Shown here piece after piece: positions 1-64,000 of a stretch of 64,000 nucleotides of DNA; within the stretch, counting starts at the first letter, position 1, and every line of letters starts with the position of its first letter. The position numbers and the translations under genes are program-made. The DNA comes from Saururus chinensis. Its lineage: Eukaryota > Streptophyta > Magnoliopsida > Piperales > Saururaceae. The notes beneath the pieces are model-generated. The model ran no database searches, was not told the origin of the DNA, and saw only the letters and a program-made list of their open reading frames with translations. The stretch is taken from the NCBI GenBank assembly GCA_035235625.1, contig CP141144.1:29199014-29263013 (forward strand), given 5' to 3'.

Positions 1-3000
1 TCACCAGATCTTTAGCAAACTTACATTGTGAGATGAAGATTCCAGAATCAATTTATTGTACCTACAAACCAAGAAAGAAGGTTAGCAAACCTTCCACACT
101 CATTTCAAACTGTTTACCCATCTCTTTTGCAATAGTTTTAGAAAGCTCATCATTTGTAGAGCCAAATATTATCTCAACTACATAAATCTATGCCATCAGA
201 ACATGCATTCCAAACTTTTTTACGAACAATGTTTTGTCAACACCTCTTGTGTTACCCCTACTTTACTAGATTTTTGTCAACTTATCACTCCATGCCCTTG
301 GAGTTTGTTTCAATCCATACAATTCTTTATTCAATTTGTACATATAATTAGGATGATGAGGGTCATTAAAATCCTTGGGTTGTTTGACATAAACTTCCTC
401 TTTCAAGTATCCATTCAAAAAAGCACTCTTAACATTCATCTAATGTACTTTGAATTTTAAATGTCAGGCCATAGCAAGAAGCAATCTAATAGATTCAAGT
501 CTAGCAACTCAGCCAAAGGTTTCATAAAAATAAATACATTCTACTTGTGCATAGCCATGAGAAATCAATTCTGCTTTATTTCTTACCACATTATCTTATT
601 TATCTATTTTGTTCTTATAAATCCACTTTGTACCTATGAACAAGAAACCATACATCATTCCTTGTAAATTGTCCTAGTTCCTCTTTTATTGCATTTATCT
701 AGTTTTCATCCTCAAGAGCTTCCTCACTTTTCTTTGGTTTAATAATAGATACATGATAAGAAAAAATTATTTGTTCTTTTAATTGATGTCTTGTTCTCAC
801 TCCTTCATTGATGTTACCAATCACATTAGTTTCAAGATAAATTTTTTGAACCTAATTAGGTGCTTGACCAGTTTGAACTTGTGGTTCTTCCTCTTCTTCT
901 TGAATATCAATTTCATTAATGTGATCATCATAAACTTCCACCTATTATTGTTCCTTATCATTTCCATCACTAAAAACATTAACTGAATCATCAAAATCAT
1001 AGCATTTATCAACTTTTTGTTTTTCTTTCCCATGTTGGTTGTTTTGTGTTTCACAAATTTTTGCCTCACTCATAACTACATTAAAAGACTCCATGATAGT
1101 TTGAGTTGTTTTGTTATAGACCATGTATGCCCTACTTATATGATAATATTTAAAGAAATTTTCATCATTACTCTTTCTATCTCTCAAGATATGACAAGGA
1201 CTTCTGAAGACTCTAAAGTGTTTGACAATAGGCTTTTTAACTTTCTACAATTCATAAGGGGTTTGAACTATACTAGGTTTTAAGTAAACTCTATTTAGAG
1301 TAAACTCTATTTAGGGTGTATTTAGCAGTGCTTACAACTTTTGCCCAAAAGTGTTTAGCCAAATTCTTTTCATTCAGTATAACCCTAGTTATTTCCTAAA
1401 TAGTCTTATTCTTTCTTTTAACTATCCCATTTTGTTGATTAATTTTAGGGGCTGAGAACTAATGATGAATTCTATATTCAACACATAATTCTTTTAACCT
1501 AAAGTTAGTGAATTCACCACCTCTATCACCTCTTATGTTTTGGATTTTCAAACCACTTATATTTTATATAGTAAGGGCAATTGTCTTGAATACTTCAAAA
1601 GCATTAAACTTTCTCACTAAGAAAATCTACTTAAGTGATTCTTGATAGGTCATCAACTATCACCAAGATCTATTTTTTACCTCTTATGTTTTGGATTTTT
1701 AGACTACTTGTATTTTGTATAGTAAGGGCAATTGTTTTGAATACTTCAAAAGCATCAAACTTCTCTCTAAGAAAATCTACCAAAGTGAATCTTGATATAT
1801 CATCCACTATCCCCAAAATGTATTTTTTACTACCCAAACTAGTTGTTTACATTGGTCCTATAAGGTCCATGTGTATCAACTCTAATTTTCTTTCAGTTTT
1901 CACATGTTTTTGTTTTTTATGATAGGATTTTGCTTGTTTACCCTTTCAACAAGTACCATATACAAAGTTTTCAGGGGTTTGAAAAACATAAGTACCTCTA
2001 ATGATCCCTTCCTTTGCTATTTTTTTAAGTTTATGAAATTCACATACCGTAATCTTTGATGTGATAAATAAGTATTATCCAGCAAGGCCAAGTTGGCATA
2101 ATATACAAGATCAAGTAGATAATAATTATTATGTGCTTTCAAGGCTTTTACACAAGTCATTCGAGATTTGTTAATGATATAACAAATTTTCCTACATTTA
2201 ACAAAAAATCAGAATAATAAATTTGACTATTGCTCAAAAGATTAGCTTTCAATACCACTCACATACAAAATATTATTAAAATCAGGCAATCCAAAAACTT
2301 TCAAAATACCTATCCCATCTATTTTTATGTTACTTCCATCTCTAAATGTAACTTTTTCATCATACTTCTCTACCAAATTTGTAAACCTAGATTTATTATT
2401 TCTCATATGTTTTTAACATCCAATATCTGGGTACCACATGTTAGAATGTTGAGTTTTCATGACAATGTGCACTACAAGACATTTCACATCTTCTTTCTTC
2501 AACCAAATTGTCTTTGTTTTAACAAATTCTTGAACTTCACTCATATTTTTATCATGTTTAGCATTATCAAGAGTATTTGCATTTACTCTTTGTTCATTCT
2601 TTTCATAATTATTATGAGTAAACTTATGAAAAGAGCTTGGTGAATTATATGTGCGATCTCTATATGCAAGACTTTGAACTTTTGCACTAAGTTCTTTTAA
2701 GCTTTTCCCCAACAATGTGATTTGTCTAACCAAGTAAATATTAACATTGTCTCTTTCAATTTATGCTTTCCTCACTAATTTGTTTTTGTTTGACTCAATT
2801 TTAGGTACGAGATCCTTCTTAATCAATTATGTTCCAATTACCAGTTTAGAATTTAAAGTACTAGCACCATGAACATTCAAATCTTTGGCCTTAACAAATT
2901 TTTTAATTCCTAGGGAGTTTGTATTCTTTTGTCCCATATACCCTAAATCACTTTTGTCACATCAAATTGACCGCAAAAGAGAACTTTATCAAGATTTTAT

Positions 3001-3969
3001 TTGCCTTTGACAAATTCTTTTAGTTTAGAATTTGAGGTTTTCAATTCTTCTTGCAACAACATAATTTTCTTAAGCAACTCAATATTTTTGATCTACCATA
3101 GAGATTTGTTATGCACAAGTTGTGAATTCTCATGTTCCATATCACAAAATTTTATCCTAAGCATCTTCAATTCATCAAAAACATGATTATTCCTAGCAAC
3201 AACAAAATTTGAAACAAATAAAGACATGCTAAGCATGCTTTTCAATTCCATGGTAACCAAAATTAAAATTATCCTTCAAACACAAGGGAAAAATCTAAAA
3301 TTATTTAAAATAACTTCAGCTACCACTTGTTGGTTTGTTAAACTATGTGTGTAAAATGGACAAACCAACAAAATAAAGTACCTCTAACTCATAATTAAGT
3401 TATAAGATTTATTTTCCCCCTTTAGTTAGAATAAACCTTAGAATTTAACCAATTAAATATTCCTAATTCTAATGTGTTTTAATGAGAAATTCGTAATCAA
3501 ATTAGCAACCAAACACATAAGAGTTTTTTTTTTAAACCCTAATAAGGAAAAACCACGGGAGACTGTCCAGATCAACTATGTAGTACTATGTAAACTCAAG
3601 ATTAAACAATTACAAATCACATTTACAAAAGACACCAATTCATCGCTAACTCTCAGCTTTGTTTTAGACAGCGATTTTAAGTGATGATCGATGAGTTCAC
3701 AGAAATGATCGATTGTTCTGTCAGTTTTTATTTTCAAAATAAAACTCCAAACTTCATCATTCTTTCACCTAAGGTTTCATTTTCCCTAAAGTGTGTAAAT
3801 GTGATGTGTGTAGATGCTTTTACTCGATGAAAGCATGGATTTGAGTCTTCTTTTTGTTCCACCTTTAGAAGTTCATTTTTAGACTCTAAACAATGCAATT
3901 CATTTTATTTCATTATTTTGATCACAACAATAAGCCAATACATGGCATAAGGACACTTATGTTCTAACA
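1..3969 (-). mobile_element. SIRE-like Ty1/Copia element, decayed, cut by window edge
   Basis: Read on the minus strand from 3969 leftwards the order is LTR (3328-3969), degenerate primer site, gag/protease region (about 3250-2400), integrase (about 2050-1300) and the start of reverse transcriptase (about 800-1). Support: a KKEDVKCLVVH then WYPDIGC segment near 2413-2560, like the Copia sequence that leads to WYLDSGCSRHM; integrase-like GDRGGEFTN residues around 1500-1540; and Copia RT-like text near 250-450 ([21 protein letters not shown]-type residues). The 3' LTR lies outside the window. The element is clearly dead, with many breaks (well over ten), and is old. Lineage is inferred from these motifs and from the LTR. 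Confidence 0.8.
3328..3969 (-). repeat. 5' LTR of the minus-strand SIRE-like Copia
   Basis: In element orientation it runs from TGTTAGAACATAAG (right end, 3969) to ACCAACA (left end, 3328). It is followed by AGTGGTA, a decayed form of the plant Copia junction AAG-TGGTATCAGAGC used with initiator tRNA-Met. It is homologous, as an inverted copy, to the longer LTR at 4106-5292, so this copy is shortened. Confidence 0.75.
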
Positions 3970-4105
3970 GGAATATCCAAATGATGATGATGCATTGGGA
4001 TGTTCTAGATCTTCATTTGTTTATTTTTTATTCGCTATTTCATTATTCATTATATGTTTATTTGTGACATTCATCTGTATTTTGAAACTGATTATGTTTA
4101 GTGGA

Positions 4106-5292
4106 TGTAAGAACATAAGTGCCCTTATGTCATGTATTGGCTCATTTTCGTGATCAACACAATGTCATTGATGTGTAGTTTTGAGTAAAGTTATATTTAA
4201 AGATTTGATTCTGAAGATGGAGCAAAAGGAAAACTCAAATCCATGTTTCGTCAAGTAAAAATATGCACACAGATCACATCACATACTTTAAGGTAAAAGA
4301 GGCCTTAGGTAAAAGATTGATGAGCGAGTTGGAGGTCTTTCAAGTGAAAAATCAAACATTTGGTTGGATCGATCAATGAAACACCAGATATGAATGATCG
4401 ATCAGTTTTGAACTATAGAAAACTCTCTATAACATTGTTAATTGATTTATCACTTCATGTAACAATCGATCAACACCTAAAAACACTCTTTCTTAAATGA
4501 AATCTTAGAGTTTTTCAATCAATTGAATGGTCAAGAACTTGATCGATTGAAGAGTCGTAGTATTGCAGGAAAAGAGATCAGTCATTCTCCTTGTAGAACG
4601 ATCGATATATGGAGCACAAAGTTGCCTAGTTTAAAGTTTTCCGGTTTGGTTTAGATTCCTAGCTGAAGTCATATTCATTTTGAGGCAGGGGATTCTATAA
4701 AAAGGGATAGGAATGTGTTGAAAAGAAGAGGGGTCCTAGAAAAATTAGAGAGCTTGTGTAGAGTTGCTCTAATGGAGTTTTGAGAGAATTAGTCTTCTAG
4801 AATGAGAAAGTGTCTACCTTAACTAAAAGACTAATTAGCAGTAAGATAAGTGCTCAGAAATACATGAGGCATGGCGTTTGATGAAGATTATTGCCAAGAA
4901 GATCAAGAAGAAAGAAGATTCATTCCAAAAGATGGAGATGAAGGTCTACATTGATTGAAGAGTACAAGAGGAGGAGAAGATCAAACTAGTGCTGGTAAGT
5001 AACTAATGAGTGGTTGATTCAGAATCAAAAGTAGTGTAAAGAACTAGGCGTTTGAAAAAACAAAAAGTGTCTTTGTTCCTAGTTGGGATTCCACATAAAA
5101 ATTCTTTTATGTTGCTTGGTGATTTAATTGTAAATTTTTGTTAAAACACATTAGAATCAGGCATATTCAATTGAATAAAATCTTTGTTTATTTTTTTAAA
5201 AAGGGGAAGATAAATCTTGTAACTTAATTACGAGTTAGATGAACTTTTTTTTCTCGGTTTGTCTATGCAACATACATAGATCACAAACCAAT
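4106..5292 (+). mobile_element. SIRE-like Copia LTR, plus orientation
   Basis: It begins TGTAAGAACATAAG and ends at ACAAACCAA near 5290. Reverse-complement comparison shows shared blocks with 3328-3969 at both ends, for example the CCAATACATG and ACTCGTAATTAAGTTA segments. A TATAAAAA box at 4696-4703 gives the orientation. Three GATCGATC-type near-palindromes lie about 100-340 bases upstream of that box. No convincing internal coding region follows, so it is a solo LTR or the 5' end of a lost element. The right boundary is approximate. Confidence 0.7.
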
Positions 5293-5724
5293 AGTAGAAA
5301 CATGATGGACATGTTTATCTTATTGCTTATTTAATTTTTATATCTTTTTGTGATGATTATGACATGGATGATCTTAAATTGAAATTTTTCATTAATTATT
5401 GATTCACTTTCATTTATTTATGTAGAAAGGGGAGAAATAATTGATGACAATCAAAGTGCCATTTTCATTCATATTTGAGCAGTGTTATGCAAACATTTTT
5501 TTAAGTGTGCAGAATAAGTACATGTTTCACAAGGCTTGTTAAGATCAATTCTAAATGGTATTAGTTATGTGTTGTCAAGTCATATGTACAAGTGTAAGTC
5601 AATGCACTATGTCAAAGAGCTTTAATTTGCTGTTGATTTTCTTTCTTGGAGTATTTTATCACGAAATAGCCAAAGGGGGAGATTGAAATAACATTTGAGA
5701 CATATGTATTGTACATTGCCTAAA
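5293..5724 (+). mobile_element. Copia 3'-end-like scrap with polypurine tract
   Basis: AT-rich sequence with no coding signal. Near 5672-5684 it carries AAAGGGGGAGATTG, which matches the polypurine tract and LTR-start junction common in plant Copia elements. Integrase-like Gypsy sequence begins directly after it, so this looks like a truncated Copia 3' end joined to an unrelated fragment. Boundaries are soft. Confidence 0.35.
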
Positions 5725-6101
5725 TTTGGTAGATACTAATTGATCTTAGTGGTCGTTAACCGTTTCTCTAAATATGTCACCTTCATGCTGGCTCCCAAGC
5801 ATTGTACAACTTAAGAAATTGACCACCTCTTTATACAGAATATTGTTAAGTATTAGGGTGTGCCCCAAAAAATTGTGAAAGATGGGCATTTCACGAGCTA
5901 ATTTTCGAAAGAACTATTTAAACTACTTGGTTCCAACTTGAGTTTCTCTTCAAACAAGCATCCTCAAACAGATGGCTAAACAGAGCGTGTTAATGCTATC
6001 CTTACAGAATATCTACGCAACTTTATCAGCACCTACCAGAAGAACTGGATCAATCTCCTCGACATTTCCTATTTCTTCTACAAGTTATAAAAGAGCTCTG
6101 G
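5725..6101 (+). pseudogene. Ty3/Gypsy (chromovirus-like) integrase fragment, left part
   Basis: Residues typical of a Gypsy integrase core are visible in one frame: FSKYVTFMLAPKH, then HPQTDG and TERVNAILTEYLR, as in DRFSKYATF...HPQTDGQTERVN of chromoviruses. The homology stops exactly where the Tekay-like LTR begins (6102) and resumes after that element at 14400. It is old and carries several breaks. Confidence 0.75.
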
Positions 6102-8897
6102 TGTAAGATCCCTAAACTCTAACCGGTTTAATTAATTTTATTTAATTGTTATTGTGTGGTTTAATGTTGGATTTGTCCAGTTTTGACTTATTTTCAAATT
6201 TAAGGTGGTTAACAATGGTTTGAACCAAATTTTCTTTACTTTGATGGTTTTTCTGTTAATATACGTCTTAGTATATTTTTCCAAAATTTAAGGGGGGGAT
6301 CAACTGTGGGGCCCACATTCATAAATTGGGATTATAGGTCCCACAAGACCCTAACATCTTATGGAAGTTATTAAAGGTTTTAAAAAATTTAGACTTCATT
6401 TTGGACTTAAAATAAATGAATTTTATATTTTTAGTGTTAAATTCTATTTATACCCCACATTCTTGTTAGGTCTACTCCAATACAAACTATAAATAGAAAG
6501 GAACAGCCTCACTCCCATTTGGGAAGGGCTAGAATCTGGAGCTGAGGAGGCCCTTATCTCCATTTCCAAAGAAGGAAAGGTGATTAAGGAAAAGATTAGT
6601 TTGATTTTCCATTAACTACCTGGGTTTCTCCTAAACTTTCTAAATTCCTTCTTTTACCAAGGATTAATCCTGATTTTTACCACTAAAGCTTCTTATTTTG
6701 ACCTCTATTTCAAACCTCTATGGAAGGAATTTCATTTTTAAACTAAATAAACCCTAGATCTACAAGTTTTCAAGTGATTTAGGCATTTTTAATCAGATTT
6801 ATACAAGTATTAACAAAACACTATTGTGGGTAGAATTTTAAAGGAGTTGGAGTGTCGATTTCAAGTCAAGAAACTCACTGAAGTTAAGAGATTTTGTCCT
6901 AAATAGGTCTGTGATTTCATATTTGAAATGTGGTGGAATTTTATGTGTGTTTGCATGGAGTTGAGCTTTAATGGTGGATTTGTAAAAGGTTAATCTTTCT
7001 TGCGATTTCTTGGTGTTTTCATTTATAAATACTAGATTTACTGTTTCCTAGGTTTAGATTTCATTATGGTGATGTTTGGAGTGAGATTTGAAGTTTTAAA
7101 GTGTATATGTGCATTTTCGGTTTTGGGTTCGAAAGGAAGAAGATGAACCAAAACATTTGTTCTTGCATTCAAACAACCATGCAGGCCAATTGAATGGCTA
7201 GGCATTCGAACAGCCTGAAGGGTGTTCTAATGCCAACATAGCAGTTTGGCCATCTTTGGTTATTTTGGTAATTTTCATATTTTTACTCTTAAGTATCATT
7301 TCTTATGTTTATGATGAGTAATTTATGCTAGTAAGAGCTGCTAGAAGGGTATGAATTTGATGTTGGAAGTTATTATAAATGTTTAAGCATTATGAAAATT
7401 ACATGTTATTCGGTTAAGCATGTTATGATTTCTTACCTTTGAATCCATGTTGAGAGTTCTTCATATTTTAAGTATGATTCTAGCAAGGTTATAGAATGAG
7501 AATGAATTTGTATGCCTCACATATTATGATTAAATTATAGGGGAATGATAGTGTCATATTTAGCTTTAAGTGTGGTAATGAATATGTCTACTTAAGTCTA
7601 GTAGGAGATTGCGCTAGATTTGAATTGTGTTTTTCAATAGTTTTTCACTCATGATTTCAGTAAGTAGCCATGATTAGATGTTAAATAACATGTGTGTAGT
7701 ATGTTAATTGGATGTTTATAATGCATGTCCATATGCTTAGAATTGAATGTTTCTACCATTTACACATACATGTGGGGGTAATTATGGTGATTGTTGATAC
7801 TTATGATTAGAAATAATGCATGTATGGCTAATGGGAAGCACGTTTCATGAATTAGAATTCATGTAGTCATTGGTCACATATGTACCATGTTGCATACATC
7901 ATGAGAGCGATTTACGAACGAGATTTTATCGAGATTAGTAGTATTAATCGATTTGGTACATTTGTGTGATATTGCTTGTCGGGTTAATCAATTGGAGGCT
8001 TTTCGATTTGGTTTTATATCCAAAAGGATGGGGTTTTATGTCCCTCAAGGACAAGTTTTCCTCCCTGGGTTGAGAACAACGGTAACGCTATAAGGAGACA
8101 AAACTATTGAGACCATCTAGACCCTGAGAATCTAGGCTAGTGTAGCAGAGTGCACCCGCTTACTAGGGGGTATTCTTCCCCATTAGGGAATGACCTATGT
8201 AACTCCTTCAAATTTTCCAATTGGGGATTGTTTGGAGTGAGCAACAACTCTTAAGTTTCGGCTAATTAAGCAAGGTTGTTTTATCGATTTGCATGAAGTG
8301 ATTGTGTGTTAGAGACACTTTATGTGCAAGTTGATTGATTATGAATATGAATGATGTGATTGTGTGTTAGAGACACTTTACATGCAGGTTAATGGTTATG
8401 GATATGCATGATGTGATTGTATGTTAGAGACACTTCTCATGCAAGTTAGATGTGATGAATATGAATGATATGATTATGTTTTATAGACAGTTCTCATGTA
8501 GGTTAAATGTGATGAATATGCATGATGTGAATGTGTATTAGAGACACTTCTCATGCAGGTTAATGGTTATGGATATGCATGATGTGATTGTGAGTTGGAA
8601 ACACGTGTCATGCAAGTTGAATATTATCAAGGAGAATGGGTTTGCATGGATATGTATGGTATGCTTGAGACACTCTTCATACAGGATGGGTGTTATGTTA
8701 TAATGTGATTATTCATGCTATGAATAGTATGTTTGAGATATTTACATGTAGTAAGATAAAGTGGTGCGCTACTCTATGTGTGTGGTATCCGTTAGAGGGA
8801 TCAAGTCTTCCATAGTTGAACATTTGTCACCCTCATGTGCTTCAACTATCCCTTGGACCGGGTTCTACTCGGGGCGGGTGGGCGCCGGGGCATGACA
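6102..8897 (+). repeat. 5' LTR of Tekay-like element (2.8 kb)
   Basis: Starts TGTAAGATCCC and ends GGGGCATGACA. A TATAAATA box lies at 6488-6495, and a run of about 60-base subrepeats near 8290-8700. Related LTRs of this family occur at 13411-14399, 21905-25437, 26617-29782, 33103-36230 and, as a fragment, 43160-43744. Confidence 0.88.
8285..8700 (+). repeat. Intra-LTR minisatellite, about six units
   Basis: Imperfect direct repeats of about 60 bases share the core GTGTTAGAGACACTT followed by CATGCAGGTT and a GATATGCATGATGTGATT linker. Diverged versions sit at the same relative place in the LTRs at 26617 (about 28800-29060), 33103 (about 35260-35640) and 21905 (minus strand, 22590-22805). 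Confidence 0.75.
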
Positions 8898-8907
8898 GAA
8901 AATTTTT

Positions 8908-8919
8908 TGGTACTGGAGC
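8908..8919 (+). other. Primer binding site (initiator tRNA-Met type)
   Basis: TGGTACTGGAGC, ten bases after the LTR end, resembles TGGTATCAGAGC, which is complementary to the 3' end of plant initiator tRNA-Met. Confidence 0.75.
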
Positions 8920-9123
8920 ACCTCTTTATCCAAGAGTAAATAAGGTTAGGTGATGAGTCTTAATGGGTGTGAGATGATTAAAGATTTAGACATAACTAGC
9001 GATGAGGAAATTTCATTATTTGTCTTAAATGTTTGCTTGCTTGATTGTGTTGTTTATTTTGCTTGTGTGCTCGTGTTGCTTTGAGTTATTAAGTTATATG
9101 ATTAATGTCTGGTTGTTGTGTAG

Positions 9124-10010
9124 ATGGATGACTCTAATCATGTAGGCACTAATAACCATCGCAGTGCCCGAGACCCCAGAGTTGACTATGTGTTAACTAC
9201 CATTGAGGGGTTAACACAGGTCATCCAAGCTAAGCATGCTAGTGGCAACGGGTCTGAGTCTCTTTCACTTGAGGGATTCAAGAAGCTTAACCCTCCTAGC
9301 TTCAAAGGTGGGTTAGATGCTTCAAAGACAGATAATTAGAGACTCTACATGGAGAAAATCTTTAGTGCCCGAAGATGCACAGAGGAGGAGAATACTTGAC
9401 TTGCAGTCTTTACAATTGAGGGCGAGGCTCAGTAGTGGTGGTTGTCCATGGAGAGATAAGGGTTCCAAGGTTGCATGGATATTCCTTGGGAGGAATTCTT
9501 GTCTACCTTCAATGACAGGTATTTTTCCCTCCAGGTGCGGGAAGAGAAGAAGAAGGAATTTTTGAACCTTCATCAGGGATCCATGATAGTCTTAGCCTAC
9601 ATACAAGACTAAGTTCGTGGAGCTCAAACGCTTCACACCTCACTTCTTTAGTGATGAGTATGAACGTGTGAGGAGGTTTGATGATGGACTGAGGCCCTAC
9701 ATCAAAGACCGGTTGGTACTGTTTTGACGTAAGACGTTGGCGAAGGTGGTTGAGACTTCCATTGTTGTGGAATGGGACTCGGAGGACTACATGAGGAAGA
9801 GGAGGCAGCAACCCAAGAGGCCGAGATAGGAGGATTCCCATACATGCTGGAGCCATAGTGTCATTAGGGCCAAGGCCAAAAGGCCAATGTCACTTGCTAC
9901 TTTCGCAGGTAGTAAGGGCATTATATAAGAGGGAGTGTCCTTGTAACACTCATGGTGGTGCACCGACATGCCTGTCCTAGGTAGCAAGGAGGTCCACAGG
10001 CGAAGCCAAA
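9124..10010 (+). pseudogene. Gag region of the Tekay-like element
   Basis: It opens with a plausible start (MDDSNHVG) and has the chromovirus gag text LSLEGFKKLNPPSFKGG, followed by retrotransposon-gag-like sequence and a degenerate zinc-knuckle stretch near 9890-9960. It shows several breaks. Opposite-strand open frames here are shadows. Confidence 0.75.
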
Positions 10011-10089
10011 GGCTAGACCACCAACTGGGCTGTAGGATGCTAAGGGGAAGAGGCCAGCTAACAAGGGAAAGGTGTATGCTATATTTGTG

Positions 10090-13000
10090 CACGAGGTTGC
10101 CAACTCCTAAAGCATAGTAGAAGGTATGATCCTCATTGCCTCTCACTATGTGAAGGTACTATTTGATACTGGTTCTTCTCACTCATTTATCTCTCTGCAT
10201 TTTGCCCATGAGCTTGATGTTGATCATTATTTGTTATCGACTCCATTGTGTGTCTGTACTCCTTCGTCTTCCCTTCAGACAAAGGTATATCTTGAGATGG
10301 TTTCTATGTGGATTGATGGGCATAAGTTGCATGTTGATTTGATTATCTTGCCTATGATTGATTTTGATGTGATTATCTTGACTAACTATCATGTATATGT
10401 GGATTGTTGGGGAAAGAAGGTGATGTTCACTTTGCTAGATATTGAGACTTTCATCTTCCTGGGTGTTAGGTGTCCTTGTGGGAAATTCTTGGTATCTTCT
10501 TCTAAGGCTATGAGGTGGATTGATAAGGGCTGTGAAGCATTCCTTGCAAGCATCTTGGGAATCAATGAGGCATTACCTTCTCTTGAGTCAGTGCAAGTTG
10601 TGACAAGTATGCGGATGTTTTTCCTAGTGACTTATCGCAACCGGAGAGGGAGATAGAGTTCTATATTATGCTTATTCTAGGAATGTCTCCTATCTCTAAA
10701 GCTCCATATCATATGGCTCTAGCCAAACTCAAGGAACTCAAGTCTCGACTGCAAGACCTAATGGATAAGGGATATATCCGACCGAGTGCATCTCCTTCGG
10801 GCACACCGGTTCTCTTTGTAAGGAAGAAGGATGGTTCCCTCCGGTTATGCATCAACTACTGAATATTGAATCAGGTAACTATGAAAACTAAATACCCATT
10901 ACCTCGTATTGACGACTTATTTGATCAGTTGCAGTGAGCATAGGTCTTTTGTAAGATCAATTTGACATCAGTTTATCATCAGCTTCGTATCCATCCATAT
11001 GACGTGTCGAAGATGGTGTTCCATACCCAATATGGACATTATGAGTTCCTAGCAATGCCTTTCAGTCTAACCAATGCACCAGTGTCATTCATTGATCTGA
11101 TGAACCGAGTCTTCGGGCCATATTTGGATCGATTTGAAATTATATTTTTGAATGATATCTTGACCTATTCGGCCAATGAGGAGGAAAATGAGGTGCATTT
11201 GAGCGTCATTTACAAACTTTACGGGAGCATCAACTCTTTGTAAAGTTTGATAAGTGTGAATTTTGGTTGAAGAAAGTGCATTTCCTTGGTCATGTTATAT
11301 CAATAGACGGTGTGATAGTTGATCCTTCAAAAGCTGAAGTCGTGTTGAGATGGGAGCAGCCGAAAAGCGCATCTAAGGTTCGCAATTTCTTAGGGCTTGC
11401 AAGATACTACCATCGGTTCATTGAGGGCTTCTCCAGCATTGGAAGCCTGATGACTAAGCTGATAAGGAAGAATAAGAAGTTTAAGTGGATTCAAGCATGT
11501 GATGAAAGCTTCCAATAGTTGAAGAAGAGGTTGACTTTAGCCCTAGTCTTGATGTTGCCTTCCGGGAGTGGTGGATATGTGGTCTATAGTGGTGCTTCAC
11601 TTCATAGTTTGGGATGTATGCTCATGCAGCATGGGAGAGTGGTAGCTTATGCATCTCGACAACTTAGAGTGCATGAGAGAAACTACCCCACTCATGACTT
11701 GGAGTTAGTGGCCATGGTATTTGCATTAAAAAATTGGCGGCATTATCTCTATGATGAAAAGTTTGAGGTGTTCATGGATTACAAGAGCTTGAAGTATCTA
11801 TTCACACAAAGGAACTTGAACATGAGGCAAAGGATATGGTTGGAGTTCCTTAAGGATTATGACCTCACTATCTCTTATCATCCCAGTAAAACTAACATGG
11901 TTACAAATGTGTTAAGTCAAAAATCAGCCACTTCAGTAGCTTGGGTGCGTGTTCAAGAATTACTCTTGTATGAGGATGTCAATGAGCTTAAGTCGTGTTA
12001 GCTATGGAAGATACCTATAGTTGGTTTGCCAACCTTTCCATATGTTTTGGCTTGGTTGATGATGTAGTTGAAACTAAAAAGAGGGATGAAGAGACTCAAG
12101 CCTTAAAGGCTAAGTTGAGAGAGAAGGCGGTGATGGACTTTGAGGAGAGGTCTGATGGGAGCTTGACTTATAGAGGCCGGTTGTGTCTGCCAAACTCTTT
12201 GGAGCTGAAGGTGTGTGTCTTGTTGGAGACACACCACTCTAGGTTCTCCATTCACCCTGGAGGAACAAAGATGTATCCTGATGTGAAGAGGACTTTTTGG
12301 TGGAGTGGTATGAAGAGGAACATTACTTCTCTTGTGTCCAAATGCCTTATTTGTCAACAAGTTAAGGCGGAACATTGTCATCCGAGTGGTTTCCTACAAC
12401 CCCTTCCTATTCTAGAGTGGAAGTGGGAAATGTGGCTTGGACTTTGTTTCCAGACTTCCTAGATCGCCCAGCGGTAATGACGCAATGTGGGTCATTGTTG
12501 ATCGACTCACCAAGTCCACATACTTTCTTGCAATAAGGATGACTACTTCTCTCTATGCGCTAGCTGCCTTGTACATGAAGGAGGTTGCACCATTGCATGG
12601 TATTCCACTGTCTACTATTTTTTACCATGATCCTTGCTTCACTTCCCGATTTTGGCAGAGCTTACAGAGAGCCTTGGGTACATCGTTGCATCTTAGCTCA
12701 GCCTACCATCCCTAGAATGATGGGCAGTCCAAGAGGACTATCCAAACGCTTAAGGACATGCTTCAGACATGTATCCTTGAGTGGAAGGGCAGTTGGGAGA
12801 AGCATCTACCTTTGGTGGAGTTTTCTTATAACGACAGTTACCGGGTGAGAATTAAGATGGCACCATTTGAGGCACTTTATGGACATCCATTTTGATCTCC
12901 CCTTTGATGGAGTGAGGTCAGAGAACATCTCCTTACCAGTCCTGATCTTGTGCAATAATCGGTGGAGAAGATCTGACTTATTCGGGAGAGATTGCAAATG

Positions 13001-13375
13001 GTGAAAAGTCAGCAAAAGAGCTATGTTGACAAATGATGGCAAGACTTGGAGTTTAGTGTGGGTGATCATACATTTCTAAAAATATCCCCGTCCTGTGGTG
13101 TAGTATGATTTGGCTAAAGGGGTAAATTGTCTCCTAGATTCATCATTACATTCAAGATCTTAAAGCACATTGTCGCCATGGCATATGTGGAAGAACCTTG
13201 CTTATGTGGAAGAACCAGTTCATATCTTGGATAGAAAGGAGAAGACTCTCCGGCATAAGGTGATTCCACTGTGAAGGTTCTATGGCAAAATCATGAATTT
13301 GAAGAAGCCACTTGGGAGTGGGAAGATGAAGTAAGAGAGAAGTACCCCAACCTTTTTAGAGCTAACCATTAGTGA
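10090..13375 (+). pseudogene. Pol region of the Tekay-like element
   Basis: Domain order is that of Ty3/Gypsy: aspartic protease (FDTGSSHSFIS), RT ([33 protein letters not shown], then a decayed catalytic region), RNase H ([21 protein letters not shown]), integrase zinc-binding region (HHSRFSIHPGGTKMY, CLICQQVKAEH) and core (IVDRLTKSTYFLA), and an end like the Tekay chromodomain (FEEATWEWEDEVREKYPNLF). Many breaks; no functional product is expected. Confidence 0.85.
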
Positions 13376-13393
13376 ATTTTGATAACCAAATTT

Positions 13394-13410
13394 CCTAAAG
13401 GAGGAAAGCA
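13394..13410 (+). other. Polypurine tract of the Tekay-like element
   Basis: A purine-rich run (CTAAAGGAGGAAAGCA) directly precedes the TGTAAGATCC start of the 3' LTR. Confidence 0.7.
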
Positions 13411-14399
13411 TGTAAGATCCCTAAACTCTAACCGGTTTAATTAATTTTATTAAATTGTTATTGTGTGGTCTAATGTTAAATTTGGCCAATTTTGACTTAT
13501 TTTTCAATTTTAGGCAGTTAACAATGGTTTTAACCAAGGTTTCTTTACTTTGATGGTTTTATGTTAATATAAGTCAATAAAATAATTTCTGGAATTTTTA
13601 AATTTTTTTACTATTTTTCCAAAATTTAGGGGGTAGGACCCGCCATGGGCCCCATGTTTGTAAATTGGGATTATGGGTCCCACAAGACCCTAAAGTCATC
13701 TTTTGGTAGTTATTAAAGGTTTCTAAACTTTTATACTTCATTTTGGACTTAAAATCAATGAATTTTCCATTTTTAGTGTTAACTTCTATTTATACCCCAC
13801 ATTCTTGTTAGGTCTACCCCAATACCTACTATAAATAGAAAGGCATTGCCTCATTCCCATTTAGGAAGGGCTGGAATCTAGATCTTAGAAGGCCCTAATC
13901 CTCATTTTCAAAGAAGGAAAGGTGATTAAGGTAAAGATTAGCTTGATTTTCCATTAATTACCTAGGGTTTCTCCTAAACTTTCTGAATCCCTTGTTTCAC
14001 AAAGGATTAATATTGATTTTTACTACTAAAGCTTCTGATTTTGACCTCTATTTCAAACCTCTATGGAAGAAATTTTATTTTTGAACTCAATAAACCCTAG
14101 ATCTATAAGTTTTCGAGTAATTTAGGCATTTTTAATCAGAGTTATGCAAGTATAAACAAAACCCTATAGTGGGTACGATTTTGAAGGAGTTGGAGCGTCG
14201 ATTTCAAGTTAAGAAACTCACTAGAGGTAAGGGATTTTATCCTAAATGGGCATGTGATAAAGTGGTGCACTACTCTGTGTGTGTGGTACCCATTAGAGGG
14301 GTCAAGTATTATGCAATTTAACAATTTGTCTCCCCCGTGTGCTTCGACTGTCCCTTGGACCAGGTTCGGCTCAAGTTAGGTGGGCACTAGGCTGTGACA
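13411..14399 (+). repeat. 3' LTR of Tekay-like element (shortened copy)
   Basis: Starts TGTAAGATCCC and ends GGCTGTGACA. It has a TATAAATA box at 13830-13837 and aligns to both ends of the 5' LTR, but is only about a third of its length. Confidence 0.85.
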
Positions 14400-14880
14400 T
14401 ATGCCACCAACCAAAGCCCTTTTCAGATACCCACCAGCCTACCACTCCCCATACCTTGGCTCTAGGCTATACTGGCAACAACCCCCCTACCTTCCTGCCT
14501 TCACAAGATTGGACCATCACCTTAGACATTGGTTGTGCATATTTTGAGAAGGCCCCTACTCGAGCAAAGAAGTGGGCAACCCATACTGCAAACTGTCCAT
14601 CTTTAGTGTGGGGATCTTGTGCTCGTCAAACTGAATCTTGCCGAACTCAAGCTCTTCTATCAACTACAGCAAGGCCTTATTTGCAAGTATGAAGGCCTCG
14701 TACCTATCCTCCAACAGGTTGGGAAGGTCTCTTTCAAGGCTCAATTACCACCCTGTATGCAGACCCATCTAGTTGTCCATGCCAACTGTCTGAAGCCATA
14801 CCATGCCAACACTGAAGACCACTCGAGAAACCACCTTGCTTGTGGAAATCCCAAAGTCATCCTGTATGAAACCTCAAGCT
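14400..14880 (+). pseudogene. Ty3/Gypsy (chromovirus-like) integrase fragment, right part
   Basis: Continues the homology interrupted at 6101. Segments typical of the post-core region appear: TPHTLALGY, then LVLVKLNLAELKLFYQ and YEGLVPILQQVGKVSFK (the SH3-like GDLVLVKL... fold that follows many Gypsy integrases), ending near VHANCLKPYHA. Placement on both sides of 6102-14399 shows that the Tekay-like element inserted into an older Gypsy copy. Confidence 0.75.
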
Positions 14881-17194
14881 AAGAACCTCGTGGCAAACCA
14901 AGCAAAGTGGTAGACAACTCACTGTCTAGAGGAAAGGCATTTCTAATAAATAGATATGTGAGCTCTCTCCTATCACACCTAATAAAAGTGGCAGTAATGC
15001 CAAGTGCCACTCTCACCAAAACTCTTCCAACAATGCCTACAAGTATACTATCATCCTCCAAGTGAAGTGATGTATACCATTGTAGAAGAAGCAGAGGGTA
15101 AACCTACTACTCAAAGGTGGAAAAATTGTCCATCCAATACCATCTAGCCTCTATCCAACCTATGGTAGTAATGGTATATGGATTAGACTCCTATCACATC
15201 TTATAGGTCTAATCCGATCTAAACCAATGCTAGATGATCCAATGGCTAACTCGACTATCTTTTGCTTCTTTGCTCTCCACAACTAGATTAATTGACACAT
15301 AAATCATCCTAGACCTAAGCATAGACTAGGATTAAATATATAATAGGAGTAAGCAGCCTAGAAGTTCAAACTACATTGAACTCCATGCTAAAAATTCAAA
15401 TTTTGAATTTAAAATAAACCCTAAAAATTTTCCATGTCAGACTCACTTCAAAATTGAACAGAATGTAGATCATAATGAGCAGATCAACTTTGTCACTTGG
15501 AACAACAATCAATTTTTACCCTAAAACCTTAATTAAAAAAATCAATCTCGTGAAAATTCTGGAATCCGCATGAAAGTTTTTTTCAAATATTGAGTTTTAG
15601 CATATCAAAATGCATAAAAACTAACCAAAGCTAGATCATCTTACTTCTAACAATCCTACTGGTTCAAATGTCATGAAAAAGTATTTGAAATCACCTAAAA
15701 AATCAAACTTTGGTTTGGAACAAAACTTTGCCCATGGTGAAAGTTTTGATTTTGATGTAAAAAACAAGTTTTTTTACCAAAAAACAATCAAATCTCCTAT
15801 ATTCTCTCCCACAAAGTTTTAGAGGAAGTTTGGAGAGAAATGAAGGTGAAAGGGAGAGAAAACAAATTTAAAACCAAGCTTCTACGTGAAGATTTTGACA
15901 AGCAATCAATCGTTTGGGAAATATCATTTTTTATTTTTAAAAAATAAAAAAAATTAAGAAAAATCCAGAAAAATCCAATAAATTCCAAAAATTATTTAAA
16001 CACATTTTTCAGAAAAATAAAACATTTCTGACATGCCGAACTCAAACTAAAAATTATACATACAAACCAACAAAGTTGAGCTCCTTTTGACGATTTTTTA
16101 TTTAATTCTCTTTTAATTCAAGTGCATCCACATATTATGTTCAATAATATTTTTCTTAGATTAGTTTACCCCATTGGTATGTGATTGTCAACTGTATTCT
16201 CTTCTTTTAGCACATTAATCCTCTTCTATTAGATTTTAAAAAAAAAATACCAATGAAGTTAACTTTTGTCTCTTTTAATCTTGAATCTCGCAAGATCACT
16301 CTTAACCAACTTTAAACAAATTTATTTAGACCCTAGTAAAGATTAAGTTCTCATTTTTTTACTCTCTTTAACTAGAATCTATGTACATAATATTTCTAAA
16401 AAGATAAAAACAATCAAAAGCTCATAATCATTTATGCCCTTGCCTTTATTATGAGTTGTGATATTTTCCCTCAAATCATTTTTCTAGGGCTTAGTTTTTT
16501 AAAATCCTCTCTATTTTCATCATAATTTTTTCATTATTTTCATTATTTTTCATTCACTTTTTTATTGTATTGCAAGTGGATGGGTGGACAATTCCATTAT
16601 CAAAAGAAAGATTAAAGTACATAAGATTTGTAGACATTGAAGTACATTACATCGAATTTTCTTTTCTTTAAAATCTAAATAGAAATCTAGCCAAAGTTCC
16701 TCTAATTTGATCACCTAGACTCCACTAAATTTTAAATGCCTAAGTCAACTTATTTTAAGAATTCTCTCTTGATGTTCAAACTTAAAAGTGACTTAAGTTT
16801 CAACATAATGTGTGCAAGTTTTTTTAAATAAGAACAACATAAAGCAAAAGAAACTTTAATTAATTTTCACTCTCCTTGATGTATCATTATCTTAGTTAAG
16901 GTATATTTGACCAAAAATCATGTTGTTTTTCAGCTTAAAAAAATTAATCTCAAGAGTTGACTTCATCAAATACAAAAATAAAACCATTTGCAAAACCAAG
17001 CAAAATCTACAATAATCTTTTTGTGTTTTTGATAATGTTCCTTTTTATTCAATTCAAAACCTATGAATTAAAAGATGAAAACAAAACAAAATCTCTTACC
17101 TAGAGACGCAAGACTCTTTAGCCTTGCCTAGCCAACTAATCTTAAGGCAACCTAAAGTAGACTTCCTTACTTTACCCAATTTATTCTTCAAATC
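14881..17194. other. AT-rich stretch, no gene recognised
   Basis: No frame has recognisable protein similarity, and the short open frames are low-complexity. The left edge may still hold the unaligned 3' tail of the older Gypsy element, and the right edge (about 16900-17194) the post-gag part of the Copia fragment that follows. No tRNA, rRNA or clear terminal inverted repeat was seen. Confidence 0.5.
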
Positions 17195-17215
17195 TTGAAG
17201 ATAAATTTTTTTCAC

Positions 17216-20185
17216 CTACACTCTCTTCATTTTCTTCTCATACATGTGTTGGGGCAGCTTAGGGTAGTTCTTAGGACATTCTTGTCTAACATGGGTCTCA
17301 CTATGATAAATATCACACACCCCCACTATGTTAGAACCTATCCTTCCTCGTTTTACTCTAGACCTAGGTGCATTTGGCACTATCTTAGGTTCATTCACAC
17401 TTTCTTTTTCTTTTACAAAGATAGTAGGTTTTGCTAAGGGGGTAGACAAGCAAGAAGTAAAACTTAAGCCCATTTTGTTTGTTTGAATTCTGCTAAGTAT
17501 AGTTCTAACTTCTTCTTCCCACTCTTGAACCCATCTAATTTCTCTTTAGAGGACATGAATTCTCTATTGAGAGCACTAGATTTTTCTTTCTCACTCTATA
17601 GGTCTTGTTTCAGGTCATTCACCTCTTTTTCTATTCTGTTATTCAACTCCATTAACCTATAAGTCTCTTGAGTAAACACAACTAGTTCAACTTCTTTCTT
17701 TTCCAACTTTCTCTCAAGGCTTTTGGTTCTAATAGTTAAAACTAAGAGTTGTTGGAGGAATCCCTTAAATTCGTCAAAGTGAACTTTCAACTCTAAGTTC
17801 TCTTCTATAGAAGTGGACTCATGAGAATTTTCTTTAGAACTATCATCCTTCACACTTGCATGGAAGGTAGTATAGTTACATAGTTCTTCCAAAAAGGTCT
17901 TATTAGAGTAAGTTAATTGAAACACCTTTTCCTTTTTCTTATAATCAAACCCCTTTACCTTTTTGGCTTCTCCTCAAAAGAATTCTCAGAATTCAAGTTG
18001 GGAAATCAGCAGCAAAGTGACCTAACTTATCACATTCAAAACATTTCAAATTCTGCTTATTTTGTTTTGTTAGGCTCTTGTCTCTCTTTTCCTCTTTTTC
18101 TTACTAAAATTTTGTCTCTTATTCCCAAATCTAAAGTTCTGAGTTTCCATGAATTTCTTGAAGTTCTTAGCTAATAAAAACATTAGTATTTCATCATTTT
18201 ATGATTCATTGAAGGTGTTCAAAATTTTGTTTTTCCTGAAAGTTCTTCTAGATGATTTTAGGCCATTCTGTTTTCCCATAGACTTTTTGATGCAATGAAA
18301 TAATGTTTAATAAAATGTTTTCAAATTTCTATTTGCAATCCTATTTTGTGTTAATTCATTGCTAATTTGGGCTATTTATGTTTTGAATAAGTTAGTTGGA
18401 CCTTAATTGAGTTTACATGTCTAAACAGGCTTCAACAAGATACAACTGGAAGGGGAAGTTAAGCCCAACTACCCAAAGCTATTTAAAAGTCAAGAATGGG
18501 CTCATAATGGTCTAATATGCATGGAGTGGTCGAACACAACCTTGTGGACCCATTTGATTTGAGATTTGTATGAATAGAACTAAATTATGAAAGAAGTTGA
18601 TTCGGATAGATTGACACAGGCTTAGTATTTCGATCATATCTTTTTATGTATAATTCGGATTGATACGATTCTGGTGGAAATGGAAAGAAGACTTCCGTGG
18701 CTACAAGTGTTATTTCAGGAAGAAATTCCAAATTCCGAAGATATAGGGGTCAAATCAGGCAATCAATCAGGATGAAATCTGGAGATATGATTTGATTTTC
18801 CCCTTTGAAGCAACCCTTTCTTTTCCTATAAATAGAGGGGTGGACGTGATAGATGGGGCATTCTCTCCTCTTTGGAGCTCTCTTCTCCTATTTTATTCTT
18901 TCATTTTATAATTTTGTTTTTAGTTTTATTGTAATGGCTTTTTAAGCTCTCAAGCTAAGGCTAGAGGTGATTTGTAACAATCTAATGGAGTTCAATTCAT
19001 GTTTCATCAATGGTTTCAAGTAAGTATTGTTTATTTGAAGTGATGTTTATTTAATATTGTTCTTCTTTTTGTTTCTTTGTGATTTGGATACATAAGATGC
19101 TTGAAGGCTCTCCTTCTTGATCTTTTGTGATTTGGATACATAGAAATCTTGAAGAGACAATTATTTTGATCCTTCATCTATCCAAAGCATTTTCTATCTT
19201 TAGTTTAAATTTTAATGTTCATATCTTCCGGTTAGATAAAATTTTCATTCAATTCTAACTGAGATAACATGATACATGAAGAACATCATTAGATGTTACA
19301 ATGATCTTTAATGCCTTAGTGTTATCTCATCTTGATTTCTTAACTTGTTATTCCCTCAATACTCTTCTACTCTTTCTTTCTTAATTTTTCTTCCTTTATT
19401 TCTTCGTAACTATTTTCTTTGTTGCACAAGGCTTTTCCTGTGGATCGACCTTGTCTACTACAATTGGCAAGTAAAATAAATCTAAATTTGACTTCTTCAT
19501 AGTCTTGTTTCAGACGTAACAACACTTTTCAATCATGTCCTTTCTATTCTCATAAGACTCTTCTTGTATCTTAAAGGTTCTAAGGTTCCTAACCAATTCC
19601 TCTATGTTTAAGGTGACACTTTTCTTTGATTAATTGATGGAAGCCACCTCAATTTTAAATTTTGAGGATAAGGACCTTAACAGCGTTCTCTACAATGTAT
19701 TCAGGAATAGGCTCTCCTAGTTGATTACCCATGTTCACTATGTTTGAAATTTTAACATAATATTCAAAAATTGTTTCTTCTTCATTCATTATTATGTTTT
19801 CAAATTCTAAAGTCAACATTTGAAGCCTAGATATATTCACAGCCTCAGTTCTCTCATTATGTTTTACAAATTTCTCCTAAGCAACTTTGGTAGACACACA
19901 ATTAGAGATCAACCTATGTTATGGCTTTCCCATAGGATTAAATAAAATACTAAGGGCTTTACTATTTTGATTAGCAAGTATAGTCTTATTCTCATCCCAA
20001 TCAATTTCATCTTTTAGAATTGAGTTTAAATCCTTATCTTTTGTAATTGGAGGACTCCAGTCTTTAACAACTGCTTTTTAGGCATTCTTATCAAGTGCTT
20101 TTACCTATTCTTCCAATGAGAAATTTTGTCCAACAAAAAAAGAAAGCCTATTCATAGGATTTCCCAAGTTCCCATGTTCATTCAT
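17216..20185 (-). pseudogene. Copia gag (SIRE-like), decayed
   Basis: Begins MNEHGNLGNPMNRLSFF on the minus strand. A UBN2-type gag region (MLTLEFENIIMNEEETIFEY, about 19655-19830) is followed by a zinc-knuckle-like segment near 18000-18060 and a coiled-coil tail (about 17596-17925, with ERKLEKKEVEL and NRIEKEVNDLKQ heptads), as is usual for SIRE-like gag. It is split by the solo LTR and has several breaks. Confidence 0.75.
18288..19524 (+). mobile_element. Ty3/Gypsy solo LTR (1.24 kb) with 5-base target duplication
   Basis: Runs from TGATGCAATG to CGTAACAACA. The flanking CTTTT at 18283-18287 and 19525-19529 is a perfect 5-base duplication. A TATAAATA box at 18827-18834 shows plus orientation. 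The late LTR segment GTGGATCGACCTTG...CTACTACAATTGG is typical of Athila/Tat-like LTR ends. No internal region is present, so it is a solo LTR made by LTR-LTR recombination. Confidence 0.8.
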
Positions 20186-20560
20186 TGAAATTGAATTCAA
20201 TTAACAAAAATCAACCCAAGCACCACAAATTTAGCACTTAAATAGAGGAGACTTATGAGAAAAACAACTACCAACCTAGGGCACACAAATAAACAAGTTT
20301 TAAAGAAGTAAACTTAAGCACAAATCAAAATTCAAACCCTAGCACAAACAAATAAACTATGGAAATTTAAGCAAGGTTCTTAATCAATATCATGGCAAAT
20401 CTAATTCATATCAACTAGCAAAAGCTATTTTTTCAATAATTAATCCTCAACCACCAATTGAGAGTTTAATATTTATCTAATCGACCTAGCAAATCACTAG
20501 ATTGCTCCTAAAACTAGTACTTTAAACAAGTAAAAATTAATAATTTTAGCCTCTTTCCAC

Positions 20561-21733
20561 AAGATTTTTTTATTAAGAGGAAATGCAAAACTTAATATTC
20601 ACACAATCTCACTCTCAAAATATCTATCAGTCATCCATCTATTAATCCACACATGAAGACAATAATTTACGTGGAAACCCCCATCTAGGGTAAAAACCCA
20701 CTATATTTCCAAAAGAACCAAATCAATGCACTAGGAAGCAAGACTTTACATGTACACAAACAAACCAGCACCCTTGGTTACACTCTAACACAAGCTCCTC
20801 TTGTTTAAAATCTTGTTGCTAGCCTTTAAGTCTTTTCCAAGCACTTGAAACTTTCGCCTCCTTGTTTGGTCTTTGTCTCCTTCTAGTCTTCAATAAGCAC
20901 CTCTTGTTGTCTTGACATTAACCATGTGAAAATCTTCAAACTTCTATTAAAGACATGTTGCAACTCTTCTTTGAATACTATGTGTATAAGCTCTTTTAGT
21001 TGTGGATTGTCTCCTTCAATTTACTATATATCTTCAATACAAAGTTCAAGTGAATTCTTCTTTAGAAAACAATAATCAAAGGCGTAAACCCTATTTCCCT
21101 TTTCTCCTCTAGGTTTTCCTCTCCCCAATTTTGTGATTTCATAACCCTTATATAACTTATTTAGTTGGTTTAGGACTTGTGCATAAATAAGGAATGAAAT
21201 GGAAATTTGAAGGACTCAAATCAGGTAAACAATTCTTAAAATGATCGATCGTTTTAAACAATGATCAATCAATCCCTGTTTTTAATGTGCACAATTCTTC
21301 AATCAGTTGAACAATGGCGACAATGATCGATTGATAAATCTAGGCTTTGTTTTGGACAAGGCTAAATCAAGTGGGGAGTGATCATTTTCTCCTACATTGT
21401 TTGCAATGATCAGTCGTTCTGCCTATTTTTTGACATTTTTGCCCTTTTTAACTTAAATCCTTTTAAAACCTCTGTAATCACATCTTAACCTTTTCCAAGT
21501 GATTTATGTATGCCAATGTGATTGGATAAGCTCCAAGCTCTTCATATTCATTAGTCTTTCACCTGAATCAATAAGAACACATGTACTCATATTTTTTAAG
21601 TATGTTGATTCTAAATTTGACTTGACCACAAATACACTAAATTAGATTCAAAGAGTTATTACATACATATGGTTTCTTAGGATAATTTTGATAAACAAAT
21701 CAGCCAATTAATTAAACATATGTTCTCACAACA
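20561..21733 (-). repeat. 5' LTR of the SIRE-like Copia fragment
   Basis: In minus orientation it starts TGTTGTGAGAACATATG (right end) and ends near GGTTTCCACGTAAAT...ATCTTGTGG, where a decayed primer site follows. A TATATAA box lies at 21148-21154 (minus). GATCGATC-type motifs lie at 21241-21330, about 90-190 bases upstream of it. Its length (about 1.17 kb) agrees with the LTR at 4106. The left boundary is approximate. Confidence 0.65.
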
Positions 21734-21744
21734 ACATATTAACC

Positions 21745-21900
21745 TTTAGGGTTGGGTATCAACTCACTAGGAAACTCGCCTTTTTCTTTCTCTCCTACAT
21801 GAGTCACTAACTGGCCCATTATAGTTTCTAGATTGGCTATGGCTTGAGTGTTCATTTGACTAGAATTTTTTAGTTCTAATGTGGTCTAGTTAGTAGACTG
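21745..21900 (-). pseudogene. Athila/Tat-like Gypsy gag tail fragment
   Basis: Minus-strand translation gives SSQMNTQAIANLETIMGQL then GEFPSELIPNPK, which matches the conserved gag tail of Athila-type elements (LE.Q.GQLA...G.LPS.T..NPK). It is a short scrap wedged between the Copia LTR and the Tekay-like LTR. Confidence 0.65.
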
Positions 21901-22187
21901 CATATGTCATGCCATGACATATGCCACCCACGAGCCAAACCTAGTTCAAGGAGGAAGCGGCACGTGATGCGACATGGAGTTGAATTGTAGAAGACATAAT
22001 CATCCTTGGGTAGAACACTACTAAGTTGTACATGAATACTTTATACAAAAGCAAAATGAGCAAGGAAATGACTACTAATTAAAGCTTTAGTCTACTCATA
22101 CTCACATACTAGTCATAAACAAACCCACACATAGCTAAATTCACTTTTATCCAACAATGGTTGCAAAGAAATTGTGAAGTAAAGTCA

Positions 22188-22188
<1 letters not shown>

Positions 22189-22278
<90 letters not shown>
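22189..22278. repeat. Compound microsatellite (GT)11(AT)34
   Basis: Eleven GT units (22189-22210) run directly into about 34 AT units (22211-22278). The open reading frame across it is an artefact of the repeat. Confidence 0.95.
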
Positions 22279-22280
<2 letters not shown>

Positions 22281-22589
22281 ACATGACATAAACAAGCTAA
22301 CATAAAACCTAATGTCTCTATCTATCCCTTCTCCATGATTGGTGTCATCCACATACTCAATATAGAGCCCATTCAAACAACTAGCATGACATGACATTCA
22401 GGACGAAACAAAACACAAAACAAAAAGGGATGAGCTAGAGCTCAAAAAGGGTTTTAATACGTAAAATAAATTCATAGTGACAACACATGCATAATCAACA
22501 TAATAATCATCACATAATCCACCACTATGCCCATTCATCATGGGATAATCACATAAATTTGTGTCACCTGTGTATCATATCATAATTTA

Positions 22590-22805
22590 CATTTCATAAG
22601 TATCTACTCATGTCACCTACATGTCATGCTATCTATAATATATCTTATCAACACATAGTTATGCCACCTGTATATCATGCTATATATAACATATTTCATC
22701 AACACATACTCATGTCACCTATATATCATGTTTTGTATAACATATTTCATCAACACATAGTCATTTCACTTGCATATCATATTATAACCTACATTCCATA
22801 AGCAC
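22590..22805 (-). repeat. Intra-LTR minisatellite, about 62-base unit
   Basis: About 3.5 copies of a unit containing TATATCATGCTATATATAAC, ATTTCATCAACACATA and CATGTCACCT. It is the reverse-complement counterpart of the GAGACAC...CATGCAGG repeats at 8285-8700. Confidence 0.75.
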
Positions 22806-23139
22806 ATACCATGGCACTTGTGCATTATGGTTTCAAATATAAGCTTATAGCACATAAGCACCTCATGTGTAAACATATAAAACTCTTTATCATAATCACA
22901 CCATGTTTGAATCATTCGCAATATAGACTCATTCATAATCATTTCTCAATAAACACATTTACCCTGCAACATTAAGTGCATGAACCACACACCATCCTGC
23001 ATATCTATGTAAATCATACCATAACCACATGTGTAAACTAAGCTTTATTGTTTCTACACAACTTGCCTCAGTGAGCATTATCTCACATGCACATGCAACA
23101 AATCAATGTTGAATGTCTCATAATTGAGAAAAACAATCA

Positions 23140-23430
23140 ACTTACTCGCTAAGGACAACTCCTTGTGAGGAAGGTCCGAATTCCTATAAAAGGAAAATTA
23201 TAGCATTTTGGGTAGGTTCCAGTATTTGGAAGGTACCCCATGCTCGCTAAGGAAAATCCTTAAAAATGAAGGTACAAATTACACAAAAGAAAACTAGAAT
23301 AGCCTTCTTGCTAAGGACAAACCTTGCAAGGAGAGTTTGAATTCTACAAAGGAAAACTAAAGCAGTGTGCTCGCTAAGGACAATCTCTTGCTAGGAGAGT
23401 CCAAATTGCACAAAGGAAAACTAGAGCACG
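23140..23430 (-). repeat. Second intra-LTR minisatellite, four units
   Basis: Four imperfect copies of about 65-75 bases, each with GCTCGCTAAGGACAAT, GGAGAGTCC and AAAGGAAAACTA. They correspond to the CCAAAAGGA/CCTCAAGGA repeats in plus-strand relatives near 8010-8060 and 28495-28560. Confidence 0.7.
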
Positions 23431-25559
23431 TGTAAGCTAGTGCACACAAACATACCATCCTATATTCTAAGGGTCCAAATAACTTAATAAATTAACTAGC
23501 ATCGCAATCCACTCATCTTAACCCGGGTAGGCACCATGTTCTCGAAGGAATGTAAAATGAAATCATGTCCTTTCACACCCAAAACCGATTTGTTCATCCT
23601 TTAAATGATTTAATCCAACATTTAATGTCATCCAATTTCATCCAATCGATCAATCACAATTAATCATTGTTTATAAATCATTTTCATGATTCAAGCCACA
23701 TGATACATATGTGAGCAAATGCTAAATGAGTCCAATTATAATTATACATGCTCAAATCAGTCCACATGTGCATGAAACATGGTCCATTTATGTCAAATAG
23801 AATTATAATTATCTACGCAAGAGTGTACATAAGTGGTAGTGTGCAAACCTAAGCTAAGACATGTGAAACATGAACAAACTATAATCAATGTTACATATGC
23901 TTGCATCCATAATTTTATTATAGTCCTACCCTAGTAGAATCATATCGTAAATGTGATAAAAACATCAAAATATGAGTTCAAGACAAGTATCACATCATGC
24001 TAGACCTAGACAAGGATAAACATAGCCATACTTAAGCTAGAACATGAGAAACATGATTCACCTAATATTAATAAAACATGTGCAAGCATATATATACATC
24101 ATCATGGTTAAACCTACTCAAGTCATCAAGTAATTCCAAAGAAGTCATCAAACATGGATTTAGAACAAGCAGAATATCATGCTAAAATTAAACAAATATA
24201 GTCCTAATCATGCTTGAACTAAATCATAATTCAAAGGTGGTCCTCATGCAATCACAATAACATTTATAGATAATCATAAGTCATTTTTATCATAAAGAAT
24301 CATATTTATGAGAAGAGAATTGGAAATGGTTGTTCAAATGCCTGTTGGGCCGTTCAAACGCCCTTAATAGTTGCCTTTTTTTGCCCATTTCCTGGTTCGT
24401 CTGCAACCATTCAAATTTTAAACCAAAAATATTTTAAAATTTAAGATAAACTTTAAAATCAACATATAATATCATAATATCAAAATCTAACCCTAGAACA
24501 CGATAGATCTAATCATTTTCATGCTTAATAACAAGAAAATAGTCATAAATAATATTCTTTTAACAAATTGCCATTAAATCACAAAATGAAGCAAGAAGCC
24601 ACATAGATCTAAAATCATGTATTCCAATGAATAAACCACACAAGAGAAAACTCCCTTACCTCTATGAAGCCCTTGGATCTATGAAGAAACTTCAATCCTC
24701 GAGATATCCTACCAAAAAAATAGGGTTTTGTACAAGACCTAATTAAAATCAAGTAATAGGCTCAAATCAATTTGAAAATTAGTAGATCTAGAATATCCTT
24801 TCGTTAAAAATGAAAATCACCCATTTATGGTTTTCAATTGAAATTAAAAACAAGATTTTTAATGTTAGTAATCAAGAATCAATTTGGGGAAATAAAGATA
24901 AGAAGGATTATGACCAAAATATTAGGGCAAGAAAACACACCTTAATCCGGTTTTCTTCTTTTTTGAAATAGGGGTAGAGCACCTCATTCTTCCTTGTACA
25001 GTCCTTCCCCAAATGGGCAAGTAGCTAGGGTTTTTCCTTAAATAGTAAAGTTTTGGGCTATGTTTACAAAATATTGGGCTGCAAAATAAGTTAAAAATGC
25101 CCTAATTAGCTAATTAGAGATATTTTAGGGCTAAAAATGACTTTAATAAAGGTTTAGAAAATTAAGTGGGTCACATGCCATCCATGATGGATGTGGGGTC
25201 CATAGTGGGGTCCAACCCTTAATAAAAAAAATTATGATAAAATCACATAAAATCCATAAAAAATAGATAAATCAAGTTTGATACTAAAACTTATAGAAAG
25301 TGGAATTAGACATTATTTATGCCATAATTACTAACCCTTAACCCCAAAAATCAAGTCAAACCAGCAAACAAGTAAAACCACACAAAATAACATAATTAAA
25401 AAGGAAATTAAACTAGGTTAAAGTCTGAGATCTTACATCCTACCCACCTCATAGGAATTTTGTCCTCAAAATTCACTATCAGCTAATGGTGAAAAGATGA
25501 GGGTAATTCTCCTTCACTTTGTCTTCTCGCTCCCACATGGCTTCTTCCACATTGTGATT

Positions 25560-26616
25560 CTACCATAAGACTTTCACCAGTGGGATCACTTTGTGTCTAA
25601 GGGTCTTCTCCTTCTTGTCCAATGTACGCACCAGAGCCTCCACATAAAATAGATCCTCACTAAGCTCCAACGGTTCAAAATCTAGCACATGGGATGGATC
25701 CGGCTCGTACTTCCCAAGAAGTGAAACATAGAACTCATTATGAATGTTCATGAGCTGAGGATGTAGGTCCACACGATATGCCACAGTACCAATGCGCTCT
25801 AGGACTTGAAAGTGTCCAATAAATCTAGGAGATAGTTTTCCCTTCTTGCCAAAACAAACAACATCATGATTAGGAGAGATTTTCAATAACACATCATCAC
25901 CCACATCAAACTCTAGGTCCTGCTGTCTCTTGTTGGCATAGCTCTTTTGATTACTTTGTGTCTTTTCAACCTCTCCCGAATGAGTTAGATCTTTTCCACT
26001 AATTGTTGAATGAGCTTGGGACCAGTAACAAGATATTCCCCAACCTCACTCTAGCAAAGGAGAGATTGGCACAGACATCGATAAAGTATCTCAAAAGTTG
26101 TTATCTTAATGCTCGCCTGATAACTGTTGTTGTAAGCAAACTCTGCCAAAGGTAGGTGTTGCTCCCAACTTCCTTTCCACTTAAGTATACACCCTCGGAG
26201 CATATCCTTAAGAGTTTTGCCCATCAGTCTGGGGGTGATAGGTTAAGCTAAGATGCAATGATGTACCCAAGGCCTTCTAGAAACTCTAGCAAAACTAGGA
26301 GGTGAATGAAGGATCACGGTTGGAAACAATAGACACAGGAACACCATGCAACCACACAACTTCCTTTACAAATAAGGCAACTAGCATGTCTAAGGGAGTA
26401 GTCATCCTTATTGAAATGAAATGCACAGACTTGGTGAGTCAAGTGACAATGACCCACACTGCGTCGTTACCGCTCAGCTATCTCGGGAGTCTAGAAACAA
26501 GTTTCATTGCTACGTTCTCTCACTTCCACTCCAGGATGGGAAGGGGTTGAAGCATACCACCCATATGGCAATGCTCTACCTTAACTTGCTGACATACAAG
26601 GCATTTGGACACAAAG
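25560..26616 (-). pseudogene. Tekay-like integrase C-terminus
   Basis: The right half carries decayed integrase core sequence (about 26421-26616). The left half encodes the SH3-like/chromodomain-like end: LSPRFIGHFQVLERIGTVAY and PLELSEDLFYVE, followed by KEKTLRHKVIPLVKVLW. A further piece of the same integrase (GGTKMYHDGKMTFWWSGMKK) lies at 29788-30030 beyond the solo LTR. Confidence 0.8.
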
Positions 26617-29600
26617 AGTAAGATCCATAAATCCTAAACCAGTTTCTTTAATTAAATTTCTTGTTATTATGCGGTTTTAGTGTTAATTTTGTCTATTTGA
26701 CTTATTTTGGGATTTAAGATGGTTAATGATAGTTTTACTCAATGTTTTCTTCATTTTATTTATTTTTATGTTAAACTAAGTCAATTCAATTTTTTTGGAA
26801 TTTTTTGGCAATTTTTTCAAAAAAGTAATTAAGTGTTTCAAAATTTTTTGGGTCCCACCATAGGCCCCATGTTCGCAAATAGGCATGATGGATCCCGCAA
26901 GACCCTAAATTCATCTTATTTCAGTAATTAAGTATTTTAAAAAAAATTATACTTCTTTTTGGACTCAAAGTGAACAAAATTTTCATTTTTAGTAGTAAAT
27001 TTTATTCGTACTCCAATTTCCTATTAGGTATACCCCCATGATTTACTATAAATAGAAAGCCCCAACTCCATTCCCATTTGGGAAGGTCTAAGACCTAGAG
27101 GCTAAGTAACCCTAATCCCCATTCAATAAGAGGAAAGCTCGATTAAGGTAAGGATTAACCTTGATTTTCCATTAATCCCTTAAGGTTTCACCTAATCATT
27201 CTTAATTTTATCTTTTACAAGGTTAAATCTTGTTTTACACAACTAAAGTTTCTGATTTTAATCTATATTTCAAAACTCTAATGAGGGACTTTTTTTGGAA
27301 CAAAACAAACCCTAGATTTATGAGTTTTCAATTGATTTATGCTTTGATAATTGGATTTATCCATGTATTAACAAAACCCTAAATGTGGGTAGGGATATGA
27401 AGAGATTGGAGCTTTGATTTCAGACTAAGAACTCATTGAAGGTAAGGGTTTTCTTCCATTGATGGTTGATGTTTCAGATTGCTTGATATGGAGTTTTAAT
27501 GGTGGGTTATGTAAAGCTTAATCTTTTTAGGGATTTCCTTGTGTTTTAGTTGATAAGTGATTAGATTTATCATTTCCTAAGCTTAGATTCCATTATAATG
27601 ATGTTTGGAAGTGAGATTTGAAGGTTTAAGTTATATTTGTGCATTTTTGGTTTTGGGTTCGAGAGGAAAAAGACGAACCAGACCTGTAGTTTTGATGTTC
27701 GAACGGCCCTGTCGAACAATAGTTTTGGTCATTTTACCTATTTTGCTCATTTTCATGTTCTTCTTCATAAATACCATTTATTATATAATGATGAGTGATT
27801 TATACTTGAAAATGCTACTATGAGGACATGAATATGATCTTGAGAGCTATGATGATGGTCAAGTGGGAAGTGGATTACATGTTATTTGGCTTAGCAAGTT
27901 ATGATTTTTTATCCTAAATTTATGTTGAGTAATTCTTCATGTTTTACTTAGGATTCCAACAAGTATACAACATGAGAATGGACTTGTATGCTTTCACATG
28001 TTATGTTAAATTATGGGTGAATTATAGTTCCATGTCTAGCTTAAGCGTAGTAATGAGTGTGTTTACCTAAGTCTAGCATGAAGTGGTATTTAACTTGGAT
28101 TCATATTTCTTAATAGTTTTCACCATGATTTCAGTAAGGAGGAGCCATAAATAAATTATGATAGCATGTGTATAGTATGTTGATGGGTTGTTCATAACGC
28201 ATATACCTATATTTAGGATTGAATGCTACTACTATGTACACACACATGTGGGGGGTAATTATGGTGATTGTTGACACTTATGATTATAAATGATGCACGT
28301 ATGGCTAATGGTAGCACATTTCATGAATTAGGATTCATATAGTTATTGCTCATGTATGCACAATGTTGCATGCTTCATGAGATGGATTTATGAATGAGAT
28401 TTTATCGAGATTAGCCATGGTTGATCGATTGGATACAATTGTGTGATATTGCTTGTTGGGTTAATCGATCAGAGGCTTATTGATTTGGTTTTATATCCAA
28501 AAGGACGAGGTTTTATGATCGAAAGGATGAGGTTTTATATCCCTCAAGGATGGGTTTTCTTCCTCGGGTTGATAAGAGCGGCAGTGGTATAAGGAGACCA
28601 AAACTATTGAGACCATCTAAACCATAAGAATCCAGGTTGGTGTAGCCAAGTCCACTAGCTTACCAGGGGGTATCTTCATTAGTAGGGAATTTACCCAAAC
28701 TACGTAATTCTTTCAAACTTTCCAATCGGATATTGTCTAGAGTGAGCAGGGATTGTTTAAGTTTTGGCCGATTAAGGAGGGCTATTTTTTCGAAATGCAT
28801 AGTTATGATAGTGTGCTAGAGACACTTCTCATTTAGGATGGTTGTTTATGGATATGCACGATATGCTAGTGTGTTTGAGGTACTTCTCATGTAGGATGTT
28901 TGTTTATGGATATGTATAGTTGTTTGAGGCACTTTTCATACAGGATGAATGTTTATGGACATGCATAGATATGTATAGTATGTTTGAGACACTTGTCTCA
29001 CAGGATGACTGTTTATGAAGGAGAATGAATATGCATGAGTATGTATAGTGTGTTAGAGACCCTCTTCAAGCAGGATGGATGTTTTTGATTTGAAATGATT
29101 ATTCATGCTAAGTATGATATATTATGATACTTTCATGCAGGATAATTACTTATGGGTTGGTATATTTGAGTAATGAGAAGGTAATCAGATATGAGATGAT
29201 ATATGATATGTTAATGTGATAGACTATGTGGAATGCAATGATGTTTTCATATTTAACATTTTGATGTTCAAAACCTTGCCGAGTTTTATACTCACCCCAT
29301 TTTCTCTGTGTTTTCTTTTTTGGGGCTACATGGTGTGACATGTAGACTATTAGGTCCCTCTTTATGAGGCGTGTATGGATGATGGTCAGGAGTAGGCATG
29401 GGAGCCTAGAGATCTTGCTATCTTTACTTGTTTATTCTGCTAGTATGCTAGAATTTGATGTTTCGTTGACTTTGTGTAATACTTTATTAGTCGTTGTGGC
29501 TTTAGACTTATTCCAGATGTTATGACTTGAGCCATGTTTGATGGCTTAGTGTTGTAAGATTGTGGGTTCGAGAGTTGAGGACTAATTCAAATTTGATGTC

Positions 29601-29782
29601 CTTTATATTTTTTTCTCTTATTTTCTCTTTTGCACAAAGTTAAAGTGGTGTGTTACTCTGTGTGTGTTATACCCATTAGTGGGGTCAAATCTTTAGCAAG
29701 TCATCACTTAGTTGCCCCCATGTGCTTTGACCGTCCCTTGGACTGGGTTGGGATTGGGTTGGGCGGGTACATGGATGTGAAA
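26617..29782 (+). mobile_element. Tekay-like solo LTR (3.2 kb) with 5-base target duplication
   Basis: Its start (GTAAGATCC) and end (ATGGATGTGAAA) are those of the 6102 LTR family with altered terminal bases. CAAAG at 26612-26616 and 29783-29787 is a perfect target duplication. A TATAAATA box at 27047-27054 gives plus orientation, opposite to the element it sits in. It carries the family minisatellite near 28800-29060. There is no internal region. Old. Confidence 0.85.
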
Positions 29783-29787
29783 CAAAG

Positions 29788-30035
29788 GAAGCAATGTCTT
29801 TCTTCATACCACTCCACCAAAAGGTCATCTTCCCATCGTGGTACATCTTGGTTCCCCCTAGGTGGATGAAGAACCTAGAATAGTATACCTCCAATAAAAA
29901 ATGCTCCTTAAGCTCCTCGGAGTTTGTTACACATAACCGTCCCTGATAAGTTAAGCTCCCATTGACTCTTTCCTTGAAGTTGATCCCCGTCCTATTTCTC
30001 AACCCAGCCTTCTTGGCTTGGATCCCCATCCTATC
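29788..30035 (-). pseudogene. Tekay-like integrase zinc-binding region, fragment
   Basis: The minus-strand frame has NGSLTYQGRLCVTNSEELKE, HLGGTKMYHD and FWWSGMKKDIASFV, the H2C2-type N-terminal integrase segment. It matches the interrupted copy at 25560-26616 on the other side of the solo LTR. Confidence 0.75.
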
Positions 30036-30337
30036 TTTTGATCCCTGTCCTAAGGAAAGGGATAAATGAAACAGATGTTTACTTTTGTCTCTATGGAAAG
30101 GTGAGTTGTTTTTGGGTTACCTTGGGTCAATTTAATTATTTTGGCTCAGATAGACCTAAAAATTATATGTACTTTTACTTGAAACAAACAACCCCTGTAG
30201 TTGCTGATTTTACTTTATGTACCATGATTTTCAAGGTCTTTAATTCAACGAAGAATGACTTGAACAAGTTACCAAAGGTCAAGCGATGGACCTTTATGTC
30301 AATGTTGTTCAGCCATACGATTTACCTTGTATCTACC
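30036..30337 (+). other. Unassigned stretch upstream of GRF zinc-finger exons
   Basis: A 100-residue open frame (30038-30340) ends in HTIYLVST and is in phase with the GRF exon beyond the solo LTR. It lacks the CxCG half of a GRF finger and has no recognisable similarity, so coding status is doubtful. Confidence 0.3.
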
Positions 30338-31769
30338 TGATAAGTATGAAATATATATCTATTTTATATGTCTTTTTACCTTATTTGCTAGTATAGATTA
30401 GGTTAATTTAGAGTTAGTTATGGTTTATTTAGATTAAGATAGATATTAGTATTTTAGTTTAATTATTAATGATTTTGTAGTTATTAGTTGTTTAGACATG
30501 TATTTGAATCAAGTTAGAATTTTAGTTACTTTCTACATGTCTAAAGTATGATATTTTATGTTTTGTAGGTAAAGTGCACTTATCGAAGTACTTGGACGAT
30601 GTTTGGAATAATTCAAAATAGTCTTTACATGCTTTAAAGTGATTTGGATAACTTTTCAGAGTTATAAACAAGTTGGAAATGAATATGGACATGAAGAAAA
30701 ACTTAATGAACAGAATATGGACTGTCCAAAAAAACTGTCCACATTGCAGAAACACTGTAGCCGTTCGAACGGGGTCACTTACCGTTTGATCGGGATAACA
30801 TGAATTCAGACAAAAATACAGTTCAAGCATTCAAACGGGCATGCAGGGCGTTCGAACGGCATAACGTGTAGTGTCCTAATTTTAGCCAATTTCCAATCCT
30901 TTTCATATTGGACTTCTTCCTATGGATCTTATGCCTATAAAAAGACATATTTGGCTTAAAACCAGAGGATTCCAGTAGATTTTATGAAGAGAAAAAGGAA
31001 GAAGAAGATGGAAGAGAACTCAAAGCTTTCAATGGAGATTCAAGTGTTTTCTTCTACAATGGAAGGCTAGACTTTTCTTTTACTTAGGAGTTGATGAAGC
31101 TATAGATAAGTTTCAATTTCTTTTCTTTTTAATTTAGATCTCAATTGTGAATGATGACAATTGTATGATATGGATTTCCTTTTTAATGGAAGAGCTTTTC
31201 ATGTTTATTCAAATCTATGTTGATTTATTGTCTTGTAGATGATAGATTGATGTGGTTTTAATATTTGCATCAATTCTAATTTCTGTGATTTAGATGAGAT
31301 GGTCATATAATAGTTTTTATGTTCAGATAATTAATGACTTGGATGAGTTATACTAAGATTAGACGGGTCATGCCTATAGCTAGTTTAGTGTAGATGATTC
31401 GTGCTATTGTCGAAGATAGTTCATGTCATGGAATTCAATTAATGATTCGTTCTAAAGTAATTCTAGCTTGTAGCTGAGAATACTTGTTCATTTTCACACT
31501 AGATTTAGATTAAAAGTTAAGGAATTGTTATGGTTCTATAGTGGATTCGATTTCCTAAGTAATTTCCATCATATTAATCTCTTATTTTTAAACTAGTTGA
31601 TTCCTTTCCTTTACTTAATTAAAGTTTAAGTTTGTTTTAGTTTTTAATCAGCAAATTCCTCTTTAGATTTAGTAATAATTCATTCGTCCCTGAGGTTCGA
31701 CAACCCTTAAATACTTATCCTAGTACAATTACCTTGTACACTTAGAAAGGGTTTAATTATAAATGATCA
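30338..31769 (+). mobile_element. Athila-like solo LTR (1.43 kb) with perfect target duplication
   Basis: Runs from TGATAAGTATG to TATAAATGATCA. CTACC at 30333-30337 and 31770-31774 is the 5-base duplication. A TATAAAAA box at 30936-30943 gives plus orientation. Two TTCGAACGG near-palindromes lie about 70-170 bases upstream of that box. It is the same family as the LTRs at 48392 and 54218, from which it differs by roughly 5 percent outside the variable box. Confidence 0.9.
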
Positions 31770-31774
31770 CTACC

Positions 31775-32176
31775 ACAACAACAAACTCAGGTAGACCATT
31801 TTGGAAGTGCCCAAAAAAATCATTTGTAAGTTTCAATGATGCATGAGAATATGTTTATACATAGTTATAAATAAGTCAACTTAATAAAGTAATTATTTTT
31901 CAGGGAGGGACTGGTTGTGGGAAGATATATTGGTATGATGAGTATCAAAGAAGTTTTGCTAGTAATAATAAGAATGCCCAACCACATCATAGTCCATCCA
32001 ATTCGTTGCAAAGCCATGGAAGTGTGAATAACGGACCGACATTGGCAGACCCAACACTCACACTAGATCATTTATTTAGGGCAATGACATTCACAGTAGG
32101 GCTTATGCTTGCAACCATATTTGGGTTGATATTATATTCCTGCTTTTATGTATATTTGTTTACTTGCTTAAAGTAG
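31775..32176 (+). CDS. GRF-type zinc-finger protein, C-terminal exons (5' part disrupted)
   Basis: Exon 31775-31825 encodes TTNSGRPFWKCPKKSF. A GTAAGT donor (31826) and a TTTTTCAG acceptor (ending 31903) frame a 78-base intron. Exon 31904-32176 continues in phase with GGTGCGKIYWYDEYQ and stops at TAG. NSGRPFWKCP...GCGKIYWYDE matches the second half of a zf-GRF finger (NPGRxFWxCP...GCxFFxWxDE). A hydrophobic C-terminal segment (GLMLATIFGLILYSCFYVYL) could be a membrane anchor, a layout seen in small plant GRF proteins. The expected first half (CxCG) is not visible upstream, and the Athila solo LTR separates this exon from what precedes it, so the locus is probably a disrupted gene or a pseudogene. 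Function in this family is unclear; single-strand nucleic acid binding is known for some GRF fingers. Confidence 0.6.
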
Positions 32177-33102
32177 TGAAAGTTCAAATGAGTTTTTCTA
32201 TTTGGGTTGATATCATCGCATTTGATGTTTGAGGAGCATGAAGAATGTGATAAATTAGAGAGCATTACATACAGAAGTATCTAAGTTCAATATATGACAT
32301 GACATGACTTGAGTTGAACCCTTGGATTAGAGCTTTGAAACTAATTTGAGAAATAAGAATTCAATTTGGTCATTCCATTATCATTTGAGCATGGTGAGTG
32401 GTGCCATATATAGCTTGTTCTTGAATAATTAATTTGCTTGTTCTATTTTATGTTGGATCATTTATTTAAATATGCATATGTTGCTATTACAAATTCAGGC
32501 CTTTAATACAAAACAGTAGAAGAAGAGTGAATTGTACTTTACCAAGAGACCGACGCCATCAATGTCTAGGAAATCAACACATTCTGAAATCAAAATCAAG
32601 GGCTGTTGAAGTTATAAGTTTATTTAATTGATGGTTTCAAAGTTGCAATCAATTTATTTATACTACTTGTAAGAGAAACCAAATTATGAGCTAATAAATG
32701 TGAACGTTCAGTATTTGTTTGTTTGTAAATGTGATTGTGTATTTGATAGTTGATAAGCATTTCCATCCACAACATGTTGAATTTATGATTTCGAGCAGGT
32801 CTAAGGTGCAAGCAATTAATCAGATCACGTCTAGAGTATTGAAATACATTGTTATGCTATCCCTATTAGCTTAAGCATTTAGATTCAACGTTAATTTTCA
32901 TTGAACATAATGAGAACATTATTCAAGTGGTTACAAAACTTCAAAAGCAGCACCTGGGGCATAAGATAAAAGAATTACCCCAGATGAGCATACTTGGACA
33001 GAAGGGGTTGTAACATTTTCCTTCCAAAAAGATTATCTTATGTTGGGAGCTCAATGTGGGAATAAGATGGACTTGATTATGACTGCAAACTATTACCCCA
33101 GA
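32177..33102. other. Probable 3' flank of the GRF locus, no gene seen
   Basis: AT-rich, with no supported reading frame. A 16-base direct repeat (ATTACCCCAGATGAGC) occurs at 32974-32989 and again at 33092-33107, across the edge of the next LTR. Confidence 0.45.
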
Positions 33103-36100
33103 TGAGCCTTATTTGAACCGGTCTATTTTATTTTTTTTAATTCCTTTTGTGTGGTTTAATGTCAATTCTTATGGATTTTGAATATTTTCAAATTTTAAGT
33201 TATTAACAAAGGTTTTAACAGAAAAGTTTCTTCACATTTCAAGTTTTTAAGTTAATTTAAGTCATTTGGAATTTTTCTGAAATTTTTACTATTTTCCTCG
33301 GTGGGACCCACCTAGGCCCCATGAATAAAATGGGATGTTTAGCCCTAAATATCTGTAACATGAACCTAAGACTCTAGGTAATAATTTTAAAATTTTTAGA
33401 CATCAAATTGGGATTCGAATAAGGATGTTTTAGTATAAAATCATATTTGTACCCCATTTTCCCAAAGAAGAAAGAAGATTAAGGTATGATTTTGCTTAAT
33501 ATTTCATTAATCCGTTAGGGTTTTTGTTTAAATCTTTCAAATCCATTTCTTTGCTTTGGATTAATCTCTATTCTCACTCAAAAACTACTGACTTGGGTTT
33601 CTATTTCAAAACCTAATGTTTGGAATTTCATTTTTGGGTCTCTTGAACCCTAGATTTACTTATTTTTGAAGGTTTTAGGTGTTTCAAAATAAGATTTGAG
33701 AAGTATTAATAAAAATCATGTTTTTGGGAAGGTTTTGAAGAAGTTTAAGGAGCCATTTCAAATCAAGAACTTGCTAGAAGGTAGTGCTTTTGTCTCAAAC
33801 GTTGTTGTGATTCAGATTTAAGTTTTGATATGGTTTTAAAAAGGGTTTTATGATTATGAGCTTTAATTGTGATTTGTGAAAGGTGTAATCTTTGATGCGA
33901 TTTCTTGGGGTTTATGTTTAGTAATGGCTTGATTTGATGGTCTGGAAGCATGGATTGGATTATGCTAAAGTTTGGGGATGCTATTTGATGATTTATGAAG
34001 TGTATGTGAAGTTTCGGTTTTGAATTTGAAGTGGGGAAGACGAACCAGAAAAATACGTTATGGCTTTCGAATGACAGTACTGCATTTTGGCCATTTTTGT
34101 TCCTTTTGCTTTTTTGAATGTTTTTACTCTTCAATACCATTTCCTATATTCATGTTGAGTAATTTGAGCTAGAATGAGCTACTGGAAGGGTATGTTATTG
34201 ATGTTAGACATTATGAAGAGTATTTAAGTATCAAGTGAAATTGCATGTTGTGGCTACATAAGTTAGAATTGCTATCATGGTCTATAATTGAATGATTCCT
34301 TATGTTTTAGCATGATTCCAACAAGATTATAGCATGAGGATGAATTGATATGTCTTCATTTAATGTGATTAAATTATGGGTGAATAATGGTGCTATATCT
34401 TGATTCAAGTGTAGTGTGAATATGCTTGCATATGTTTAGCATGAAGTTACACATAATTTGATTGTTGGCTTTTGATGATTTTTCACCTATGATTTCAGTT
34501 GGAACCATGATTAAGTGTTAATCTGCATGTGTAGTATGATGATGAGTTAATTATAAGGCATGTTTATATGCTCAAAATTAAGTGTTTCTACCATGTACAC
34601 ACACATGTGGGGAAATGATTATGATGATGTTTAGTATTATGATTATAAATGATGCATGAGAGGCTGATGAGAGCACTTATCGTGAATTAGGATTCATGTA
34701 TGTCTTGCTCACTTATGTACCATGTTGCATGCATCATGGAATAGATTTTTGAATGAGACTTTATCGAGATTAGACGTGTTTGATCTATTGGATGCAATAA
34801 TGTGAGCTTGCATGCCAGATTAATTGATCGTTTGCTTATCGAAAATTGGTTGGTCCGAAAGGACATGATTTCAATTTGAGTTCCTGTGTGGGACATGGAT
34901 ACTCCTCGGGTTGAGTCAATCTGAATTTATATTGAGTTGAGTGGAATGGGGACGAGTTGTGTACTTGTCTTGCTGTAGAAATTTCTTGAAAAAGTCATCT
35001 AGACCTTGAGAATCCAGAGTGGTATGCCTTCGTACACCGACTACCACATGTTGTAGGTTTCCTATGTGGAAATTCAGACTCTTCCCACTGCAAAAGATGT
35101 TCTAAGGTAAACACACCTGCTCTAGGTTCTATGTGTGAGATTTGGACATTCCTTGGCCAGGATTGTCCACGGCGAGCAGAAATAAGGGCTGACTACCGCC
35201 AACACTTTATGTTTCCTATGTGGAAATCGGACTATGTTTAGCCTATGTGGCTTGATTGTATTCTCTCTATGATAGAGACATTCACTATTTGTTGATGATG
35301 CATGTGTATGAGATAATATTATACCTAGGTTACACAGGTTGTGTAGGGATAATTGAGATTACATGACATATGTGAATGTGGTTTATTATACATGATTTAG
35401 TATCGTGTGATTGAGATTCTTATCATGTAGGGTGAATGATATGTGGACGAATGATATGAATATGCATTATGTGATTACGTGTTGAGGACACGTGTTATGC
35501 AGGTTGAATGTTGTTAAGGAGAATGACTTGATATGCATGATTGTGAATGTGATTGTTTGAGAATCACTTATTATGCAGGATGGATTTTATGTCATAATGT
35601 GGTTATGCATACCATGCTTAGTATGAATGAGATACTTGTATGCAGGTTAGTTATTTATGGAATTAAGAGTATGGTAAGGGGATTAATCAGAAACGGGGAT
35701 ATCATGTGAAATGTTGATATGAAATACCATATTGATGTGTCGTGGTTGTTTTCTAATTAATGTTACTGTATTTCAAACCTACTGAGTTTTACTCATCCCT
35801 ATTTTTGTGTTTTGTTTTGGGGCTATAGGTACGACATGTAGTTGATCAGGATTCCCTGTATGAGGGATGACCAGGATATGAGCATGGATGCTTCTGAATG
35901 TTATTTTATCTTCTGATTTATGCTATTATGATCATAGAACACCTTATGTAGGTTACTATGTTTTTGACTCGTGTGTATCTTCTACTTTTATACTTGTCTG
36001 AGATTTTGTAATTCAAGCCACGTGACGGCTCATGATTATTATGTGTGTGGGTTGAGAGTGAGGAAATATTTTAGAGATATTATCCTCCTTTATTTTACCT

Positions 36101-36230
36101 TATTTCTCTTTCTCAAAGGACCAAAGGTGCATGAGTCTGTGTTTGTGTTAAATAAAAGATTAAGGGGTTAAAGTCTTTCGTAATGCAATTTCGTCGCCCC
36201 TGGACTGGGTGCTGGCACCGAGGCGTGATA
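33103..36230 (+). mobile_element. Tekay-like LTR (3.1 kb), solo, old
   Basis: The left end is degraded, but from ACCGGTCTATTTTATTT onward it aligns to the 6102 LTR. The subrepeats (about 35260-35640), the ACTGAGTTTTACTCATCCC segment and the GGACTGGGTGCTGGCACCG...GTGATA end are present. No internal region follows. No matching target duplication was found, so the left border may be eroded. Confidence 0.75.
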
Positions 36231-37103
36231 GGTTTTCCTTGCTCAGGATTAGTTTATTGCAAGAAAAAGCAACTCAATTCCTTAAGCTTCAAGATAAGCG
36301 TGAGATACACTGCAACAACCTATTCAATTGAATAAACTAGAGCCAAACTATGTAAGAAGTAGACACATCCTAGATTTCAGTATGAGAACTACTCCAAAAC
36401 AAAAACCACAGAATGTGCAAACTCCAAATGGATCATGTGATATTTCCTATGTTTAGAAGTCAAGAGAACCTTTGAGACCTGTTCAAGTGCAATGGCCGTA
36501 GCATTTGTTACAATCTTATAAGCAAGCAACATGCTCCCGCTTTCATCAATTCTCAAAATAACAATTTGGAAAAGATATTAGCCATACGTATCACCTGCCA
36601 ATCATTTAGAAAGAAATCCAATCATCTATAAGTAGCCTAGGCCACGACAGTTGTTTGATTACATGTTGTAATGGAATTTACATTTTTCAATAACACCATT
36701 GACAAGTAAACATGTTGTACAACAAAACTGCACTCTAGAACATTTTAGATTCCAAGTTCTAATAAAATCCATAAAATATTATTCCGAAATGTACAAACAC
36801 ATTTAGAATATACAAAAATGATCCATATTCGCCATGTCAAGTTTCATACAAAACTGAATACTACATCCCTCCTCCTTAGCAATGTCCAGGACCATTTTTG
36901 CATTTGTAATACTTCAATGCTCACAGCTTTTTTCGGACAGCTTGAGATAAAATATTGCATAAATAATGACCTAGAAAAGCACCAAAACCGTAATCAGCAG
37001 TTTGCTTTCACTTGATGCATAAATTCTACAACTATGGTTCTTAAATTATGATGAATCCACAATATTCCAAGACAAACATTAATGACCTATTCATAAGCTA
37101 TAC
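36231..37103. other. Possible host-gene flank, coding status unclear
   Basis: A minus-strand stretch near 36410-36560 reads ILRIDESGSMLLAYKIV and KHRKYHMIHLEFAHSV without a stop for about 57 codons, and is preceded by TTGGCAG, a possible acceptor. It may be a further exon of the unrecognised gene at 37104-37792. No family was recognised. Confidence 0.3.
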
Positions 37104-37417
37104 CTCACTGGTTCACTGGTTCCGGGACTGAGATTGATTGCACAATCAATATATATTCCTTTTTCTTCTAAAAAGTTTCCATCAATAACTCCCCCTTCTT
37201 CGTCTTCTTCCCAAATTGATTCTCTAGTTTTTGAGAATGCAAGGTTCTGGCTAGGCAGTGACATGCCTTGAATAAAAAACTTCTCCTTGGTGAAGCAGTG
37301 AATCATCCATAGAAATAACTTATATTTATCCCAGGTTGGTGGTTTATTTCTAAAGCATTTTTCAGCAACTCTTCCACCTGTTATGGCATTCATTAAATTT
37401 TGTGAACGAAGATCAGA
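37104..37417 (-). CDS. Exon of an unrecognised host gene
   Basis: On the minus strand an acceptor-like AAATAG precedes a 314-base open stretch reading SDLRSQNLMNAITGGRVAEK, then PPTWDKYKLFLWMIHCF, KEKFFIQGMSLPSQN, an acidic segment ESIWEEDEEGGVID, and INLSPGTSEPV. It ends at GAG followed by GTATAG, a good donor. Varied amino-acid use, an uninterrupted frame and splice-like borders suggest a real or recently lost exon. I do not recognise the family, and retrotransposon origin is not indicated. Confidence 0.45.
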
Positions 37418-37724
37418 CTATTTCTAATCTCAAAAACTGCAAACAATAAAATTCAATACCGCAACTCTACAGGTTTTAAAGTGTGCCAGGGGAATAGTAA
37501 AAGTAACCATTGTGATTAGAAAGCTTTATCGTAGAAATTGCTAAGGCATTAAAGAGATTTTTTACTACATACAAGAAGCACCACATGAGTAGCTAACAAC
37601 AATTTTACATTGGAAGAAATTAATACGAAAATTCATGAAATATTGAGTAGTTAAAGTCGTCTAACACAAAGAAACCTCATCTCTAAACTCTAAACAAAAA
37701 ATAAATAAACTTTAATTTGATTAC

Positions 37725-37792
37725 CTCACCATTTGCCACCGATATAGGTTCGCCGAGAGGTGGAGAGAGACATGTGGTCTTGCAAATGGCCA
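37725..37792 (-). CDS. Probable upstream exon of the same unrecognised gene
   Basis: The minus strand reads VAICKTTCLSPPLGEPISVA then NGE, ending exactly at GAG followed by GTAATC (donor). The intron to the 37104-37417 exon would be 307 bases. The 5' border is uncertain: going further upstream the frame meets a stop inside hairpin unit 1, so an acceptor or another start must intervene. Confidence 0.35.
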
Positions 37793-37797
37793 CCTTC

Positions 37798-37906
37798 TTG
37801 CTTCTACAAGATTGTACAAGCAAGGAACTTCAAGAGCTCATGGCTGATTCGCCGAATCAGTCATGAACTCTTGAACTTCCTTTACTGTACAACCTCCTAG
37901 AAGGAG
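37798..37906. repeat. Foldback hairpin unit 1
   Basis: Two arms of about 54 bases meet at CTGATTCG-C-CGAATCAG (37844-37860) with almost no loop. Arm features are CTTCTACAAG...TTGTACA and AACTTCAAGAGCTCATGGCTGATTCG against its complement TGTACAACCTCCTAGAAGG. About 85 percent of the arm pairs by eye. Confidence 0.8.
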
Positions 37907-37929
37907 GAAGATGTTGAATAGTAGACATT

Positions 37930-38040
37930 CCTGCTTCTAGAAGGTTGTAGCATCACTGAAGCTCAAGAGATCATGACTGATTCACTAAATCAGCCATGAA
38001 CCCTTGAACTTCAACAATGCTACAACCTCCTAGCAAGAGG
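37930..38040. repeat. Foldback hairpin unit 2
   Basis: Left arm 37930-37982 (GCTTCTAGAAGGTTGTAGCA...GCTCAAGAGATCATGACTGATT), five-base loop, right arm 37988-38040 (AATCAGCCATGAACCC...CAATGCTACAACCTCC). It is homologous to unit 1 and shifted by about 132 bases. Size and pairing are compatible with a small-RNA precursor or a foldback repeat. Confidence 0.8.
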
Positions 38041-38069
38041 CATTTGTACTATTTAACATTGGGCACCTT

Positions 38070-38187
38070 CATGCTTCTAGGATGTTGTAGCATCAATGAA
38101 GCTCAAAAGATCATTGTTGAAGTTCAAGAGTTCCCAAATCAGCCATGAAACCCTTGAGCTTCATCAATGCTACAACCTAATAGAAAG
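38070..38187. repeat. Foldback hairpin unit 3 (with extra arm segment)
   Basis: The arms GTTGTAGCATCAATGAAGCTCAA and its near-complement TTGAGCTTCATCAATGCTACAAC pair over 23 bases with two mismatches. The middle holds an additional GTTGAAGTTCAAGAG piece that resembles the complement of a right arm, so the unit looks rearranged. The spacer TGTACTATTTAACATTG occurs both before and after it. Confidence 0.75.
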
Positions 38188-38599
38188 AGGAAGATGTACT
38201 ATTTAACATTGAGCACCACTGATAGCTATCTAATGATAGCTATGCTAAGGAGTGTTGACTCCTTATGTTTCCCCTCCTCCTTTCTCTTGCGAGCTTGGGA
38301 CCAGCAATGGCGGAGTTAAAAAAAAATTATTATGCACATAAAAAAAAAGACTAAGTGAACATACTTGATAGGCTGATAAAATGTGATAAGTAGACAAGTC
38401 AAAGTCAAACTATTAAATGTGATAAGCTAAATTTTAAAACAAATTCAATGATAATAAACACAAAGACCGATGCATAACATATGAGAAGTTATAAATATAC
38501 GAGGATTATAAGTCCCAAATACATCAATTTACTGGTGGTATATGGAAATATTCCCCAATTGCATCTCAAATACTATTACGAATAATTCTCATCCCTACA
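38188..38599. other. AT-rich stretch with short palindromes, no gene
   Basis: Contains TAAGGAGTGTTGACTCCTTA (8-base arms, 38246-38265) and a pair of ATAGCTAT palindromes just before it. The rest, to the left end of the Harbinger coding region, shows nothing further. No Harbinger left terminal repeat was found here. Confidence 0.4.
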
Positions 38600-39715
38600 T
38601 CATCCCTCACAATACAAGGGCCTTGAATTTCATCCACTTCTAATTATGGGAACAACTTTTTGTTCTCCCAACGGTGGAACATAGTGTCGATGAGGTCTGG
38701 ATCATTAGTAGCACCTTGTTTCTCTTTTATAAAGTTGTGTATTGCCATTGTAACTAAGATAATCTTAACTTGAGATTCAAAACAATATGGAGAGAACTTG
38801 ATCAATATCTTCCAACGTTCCTTCCAAACCCCAAATGTTCTCTGAATGATATTTCTAAGGCACGAATAAAGTTGACTAAACTTCTCCTTCCTGCCCCTAG
38901 GGCCACGTTGCCAGAATTCTAGAACATGGTATCAGGTTCCCTTATAAGGCCCAAGGTAACCAATCTTATTTGGGTAACCTGCATCAATGACATAATATTT
39001 CCCTTGTGGTGGCCTAGGAAACAAGGAGAGTTGATCTACTACAGCATGAGAAAAGACCCTAGAATCATGAGCTGAACCCTCCCAACCTGCCACTGCAAAT
39101 ACAAACCTCACACTAAAGTCACAAACGGCCATTATATTTTGAGTAACCTTTCTTGATCTCCCCCTATAAGCTTGTTGCTCTTCGATGGTACAACTGCTTC
39201 TACATGAGTAACGTCTATCGCTCCTATACAATTTCTAAACCGTGGATAGTACTTCCTCTTACTCCTAATATAGTTAGGTGTGTGATGTGGGTTAATAATT
39301 GGCTTGATCATCTCTACAGCCCATGTATACAATGCATCTAGTACTTTATTAAAGTGTCGGCACACAGTTTCTTATGAATGGGACATAAGATGACCTATAA
39401 CATAATGACCTTCTCTATGACCACAAATTTGTTGAAAATTCATCATTTGCTCCTCTACTGTAACATGTCTTGTGTCCTTGAACAATTGTTTCAACCTCAT
39501 TTCATAACACAACAACATTATTCATGCGACACATATTATGACAAATTTCTTTAGACGCATTCAACATGTCATATACTATGTTCTAACCCCTATCTCGATG
39601 CATGTGTACAACATTCCTTGGGGGGAATGCCGTTCTTAAATAATACATGATTGTCGCGTCTTCACTTGTGTCAAATACAAGCTCTTCCCAAGTGAATGAC
39701 ATAGTACCAATAATA
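38600..39715 (-). pseudogene. PIF/Harbinger transposase (DDE_4 nuclease), degenerate
   Basis: Minus-strand order: MSFTWEELVFDTSED start near 39705; SQETVCRHFNKVLDALY-like helix-turn-helix region near 39340-39370; FRNCIGAIDVTHVEAVVPS, holding the first catalytic Asp (GAIDGTH in the family); NIMAVCDFSVRFVFAVAGWEG then SAHDSRVF, holding the second Asp; YVIDAGYPNKIGYLGPYKGT; then the C-terminal LRNIIQRTFGVWKERWKIL with the catalytic Glu replaced (family NVIERTFG, here NIIQRTFG) and MAIHNFI. About 370 codons in family terms, with several in-frame stops and at least one frame change between 39130 and 39620. The loss of the Glu and the stops mean it is inactive. Confidence 0.85.
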
Positions 39716-40169
39716 ATTTCTAATAAAATTTATATTACACTCTAAAATGTACAGATAATAAGGTAGTATTACAAATCATGGTATATGTAAGCCATCATCA
39801 AACAAACAAACATAAATGATAAAAACACACAAACCCATGCATAACAAATAAACCAAAATGTTTAATTATGTGGTAAGCCATCATAAATCAAACAAACATA
39901 AATGATAATAAACACACAAACCCTTGTATAACAAACAAACAAACATGTTCCATTGTTAAATAGGTCCCAATCCAACTTAATTATGTGGTAAGAAATCATA
40001 AATCAAACAAACAGAATTGATAAACAAACAGACCTATGCATAAAACATAAGCATGAAGTTTAGAGTATTACATAAACTCCTTAATTGCCTAAACAATACT
40101 GTTGCAGATAATCCTATTAGAAATGAAGGAACTATAGGGAAAGATAACTAATCTGAATTTGAAGCATGG

Positions 40170-41335
40170 AAAACATCACACAACCAATTGATCCTCAACC
40201 CTGGAGCATTACCCAATGCCAACCAAATGCACCTAAACTTTGTCTTCATAAACTTGGAGAGTGTGATGGTGAAAATGTGGTCGTCTTCTCAGTACTCAGG
40301 CATTGCCATCATCAAGTCAATTACCATCTTATACTGTTCCACTTCATATTGGTCCTTATTTGCATGGGAGCTTTCTCGGGCAATTTCATTCCGATCAGAC
40401 ATGGCAAAAGCATTGGACTCACCAATTGATGTAGAAGTGCTTCGAGACTTCCGCTTGCGAGGTGGCCATTCATTTTCACTTTGTGGTGGTGAAGGCATGG
40501 AAGTCCCAGTAGGCAGTGAAGTAGGGCTACCACTTGGTGTGTGAGCACTACCAGCTTGACTTGTACCACCCTACATTCTAGGGATGTAGTTAGGCAATTG
40601 GACGCCATCATCATCCTCATCTCTCAAGCTATCAATGAATGCACCAGCATGTCTCACTGTGTGTTCTTCCCAATCCATACATGTCTCGTCAGACTCTCAT
40701 CACCATGCTCATCACTACTCTCATCAACTAGGATATATGCTGAGGCAGATGCTGGGACTAGGGCTGAGGCTGAAGCTGTGGATGAGGGACGAGGTTTTTC
40801 TCCTAAATGGAAGTAACTTGCATGGCTACCTGTTATATGGGCCCAGCCATATACAGTGTATAAATTACCCTCTGACTCCTCATCATACCCCCACTTCATG
40901 AGACGACTAACATACTTATGCTTCTATATCTCATATCACATCAATACACAAATTATCATTTCATAGTTGATCCAATATTTAAATATTACTTACCATTAAG
41001 AAAATGCTTCATGCATCTTTAGAAAGGATGAATGTGTTTGTATGCTCATTCCACCCAATGCCAGTCATCTCCCTTAAAGCCCCCCAAGCTTAATAGAATC
41101 TTCTTCCAGAATCATAGTGATTTTTTAGCATGTCCTTATCCAAATCAATGTGATGCTCATTCTTGAACATGTCAATTACTAAATTCCAACACTCAAGATC
41201 AAGGCTTCTCCCTTTCCTATGGCCCTTATTAATTGCATGGGCCATATAAGATAAGAATGCATAATGAACTGGCTTGTCCCATTTAACATTTTTTGCTTAC
41301 CTTTTGCTTCCCTCAACAGGATTGTGGGGACACAT
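40170..41335 (-). pseudogene. Harbinger Myb/SANT-like accessory gene, degenerate
   Basis: A minus-strand stretch near 41335-41000 reads KWDKPVHYAFLSYMAHAINK, GRSLDLECWNLVIDMFKNEH, DLDKDMLKNHYDSGRRFY and WGALREMTGIGWNEHTNTF, a Myb_DNA-bind_3 (trihelix-like) domain. GTAAGT near 41000 could be a donor, followed by a second exon (about 40900-40180) with MKWGYDEESEGNLYTVYGWA and a basic PPRKRKSRSTSTS segment. In plant PIF/Pong elements this protein pairs with the transposase for terminal-repeat binding and nuclear import. Frame changes and stops are present. Several overlapping frames on both strands here are shadows. Confidence 0.75.
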
Positions 41336-42099
41336 ATTAGGTGGACCAAGGTAATATGCCATTGCAAGCTAAGAGAAGTTTTGGCAATGTGAAAACGGTA
41401 AGCTTTTACAAAATTTACAAAATACAAACAAACATATGGATCTTGAAATGCATGATCAAACAAATAAACTTCTGAGAAATGTGGATTGAATGTAATTCAT
41501 CGGAAAGAAAAATGTAAAGACTAATCGAGCTATCAATCAGAATTCCAACACAATTTGTAACAATAAAGTCAATCAAAACATGTGTGCAATCATGCAAATG
41601 AATATAAAAGGGGAAATCATCTTCTGTTTAGCTATATCCGAAAAATGAAGACTAGCATATGTGACTAAAACACTATTGTCACAAGGAAAATGAAGACTAG
41701 CATATGAACTTCACAATATTACGGGAACACAAATTGTGCACGTGACATTAACAAGTAATTATACAAGTCTGATTATCAGGCAACCAAGTAACTAATCACG
41801 CAAGTGAATAATCATAGTCTCCTCTACTCACTTTAGAATAATATAAATTATGATTATCAGACCATCAAAAATATGTGGTAATCCATCATCAAACACACTA
41901 AAATGTAGATGATAATAATGAGATATCATGTTAAATTTTTGACATGAATTAGGCAACCGAAAATATGTGCTAAGCCATAATCAACAAACAAGCAAAAATA
42001 TGTGCAAATTCATGATATTGAATGAAATTTGAATTGAGTAATCTATTCATTTTTGTAAATGATAATAATGCATATACATGATTTCGTATGAAATGCTCA

Positions 42100-42560
42100 G
42101 ATAGTGAAGCTTACGAAAGAATCCAGAAAGAAAATGAAACAACATATCGACAATCAAACAATCAGTGCAACAACAAGTAGTACAATTCATGAACCCAACA
42201 TAGATCTCATTTGGAATGATAAGGAAATCAAGCAAAAAGAACCTAGACAGAAAAGGAAACAGCCCAATAATCTGAAATGCGAGCATGTGGTAGATCAAAT
42301 ATTCAATACAATGGTAGACCGGCAATCAAACAAGTAGTACAACGAAAGTTCAAATTTCACGAACCCAACTCACATATCTCGCCGACATCTATCAAAAATC
42401 AAGTTTGGCAAAGAAAAAAATAATTATTAAAACCAGATAGAAAAGGAAACAACCCAATACAAATACATGCAAGCCAACTTTGACATAGGATCACATATGC
42501 AAGACATCATCAGATCGACAATCAAACAAGTAGTGCAACAGCAGATCACCATTACTTTAC
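42100..42560. repeat. Subterminal repeats of about 180 bases in the Harbinger element
   Basis: GACAATCAAACAA(G)TAGTGCAAC-like segments recur near 42147, 42320 and 42512, each with GAACCCAAC or AGAAAAGGAAACA(G/A)CCCAAT partners. About three imperfect copies. Confidence 0.55.
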
Positions 42561-42639
42561 AGGGTGCCAACAAAGAATCTCCTTTTGTTGTTGCTGACAA
42601 ATTAATAAGATAGAGGGCGATCTGCATACGATAATGTGA

Positions 42640-42932
42640 CTGGAGGACAGAAGGGGCTCTGCGATTGAAGGATTTGTGATTAGAGGGAGGGAGGGTGGGT
42701 CGGGGGACTGCCTGCGGCTAGATTAGGGCAAAAATATGGGGGTGGGGTGAGAGACAAGGGAGAGAGGAGAGTTAGGGGCAGTTTGGTCATGGTCAGATGG
42801 AGGGATGACTGAGGGAGGGAGGTCGAAGGGATGGAGGGAGGGTCGGAGGACTACTTGTGCCGGGATTAGGGCAAAGAGATGGGGGTGGGGGTGAGAGACA
42901 AGGGAAAGTGCAGAGTTGGGGGCAGTTTGGTC
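42640..42932. repeat. G-rich tandem duplication, about 144-base period
   Basis: Two copies of a unit with GATTAGGGCAAA, ATGGGGGTGGG, GAGAGACAAGGG and GGGGCAGTTTGGTCA. Runs of three to five G on the plus strand make G-quadruplex formation possible. Confidence 0.7.
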
Positions 42933-43159
42933 ACCAGTGTGACCAACATAATTTCCACCTCCCGTAGAAATCAATTTCTACGAGAGGAGAGTTCTAGTAG
43001 AAAGGAAAAACAGCCTTTCTTGGGTGGGAAATGGCTTTTTAACAAGATTTTAATTTTTTCTTGAAATCGCCCTTCTATACGGTTTTCGTCTGGGAAAGCA
43101 ATTTTCGCCCAAAACAAATCGCTTTGTGGGGGTGGAAATCACCTCCCAAACGGGCCCCA

Positions 43160-43744
43160 AGAATTCATTTGAGGAAATGAAGATAAGAAGGATTAATACT
43201 AAAATCGAAAGATTATAGGTGATTAGGGCAAGAAAATACACCTTAATCTGGTTTTCCTCTTTGGAAAATAGGGGTAGAGCACCTCCTTCTCTCTTGCATA
43301 GTTCTTCCCCAAATGGGCAAATGATAGAGGTTTTCCTTAAATAGTAAGGTCTTGGGCTATGTTTACAATATGTTGGGCTCTAAAATAGGTTAAAATACCA
43401 TATGTGGCTAATTAAGGTTATTTTTGGGCTGAAAACAAATTTAATCATTCGAATACCCACTAAAACAAATTAATAAATGTTTAGAGAGTTAAGTGGGTCA
43501 CACGCTGTCCAAGGTGGATGTGGGGCCCACAGTGGGGTGATCAAGAAAAAATACAATAAAATCCATAAAAATTAGATAAATCAAGTTTGACACTAAAACT
43601 TATAAAAATTAGAATTAAATCTTATTTAAGCTATAAATACTAACCCTTAACCACAAAAATTAAGTCAAACTAGCAAACAAGTAAAACTATACAAATTCAC
43701 ATAATTAAAAAGGAAATTAAACTAGGTTAAAGTTAGAAATCTTA
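43160..43744 (-). repeat. Tekay-like LTR fragment
   Basis: Aligns closely to the 5' portion of the minus-strand LTR at about 24880-25437: shared AGATAAGAAGGATTA, GGGGTAGAGCACCTC, CCCCAAATGGGCAA and AAATTAAACTAGGTTAAAG. It starts right at the Harbinger end. Only about 580 bases remain. Confidence 0.75.
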
Positions 43745-43777
43745 TGGGATGATTCTCCACATGGTGGTGCAACATCT

Positions 43778-43990
43778 TCAGGAGCTAATTGGGGAACAAG
43801 GTGTAGGAGGAGTTGATCTGCCTAAATTGAGTAGATATCTATTATATTTGTGACCTACTCCATTCATGGGAGGTTGGTTTTGCCTCCAAGAGAAATTTGG
43901 ATGATTTTGCAAATTTTGATTATATGTCTCAGAGAAAGAGAAAGGACTGTTAAATGGCTTCTCAAATTTGTTTAGTACATTATCTTGCAT
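43778..43990 (-). pseudogene. Athila-like gag fragment
   Basis: Minus-strand text NLQNHPNFSWRQNQPPMN matches the Athila gag block YNPGWRNHPNFSW. The same block in the element at 48392-55637 reads YNPRWRNHPNFSWQTQ. Short scrap. Confidence 0.65.
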
Positions 43991-44830
43991 AATTTTTTTT
44001 GTTGCTTCTTGCTTTGATCTTCTGAATTGGAATTGAATTATGTGGCTCTCAAATTGTATTATGAATGATTTTGGAGGATGGGATCAAATGAATCCTCCTG
44101 GTTCGTCCTTCTCCTTTCTCCTCTAAGTTCATATATTCTCTACTCTTCTGGATTTATAAATTATGCGCAGCAGCATCAATCCTTGTTTAAGCTTCAATTT
44201 CGACCATAATCGAGCTACTTTATGTTATTTGGTCATTCTTTTTTATTCTTCTTTTTTGTTGCCCAATTCATTCATTTCTTTTCTTTAACCTGATTCGAAC
44301 TTAGCTTTGTTTTCTACAAATTTCTGCTTCTAGACGCGACTAAAGTCTCCTTTCCTTTATTGGCTTCAATGGCTGCTTTGTTCATTGTCTTTCCTAGTTT
44401 CTTTCTTTAGACAAGAGTATGTATCTACCAGTCAAATCCTCATTCACCAATCTGGTTCTATCCTTTTGCCATTTCCTTTTCATGCTTTCCTTCATTAGAA
44501 ATTGCCATGTCATTAAAATAAAGCCTTGCTTTCCTAGGTAGATTAAATCAAATCCCCTCTACTAATCAGGTTTTTATCTATTCCTTCACTAAGACATTTT
44601 CCCTATCAAGTTGTGGATCCCACTTCATTGCCATATACACAAGCATTGCCTTTAAATATTTTCTTTACTCATCACATTGAAAACTCCTTAAGGTCTTTAT
44701 ATACATCATAAGGGCCTCTTCCCACTTAGACTAGGGAGAGAGAATTCACATAGAAATCCATCTTCATTACTTTAAAATAACATGTCCATGGATTAAGCTC
44801 ATCAAAACCTATATAACACAAAACCCTAAT
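43991..44830. other. Unassigned AT-rich stretch
   Basis: No recognisable frame. It ends with the CTAAT target duplication (44826-44830) of the following solo LTR. It may be the flank of the gag scrap above or host intergenic DNA. Confidence 0.4.
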
Positions 44831-47800
44831 TGTAACGCCCGAGATTTTTCATACAATTTTCTTAAAATTCATGATTTTTTTTATATAACAACTATAAATC
44901 GGAGGAAAAATGACGAAATAAAAACCTGATAAAACAGTTTATAATTTAAAACATTAAATATCAATTTTCCATCTAAATATCTCCATCATACGGTTAAACA
45001 TCGTACGACCAAAGCAAATATCCTCAGGCGCTACTCAAAAACAAATGTTTGGCTAAATTACCATGATCATGGATTTTTAAATACAAATAACTCCCAGGCG
45101 TCCCTGAGTACAAGTCCCATAAACAGTCTACTAACTGATCCAAATGAAAAGTCTAGAAGATATAAATACTTAAATCTCATCTCACCCAATACATCAAATC
45201 ATGACACCAACTATACTCTCATTGAGTCAAATATACCTGAATCAAAAGGAGAAATAATCCACTGCAGAATCGAGCATCCATCTCCAAAAGCTCTCCAACA
45301 GAACTTGCAAAAGCCTCCTGAACGACGAGGCTAAAAAAGTAGGGTAAGTATTTTCATACTCAGTAGGAAAATACCCAGCAGGGGAAACCTAAACATTGAA
45401 CTCGGTAAGTTCATAAATACATGCATTCATGCAACTCAAACATGAAGAAGTCAACATAACATAATCATATACATCTGCATATAAAATGCAAAACATGTCA
45501 ATGAAAGCAAACTTACACAAACACCCTTAACCAAGGGTCTTACAACTACTCATACCATTGTACGCATGCTCAACACCTTACACATACTAGTACGACCATA
45601 CTCGTACAATCTTACACTTACAGTCCTCTCAGAATCATATACCTACAATCATACTCAAAAACTTACACTTACAACATACACATACTCGTACGACCTTATT
45701 TGTACGAACTTACCTATATGACCTTAATTGTACAATCTTACTCTTACACATAAATGTACTCTTACATCTTCCATAGAAGCTTACACTTACTCTGGATCTT
45801 ACACGTACAACTTACTCAGAATCTGAAACATACAACATATTCTTACCATCGTACACATACTACCGACAACTGAAGCTCATTACAATTAATAAGCTCCTAA
45901 GTTGGAAAAGGAAGAGAATGCCACTGGGGCGTCACCTTAACCTTCGGGGAGCAACTAGACGTCATGGACTTTTTCGAAGGTAAGGCACACCTATGCTCAT
46001 GGGGCACATGATCAAATAGGTAAGAGTAGGTCCATGATACCACTTTCCTGAGCGCGCAAATACCCACTCTCTGGGGCCATACAATGCCAACAAGGGCCAT
46101 ACAGTGCCAACTAAGGGCGGAAAATGTACAGTGCCACTCTAGGGCAATAATCTTACAATGCCACTCTTGGGCAGAACATACAGTGTCATCTATAGGCAGA
46201 AACAAACAGAGCCCATGAAGGGCGGAAACTTACAAATCTCTCAATAGAGCATCAAACTTATAGGCTTAATACAACACACAAACCAAATCAAAACATACAT
46301 CGCTCTCAATAGAGTATCAGACGTCCGGTGCACTATATAGCACACAGACAACATCTCTTAGGAATAACCACCATGGCAAGACACAAGAAATGCTCAGCCG
46401 ATTCATTATTGGCTAGCTCAAACACGGAACTTAATCCGTCGACCTTAGATCTCAAACTCACAATGCTATTATTAACTTTCTCATAATTTAAGTTTGAATT
46501 AAGTATATTATGCGGTACAATTATGCCACACAAACTCAGTCCTCGACTGATCAAACCAAAACTGAGCCCTACTCGAAACCCTAGTTCGTCGGGACAACAA
46601 ACTTCACTTACCCGTCTAAGTCACAACATAGCTCACTATACACAAATCCTTACATAATCATACATCCTCTGTCATCCACCTTACATGGTCAAAACATCTT
46701 ACTTACATCGTCAAACTGACCTCCTCAAAGCAGATCCTCATTATCCCCCCTTACTTACACCTCACTCATTATGCTTACTTTTCACTTTATAATTTGTATG
46801 TTATGCTTGTACAATTATGTACACTCTTACCGTCTAACAAATCCACATAAGGCTTCAAGCCTAAGTTCTCTTACTTACAGAAACCAACCCCTGACTTTGC
46901 TCCACACCAAACCAATCCAATCTGCTCCATTCTTCGTCTGTCATACTTATGTTTGTCATCTTCTATCACACGCTTACCCATCCACATCGGACTCCATACC
47001 AAAAACCCATACCACTTCTTATCATCCATCACCCATACCTCTGCCCATGCACACAGTCCACATACATAACTTACTCAAAATCACTAGCCATCACTAGCAT
47101 GTCCATAATACGCATCCGTAGCGTACTAACCTAATCGCTAGCCAATACTAGCGCATACATATTCCACATCTATAAAACATACGTACAACTTATACATATC
47201 AATCATACTTAGCACACGTATTACACATACATCAACTGTACTTATAGCTCATATGCATGCCATATGTATCTAAACATACCATATAATCATGCTTATATGC
47301 ACATCATGCAATTCTTAGCATGCTACTACTCATTCAAGCATGCTATCATGAAATTACGAGTTCAAAGCTCCCCTACCTTGTAATCATGACGTTTGATGGC
47401 GAGCACACGATGGTGGCGGCGTCGGTGGCGGAGTTGGCGGTCAAAACCATTGCCTAGCTGAGAGAGTTGTTGTCCCGAGGTTTAAGAAAACGCCAGAACT
47501 ACACACGGCCAAATAGGGTGTCAAAGTCAACACAATAAAATTTGCGATCCACAGCGGCACACTAAGGGCACCTGGGAGAAAGATCGTGCCAACGAGTGGC
47601 AGGTGCGACTGAAAGGCAGAGTGTACTCACTAAAATTTGACCGACAGTTGAACAATACCCAATGAGTCACAAAACATCGAAATTGGCTGTGGATAGCACC
47701 AACGACGTCAATTTCATGTTTACAAGGGCCCACCTATGGGTGGAGGGCGTAGGGTGACACTAAAGGACGGAGGAGATGTGATGGAGGATGGTAAGAGAGC

Positions 47801-48391
47801 AAAACATGGCACTCTCTATTGCACGGTCAAACACATAATTGGCAGAGGGGATATATGACTCACGTCGAAAAAAAGAGGGGCGGTGCCGCACTAGGGCGGC
47901 CAACCATCTCCAGGCTGAGACACGCCACACTAAGGTGGTCCAAAGGGTGTTCGGCATCTAACGACGCTTGATGGCCAAAAACGGGTGGAAACCCTGGGGC
48001 ATGAAGGAGCAGGGGTTACTAGCCGGCTCCATCATGGCCCTAGCGGCCAGGACGAGTTATCTCCGGCCAGAGGTGACGGCCAAAGTCAACGACAACATGC
48101 CGAACAGACAGCACAGTGAGGAACAAAGACTCTATTTTTCCAAGTGAGAGCACCCGAGCACGGGATGCGGATCTAGTTTCAATGAAGTGGAGTAAACAGA
48201 GACTCAACAAGGCCCGGCGGGGTGGCCCACTAGCAATACTGGGCCGAGGCAAAGCCGGACAAAGGTCCACATGGCCATGTCCGACATCCCACTGGCAGTG
48301 GCAGTCACAACATCCAAAACGGACGTAGACCAAAAATAGGAGCTGACTGGAGGGGAAAATAAGGCCGGGGAGGGAAGGTGGCTGGAGCAGG

Positions 48392-49810
48392 TGATCGTTT
48401 ATAATTAAACCCTTTGCAAGTGTACAAGGTAATTGTACTAGGATAAGTATTTAAGGGTTGTCGAACCTCAGGGATGGATGGATTATCACTAAATCTAAAG
48501 AGGAATTTGTTGATTACAAACTAAAACAACTTAAACTTAGATTAAGCAAAAGAAAGGAATCAACTAGTTTAAAAATAAGAGATTAATATGATGGAATTTA
48601 CTTAGGAAATTGAATCCACTATAGAACCATAACAATTCCTTAACTTTTAACCTAAATCTAATGTGAATATGAACAAGTATTCTCAGCTACAAGCTAGAAT
48701 TACTTCAAAAAGAATCATTAATTAACTTCCATGGCATGAACTATCTTCGACAATAGCACGGATCATCTACACTAAACTAGCTATAGGCATGACCCGTCTA
48801 ATCTTAGTATAACTCATCCAAGTCATTAATTATCTGAACATTAAAACTATTGTATGACCATCTCATCTAAATCACAGAAATTAGAATCGATGCAAATATC
48901 AAAACCATATCAATCTATCATCTACAAGACAATAAATCAACATAGACTTGAATAAACATTAAAAGCTCTTCCATTAAAAAGGAATTCCATATCATACAAT
49001 TGTCATCATTCACAACTTAGATCTAAATTAAAAAGAAAAGAAACTGAAACTTATCTATAGCTTCATTAACTCCTAAGTAAAAGAAAAGTCTAGCCTTCCA
49101 TTGTAGAAGAAAGCACTTGAATCTCCATTGAAAGCTTTGAGTTCTTCTCCATCTTCTTCTTCCTTTTTCTCTTCATAAGATCTACTAGAATCCCCCCAAT
49201 TTTAAGCCAAATATGTCTTTTTATAGGCATAAGTTCCGTAGGAAGAAGTCCAATATGAAAAGAATTAGAATTTGGGTCAAACTAGGAAACTGCACGTTAT
49301 CCCGATCGATCGCCCTGCATGCCCGTTCGATAGCCTATACTGTATTTTCGTCTGAATTCACATTATCCTGATCGATCAGTAAGTGACCCCATTCGATCGG
49401 CTACAGTGTTTCTGCAATCTGGACAGTTCATATTTTGTTCATTAAGCTTTCCTTCGTGTCCATATTAATTTCTAACTTGCTTATAACTCTGAAAAGTTGT
49501 CCAAATCACTTTAAAGCATGTGAAGACTATTTTTAATCATTTCAAACATCGTCCAAGTACTTCAATAAGCGCACTTTTCCTACAAAACATAAAATATCAT
49601 ACTTTAGACATGTAGAAAGTAACTAAAATTTCATCTTGATTTAAATACATGTCTAAACAACTAATAACTACAAAATCATTAATAATTAAACTAAAATACT
49701 AATATCTATCTTAATCTAAATAAACTATAATTAACTCTAAATTAACCTAATCTATACTAGCAAATAAGGTAAAAAGGCATATAAAATAGATATAGATTTC
49801 ATACTTATCA
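48392..49810 (-). repeat. 3' LTR of the Athila-like element
   Basis: In minus orientation TGATAAGTATGAAATC ... ATAAACGATCA, 1419 bases, with a TATAAAAA box at 49218-49225 (minus). Nearly identical to 54218-55637 except for a variable box at 49262-49391. Confidence 0.92.
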
Positions 49811-49827
49811 AATACCCCCAAACCTAT
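49811..49827 (-). other. Polypurine tract
   Basis: Minus strand ATAGGTTTGGGGGTATT, immediately before the TGATAAG start of the 3' LTR. Confidence 0.75.
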
Positions 49828-51609
49828 ATTTTGCTAGTCCTCGAGCAAAACAAAAATAAAATAAAACAACTAATCTAAAAAATAAATAAATGCCACTTTC
49901 GTAGGGAATCACGATTGCATTTAGCGTATGCAACAAGCCTTTAAACCCCTAGGTGTCTCTAGTTTGACGAGTTGTGTCTCGTGAGGGTTTGCAGTAATGA
50001 TACCCACAAACATCTAAACCTAAGAAAAATAAAACAAACAAACAAGAAAACAAAAATTTGAAAAACCATCTTCTCTTAAAAACATATAACTATTTTTAAA
50101 AGGAACCAACCACAAATACTTGAAACAAGTAAACAATTAAGATCTGATCACTTTCAAGTAAGGAATAATTCATTCTATAACCCCATCTTAGAAATAATTG
50201 TGCAACTACATAAATACATTTCAAAAACATAAAGTGTAGAAACTTTGTAGCCATACAATTTCATTCTTTATTAACAAGCATATCTTATGTGACCTATTAA
50301 CCAAGCTCATTAAAGTTCACTAACTCAAAAATATAACAATGACAATCTTTCATCTCTAACACCTCATAATAAACCTTCATGTAATAGCCTTCAAATTAAA
50401 TTCAGAGAATAAGAGCATAATATAGTTCAAAATATGACTTGTGCAATACTTAGTTCTATTAAGCTTTCTAAATAGTCCATGTAACAAGCATTAGGCTAGT
50501 GTCCCTAATCCAGTTGGCTCAAGGCACTAGGTGTTGAAACACCCCTCAGGCTTAATAACTCGAACTATAAAGGCTACAAAACCAAGCAAGTCATAAAAGA
50601 ATTTATCTCAACTTTTCACCTTTTGACGCAATCCCTTATACTTGCCTAGGCACAAGGTCCGGTTACTCAATAAAAAGAGAAACAAACCTTTATATATTTT
50701 TTTTTATCAATTTTTTTTTCAACTTTTTTTTTCATCATTTTTTTCAATTTTTTTTTTATTCTTTTTTTTTCATTTTATTTCATTTTATTTCATTTTTTTC
50801 TATACACACTTATCCCATTTTTTTTTCAAATAAAAGCTAAGCATAAAGATCTATCATAAAATATTAAAAATTACTTAATTGCCAGGTTTTCAAAAATATA
50901 TACTCAGTTAAAGATATCCCACTAAGATTACAAGTAATAAATCATTAAATTATATTCCTACAAGTTTCATGTGTGTGAAATGTGATTTAAAAATATAAGC
51001 ACAATTATCCAAGATAATGAAAATAAAATAGAAATTACTCACTTAATCATTTTCATCACTTAATTAATTACTTGAACTTTCTTCATGAAATTGATCTCTT
51101 TAAAAACAGACATATACTTTTAAAAGAAAATAAGCAATAAAACCCACTTTAAAGAAAAGAAAAGAAAACAAATAATGAAAAAATACTCTAAAATATCCTA
51201 AGAAAATAAGAAATAAAAATATCTTTCTACACCCCTAACCCTAAACTGAACATTGTCCTCAATGTTAAAGAAAATATATATTACAATGACAAGAATAAGT
51301 AAGAGAGGGAAAGAAAGATATCACCTGAGAGCATAACTAATCCACTAATATGAAAATGAAGTACATAGGATTGGAAAACATGAGAAACATACATATCAAG
51401 AGCAATTTCCCAAACCTAAAGTATTATATCCCATAAAAGAAGAAAAACTATAATGAGAAAAAAAACTGAGAAAATAAGTAAATAAAGCCTAAATGAACCA
51501 AAGAAAATAAACAAAAGGAAGGAAAAAAAATATCAAAAACATGGGTTGCCTCCCAAGAAGTGCTAAGTTTATTGTCTTTAGCCAGACATTGCCAACATTC
51601 TCAAATATA
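49828..51609 (-). other. Non-coding interior of the Athila-like element
   Basis: About 1.8 kb where an autonomous element would carry polymerase. It has no recognisable RT, RNase H or integrase text. It includes a T-rich tract on the plus strand (about 50697-50830: TTTTTTTTCA and TTTATTTCAT repeats). Apparent poly-Phe frames across it are artefacts. Confidence 0.75.
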
Positions 51610-52680
51610 TCAGGGCGGCTGGTAGATATTAACATTGACTCTTCTCTTAAGTCTCCAAAAAGATGATGCAGAAAAATTAGAAGGCATGACTTGATTATGG
51701 GTTGATGCTACAAAAGATGGACCTCTATCATAAGCATCAAATCTAAAATTGTCTACCATAAAATATTCAGCATTAGAAGTTGCAGGCAAATGGTTAGACA
51801 CATCAAAAATATTTAGTTGCACTTTCATGTTCCCAAAGGTCATCTCCATTACCCCCGTCCTACAATTTATGCATGCATTAGCTGTGGCAAAAAAAGGACG
51901 ACCTAGAATGATAGGAATCTGATATGTGGGGTTGGCACCAGTTTCCATATCTAAGACAATAAAATCAACAGGGAAAAAGAACTGGTCAACCTTCACTAAG
52001 ACATCCTCAATGACTCCCCGAGGCTTACGCACAGAATGATCGGCTAGCTGCAAGGTAACTGATGTAGGCTGCAATTCACCTAACCCTAGTTTCTCATACA
52101 CTGAGTAAGGGAGTAGATTGACACTCGCACCAAGGTCAAGGAGGGCTCTATGGATGGAGTGATCACCTATGACACAAGAAATAGTGGGTACTCCAAGGTC
52201 CTTATACTTAGGTGGGGTGTCAAACTTCAAAAGAGAACTAACTTGCTCGATGAGAAAGACCTTCTTAAACACATGGGTCTTGGATTTACGTTTATGAGTG
52301 CATAGGTCTTTGATGAACTTAGCATAAGTAGGGACTTGCTTAATGGCTTCTAAGAAGGGGAGATTAATTTTGACTTGTTTAAAAGTCTCAAGAATCTCAT
52401 CAGTCCTAGCTGTGCTTAAATGGTGGGGCCATGTCAAGACACTGAGGAAAAGGTGCCCTAGGGATATAAGATTCCTCGGAAGTGGTCTTAGACTGTGGCT
52501 CTGAGGAAGGGGAAGGAGATACAAACTCCTTCTCATGTGGTGCACTAACTTCTACTTGAGGTTCATTAGGGGCTGCCCTCTCGAACTCCTCACTCCTATC
52601 ATCTGTCACTAGTGTCCCCCCAACACTCTTGTCAACAATCCTCCCACTCCTAAGGGTCATTATGAAATTAACTTATTCAT
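51610..52680 (-). pseudogene. Athila-like protease region
   Basis: Contains LPFLEAIKQVPTYAKFIKDL and the retropepsin-like block HRALLDLGASVNLLPYSVYE, then KLGLGELQPTSVTLQLADHS, VDFIVLDME and IPIILGRPFFATANACI. The DTG/DLG-type active site and the ILGRPF flap-side motif are standard for Athila/Tat proteases. Part of the gag-pro reading unit; few breaks. Confidence 0.85.
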
Positions 52681-54182
52681 TAGAGGGAGGAGCCCCCTCT
52701 ACCTGAAATTGACCTTTAGGGTTTGGTAGGGGTTGACTTGGCAACGTCCTCATCTCTCTCTTGTTAATAACATTAGCTAGTTGTTCCAATTTGGGCTTCT
52801 AACTTTGCTATAGATTGTGTGTGAGAGTGGAGGAGTTGGGATTGAGATTGAAGGCCTTGCAAGGCACTCAAGACCTTTTCTTCAAAACTTAGACTCCTAT
52901 TGGATTGGACATATGGAGGTTGCACTTGAGGTTGGTGGATAGGGGCTTGTAGGACTTGGAATGGTTTCTTAGGGAGTTGGTTACCCATAACCCCTTGGTT
53001 TTGTGTCTGCCAAGAAAAGTTAGGATGATTCCTCCACCTAGGGTTATATGTATTTGAAAATAGATTGTTCTTAACCCTAGGGAAGGATTGGGTGGAATTT
53101 ACATTGTCTTGGACAAGCTCAGGAAATTGAGAGGTAGAGGGCCACTCAATGATAGTATGGGCTAGGCTAAGGCATATTGTGCATGCATCTTGAGTGAAGG
53201 GAGTGGGTTGATGGGTTGAAGTCATAAGGAGGTCCAGCTTCCTACTCAAAGTATCAACTTTGAAGGAGAGGTCTAATGGGTTTTTGACTTCATACAAGCC
53301 ACCCCTAGAGGGGGCATTGTTCAAGGTAGATAATCTACTCTCATTTCTATTCAACGCAGCATGTTGAAGAGAATTTTCACCCAAGTCCTCAAAAAGTTTT
53401 CATGCCTCATTTTCATTTTTTAGCAAAAAGGTACCTCCACAACTTGCATCAACAAGATGACAGTTTTGTTCAGTAAGACCCTCATAAAAACGTTGCACTA
53501 ATTGCCACTTAGGGACAGCATGATGAGGACACTTCCTAAGAAGGTCCTTAAGTCTATCCCAACTCTCATGGAACTGTTCAGTGGGAAGTTGAGCAAAAGT
53601 GGTTATGGCCTTTCTCATTTGGTTGGTCTTACCTATGGGGAAGTACTTTTTAAGGAACTCTTGTTGCATTTGGGCCCATGTTGTGATAATGTTTGGATCT
53701 AATGAGTGAAGCCATTCCTTAGCCTTATCTTTCAATGTGAAAGGAAAAAGGCAAAGTTTAACAGCTTCATCGGTTAAATTTGAGAGCTTAAAAGTTGTGC
53801 AAAGTTCTAAGAAGTCATCTAGGTGCCTATATGGGTTTTCATTATTAAGCCCATAAAAGGATGGAAGCATTTGAATAACATTAGGCTTAATCTCATAATT
53901 TTGAGCAGCAACTGCTGGCAACCTAATGCATGAAGGAGAGGTGTACTCATTGGGAGTGTAATACTCCCTTAGAGCTTTAAGTGGTGCATCTACTAACTGA
54001 TGTTCAGCCATTATGGGGTTAGAAGTAGTGTGGGTGGAGGAATTGGTGGGAGAGTTTGGGGGTGTAGGGATGTAGGTGGAGGGCAACTCAGCTCTCCTAG
54101 ATGTCCGCTCAGGCTCAGGGTCAAATGGTACTAATCGGGGGAGTAAGGAGCGATGACCACGCATACACCACAAACACACCAC
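52681..54182 (-). pseudogene. Athila-like gag
   Basis: Order on the minus strand: Pro/Thr-rich leader (TSRRAELPSTYIPTPPNSPT), gag core (MLPSFYGLNNENPYRHLDDF, LTDEAVKLCLFPFTLKDKAK, EWLHSL, FLKKYFPIGKTNQMRKAI, FHESWDRLKDLLRKCPHH), YEGLTEQNCHLVDASCGGTF, then the NPRWRNHPNFSW block and the AKLEAQIG tail. Close to a full Athila gag, with about two breaks. Confidence 0.88.
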
Positions 54183-54198
54183 ACAATTTTAAATGTAA

Positions 54199-54211
54199 GG
54201 CAACAGCGCCA
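54199..54211 (-). other. Primer binding site (tRNA-Asp type)
   Basis: Minus strand TGGCGCTGTTGCC follows the 5' LTR end by a few bases. It resembles TGGCGCCGTTGCCGGGG, the complement of the plant tRNA-Asp 3' end used by Athila-type elements. Confidence 0.75.
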
Positions 54212-54217
54212 AAAACT

Positions 54218-55637
54218 TGATCGTTTATAATTAAACCCTTTGCAAGTGTACAAGGTAATTGTACTAGGATAAGTATTTAAGGGTTGTCGAACCTCAGGGA
54301 TGGATGGATTATCACTAAATCTAAAGAGGAATTTGTTGATTACAAACTAAAACAACTTAAACTTAGATTAAGCAAAAGAAAGGAATCAACTAGTTTAAAA
54401 ATAAGAGATTAATATGATGGAATTTACTTAGGAAATTGAATCCACTATAGAACCATAACAATTCCTTAACTTTTAACCTAAATCTTATGTGAATATGAAC
54501 AAGTATTCTCAGCTACAAGCTAGAATTACTTCAAAAAGAATCATTAATTAACTTCCATGGCATGAACTATCTTCGACAATAGCACGGATCATCTACACTA
54601 AACTAGCTATAGGCATGACCCGTCTAATCTTAGTATAACTCATCCAAGTCATTAATTATCTGAACATTAAAACTATTGTATGACCATCTCATCTAAATCA
54701 CAGAAATTAGAATCGATGCAAATATCAAAACCATATCAATCTATCATCTACAAGACAATAAATCAACATAGACTTGAATAAACATTAAAAGCTCTTCCAT
54801 TAAAAAGGAATTCCATATCATACAATTGTCATCATTCACAACTTAGATCTAAATTAAAAAGAAAAGAAACTGAAACTTATCTATAGCTTCATTAACTCCT
54901 AAGTAAAAGAAAAGTCTAGCCTTCCATTGTAGAAGAAAGCACTTGAATCTCCATTGAAAGCTTTGAGTTCTTCTCCATCTTCTTCTTCCTTTTTCTCTTC
55001 ATAAGATCTACTAGAATCCCCCCAATTTTAAGCCAAATATGTCTTTTTATAGGCATAAGTTCCGTAGGAAGAAGTCCAATATGAAAAGGATTGGAATTTG
55101 GGTCAAACTAGGAAACTACACGTTATCCTGATCGATCGTCCTGCATGCCCGTTCGATCGCCTATACTGTATTTTCGTCTGAATTCACGTTATCCCGATCG
55201 ATTGGTAAGTGACCCTGTTCGATCGGCTACAGTGTTTCTGCAATCTGGACAGTTCATATTTTGTTCATTAAGCTTTCCTTCATGTCCATATTAATTTCTA
55301 ACTTGCTTATAACTCTGAAAAGTTGTCCAAATCACTTTAAAGCATGTGAAGACTATTTTTAATCATTTCAAACATCGTCCAAGTACTTCAATAAGCGCAC
55401 TTTTCCTACAAAACATAAAATATCATACTTTAGACATGTAGAAAGTAACTAAAATTTCATCTTGATTTAAATACATGTCTAAACAACTAATAACTACAAA
55501 ATCATTAATAATTAAACTAAAATACTAATATCTATCTTAATCTAAATAAATCATAATTAACTCTAAATTAACCTAATATATACTAGCAAATAAGGTAAAA
55601 AAGGCATATAAAATAGATATAGATTTCATACTTATCA
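54218..55637 (-). repeat. 5' LTR of the Athila-like element
   Basis: 1420 bases with the same termini as 48392-49810. TATAAAAA box on the minus strand at 55044-55051. The CGATCGATCG/GTTCGATCG box lies about 75-165 bases upstream of it. Confidence 0.92.
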
Positions 55638-56698
55638 GTAGGGCGGGGCTGGGTGTTGGTGGCTACACCAGTGCTGCCTGGTCGAGGCTGGCCGGCCATA
55701 AGCTCGTCAGAGGCTTGCTCCCACCGACGCGTCCACAATTTCCCGTCAAACTAGAAATACGGAAGAAAGGGATGGGGGAAACGAGTACAGGGTGGAGCTA
55801 GGCTGAAAGGGGTGGCTCCCCACCGTCGTTGGATCGAGGTGGGCTAGACGGAGTCCAACCGGCCATAGTCAGCCACCGGCGGCGGCATCGGAAACGAAAA
55901 CCAGAGAGGGCAGTTTTGGCAGAAATAGGGAATCGTAAGGTTTGGTTGGAGGGAAGACGGAGGACAGAGGCGAAATCGGCCAGGGAGAGGTGTTCCACTA
56001 CCTTTGCCGAACCAAGGCGGCACTGAAAGGAGGTCCGGTTGGCGTAGCTTGCCGGCGGCGGCTATTGTTTAACAAAAACAGTGCGCTGGCGAAAACCAAG
56101 TAGAGGGGAAAAAAAGACTGGGGCAGCAGAGCAGAGGCCTCTGGGGTCGGGAGGTGTGTTCTCCTGCTGTTGCCGGCTCAAGACGGAGCCGTGGGTAGAC
56201 TGCTGGCCCTTGCCGGTCCACGGCAGCGGCGGCACAAACGAAACAGAGAGGGGAGAGGGCATACCGGGGAGGAGGCGGCATGGCCGTAGGCGGCCGGGGC
56301 GGTGGCCCCTTGGCATCGCACCACCGAGGCGGAACCGATGGTGGTGGCCCAGTGTCCAGCTGGCGGCTACCGGTAGCCGGAGGCAGACAACAAAAAAGGG
56401 GCGGCTCTTGCTCTTTTTGGTGGCTTCCAGATCGGGCTCGACCGAGCCCGATATGTTTTGTTGTGTTTATTTTTTTTTCACTTATCCTTTTCTCTTATTG
56501 TTTCCGTTTCTTCTCTCTTTTTCGCGCCGGAAGCACGCGTCTAGGCCCGCAACCTTTGACTGATCCCACACCCAACTCTACGAGTACGTATACTGAGGCT
56601 AAATACATTGAAGCGTCATATTTTTTTGCCAAAAATGATAAAAAAATAATAAAAAAATTACAAAAAATCGTAGGAAAAATTAAGTGCATTACACTAAT

Positions 56699-57445
56699 AA
56701 ACTAATATTAATATTAAATTAATTTTAAAATATAAAAAATAAAGTATCTAAAAGTTGTTATTTTATGTGCATATCAACCATAATGCATACCTCGTGGATA
56801 TCTCATGGATATATAGAGGGGAAAACCTTGAGAATTATTAGATCTAATTTTTAACTTTCTCTCTCATTACTTCCTCGGTGAACCTCCGTCAAAGCCTTGT
56901 CATAAAACTATTAGTCATTTGGGAAACATGTTTGGATTAGGAGTTAGATGTGGTTGAGGACGGGCGCCAACAACCAAAGTTGGAGCCTTTTATGTTTGAG
57001 GTTATTTTTACGTAAGGTTGAGCAACTAAGGGGTTTTGGTTTTGGCAGAGTAAATGATACTTAAAAATATTGTTTCTCCAGGAGTGGTACACACTATTAA
57101 TTTTTTAATTAAATTAATTGTGGCAAATGAGAATTTATGGAGGAAATAACAGCATTCTTTCAAAGAAAATGACGCGGATCGATCCGGATCCGGACCGGGA
57201 TAATTTTTAGTTCTTTTGCCCGTGTTCAACCTGTTCAGTTTCACTGTGCTAAGGCAGTTCTTCCGCACGCAATCAGCTTTCAAGGATCTTTATTTCTTCT
57301 CAAAAGTCCCATCTGTTGTACCAAAAAAAAAAGACATTCCATTTGGGTCTTCTCCTGCGTTTGAGATTGTTCCATCCATCTCTCCCTTCCCCATTGAATT
57401 AGATTTACTATTTGGTCTTCCTGTTGCGAATCGTTGGTCTCCGAC
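56699..57445 (+). other. Upstream region of the NECAP-like gene
   Basis: Host sequence after the solo LTR duplication. A GGATATATAGAGGGG segment near 56808-56822 is a possible TATA box, although about 630 bases from the start codon. The last 150 bases are pyrimidine-rich (CTTCTCAAAAG, CCATCTCTCCCTTCCCC), as in many plant 5' leaders. No coding signal. Confidence 0.4.
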
Positions 57446-57837
57446 ATGGAGAAGGAGCAGCAAAATCCACCGCTGTTGGTTGATGGAGAGCGGGTGGATG
57501 AAACTACAGACGCCGTAGAACTTGTGCTCTTTCAAGTCACCGAATGCTATGTCTACTTGGTAATGCCCACCGACGCTGACCCACCTTGATAATTCGATTT
57601 AGTTTTTTTATTTTGTCTAAATCTTCGAGAAATTTTAGATTTTGGGTTGCCATGTTGTAATTGTTATTTAGACATAAAAGCATGGATTTTAGTCGTGCAC
57701 ATTACACTACTTGCATCATTTCTTCTCTGTTGGGTTAAAGACTTTTTCTGTTTTTGTAATTGTGCAATACTTCAGTCCTTACAGTGATTTGTTTCTGTTG
57801 AGCAGATACCTCCTCGAAAAAGTGCCGCCTCCTACAG
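57446..57837 (+). CDS. NECAP-like (adaptin-ear-binding coat-associated) protein, first two exons
   Basis: Exon 1 (57446-57559) encodes 38 residues: MEKEQQNPPLLVDGERVD, then TTDAVELVLFQVTECYVYL. It ends at TTG with a GTAATG donor (57560). Exon 2 (57806-57837), after TTGAGCAG, encodes IPPRKSAASY and ends in a split Arg codon (AG then GTTATT donor). ECYVYLIPPRKSAASYR is the conserved start of plant NECAP-type PHear proteins (as in Arabidopsis At1g03900), which bind adaptor complexes in clathrin-coated vesicle formation. The next expected exon (ADEWNV..W.. text) is not in the window; downstream sequence is a Copia element and an RNase H remnant. So intron 2 exceeds 6 kb or the gene is truncated. 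Start choice: the first ATG in a frame that runs to the splice site. Confidence 0.78.
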
Positions 57838-57935
57838 GTTATTTGCTAAAACGTCTTTAGCTCTTGCTCGTTGTTTTGCTCTTTCGTTCATTACAAAGAC
57901 ATGGTAGAATTTTAGGTTTTTTTTTAAGAAATTTC

Positions 57936-58104
57936 TGGAGAAGGGTTCATGCCGTCAATTTCATTTATCAAATTATGTATACAAACATAGTTGATAGTTC
58001 TGGAAAGAGTGAGGGTTACAGCTATCCATAAGAAAGAACAAAAAGGAAAAGTTATTTACAAAAATGCCATTACAACAATACAACGGATTTGAATCCCATA
58101 CATC
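57936..58104 (-). repeat. 3' LTR of the Ale-like Copia (approximate)
   Basis: Minus orientation TGATGTATGGGATTC ... TTCTCCA. The GGGAGGGG/AAGGGGAC purine tract precedes it. The TGTATAC segment near its end also occurs as TATATAC in the eroded 5' LTR at about 62835. Confidence 0.5.
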
Positions 58105-58277
58105 AAATACTAGTCCCCTTCAAGCTATGGGAGGGACGACCATAAGTTTGGATCGTAGTATCTCAAATCTAGGACCTGAGAGAAACTTTGTGAATATGTT
58201 TGCTACTTGATCAACAGAGGCAACTTGATGAATAATTAAATCTTTGGCAAAAACTCTTTCACGCACAAAGTGTTAAT

Positions 58278-59690
58278 CTATCTCAATGTGTTTTGTTCTA
58301 TTGTGAAACACTGGATTTGAATCCATGCTGATTGCAGAAATAAAAATATAAGAGGTATAGAAGGAAAGGAAATATGAAGAGCTTTATACAAAGAATATAA
58401 CCAAATATTATCTACAGCTGTATGAGAGATTGACCTATATTCAGCTTCAGCTGAAGATTTGGCCACTGTTTCTTGTTTCTTAGTACTCCAAATAATAGGA
58501 TTGTGACCCACAAAGACACAAAAGCCACTAATAGACCTTCTGTTATTGATATATCCTGCCAATCAGCATCAGTGTAGGCTGAGATCTCATAGGTGGAGGG
58601 CTGAAGTTGTACACCATAGGACAGTGTTCCTTGGATATACCTCAAAATTCACTTTAACAGCCTGGAAATGGATTTCACAAGGTGCTTGCATGAACTGACA
58701 TACATCATTCACAGCATAAGAGAGGTCAGGTCTTGTAATAGTTAAATTCTGAAGGCTCTCAACAAGGCTCTTGTACAGTTGAGGATTAGTGAACGGCTTA
58801 TCTACAAGGAGAGGCAGTTTTGTTTTAGAATGAGAGATCATGGAGCAATGTTTGCTGTAATCCATGGATGCACGATGGAGAATCTCCCTGACATATTGAG
58901 GTTGAGATAAAAAGAGATAAGTAATATTCCAAGTAGCTTCAATACCGTAGAAGTAATGAAGTTTACCAAGGTCCTTTACAGCAAATGTCTTCCAAAGGTC
59001 AGTAATAAAGTGCTGGATATATGTTGTGTTGGAGCCTGTGATCAATATATCATCAACATAGACAAGAATATGTGTAATTTTATTGGAGTCTTTTGTGTTA
59101 GGGTTGCAGGGATGCATTTACTATGATAAGGTTAGGTGAATTCCTGTTGTTTGAGAAAGATGTTATGAACAAAGTTGGCATTATCCTTAACTTCTGTTTA
59201 CTTTCCCTGCCATACCTCACTCAAAGGTAGGGCATTTCCCATTGATATAGGAACTTGTACTAGAAACAATGGCATCTCCAATTCTAGCCCCGACTTGTAA
59301 ATTTTATTATGACCATTCCTCAATGGTTGTCTGCGGAGCCCATTTTCAAGAAGTGTATCCACGGCTTCTTGTACCAACTTTTCCTGACACATTACTAATT
59401 CCCCTGGCGTGGATCTACTTGTTAATATTTAGCAAATAAGGATAAATTAGCTGAAATTGACTTAAAACCATGAGTAGTAAGAAACTTTGCAAGTCGTAGA
59501 TACCAAGCTCGTGGGGCTTTCTTAAGGCCATATAAGATACCAAGCTCGTGCAGCTTGCTTAAGGCCATATAAGGCTTTGTTTTTGCACACATTATTGGGA
59601 AACATTGGATCAATAAAACCTCTAGGATGAACCACATAAATATATATATAGAAATGCTCCCATGAAGGATTGCATTTGAGATAGCCAATG
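58278..59690 (-). pseudogene. Copia RT and RNase H, decayed
   Basis: [19 protein letters not shown] near 59530-59600, the catalytic ILVYVDDILITGS near 59030-59075, LGKLHYFYGIEA, and the RNase H block ISAYTDADW...SAEAEYRS near 58430-58590. Several breaks, and an inserted segment between about 59115 and 59410. Confidence 0.85.
59200..59390 (-). other. Plastid DNA chimera: rpoC1 and rpl2 pieces joined
   Basis: The minus strand 59390-59291 translates to [19 protein letters not shown], then GHNKIYKS, matching plastid rpoC1 ([20 protein letters not shown]...GHNKVYKS). Directly adjoining, 59290-59210 reads [12 protein letters not shown] then [12 protein letters not shown], matching plastid rpl2 exon 1 ([20 protein letters not shown]). 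It continues into GTGAGGTATGG, which resembles the rpl2 group II intron start GTGCGGTTTG. The two genes are not neighbours in plastid genomes, so the piece is a joined nuclear plastid insertion. It lies inside the Copia RT region and has itself decayed. Confidence 0.72.
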
Positions 59691-60299
59691 GACTAATAGG
59701 CCACTAATTTTGTAAAGCAGCACAAATAACTGTCCGAATGGTTGGTTGCTTGACAACTGGACTGATTGTCTCATTATAATCTATTCCTTTTTGTTGATCA
59801 TATCCCTTAGCAACTAGCCTTGCTTTGTATTTTGTGATGCATCCATCGGAATCCTTTTTAATTTTATAGATCCATCAACAACCTATGACTTGATGGTTAG
59901 AGGGAGGAGGAACAAGACTCCAAGTTCCTTGACTCTTGAGACATGGCTTGACGCCATTTTGAATTTTTGACAGCTGAAGTATAGCAAGTTGGTTCTGATT
60001 CAGGGGAAACTGTAGTGGACAAATTGAAGTGTTGTATAATTCCAGCTTTGCTGCGAGTAATCATGGGATAAGATGGTAGTGGTAGATGAGGAAGTACTGG
60101 GGTAAGGGAGAAGGTACATGTGGGCTGATATGAGAAAGTGATGCAATAGGAGAAGAGGAAGTGCATAGGGGAAACACTAGGATAAAGTTAGGAATTGTCA
60201 GATTGAGGTGGAAGTGATGTAGGAGGGAGGGAGCATATCAAATTAGGAGAGTATGTGGAAGGTTGTGAAGTCATAGTGGACGAGAAGGGTAAATCATTT

Positions 60300-61190
60300 T
60301 TTTGAAAGATGACACGTTTAGAGACAAAAATATGTTTAGTTTGTAGATCTAGACAATGGTAACCCTTGGAAATGGAGTAGTAACCAAGAAATACAAACTG
60401 AGATGAGTGAGATTGAAGTTTATGTTGACTGTAAGGTCTAAGCCCAGGGAAACATATACAAGCAAACACCTTGAGAAACTTGTAATCTGGAGCTTGTTTA
60501 ACAGAACCTCATCAGGACTTTTGTAATGTGACGTTGGTGAGGGCATGCAGTTAATAAGATGAGTGGCTGTACTCACAGCATCATCCCAAAAGGTAATTGG
60601 CATAGAAGTTGTCGTTAGATGACAAATTGTTGTTTCTATGAGGTGTCTATGCTCACACTCAGTGAGGCCATTCTGTTCAGGTTTATGTGGACATGACGCT
60701 TGATGAATGATCCTGGTTTGGAGAAAATGAGCCTTGAAATGATTGTTGCAAAATTCACCTCCATCACCATATCTAAAGAATATGATTTTTGTTCCAAAAA
60801 ATTTCTCAACTGAGTCTTTAAACTATGTCTTCATATGTGTTAGTAAGAGGGTACAGCCAGGTGAAGTGAGAATAATCATCTACAAAAAATCACATAACAT
60901 TGAAAATTGAAAGAAGAAGAGATAGGAGCAGGGTCCCATACATATGATTGTATTACTTGTAAAGGTTTTGTAACTACAGTATCGGAAACATCAAAGGGAA
61001 GTCTGAGATTTACTTGTATGACAGGATTTGCAAAAACTAGTAGGACTCTTAGTAGATCGTAAAGAAAACTTGGACAAAAATTGTTGAAGAACTCTGGAGT
61101 GAGGATGACCTATACAATTATGCCAAGTGACTTGAGAGATAGCAAGACAAGCTACGGAGGAGTGGATGAAGAAGAAGGCATACAAACAGG
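60300..61190 (-). pseudogene. Copia pre-integrase and integrase, decayed
   Basis: The pre-integrase block TWHNCIGHPHSRVLQQFLSK followed by CKSCHTSKSQ (about 60991-61130) and PITFWDDAVSTATHLINCMP (about 60540-60603) are typical Copia integrase landmarks. The core between them is broken up. Confidence 0.8.
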
Positions 61191-61499
61191 GTATAAACCA
61201 CTCTTACTGCGCCCTTGAAACACAATCTTCCGGATTAATTTGTCCTGGACAGCAAATCCATGAGAATCAAAAGAGATAATGCAGTTTAAATCATGAGCAA
61301 GCTGATGCACTGAAACTAAATTTTTAGAAATAGACGGAACATGCAAAACGTCATATAAGTGGAGGGAAGTAGGAGAAGTAGAGAGAACAATATTACCAGA
61401 ATTGGAGATTGGGGGTCATTGTCCATTCCCAATAGTAAACACTGTCAGATCCATGATATGGAGCTTGAAGAGTGAGCTAGGAGAGATCAGACGTCACAG

Positions 61500-62510
61500 T
61501 TCAAATACCACTGTGAAAAGTCACCAGAAGCCGATGCAGCATAATAGGACTGGCACAGGCGATTGGAGGTACTCGGAAATTGATTGGAGAACCGGAAATC
61601 ACAATTCTGTGCACTGCTATTTCCACAAATTGTCCCCGAATCTGGCATACAGTAGTAAAGGATGACCGCTGATAGCCATTGGTGGTGATAGAGCTATTGT
61701 TGTCAGAACCCCAGGGAAACAACCTCCATTGGGATATTGAAACGACCTCCATGGTTGATATTTAAATGGGTACACGGGCATCAAGGTTGCCTGTGAAGTG
61801 AACACGTCCCCTGAAATTGCTATTGTTGGATCCACCACGAGCACAACCTCGACCACGAAAGGTCTGGTTGGAGAAAGAGGTTTGAGCAACCATATCGGCT
61901 GGAAGAGAACTCAATGCGAATTATCAGATTGCTCAAAAAACATATTCACCTCCTCAGCAAGTAATAAGGTCCACAGTTTATCTAGAGACAAAGCTGAAGT
62001 CCGAGTGTAGATGCTGATTTTGAAGGACTGAAATGAGGGAGGTAGACCATTTAGAGTATAGAGAAGGATGTCTTCATCTGACAGAGGAGCAGAGACAGCA
62101 GCAAGCTGGTCGATGATCTCATTGATTTTGTCAAGGTAAGAGGCCATGGAGTTATCACCTTTATTATGGTTTGAAGCTGGGATTTGAAGTTTAGGATATG
62201 TGACTGAGAGAGCGATGTATGCCTCTTTTCAAGAGAAAGCCAAACATCTCTTGAAGTGGGAAGATTAATAACATACGGAAGGACTGAGGACGAGAGAGTG
62301 GTGAACAAATCAATGAGAAGATGACGATTGAAAGAAATCCATTCAGTAAGCTCACTAAGCGGGATTGATAGACACTTGCCAGCATTATTGACAAGAAATG
62401 GGAGTGGGACAAAGATGAGACCTAGCAAGATAACCAAAAAGATTTTGAGCATCCAAAGCAATGCGAACTTGAGTCGTTCCTACAAGATAATTGGAGGAAT
62501 CAAGTTTCAT
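61500..62510 (-). pseudogene. Copia gag (UBN2 type), decayed
   Basis: The minus strand opens near 62508 with MKLDSSNYLVGTTQVRIALD-like text, followed by a UBN2 region (MASYLDKINEIIDQLAAVSA, LNGLPPSFQSFKISI) at about 61911-62147 and a weakly preserved tail. Several breaks. Confidence 0.8.
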
Positions 62511-62778
62511 AATAATCAATAAGGGAAAATGAGAAAGGGGAAATTTGATAGCGGGAGAAAGCTTTGAATCCCTCGATGAACAGACAAAGATAACAAAAAG
62601 AAAAGGAAAATTGAAATGAACAGATTGATGAACCCTTGTGAAGATTAAATGGTGAGTAGAGAAGATCTACTTAGGATGAGCTATCTGAAAAGCAAGGCGA
62701 AGATTTTAAAAAAAAAAATGACATGGAGCAAGAGATCAAGAAGCAGAATGGAAGGGATGAAAAGCCCTACGTCCTGGC

Positions 62779-62789
62779 AACTGATACCG
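62779..62789 (-). other. Primer binding site of the Ale-like Copia
   Basis: Minus strand CGGTATCAGTT, a variant of TGGTATCAGAGC (initiator tRNA-Met), directly after the TCTTCA end of the eroded 5' LTR. In Copia elements the site abuts the LTR in this way. Confidence 0.65.
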
Positions 62790-62856
62790 TGAAGACTACT
62801 CAAAACAAGGAATAAGATTCTAATATTTTTTGTATATATGCTAAATGGCCACAAGG

Positions 62857-63375
62857 CTACTCAAAACAGCCATCATACAGCAATGGAACCTTTATCCAAG
62901 GAGGAAATACCTTAACCCTAGACCACCTCTCTAGATCAATCTTAGCCAGTTGAGCCACTGCATGCACCACACCATTCCCTTTGTGGTAGATATGCCCGAA
63001 AGAAGTCGACTTCAGCAACACCAAATCATTGAACACCTCCTTTGGCAAACCCATAGGCGATCTCAAGAAGTCAATTTTGTCATTGAACAAGTTTACAATA
63101 TGGAGACAACCCCCTTTAAATAGAACTCTATTGAAACTCTGCTCCTTAACGAACTTAACCGTCTGGACAGATGCCAAAACCTGAGCCTCAAATGGACCTA
63201 AAGCCCCCTCCTCCACCAGGTGCAGGCAAGCCAGAAGCTGCCCCGAAGAGTTCTTTGCACAGGCACCCACCCCAATTTTCTTCTTAACAAACACCGCGGC
63301 ATCAAAGTTTGCCTTCATACAACCGTCAAGGGGGGAGCCCACTTCCTCGGGAGAAGCCTTGGAAATGACCACGGA
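62857..63375 (-). pseudogene. RNase H-like (RVT_3) remnant, probably from a plant LINE
   Basis: A 171-codon open frame. CMKANFDAAVF with the first catalytic Asp (family KxNxDGA), then VGACAKNSSGQLLACLHL, ALGPFEAQVLASVQTVKF with the Glu (family AExxAL), LFKGGCLHIVNLFNDK where the family has E(S/T)D(C/S), and VHAVAQLAKIDLERW (family NxxAHxLA). The order is that of the RNase H domain that ends many plant LINEs and occurs in stand-alone host copies. The second Asp (D of ESD) appears replaced by Gly, so activity is unlikely although the frame is open. No RT is visible upstream. It lies between the Copia element and the window end, probably still in the NECAP-like intron. Confidence 0.65.
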
Positions 63376-64000
63376 TTGTCAATATATGAGCATTCTCTAT
63401 TTTATGTCCTCTGCAAACAGCAATAACTAATGTAGTCATTGACTTCCTTCTAGAATTCCCTAGAAGTGCCAACCAACTTGGTGATGAAAGGACATAGCAC
63501 ACAACTATTTGTAGAATTCATAACTCCTATTTGGATGTAATTAACTGTAACTGGAAGCAAGTCACTTCCAGATGATGTATTTATGGTTGTCCACTGTCAA
63601 TAATCAAACGTAATTTTGAATCCTATAATTGGTTTTTCTTATTGTCAATTTTTTCGTTTTTCTTTACTGAATTCATTGTTTTAGTGTTGGAAGACCTTTA
63701 CAAAGTGATAGTGATATAAACCCAACGAATCTGTACAACTGGGTTTTGGTTGGATGGAGCATGTGGGCCTCATCCAAGGCTCACTTGTGCCCACATTTCT
63801 AGTCTAATCAAACTTGGAAGGTTTTGCTGGAAAAATTTGTTAGGTGATTATCATTTTCTTTTTAAGAAATCAACCTTAGTAACTAAGTTGGTTTAATGTA
63901 TGCACTATCTCTTGATGCTCAAGATGTACCTTTTATTTCCCTCAATAATGTGTCTAAAATGAATTGTTGAAGGCAATTCAATAAATCATAAATTCTGTTG
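63376..64000. other. No gene recognised to window end
   Basis: AT-rich. I looked for the next NECAP-like exon (ADEWN..KWAW text) and did not find it. A short inverted pair GGAAGCAAGTCACTTCC occurs near 63553-63569. Confidence 0.4.

Follow-up and report, generated by a model that had tools for sequence, protein, structure and literature searches.

A probable twister motif precedes three tandem foldback hairpins on the minus strand of a plant locus

Hammerhead and twister are the only classes of small self-cleaving ribozymes reported in plants, where their function is unknown, according to an excerpt of a 2023 review (PMC10226581). Among twisters, the closest described relative of the motif presented here is the rice twister Osa-1-4 (RF03160, PDB 4OJI; excerpt of PMC6154101), with which it has in common the P1, P2 and P4 stems and the lack of P3. 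Type-P1 twisters also share with it the core formed by UAA at the cut, the GGUCCCAAGC loop and GAGGG, whereas the motif described below differs from them in scoring below the gathering cut-off, in having a weak U-rich P1 and in preceding long tandem hairpins. Small self-cleaving ribozymes also reside in genomic mobile elements, namely RTE retrotransposons with a 5' twister (excerpt of PMC7761336) and retrozymes with hammerheads (excerpt of PMC4918200). Our locus resembles both in carrying such a ribozyme motif in the genome, and may resemble the former in its placement at an element's 5' end, but its surroundings revealed neither a reverse transcriptase nor a further ribozyme copy, and a long hairpin array is present instead.

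The hairpins themselves resemble other kinds of loci. Young MIRNA or siRNA loci arisen by inverted duplication, as portrayed in part of PMC1790633, share with the units studied here their small loops and nearly perfect pairing over arms some 50 bp long; in contrast to them, this array comprises three tandem units, adjoins a ribozyme motif and yielded no gene of origin. Tandem MIRNA clusters (in the relevant part of PMC3327684) likewise present homologous hairpins in a row on the same strand, but the array here has no 21-nt block invariant in all its units. Finally, MITE-derived MIR loci (in a passage of PMC10004981) share with it a foldback close to a DNA transposon, yet a search for terminal inverted repeats gave nothing convincing at this array. 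The features of the locus, which lies in a 64-kb stretch of DNA (the window), are listed below in the order in which a minus-strand RNA would contain them.

38268..38322, minus strand: type-P1 twister motif (Rfam RF03160; cmscan 40.4 bits, full model 1-68)
38247..38264, no strand assigned: short perfect inverted repeat with a 4-nt loop between arms of 7 bp (arms by eye)
38222..38243, no strand assigned: short perfect inverted repeat with a 4-nt loop between arms of 9 bp (arms by eye)
38064..38196, minus strand: hairpin unit 3, first in minus-strand order, -58.4 kcal/mol, broken apex
37930..38040, minus strand: hairpin unit 2, -74.9 kcal/mol, 52 pairs (8 of them G-U), 3-nt loop
37791..37913, minus strand: hairpin unit 1, -73.7 kcal/mol, 3-nt loop, base overlapping a candidate exon
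37730..37803, minus strand: candidate host exon whose start lies within the 3' arm of unit 1, with a putative GT donor at 37729 and an open frame
37104..37377, minus strand: candidate for the following host exon, hypothetical, its frame continuing that of 37730-37803

Architecture, strand and history of the hairpin array

The original prediction had described three homologous foldback units about 132 and 140 bases apart, and this description held: all the arm and spacer strings quoted in it were located in the sequence, the three tandem units occupied approximately positions 37785-38217 (borders judged by eye), and, measured from start to start, the left arms (family D3) were 133 and 140 bases apart and the right arms (D1, D4) 133 and 149-150. 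The loops of units 1 and 2, given as one to five bases, were corrected to 3 nt each on the minus strand. In the stem of unit 2, 46 of the 52 pairs formed a stretch with just one mismatch in it. Unit 3 harboured an additional arm-like copy of about 21 nt at its apex (approximately 38112-38133, within the aligned segment 38112-38142), which accounts for its broken upper stem.

The folding free energy of each unit, which had been proposed as a check on the hairpins, was calculated for both strands. Values for units 1, 2 and 3 were -59.4, -52.4 and -42.1 kcal/mol on the plus strand (z = -9.5, -9.3 and -5.2) and -64.9, -74.9 and -49.8 kcal/mol on the minus strand (z = -10.0, -13.2 and -6.4), the latter becoming -73.7, -74.9 and -58.4 with wider ends. 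None of 200 dinucleotide shuffles folded as well in any of the six folds (3 units, 2 strands), and the minus strand folded better than the plus strand in all three units. When 5,323 windows of 125 nt across the 64 kb were scanned for foldbacks and merged into loci, units 2 and 1 took the first two ranks, in that order, at a G+C content of only 0.42-0.45, and unit 3 came eighth. Four GC-rich sequences (0.60-0.74) and one TA repeat filled the five places between units 1 and 3.

The informative strand is the minus strand, a point missed in the original prediction. Transition-type differences between the arms read mostly as A·C mismatches in plus-strand RNA and as G·U wobbles in minus-strand RNA: counting once any difference common to several units, 13 of the 15 distinct transition-type differences in the arm alignment were G·T and 2 were A·C on the minus strand, and 13 further distinct differences were transversions, which pair on neither strand. 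The one-sided binomial p value for 13 of 15 was 0.0037, rising to 0.027 under an estimated expected G·T share of about 0.6, which allows for flanks rich in G+T (55% and 57% on the minus strand). The size of the excess depends on the counting method, with 18 G·T versus 2 A·C cells in a strand-neutral arm alignment of the three units, 22 versus 4 cells when counted by each unit's own axis, and 15 versus 4 cells (11 versus 4 distinct) on the unit 2 structure. Selection for RNA pairing or a transcription-linked mutation bias would explain the G·T excess and either of them would imply transcription of the minus strand; a strand-biased mutation process can also produce such an excess of G·U. Two-sided changes between units with pairing kept were found at 6 of the 52 pairs, and they lend mild support at most since 26 of 500 shuffles reached the observed number and the control, a weak one, involved three sequences and a structure derived from unit 2.

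Arm comparisons also informed about the order of events. Arm identities ranged overall from 0.64 to 0.87. Like arms of units 2 and 3 were 0.85 and 0.87 identical, and the two arms within any one unit 0.74-0.80. Because like arms are closer to each other than the arms within a unit, the hairpin form, judging from these identities, existed before units 2 and 3 parted and is thus older than their duplication.

A probable twister motif 5' of the hairpins

The original prediction overlooked a motif beside the array that alters the reading of the locus. An Rfam search at default settings reported nothing in the window. A permissive search of the array and its flanks gave a twister-P1 match that ran off the end of the stretch searched, and with more flank the full model was aligned. 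In the whole window, searched against 4,227 families, Rfam gave 4 matches at E values up to 1, and twister-P1 ranked first among them (E = 2.1e-5). Its score of 40.4 bits is lower than the Rfam gathering score of 67.2, and for this reason we refer to it as a motif and a homologue candidate, and not as a filed member of the family. It precedes the first hairpin by about 70 nt on the same (minus) strand, with the two short inverted repeats in between.

The Rfam alignment retained the conserved core, with UAA at the cut, the GGUCCCAAGC loop and GAGGG; cleavage is predicted between U 38318 and A 38317. RNAfold gave nested stems matching P1, P2 (CUCC/GGAG) and P4 (UUGC/GCAA), and the optional P3 was missing. 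P2 is an altered yet paired version of the consensus. In the RNAfold structure P1 borrows part of GAGGG; with GAGGG left free, P1 is weak (UUUU/GAAA), as it is in the Rfam alignment, which also contains one non-standard pair in P4 and at least one linker letter off consensus. As to the T1 and T2 pseudoknots, the alignment suggests that CCC in the P4 loop could pair with the GGG of GAGGG. The core pattern, in which GAGGG comes after GUCCCAAGC with at most one change, occurred at a single place in the 64-kb window, and a stricter version with a leading UAA, present on the minus strand, appeared once in total when the window was shuffled 200 times at its base composition. We regard the motif as a probable twister and a predicted ribozyme.

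Small-RNA potential of the stems

The proposal of a small-RNA hairpin locus was upheld in part: the fold is precursor-like and such a locus is plausible, but no named MIRNA found support. We applied duplex criteria as set out in part of PMC12594335 (up to 5 mismatches, no asymmetric bulge larger than 3, a 2-nt overhang and a length of 20-24 nt) to the end-paired 21-nt registers of the minus strand, and 31 of 31, 34 of 34 and 28 of 33 registers of units 1, 2 and 3 conformed to them, a result of little specificity because any long stem passes. No 21-nt block was invariant in all three units. Even in the least variable stretch of 21 columns, three columns (one of them a gap) varied over the three units. 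The best 21-nt stretch of the 3' arm, starting at alignment column 88, showed 1 base change from unit 2 to unit 3 and 7 changes in 21 positions from unit 1 to unit 2. Since no 21-nt block is constant among the units, a single conserved mature miRNA seems unlikely at this locus, and a mixed hairpin-siRNA output or a proto-MIRNA would be our better guess.

The original prediction recognised no known family, in agreement with the Rfam search, which yielded no MIRNA family at the gathering score in the 64-kb window. Sub-threshold MIRNA matches reached E values of 3.4e-6 and 7.1e-6 in short stretches, on a par with or better than that of the twister match, a point that counts against the latter. 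Those to MIR8706, MIR538, MIR172 and mir-5444 were rejected as generic long-hairpin scores, with mainly paired changes in the alignments shown; the MIR8706 and MIR538 matches, which rested mainly on pairing and not on common letters, were gone in the other stretches scanned, including the whole window. As far as the alignments tell, these MIRNA matches rest on simple pairing, whereas the twister match rests on conserved letters.

Searching the full-text literature with 24 stem words of 13-16 nt retrieved no known MIRNA family, and one stem 14-mer present in an osteoclast paper was taken as chance. A pattern scan of genome contigs found nothing. A viral contig matching a pattern with 18 specified bases was also attributed to chance: its likeness was limited to the word and a few adjoining bases, and 301 bases inspected by eye held no foldback partner. 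A coding origin of the arms, with a PPR-like peptide under consideration, was discarded after 8 peptides gave no Pfam match.

Competing readings of the locus and its neighbourhood

Directly 3' of the array on the minus strand lie the two candidate exons. Their borders are splice-like (judged by eye for the 37730-37803 exon), and the joined frame, checked with borders a few bases off, stays open, in line with the two probable host exons that had been proposed at this place; however, neither exon had a Pfam match, and comparison with the PDB brought up nothing convincing (best E = 0.027, for the 37104-37377 exon), which leaves the host gene hypothetical. Just upstream of the locus, and on the same strand, a broken Harbinger-type transposon with DDE_Tnp_4 fragments and a Myb/SANT-like domain was located at 38647-41296, which bears out the Harbinger element previously placed near the array. 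The borders of this transposon were looked for and not found.

The reading that we favour, as a tentative one, is that a host gene carries, in an intron or in its 5' leader, a ribozyme-headed hairpin RNA with stems that would feed Dicer-like enzymes. A host or read-through transcript would cross the locus, giving a minus-strand RNA in which the putative twister, a pair of short hairpins and then the three long ones in tandem stand immediately 5' of the candidate exon. Cleavage by the twister between 38318 and 38317 would generate an uncapped RNA with a 5' hydroxyl, beginning with the ribozyme, and Dicer-like enzymes would cut the long and nearly fully paired stems into mixed small RNAs, either hairpin siRNAs or an imprecise young MIRNA, with whatever targets these may have. 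The link between twister and hairpins is suggested by their adjacency at one locus. If it is real, a same-strand twister directly before tandem hairpins would offer a concrete role, the 5' trimming of a hairpin RNA. The stronger proposal that the twister fixes the 5' end of a plant RNA existing solely to offer tandem hairpins to Dicer-like enzymes, by which plant twisters would gain a job in small-RNA biogenesis, appears very doubtful to us. In a literature search for the combination, the terms 'twister' and 'microRNA precursor' did not occur together in any of the 10 papers listed with at least 4 of 5 search terms, a scope that does not prove absence from the literature.

The favoured reading has to be weighed against an ordinary young hairpin-siRNA or MIRNA cluster, formed by inverted and then tandem duplication, in which the twister would be coincidental or a dead remnant. 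The shape and size of the folds are indeed like those of plant precursors, an origin by inverted duplication has been described for Arabidopsis (in the part of PMC1790633 concerned), tandem duplication is common among plant MIRNA families according to an excerpt of PMC3327684, and the column-88 stretch is nearly constant (1 base) between units 2 and 3. Its 7 changes in 21 positions from unit 1 to unit 2 and the failure of any MIRNA family to reach the cut-off speak against such a cluster, as does a twister on the same strand only about 70 nt away whose core pattern occurs once in 64 kb, and we regard this explanation as rather unlikely.

A serious rival, if an unlikely one, is a non-autonomous mobile element with the twister as its 5' end and the hairpins as its body, or else a MITE-like foldback cluster. 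Conservation of truncated but competent twisters at the 5' end of RTE-superfamily retrotransposons is mentioned, as work in preparation, in a passage of PMC7761336, and the degenerate Harbinger-type transposase stands close by on the same strand. Against this, the search around the array, whose borders are uncertain, brought up no convincing terminal inverted repeats with a target-site duplication; what recurs of the 40 nt preceding the predicted cut, within 400-3500 nt downstream, is limited to three exact, AT-rich repeats of 8-10 nt; the few neighbouring minus-strand open reading frames included no reverse-transcriptase match; and array and twister block are each single, no second copy of either being present in the 64-kb window. 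Alternatively, the locus might be inert foldback DNA that is neither transcribed nor processed, and its twister a sub-threshold chance match or a relic. The divergence of the units (arm identities of 0.64-0.87), the partly broken unit 3, the broken transposons around and the twister score below the gathering threshold all fit this idea, but a wobble strand bias accompanied by a same-strand twister match (E = 2.1e-5) is not expected of inert DNA; we consider this explanation quite improbable.

Some minor observations were made elsewhere in the window. A plant snoR71 match at 53516-53621 was weak (27.8 bits versus a cut-off of 40, E = 0.22) and probably arose by chance. The TG/TA dinucleotide repeat at 22183-22249 forms a strong AT-rich foldback and gave a sub-threshold, probably spurious match to mir-297. 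Retroelement pieces, all on the minus strand, were distributed over 25560-26045, 51610-52551, 58587-59117 and 62857-63378, and comprised Tf2-1-like SH3, aspartyl protease, RVT_2 and RVT_3 domains.
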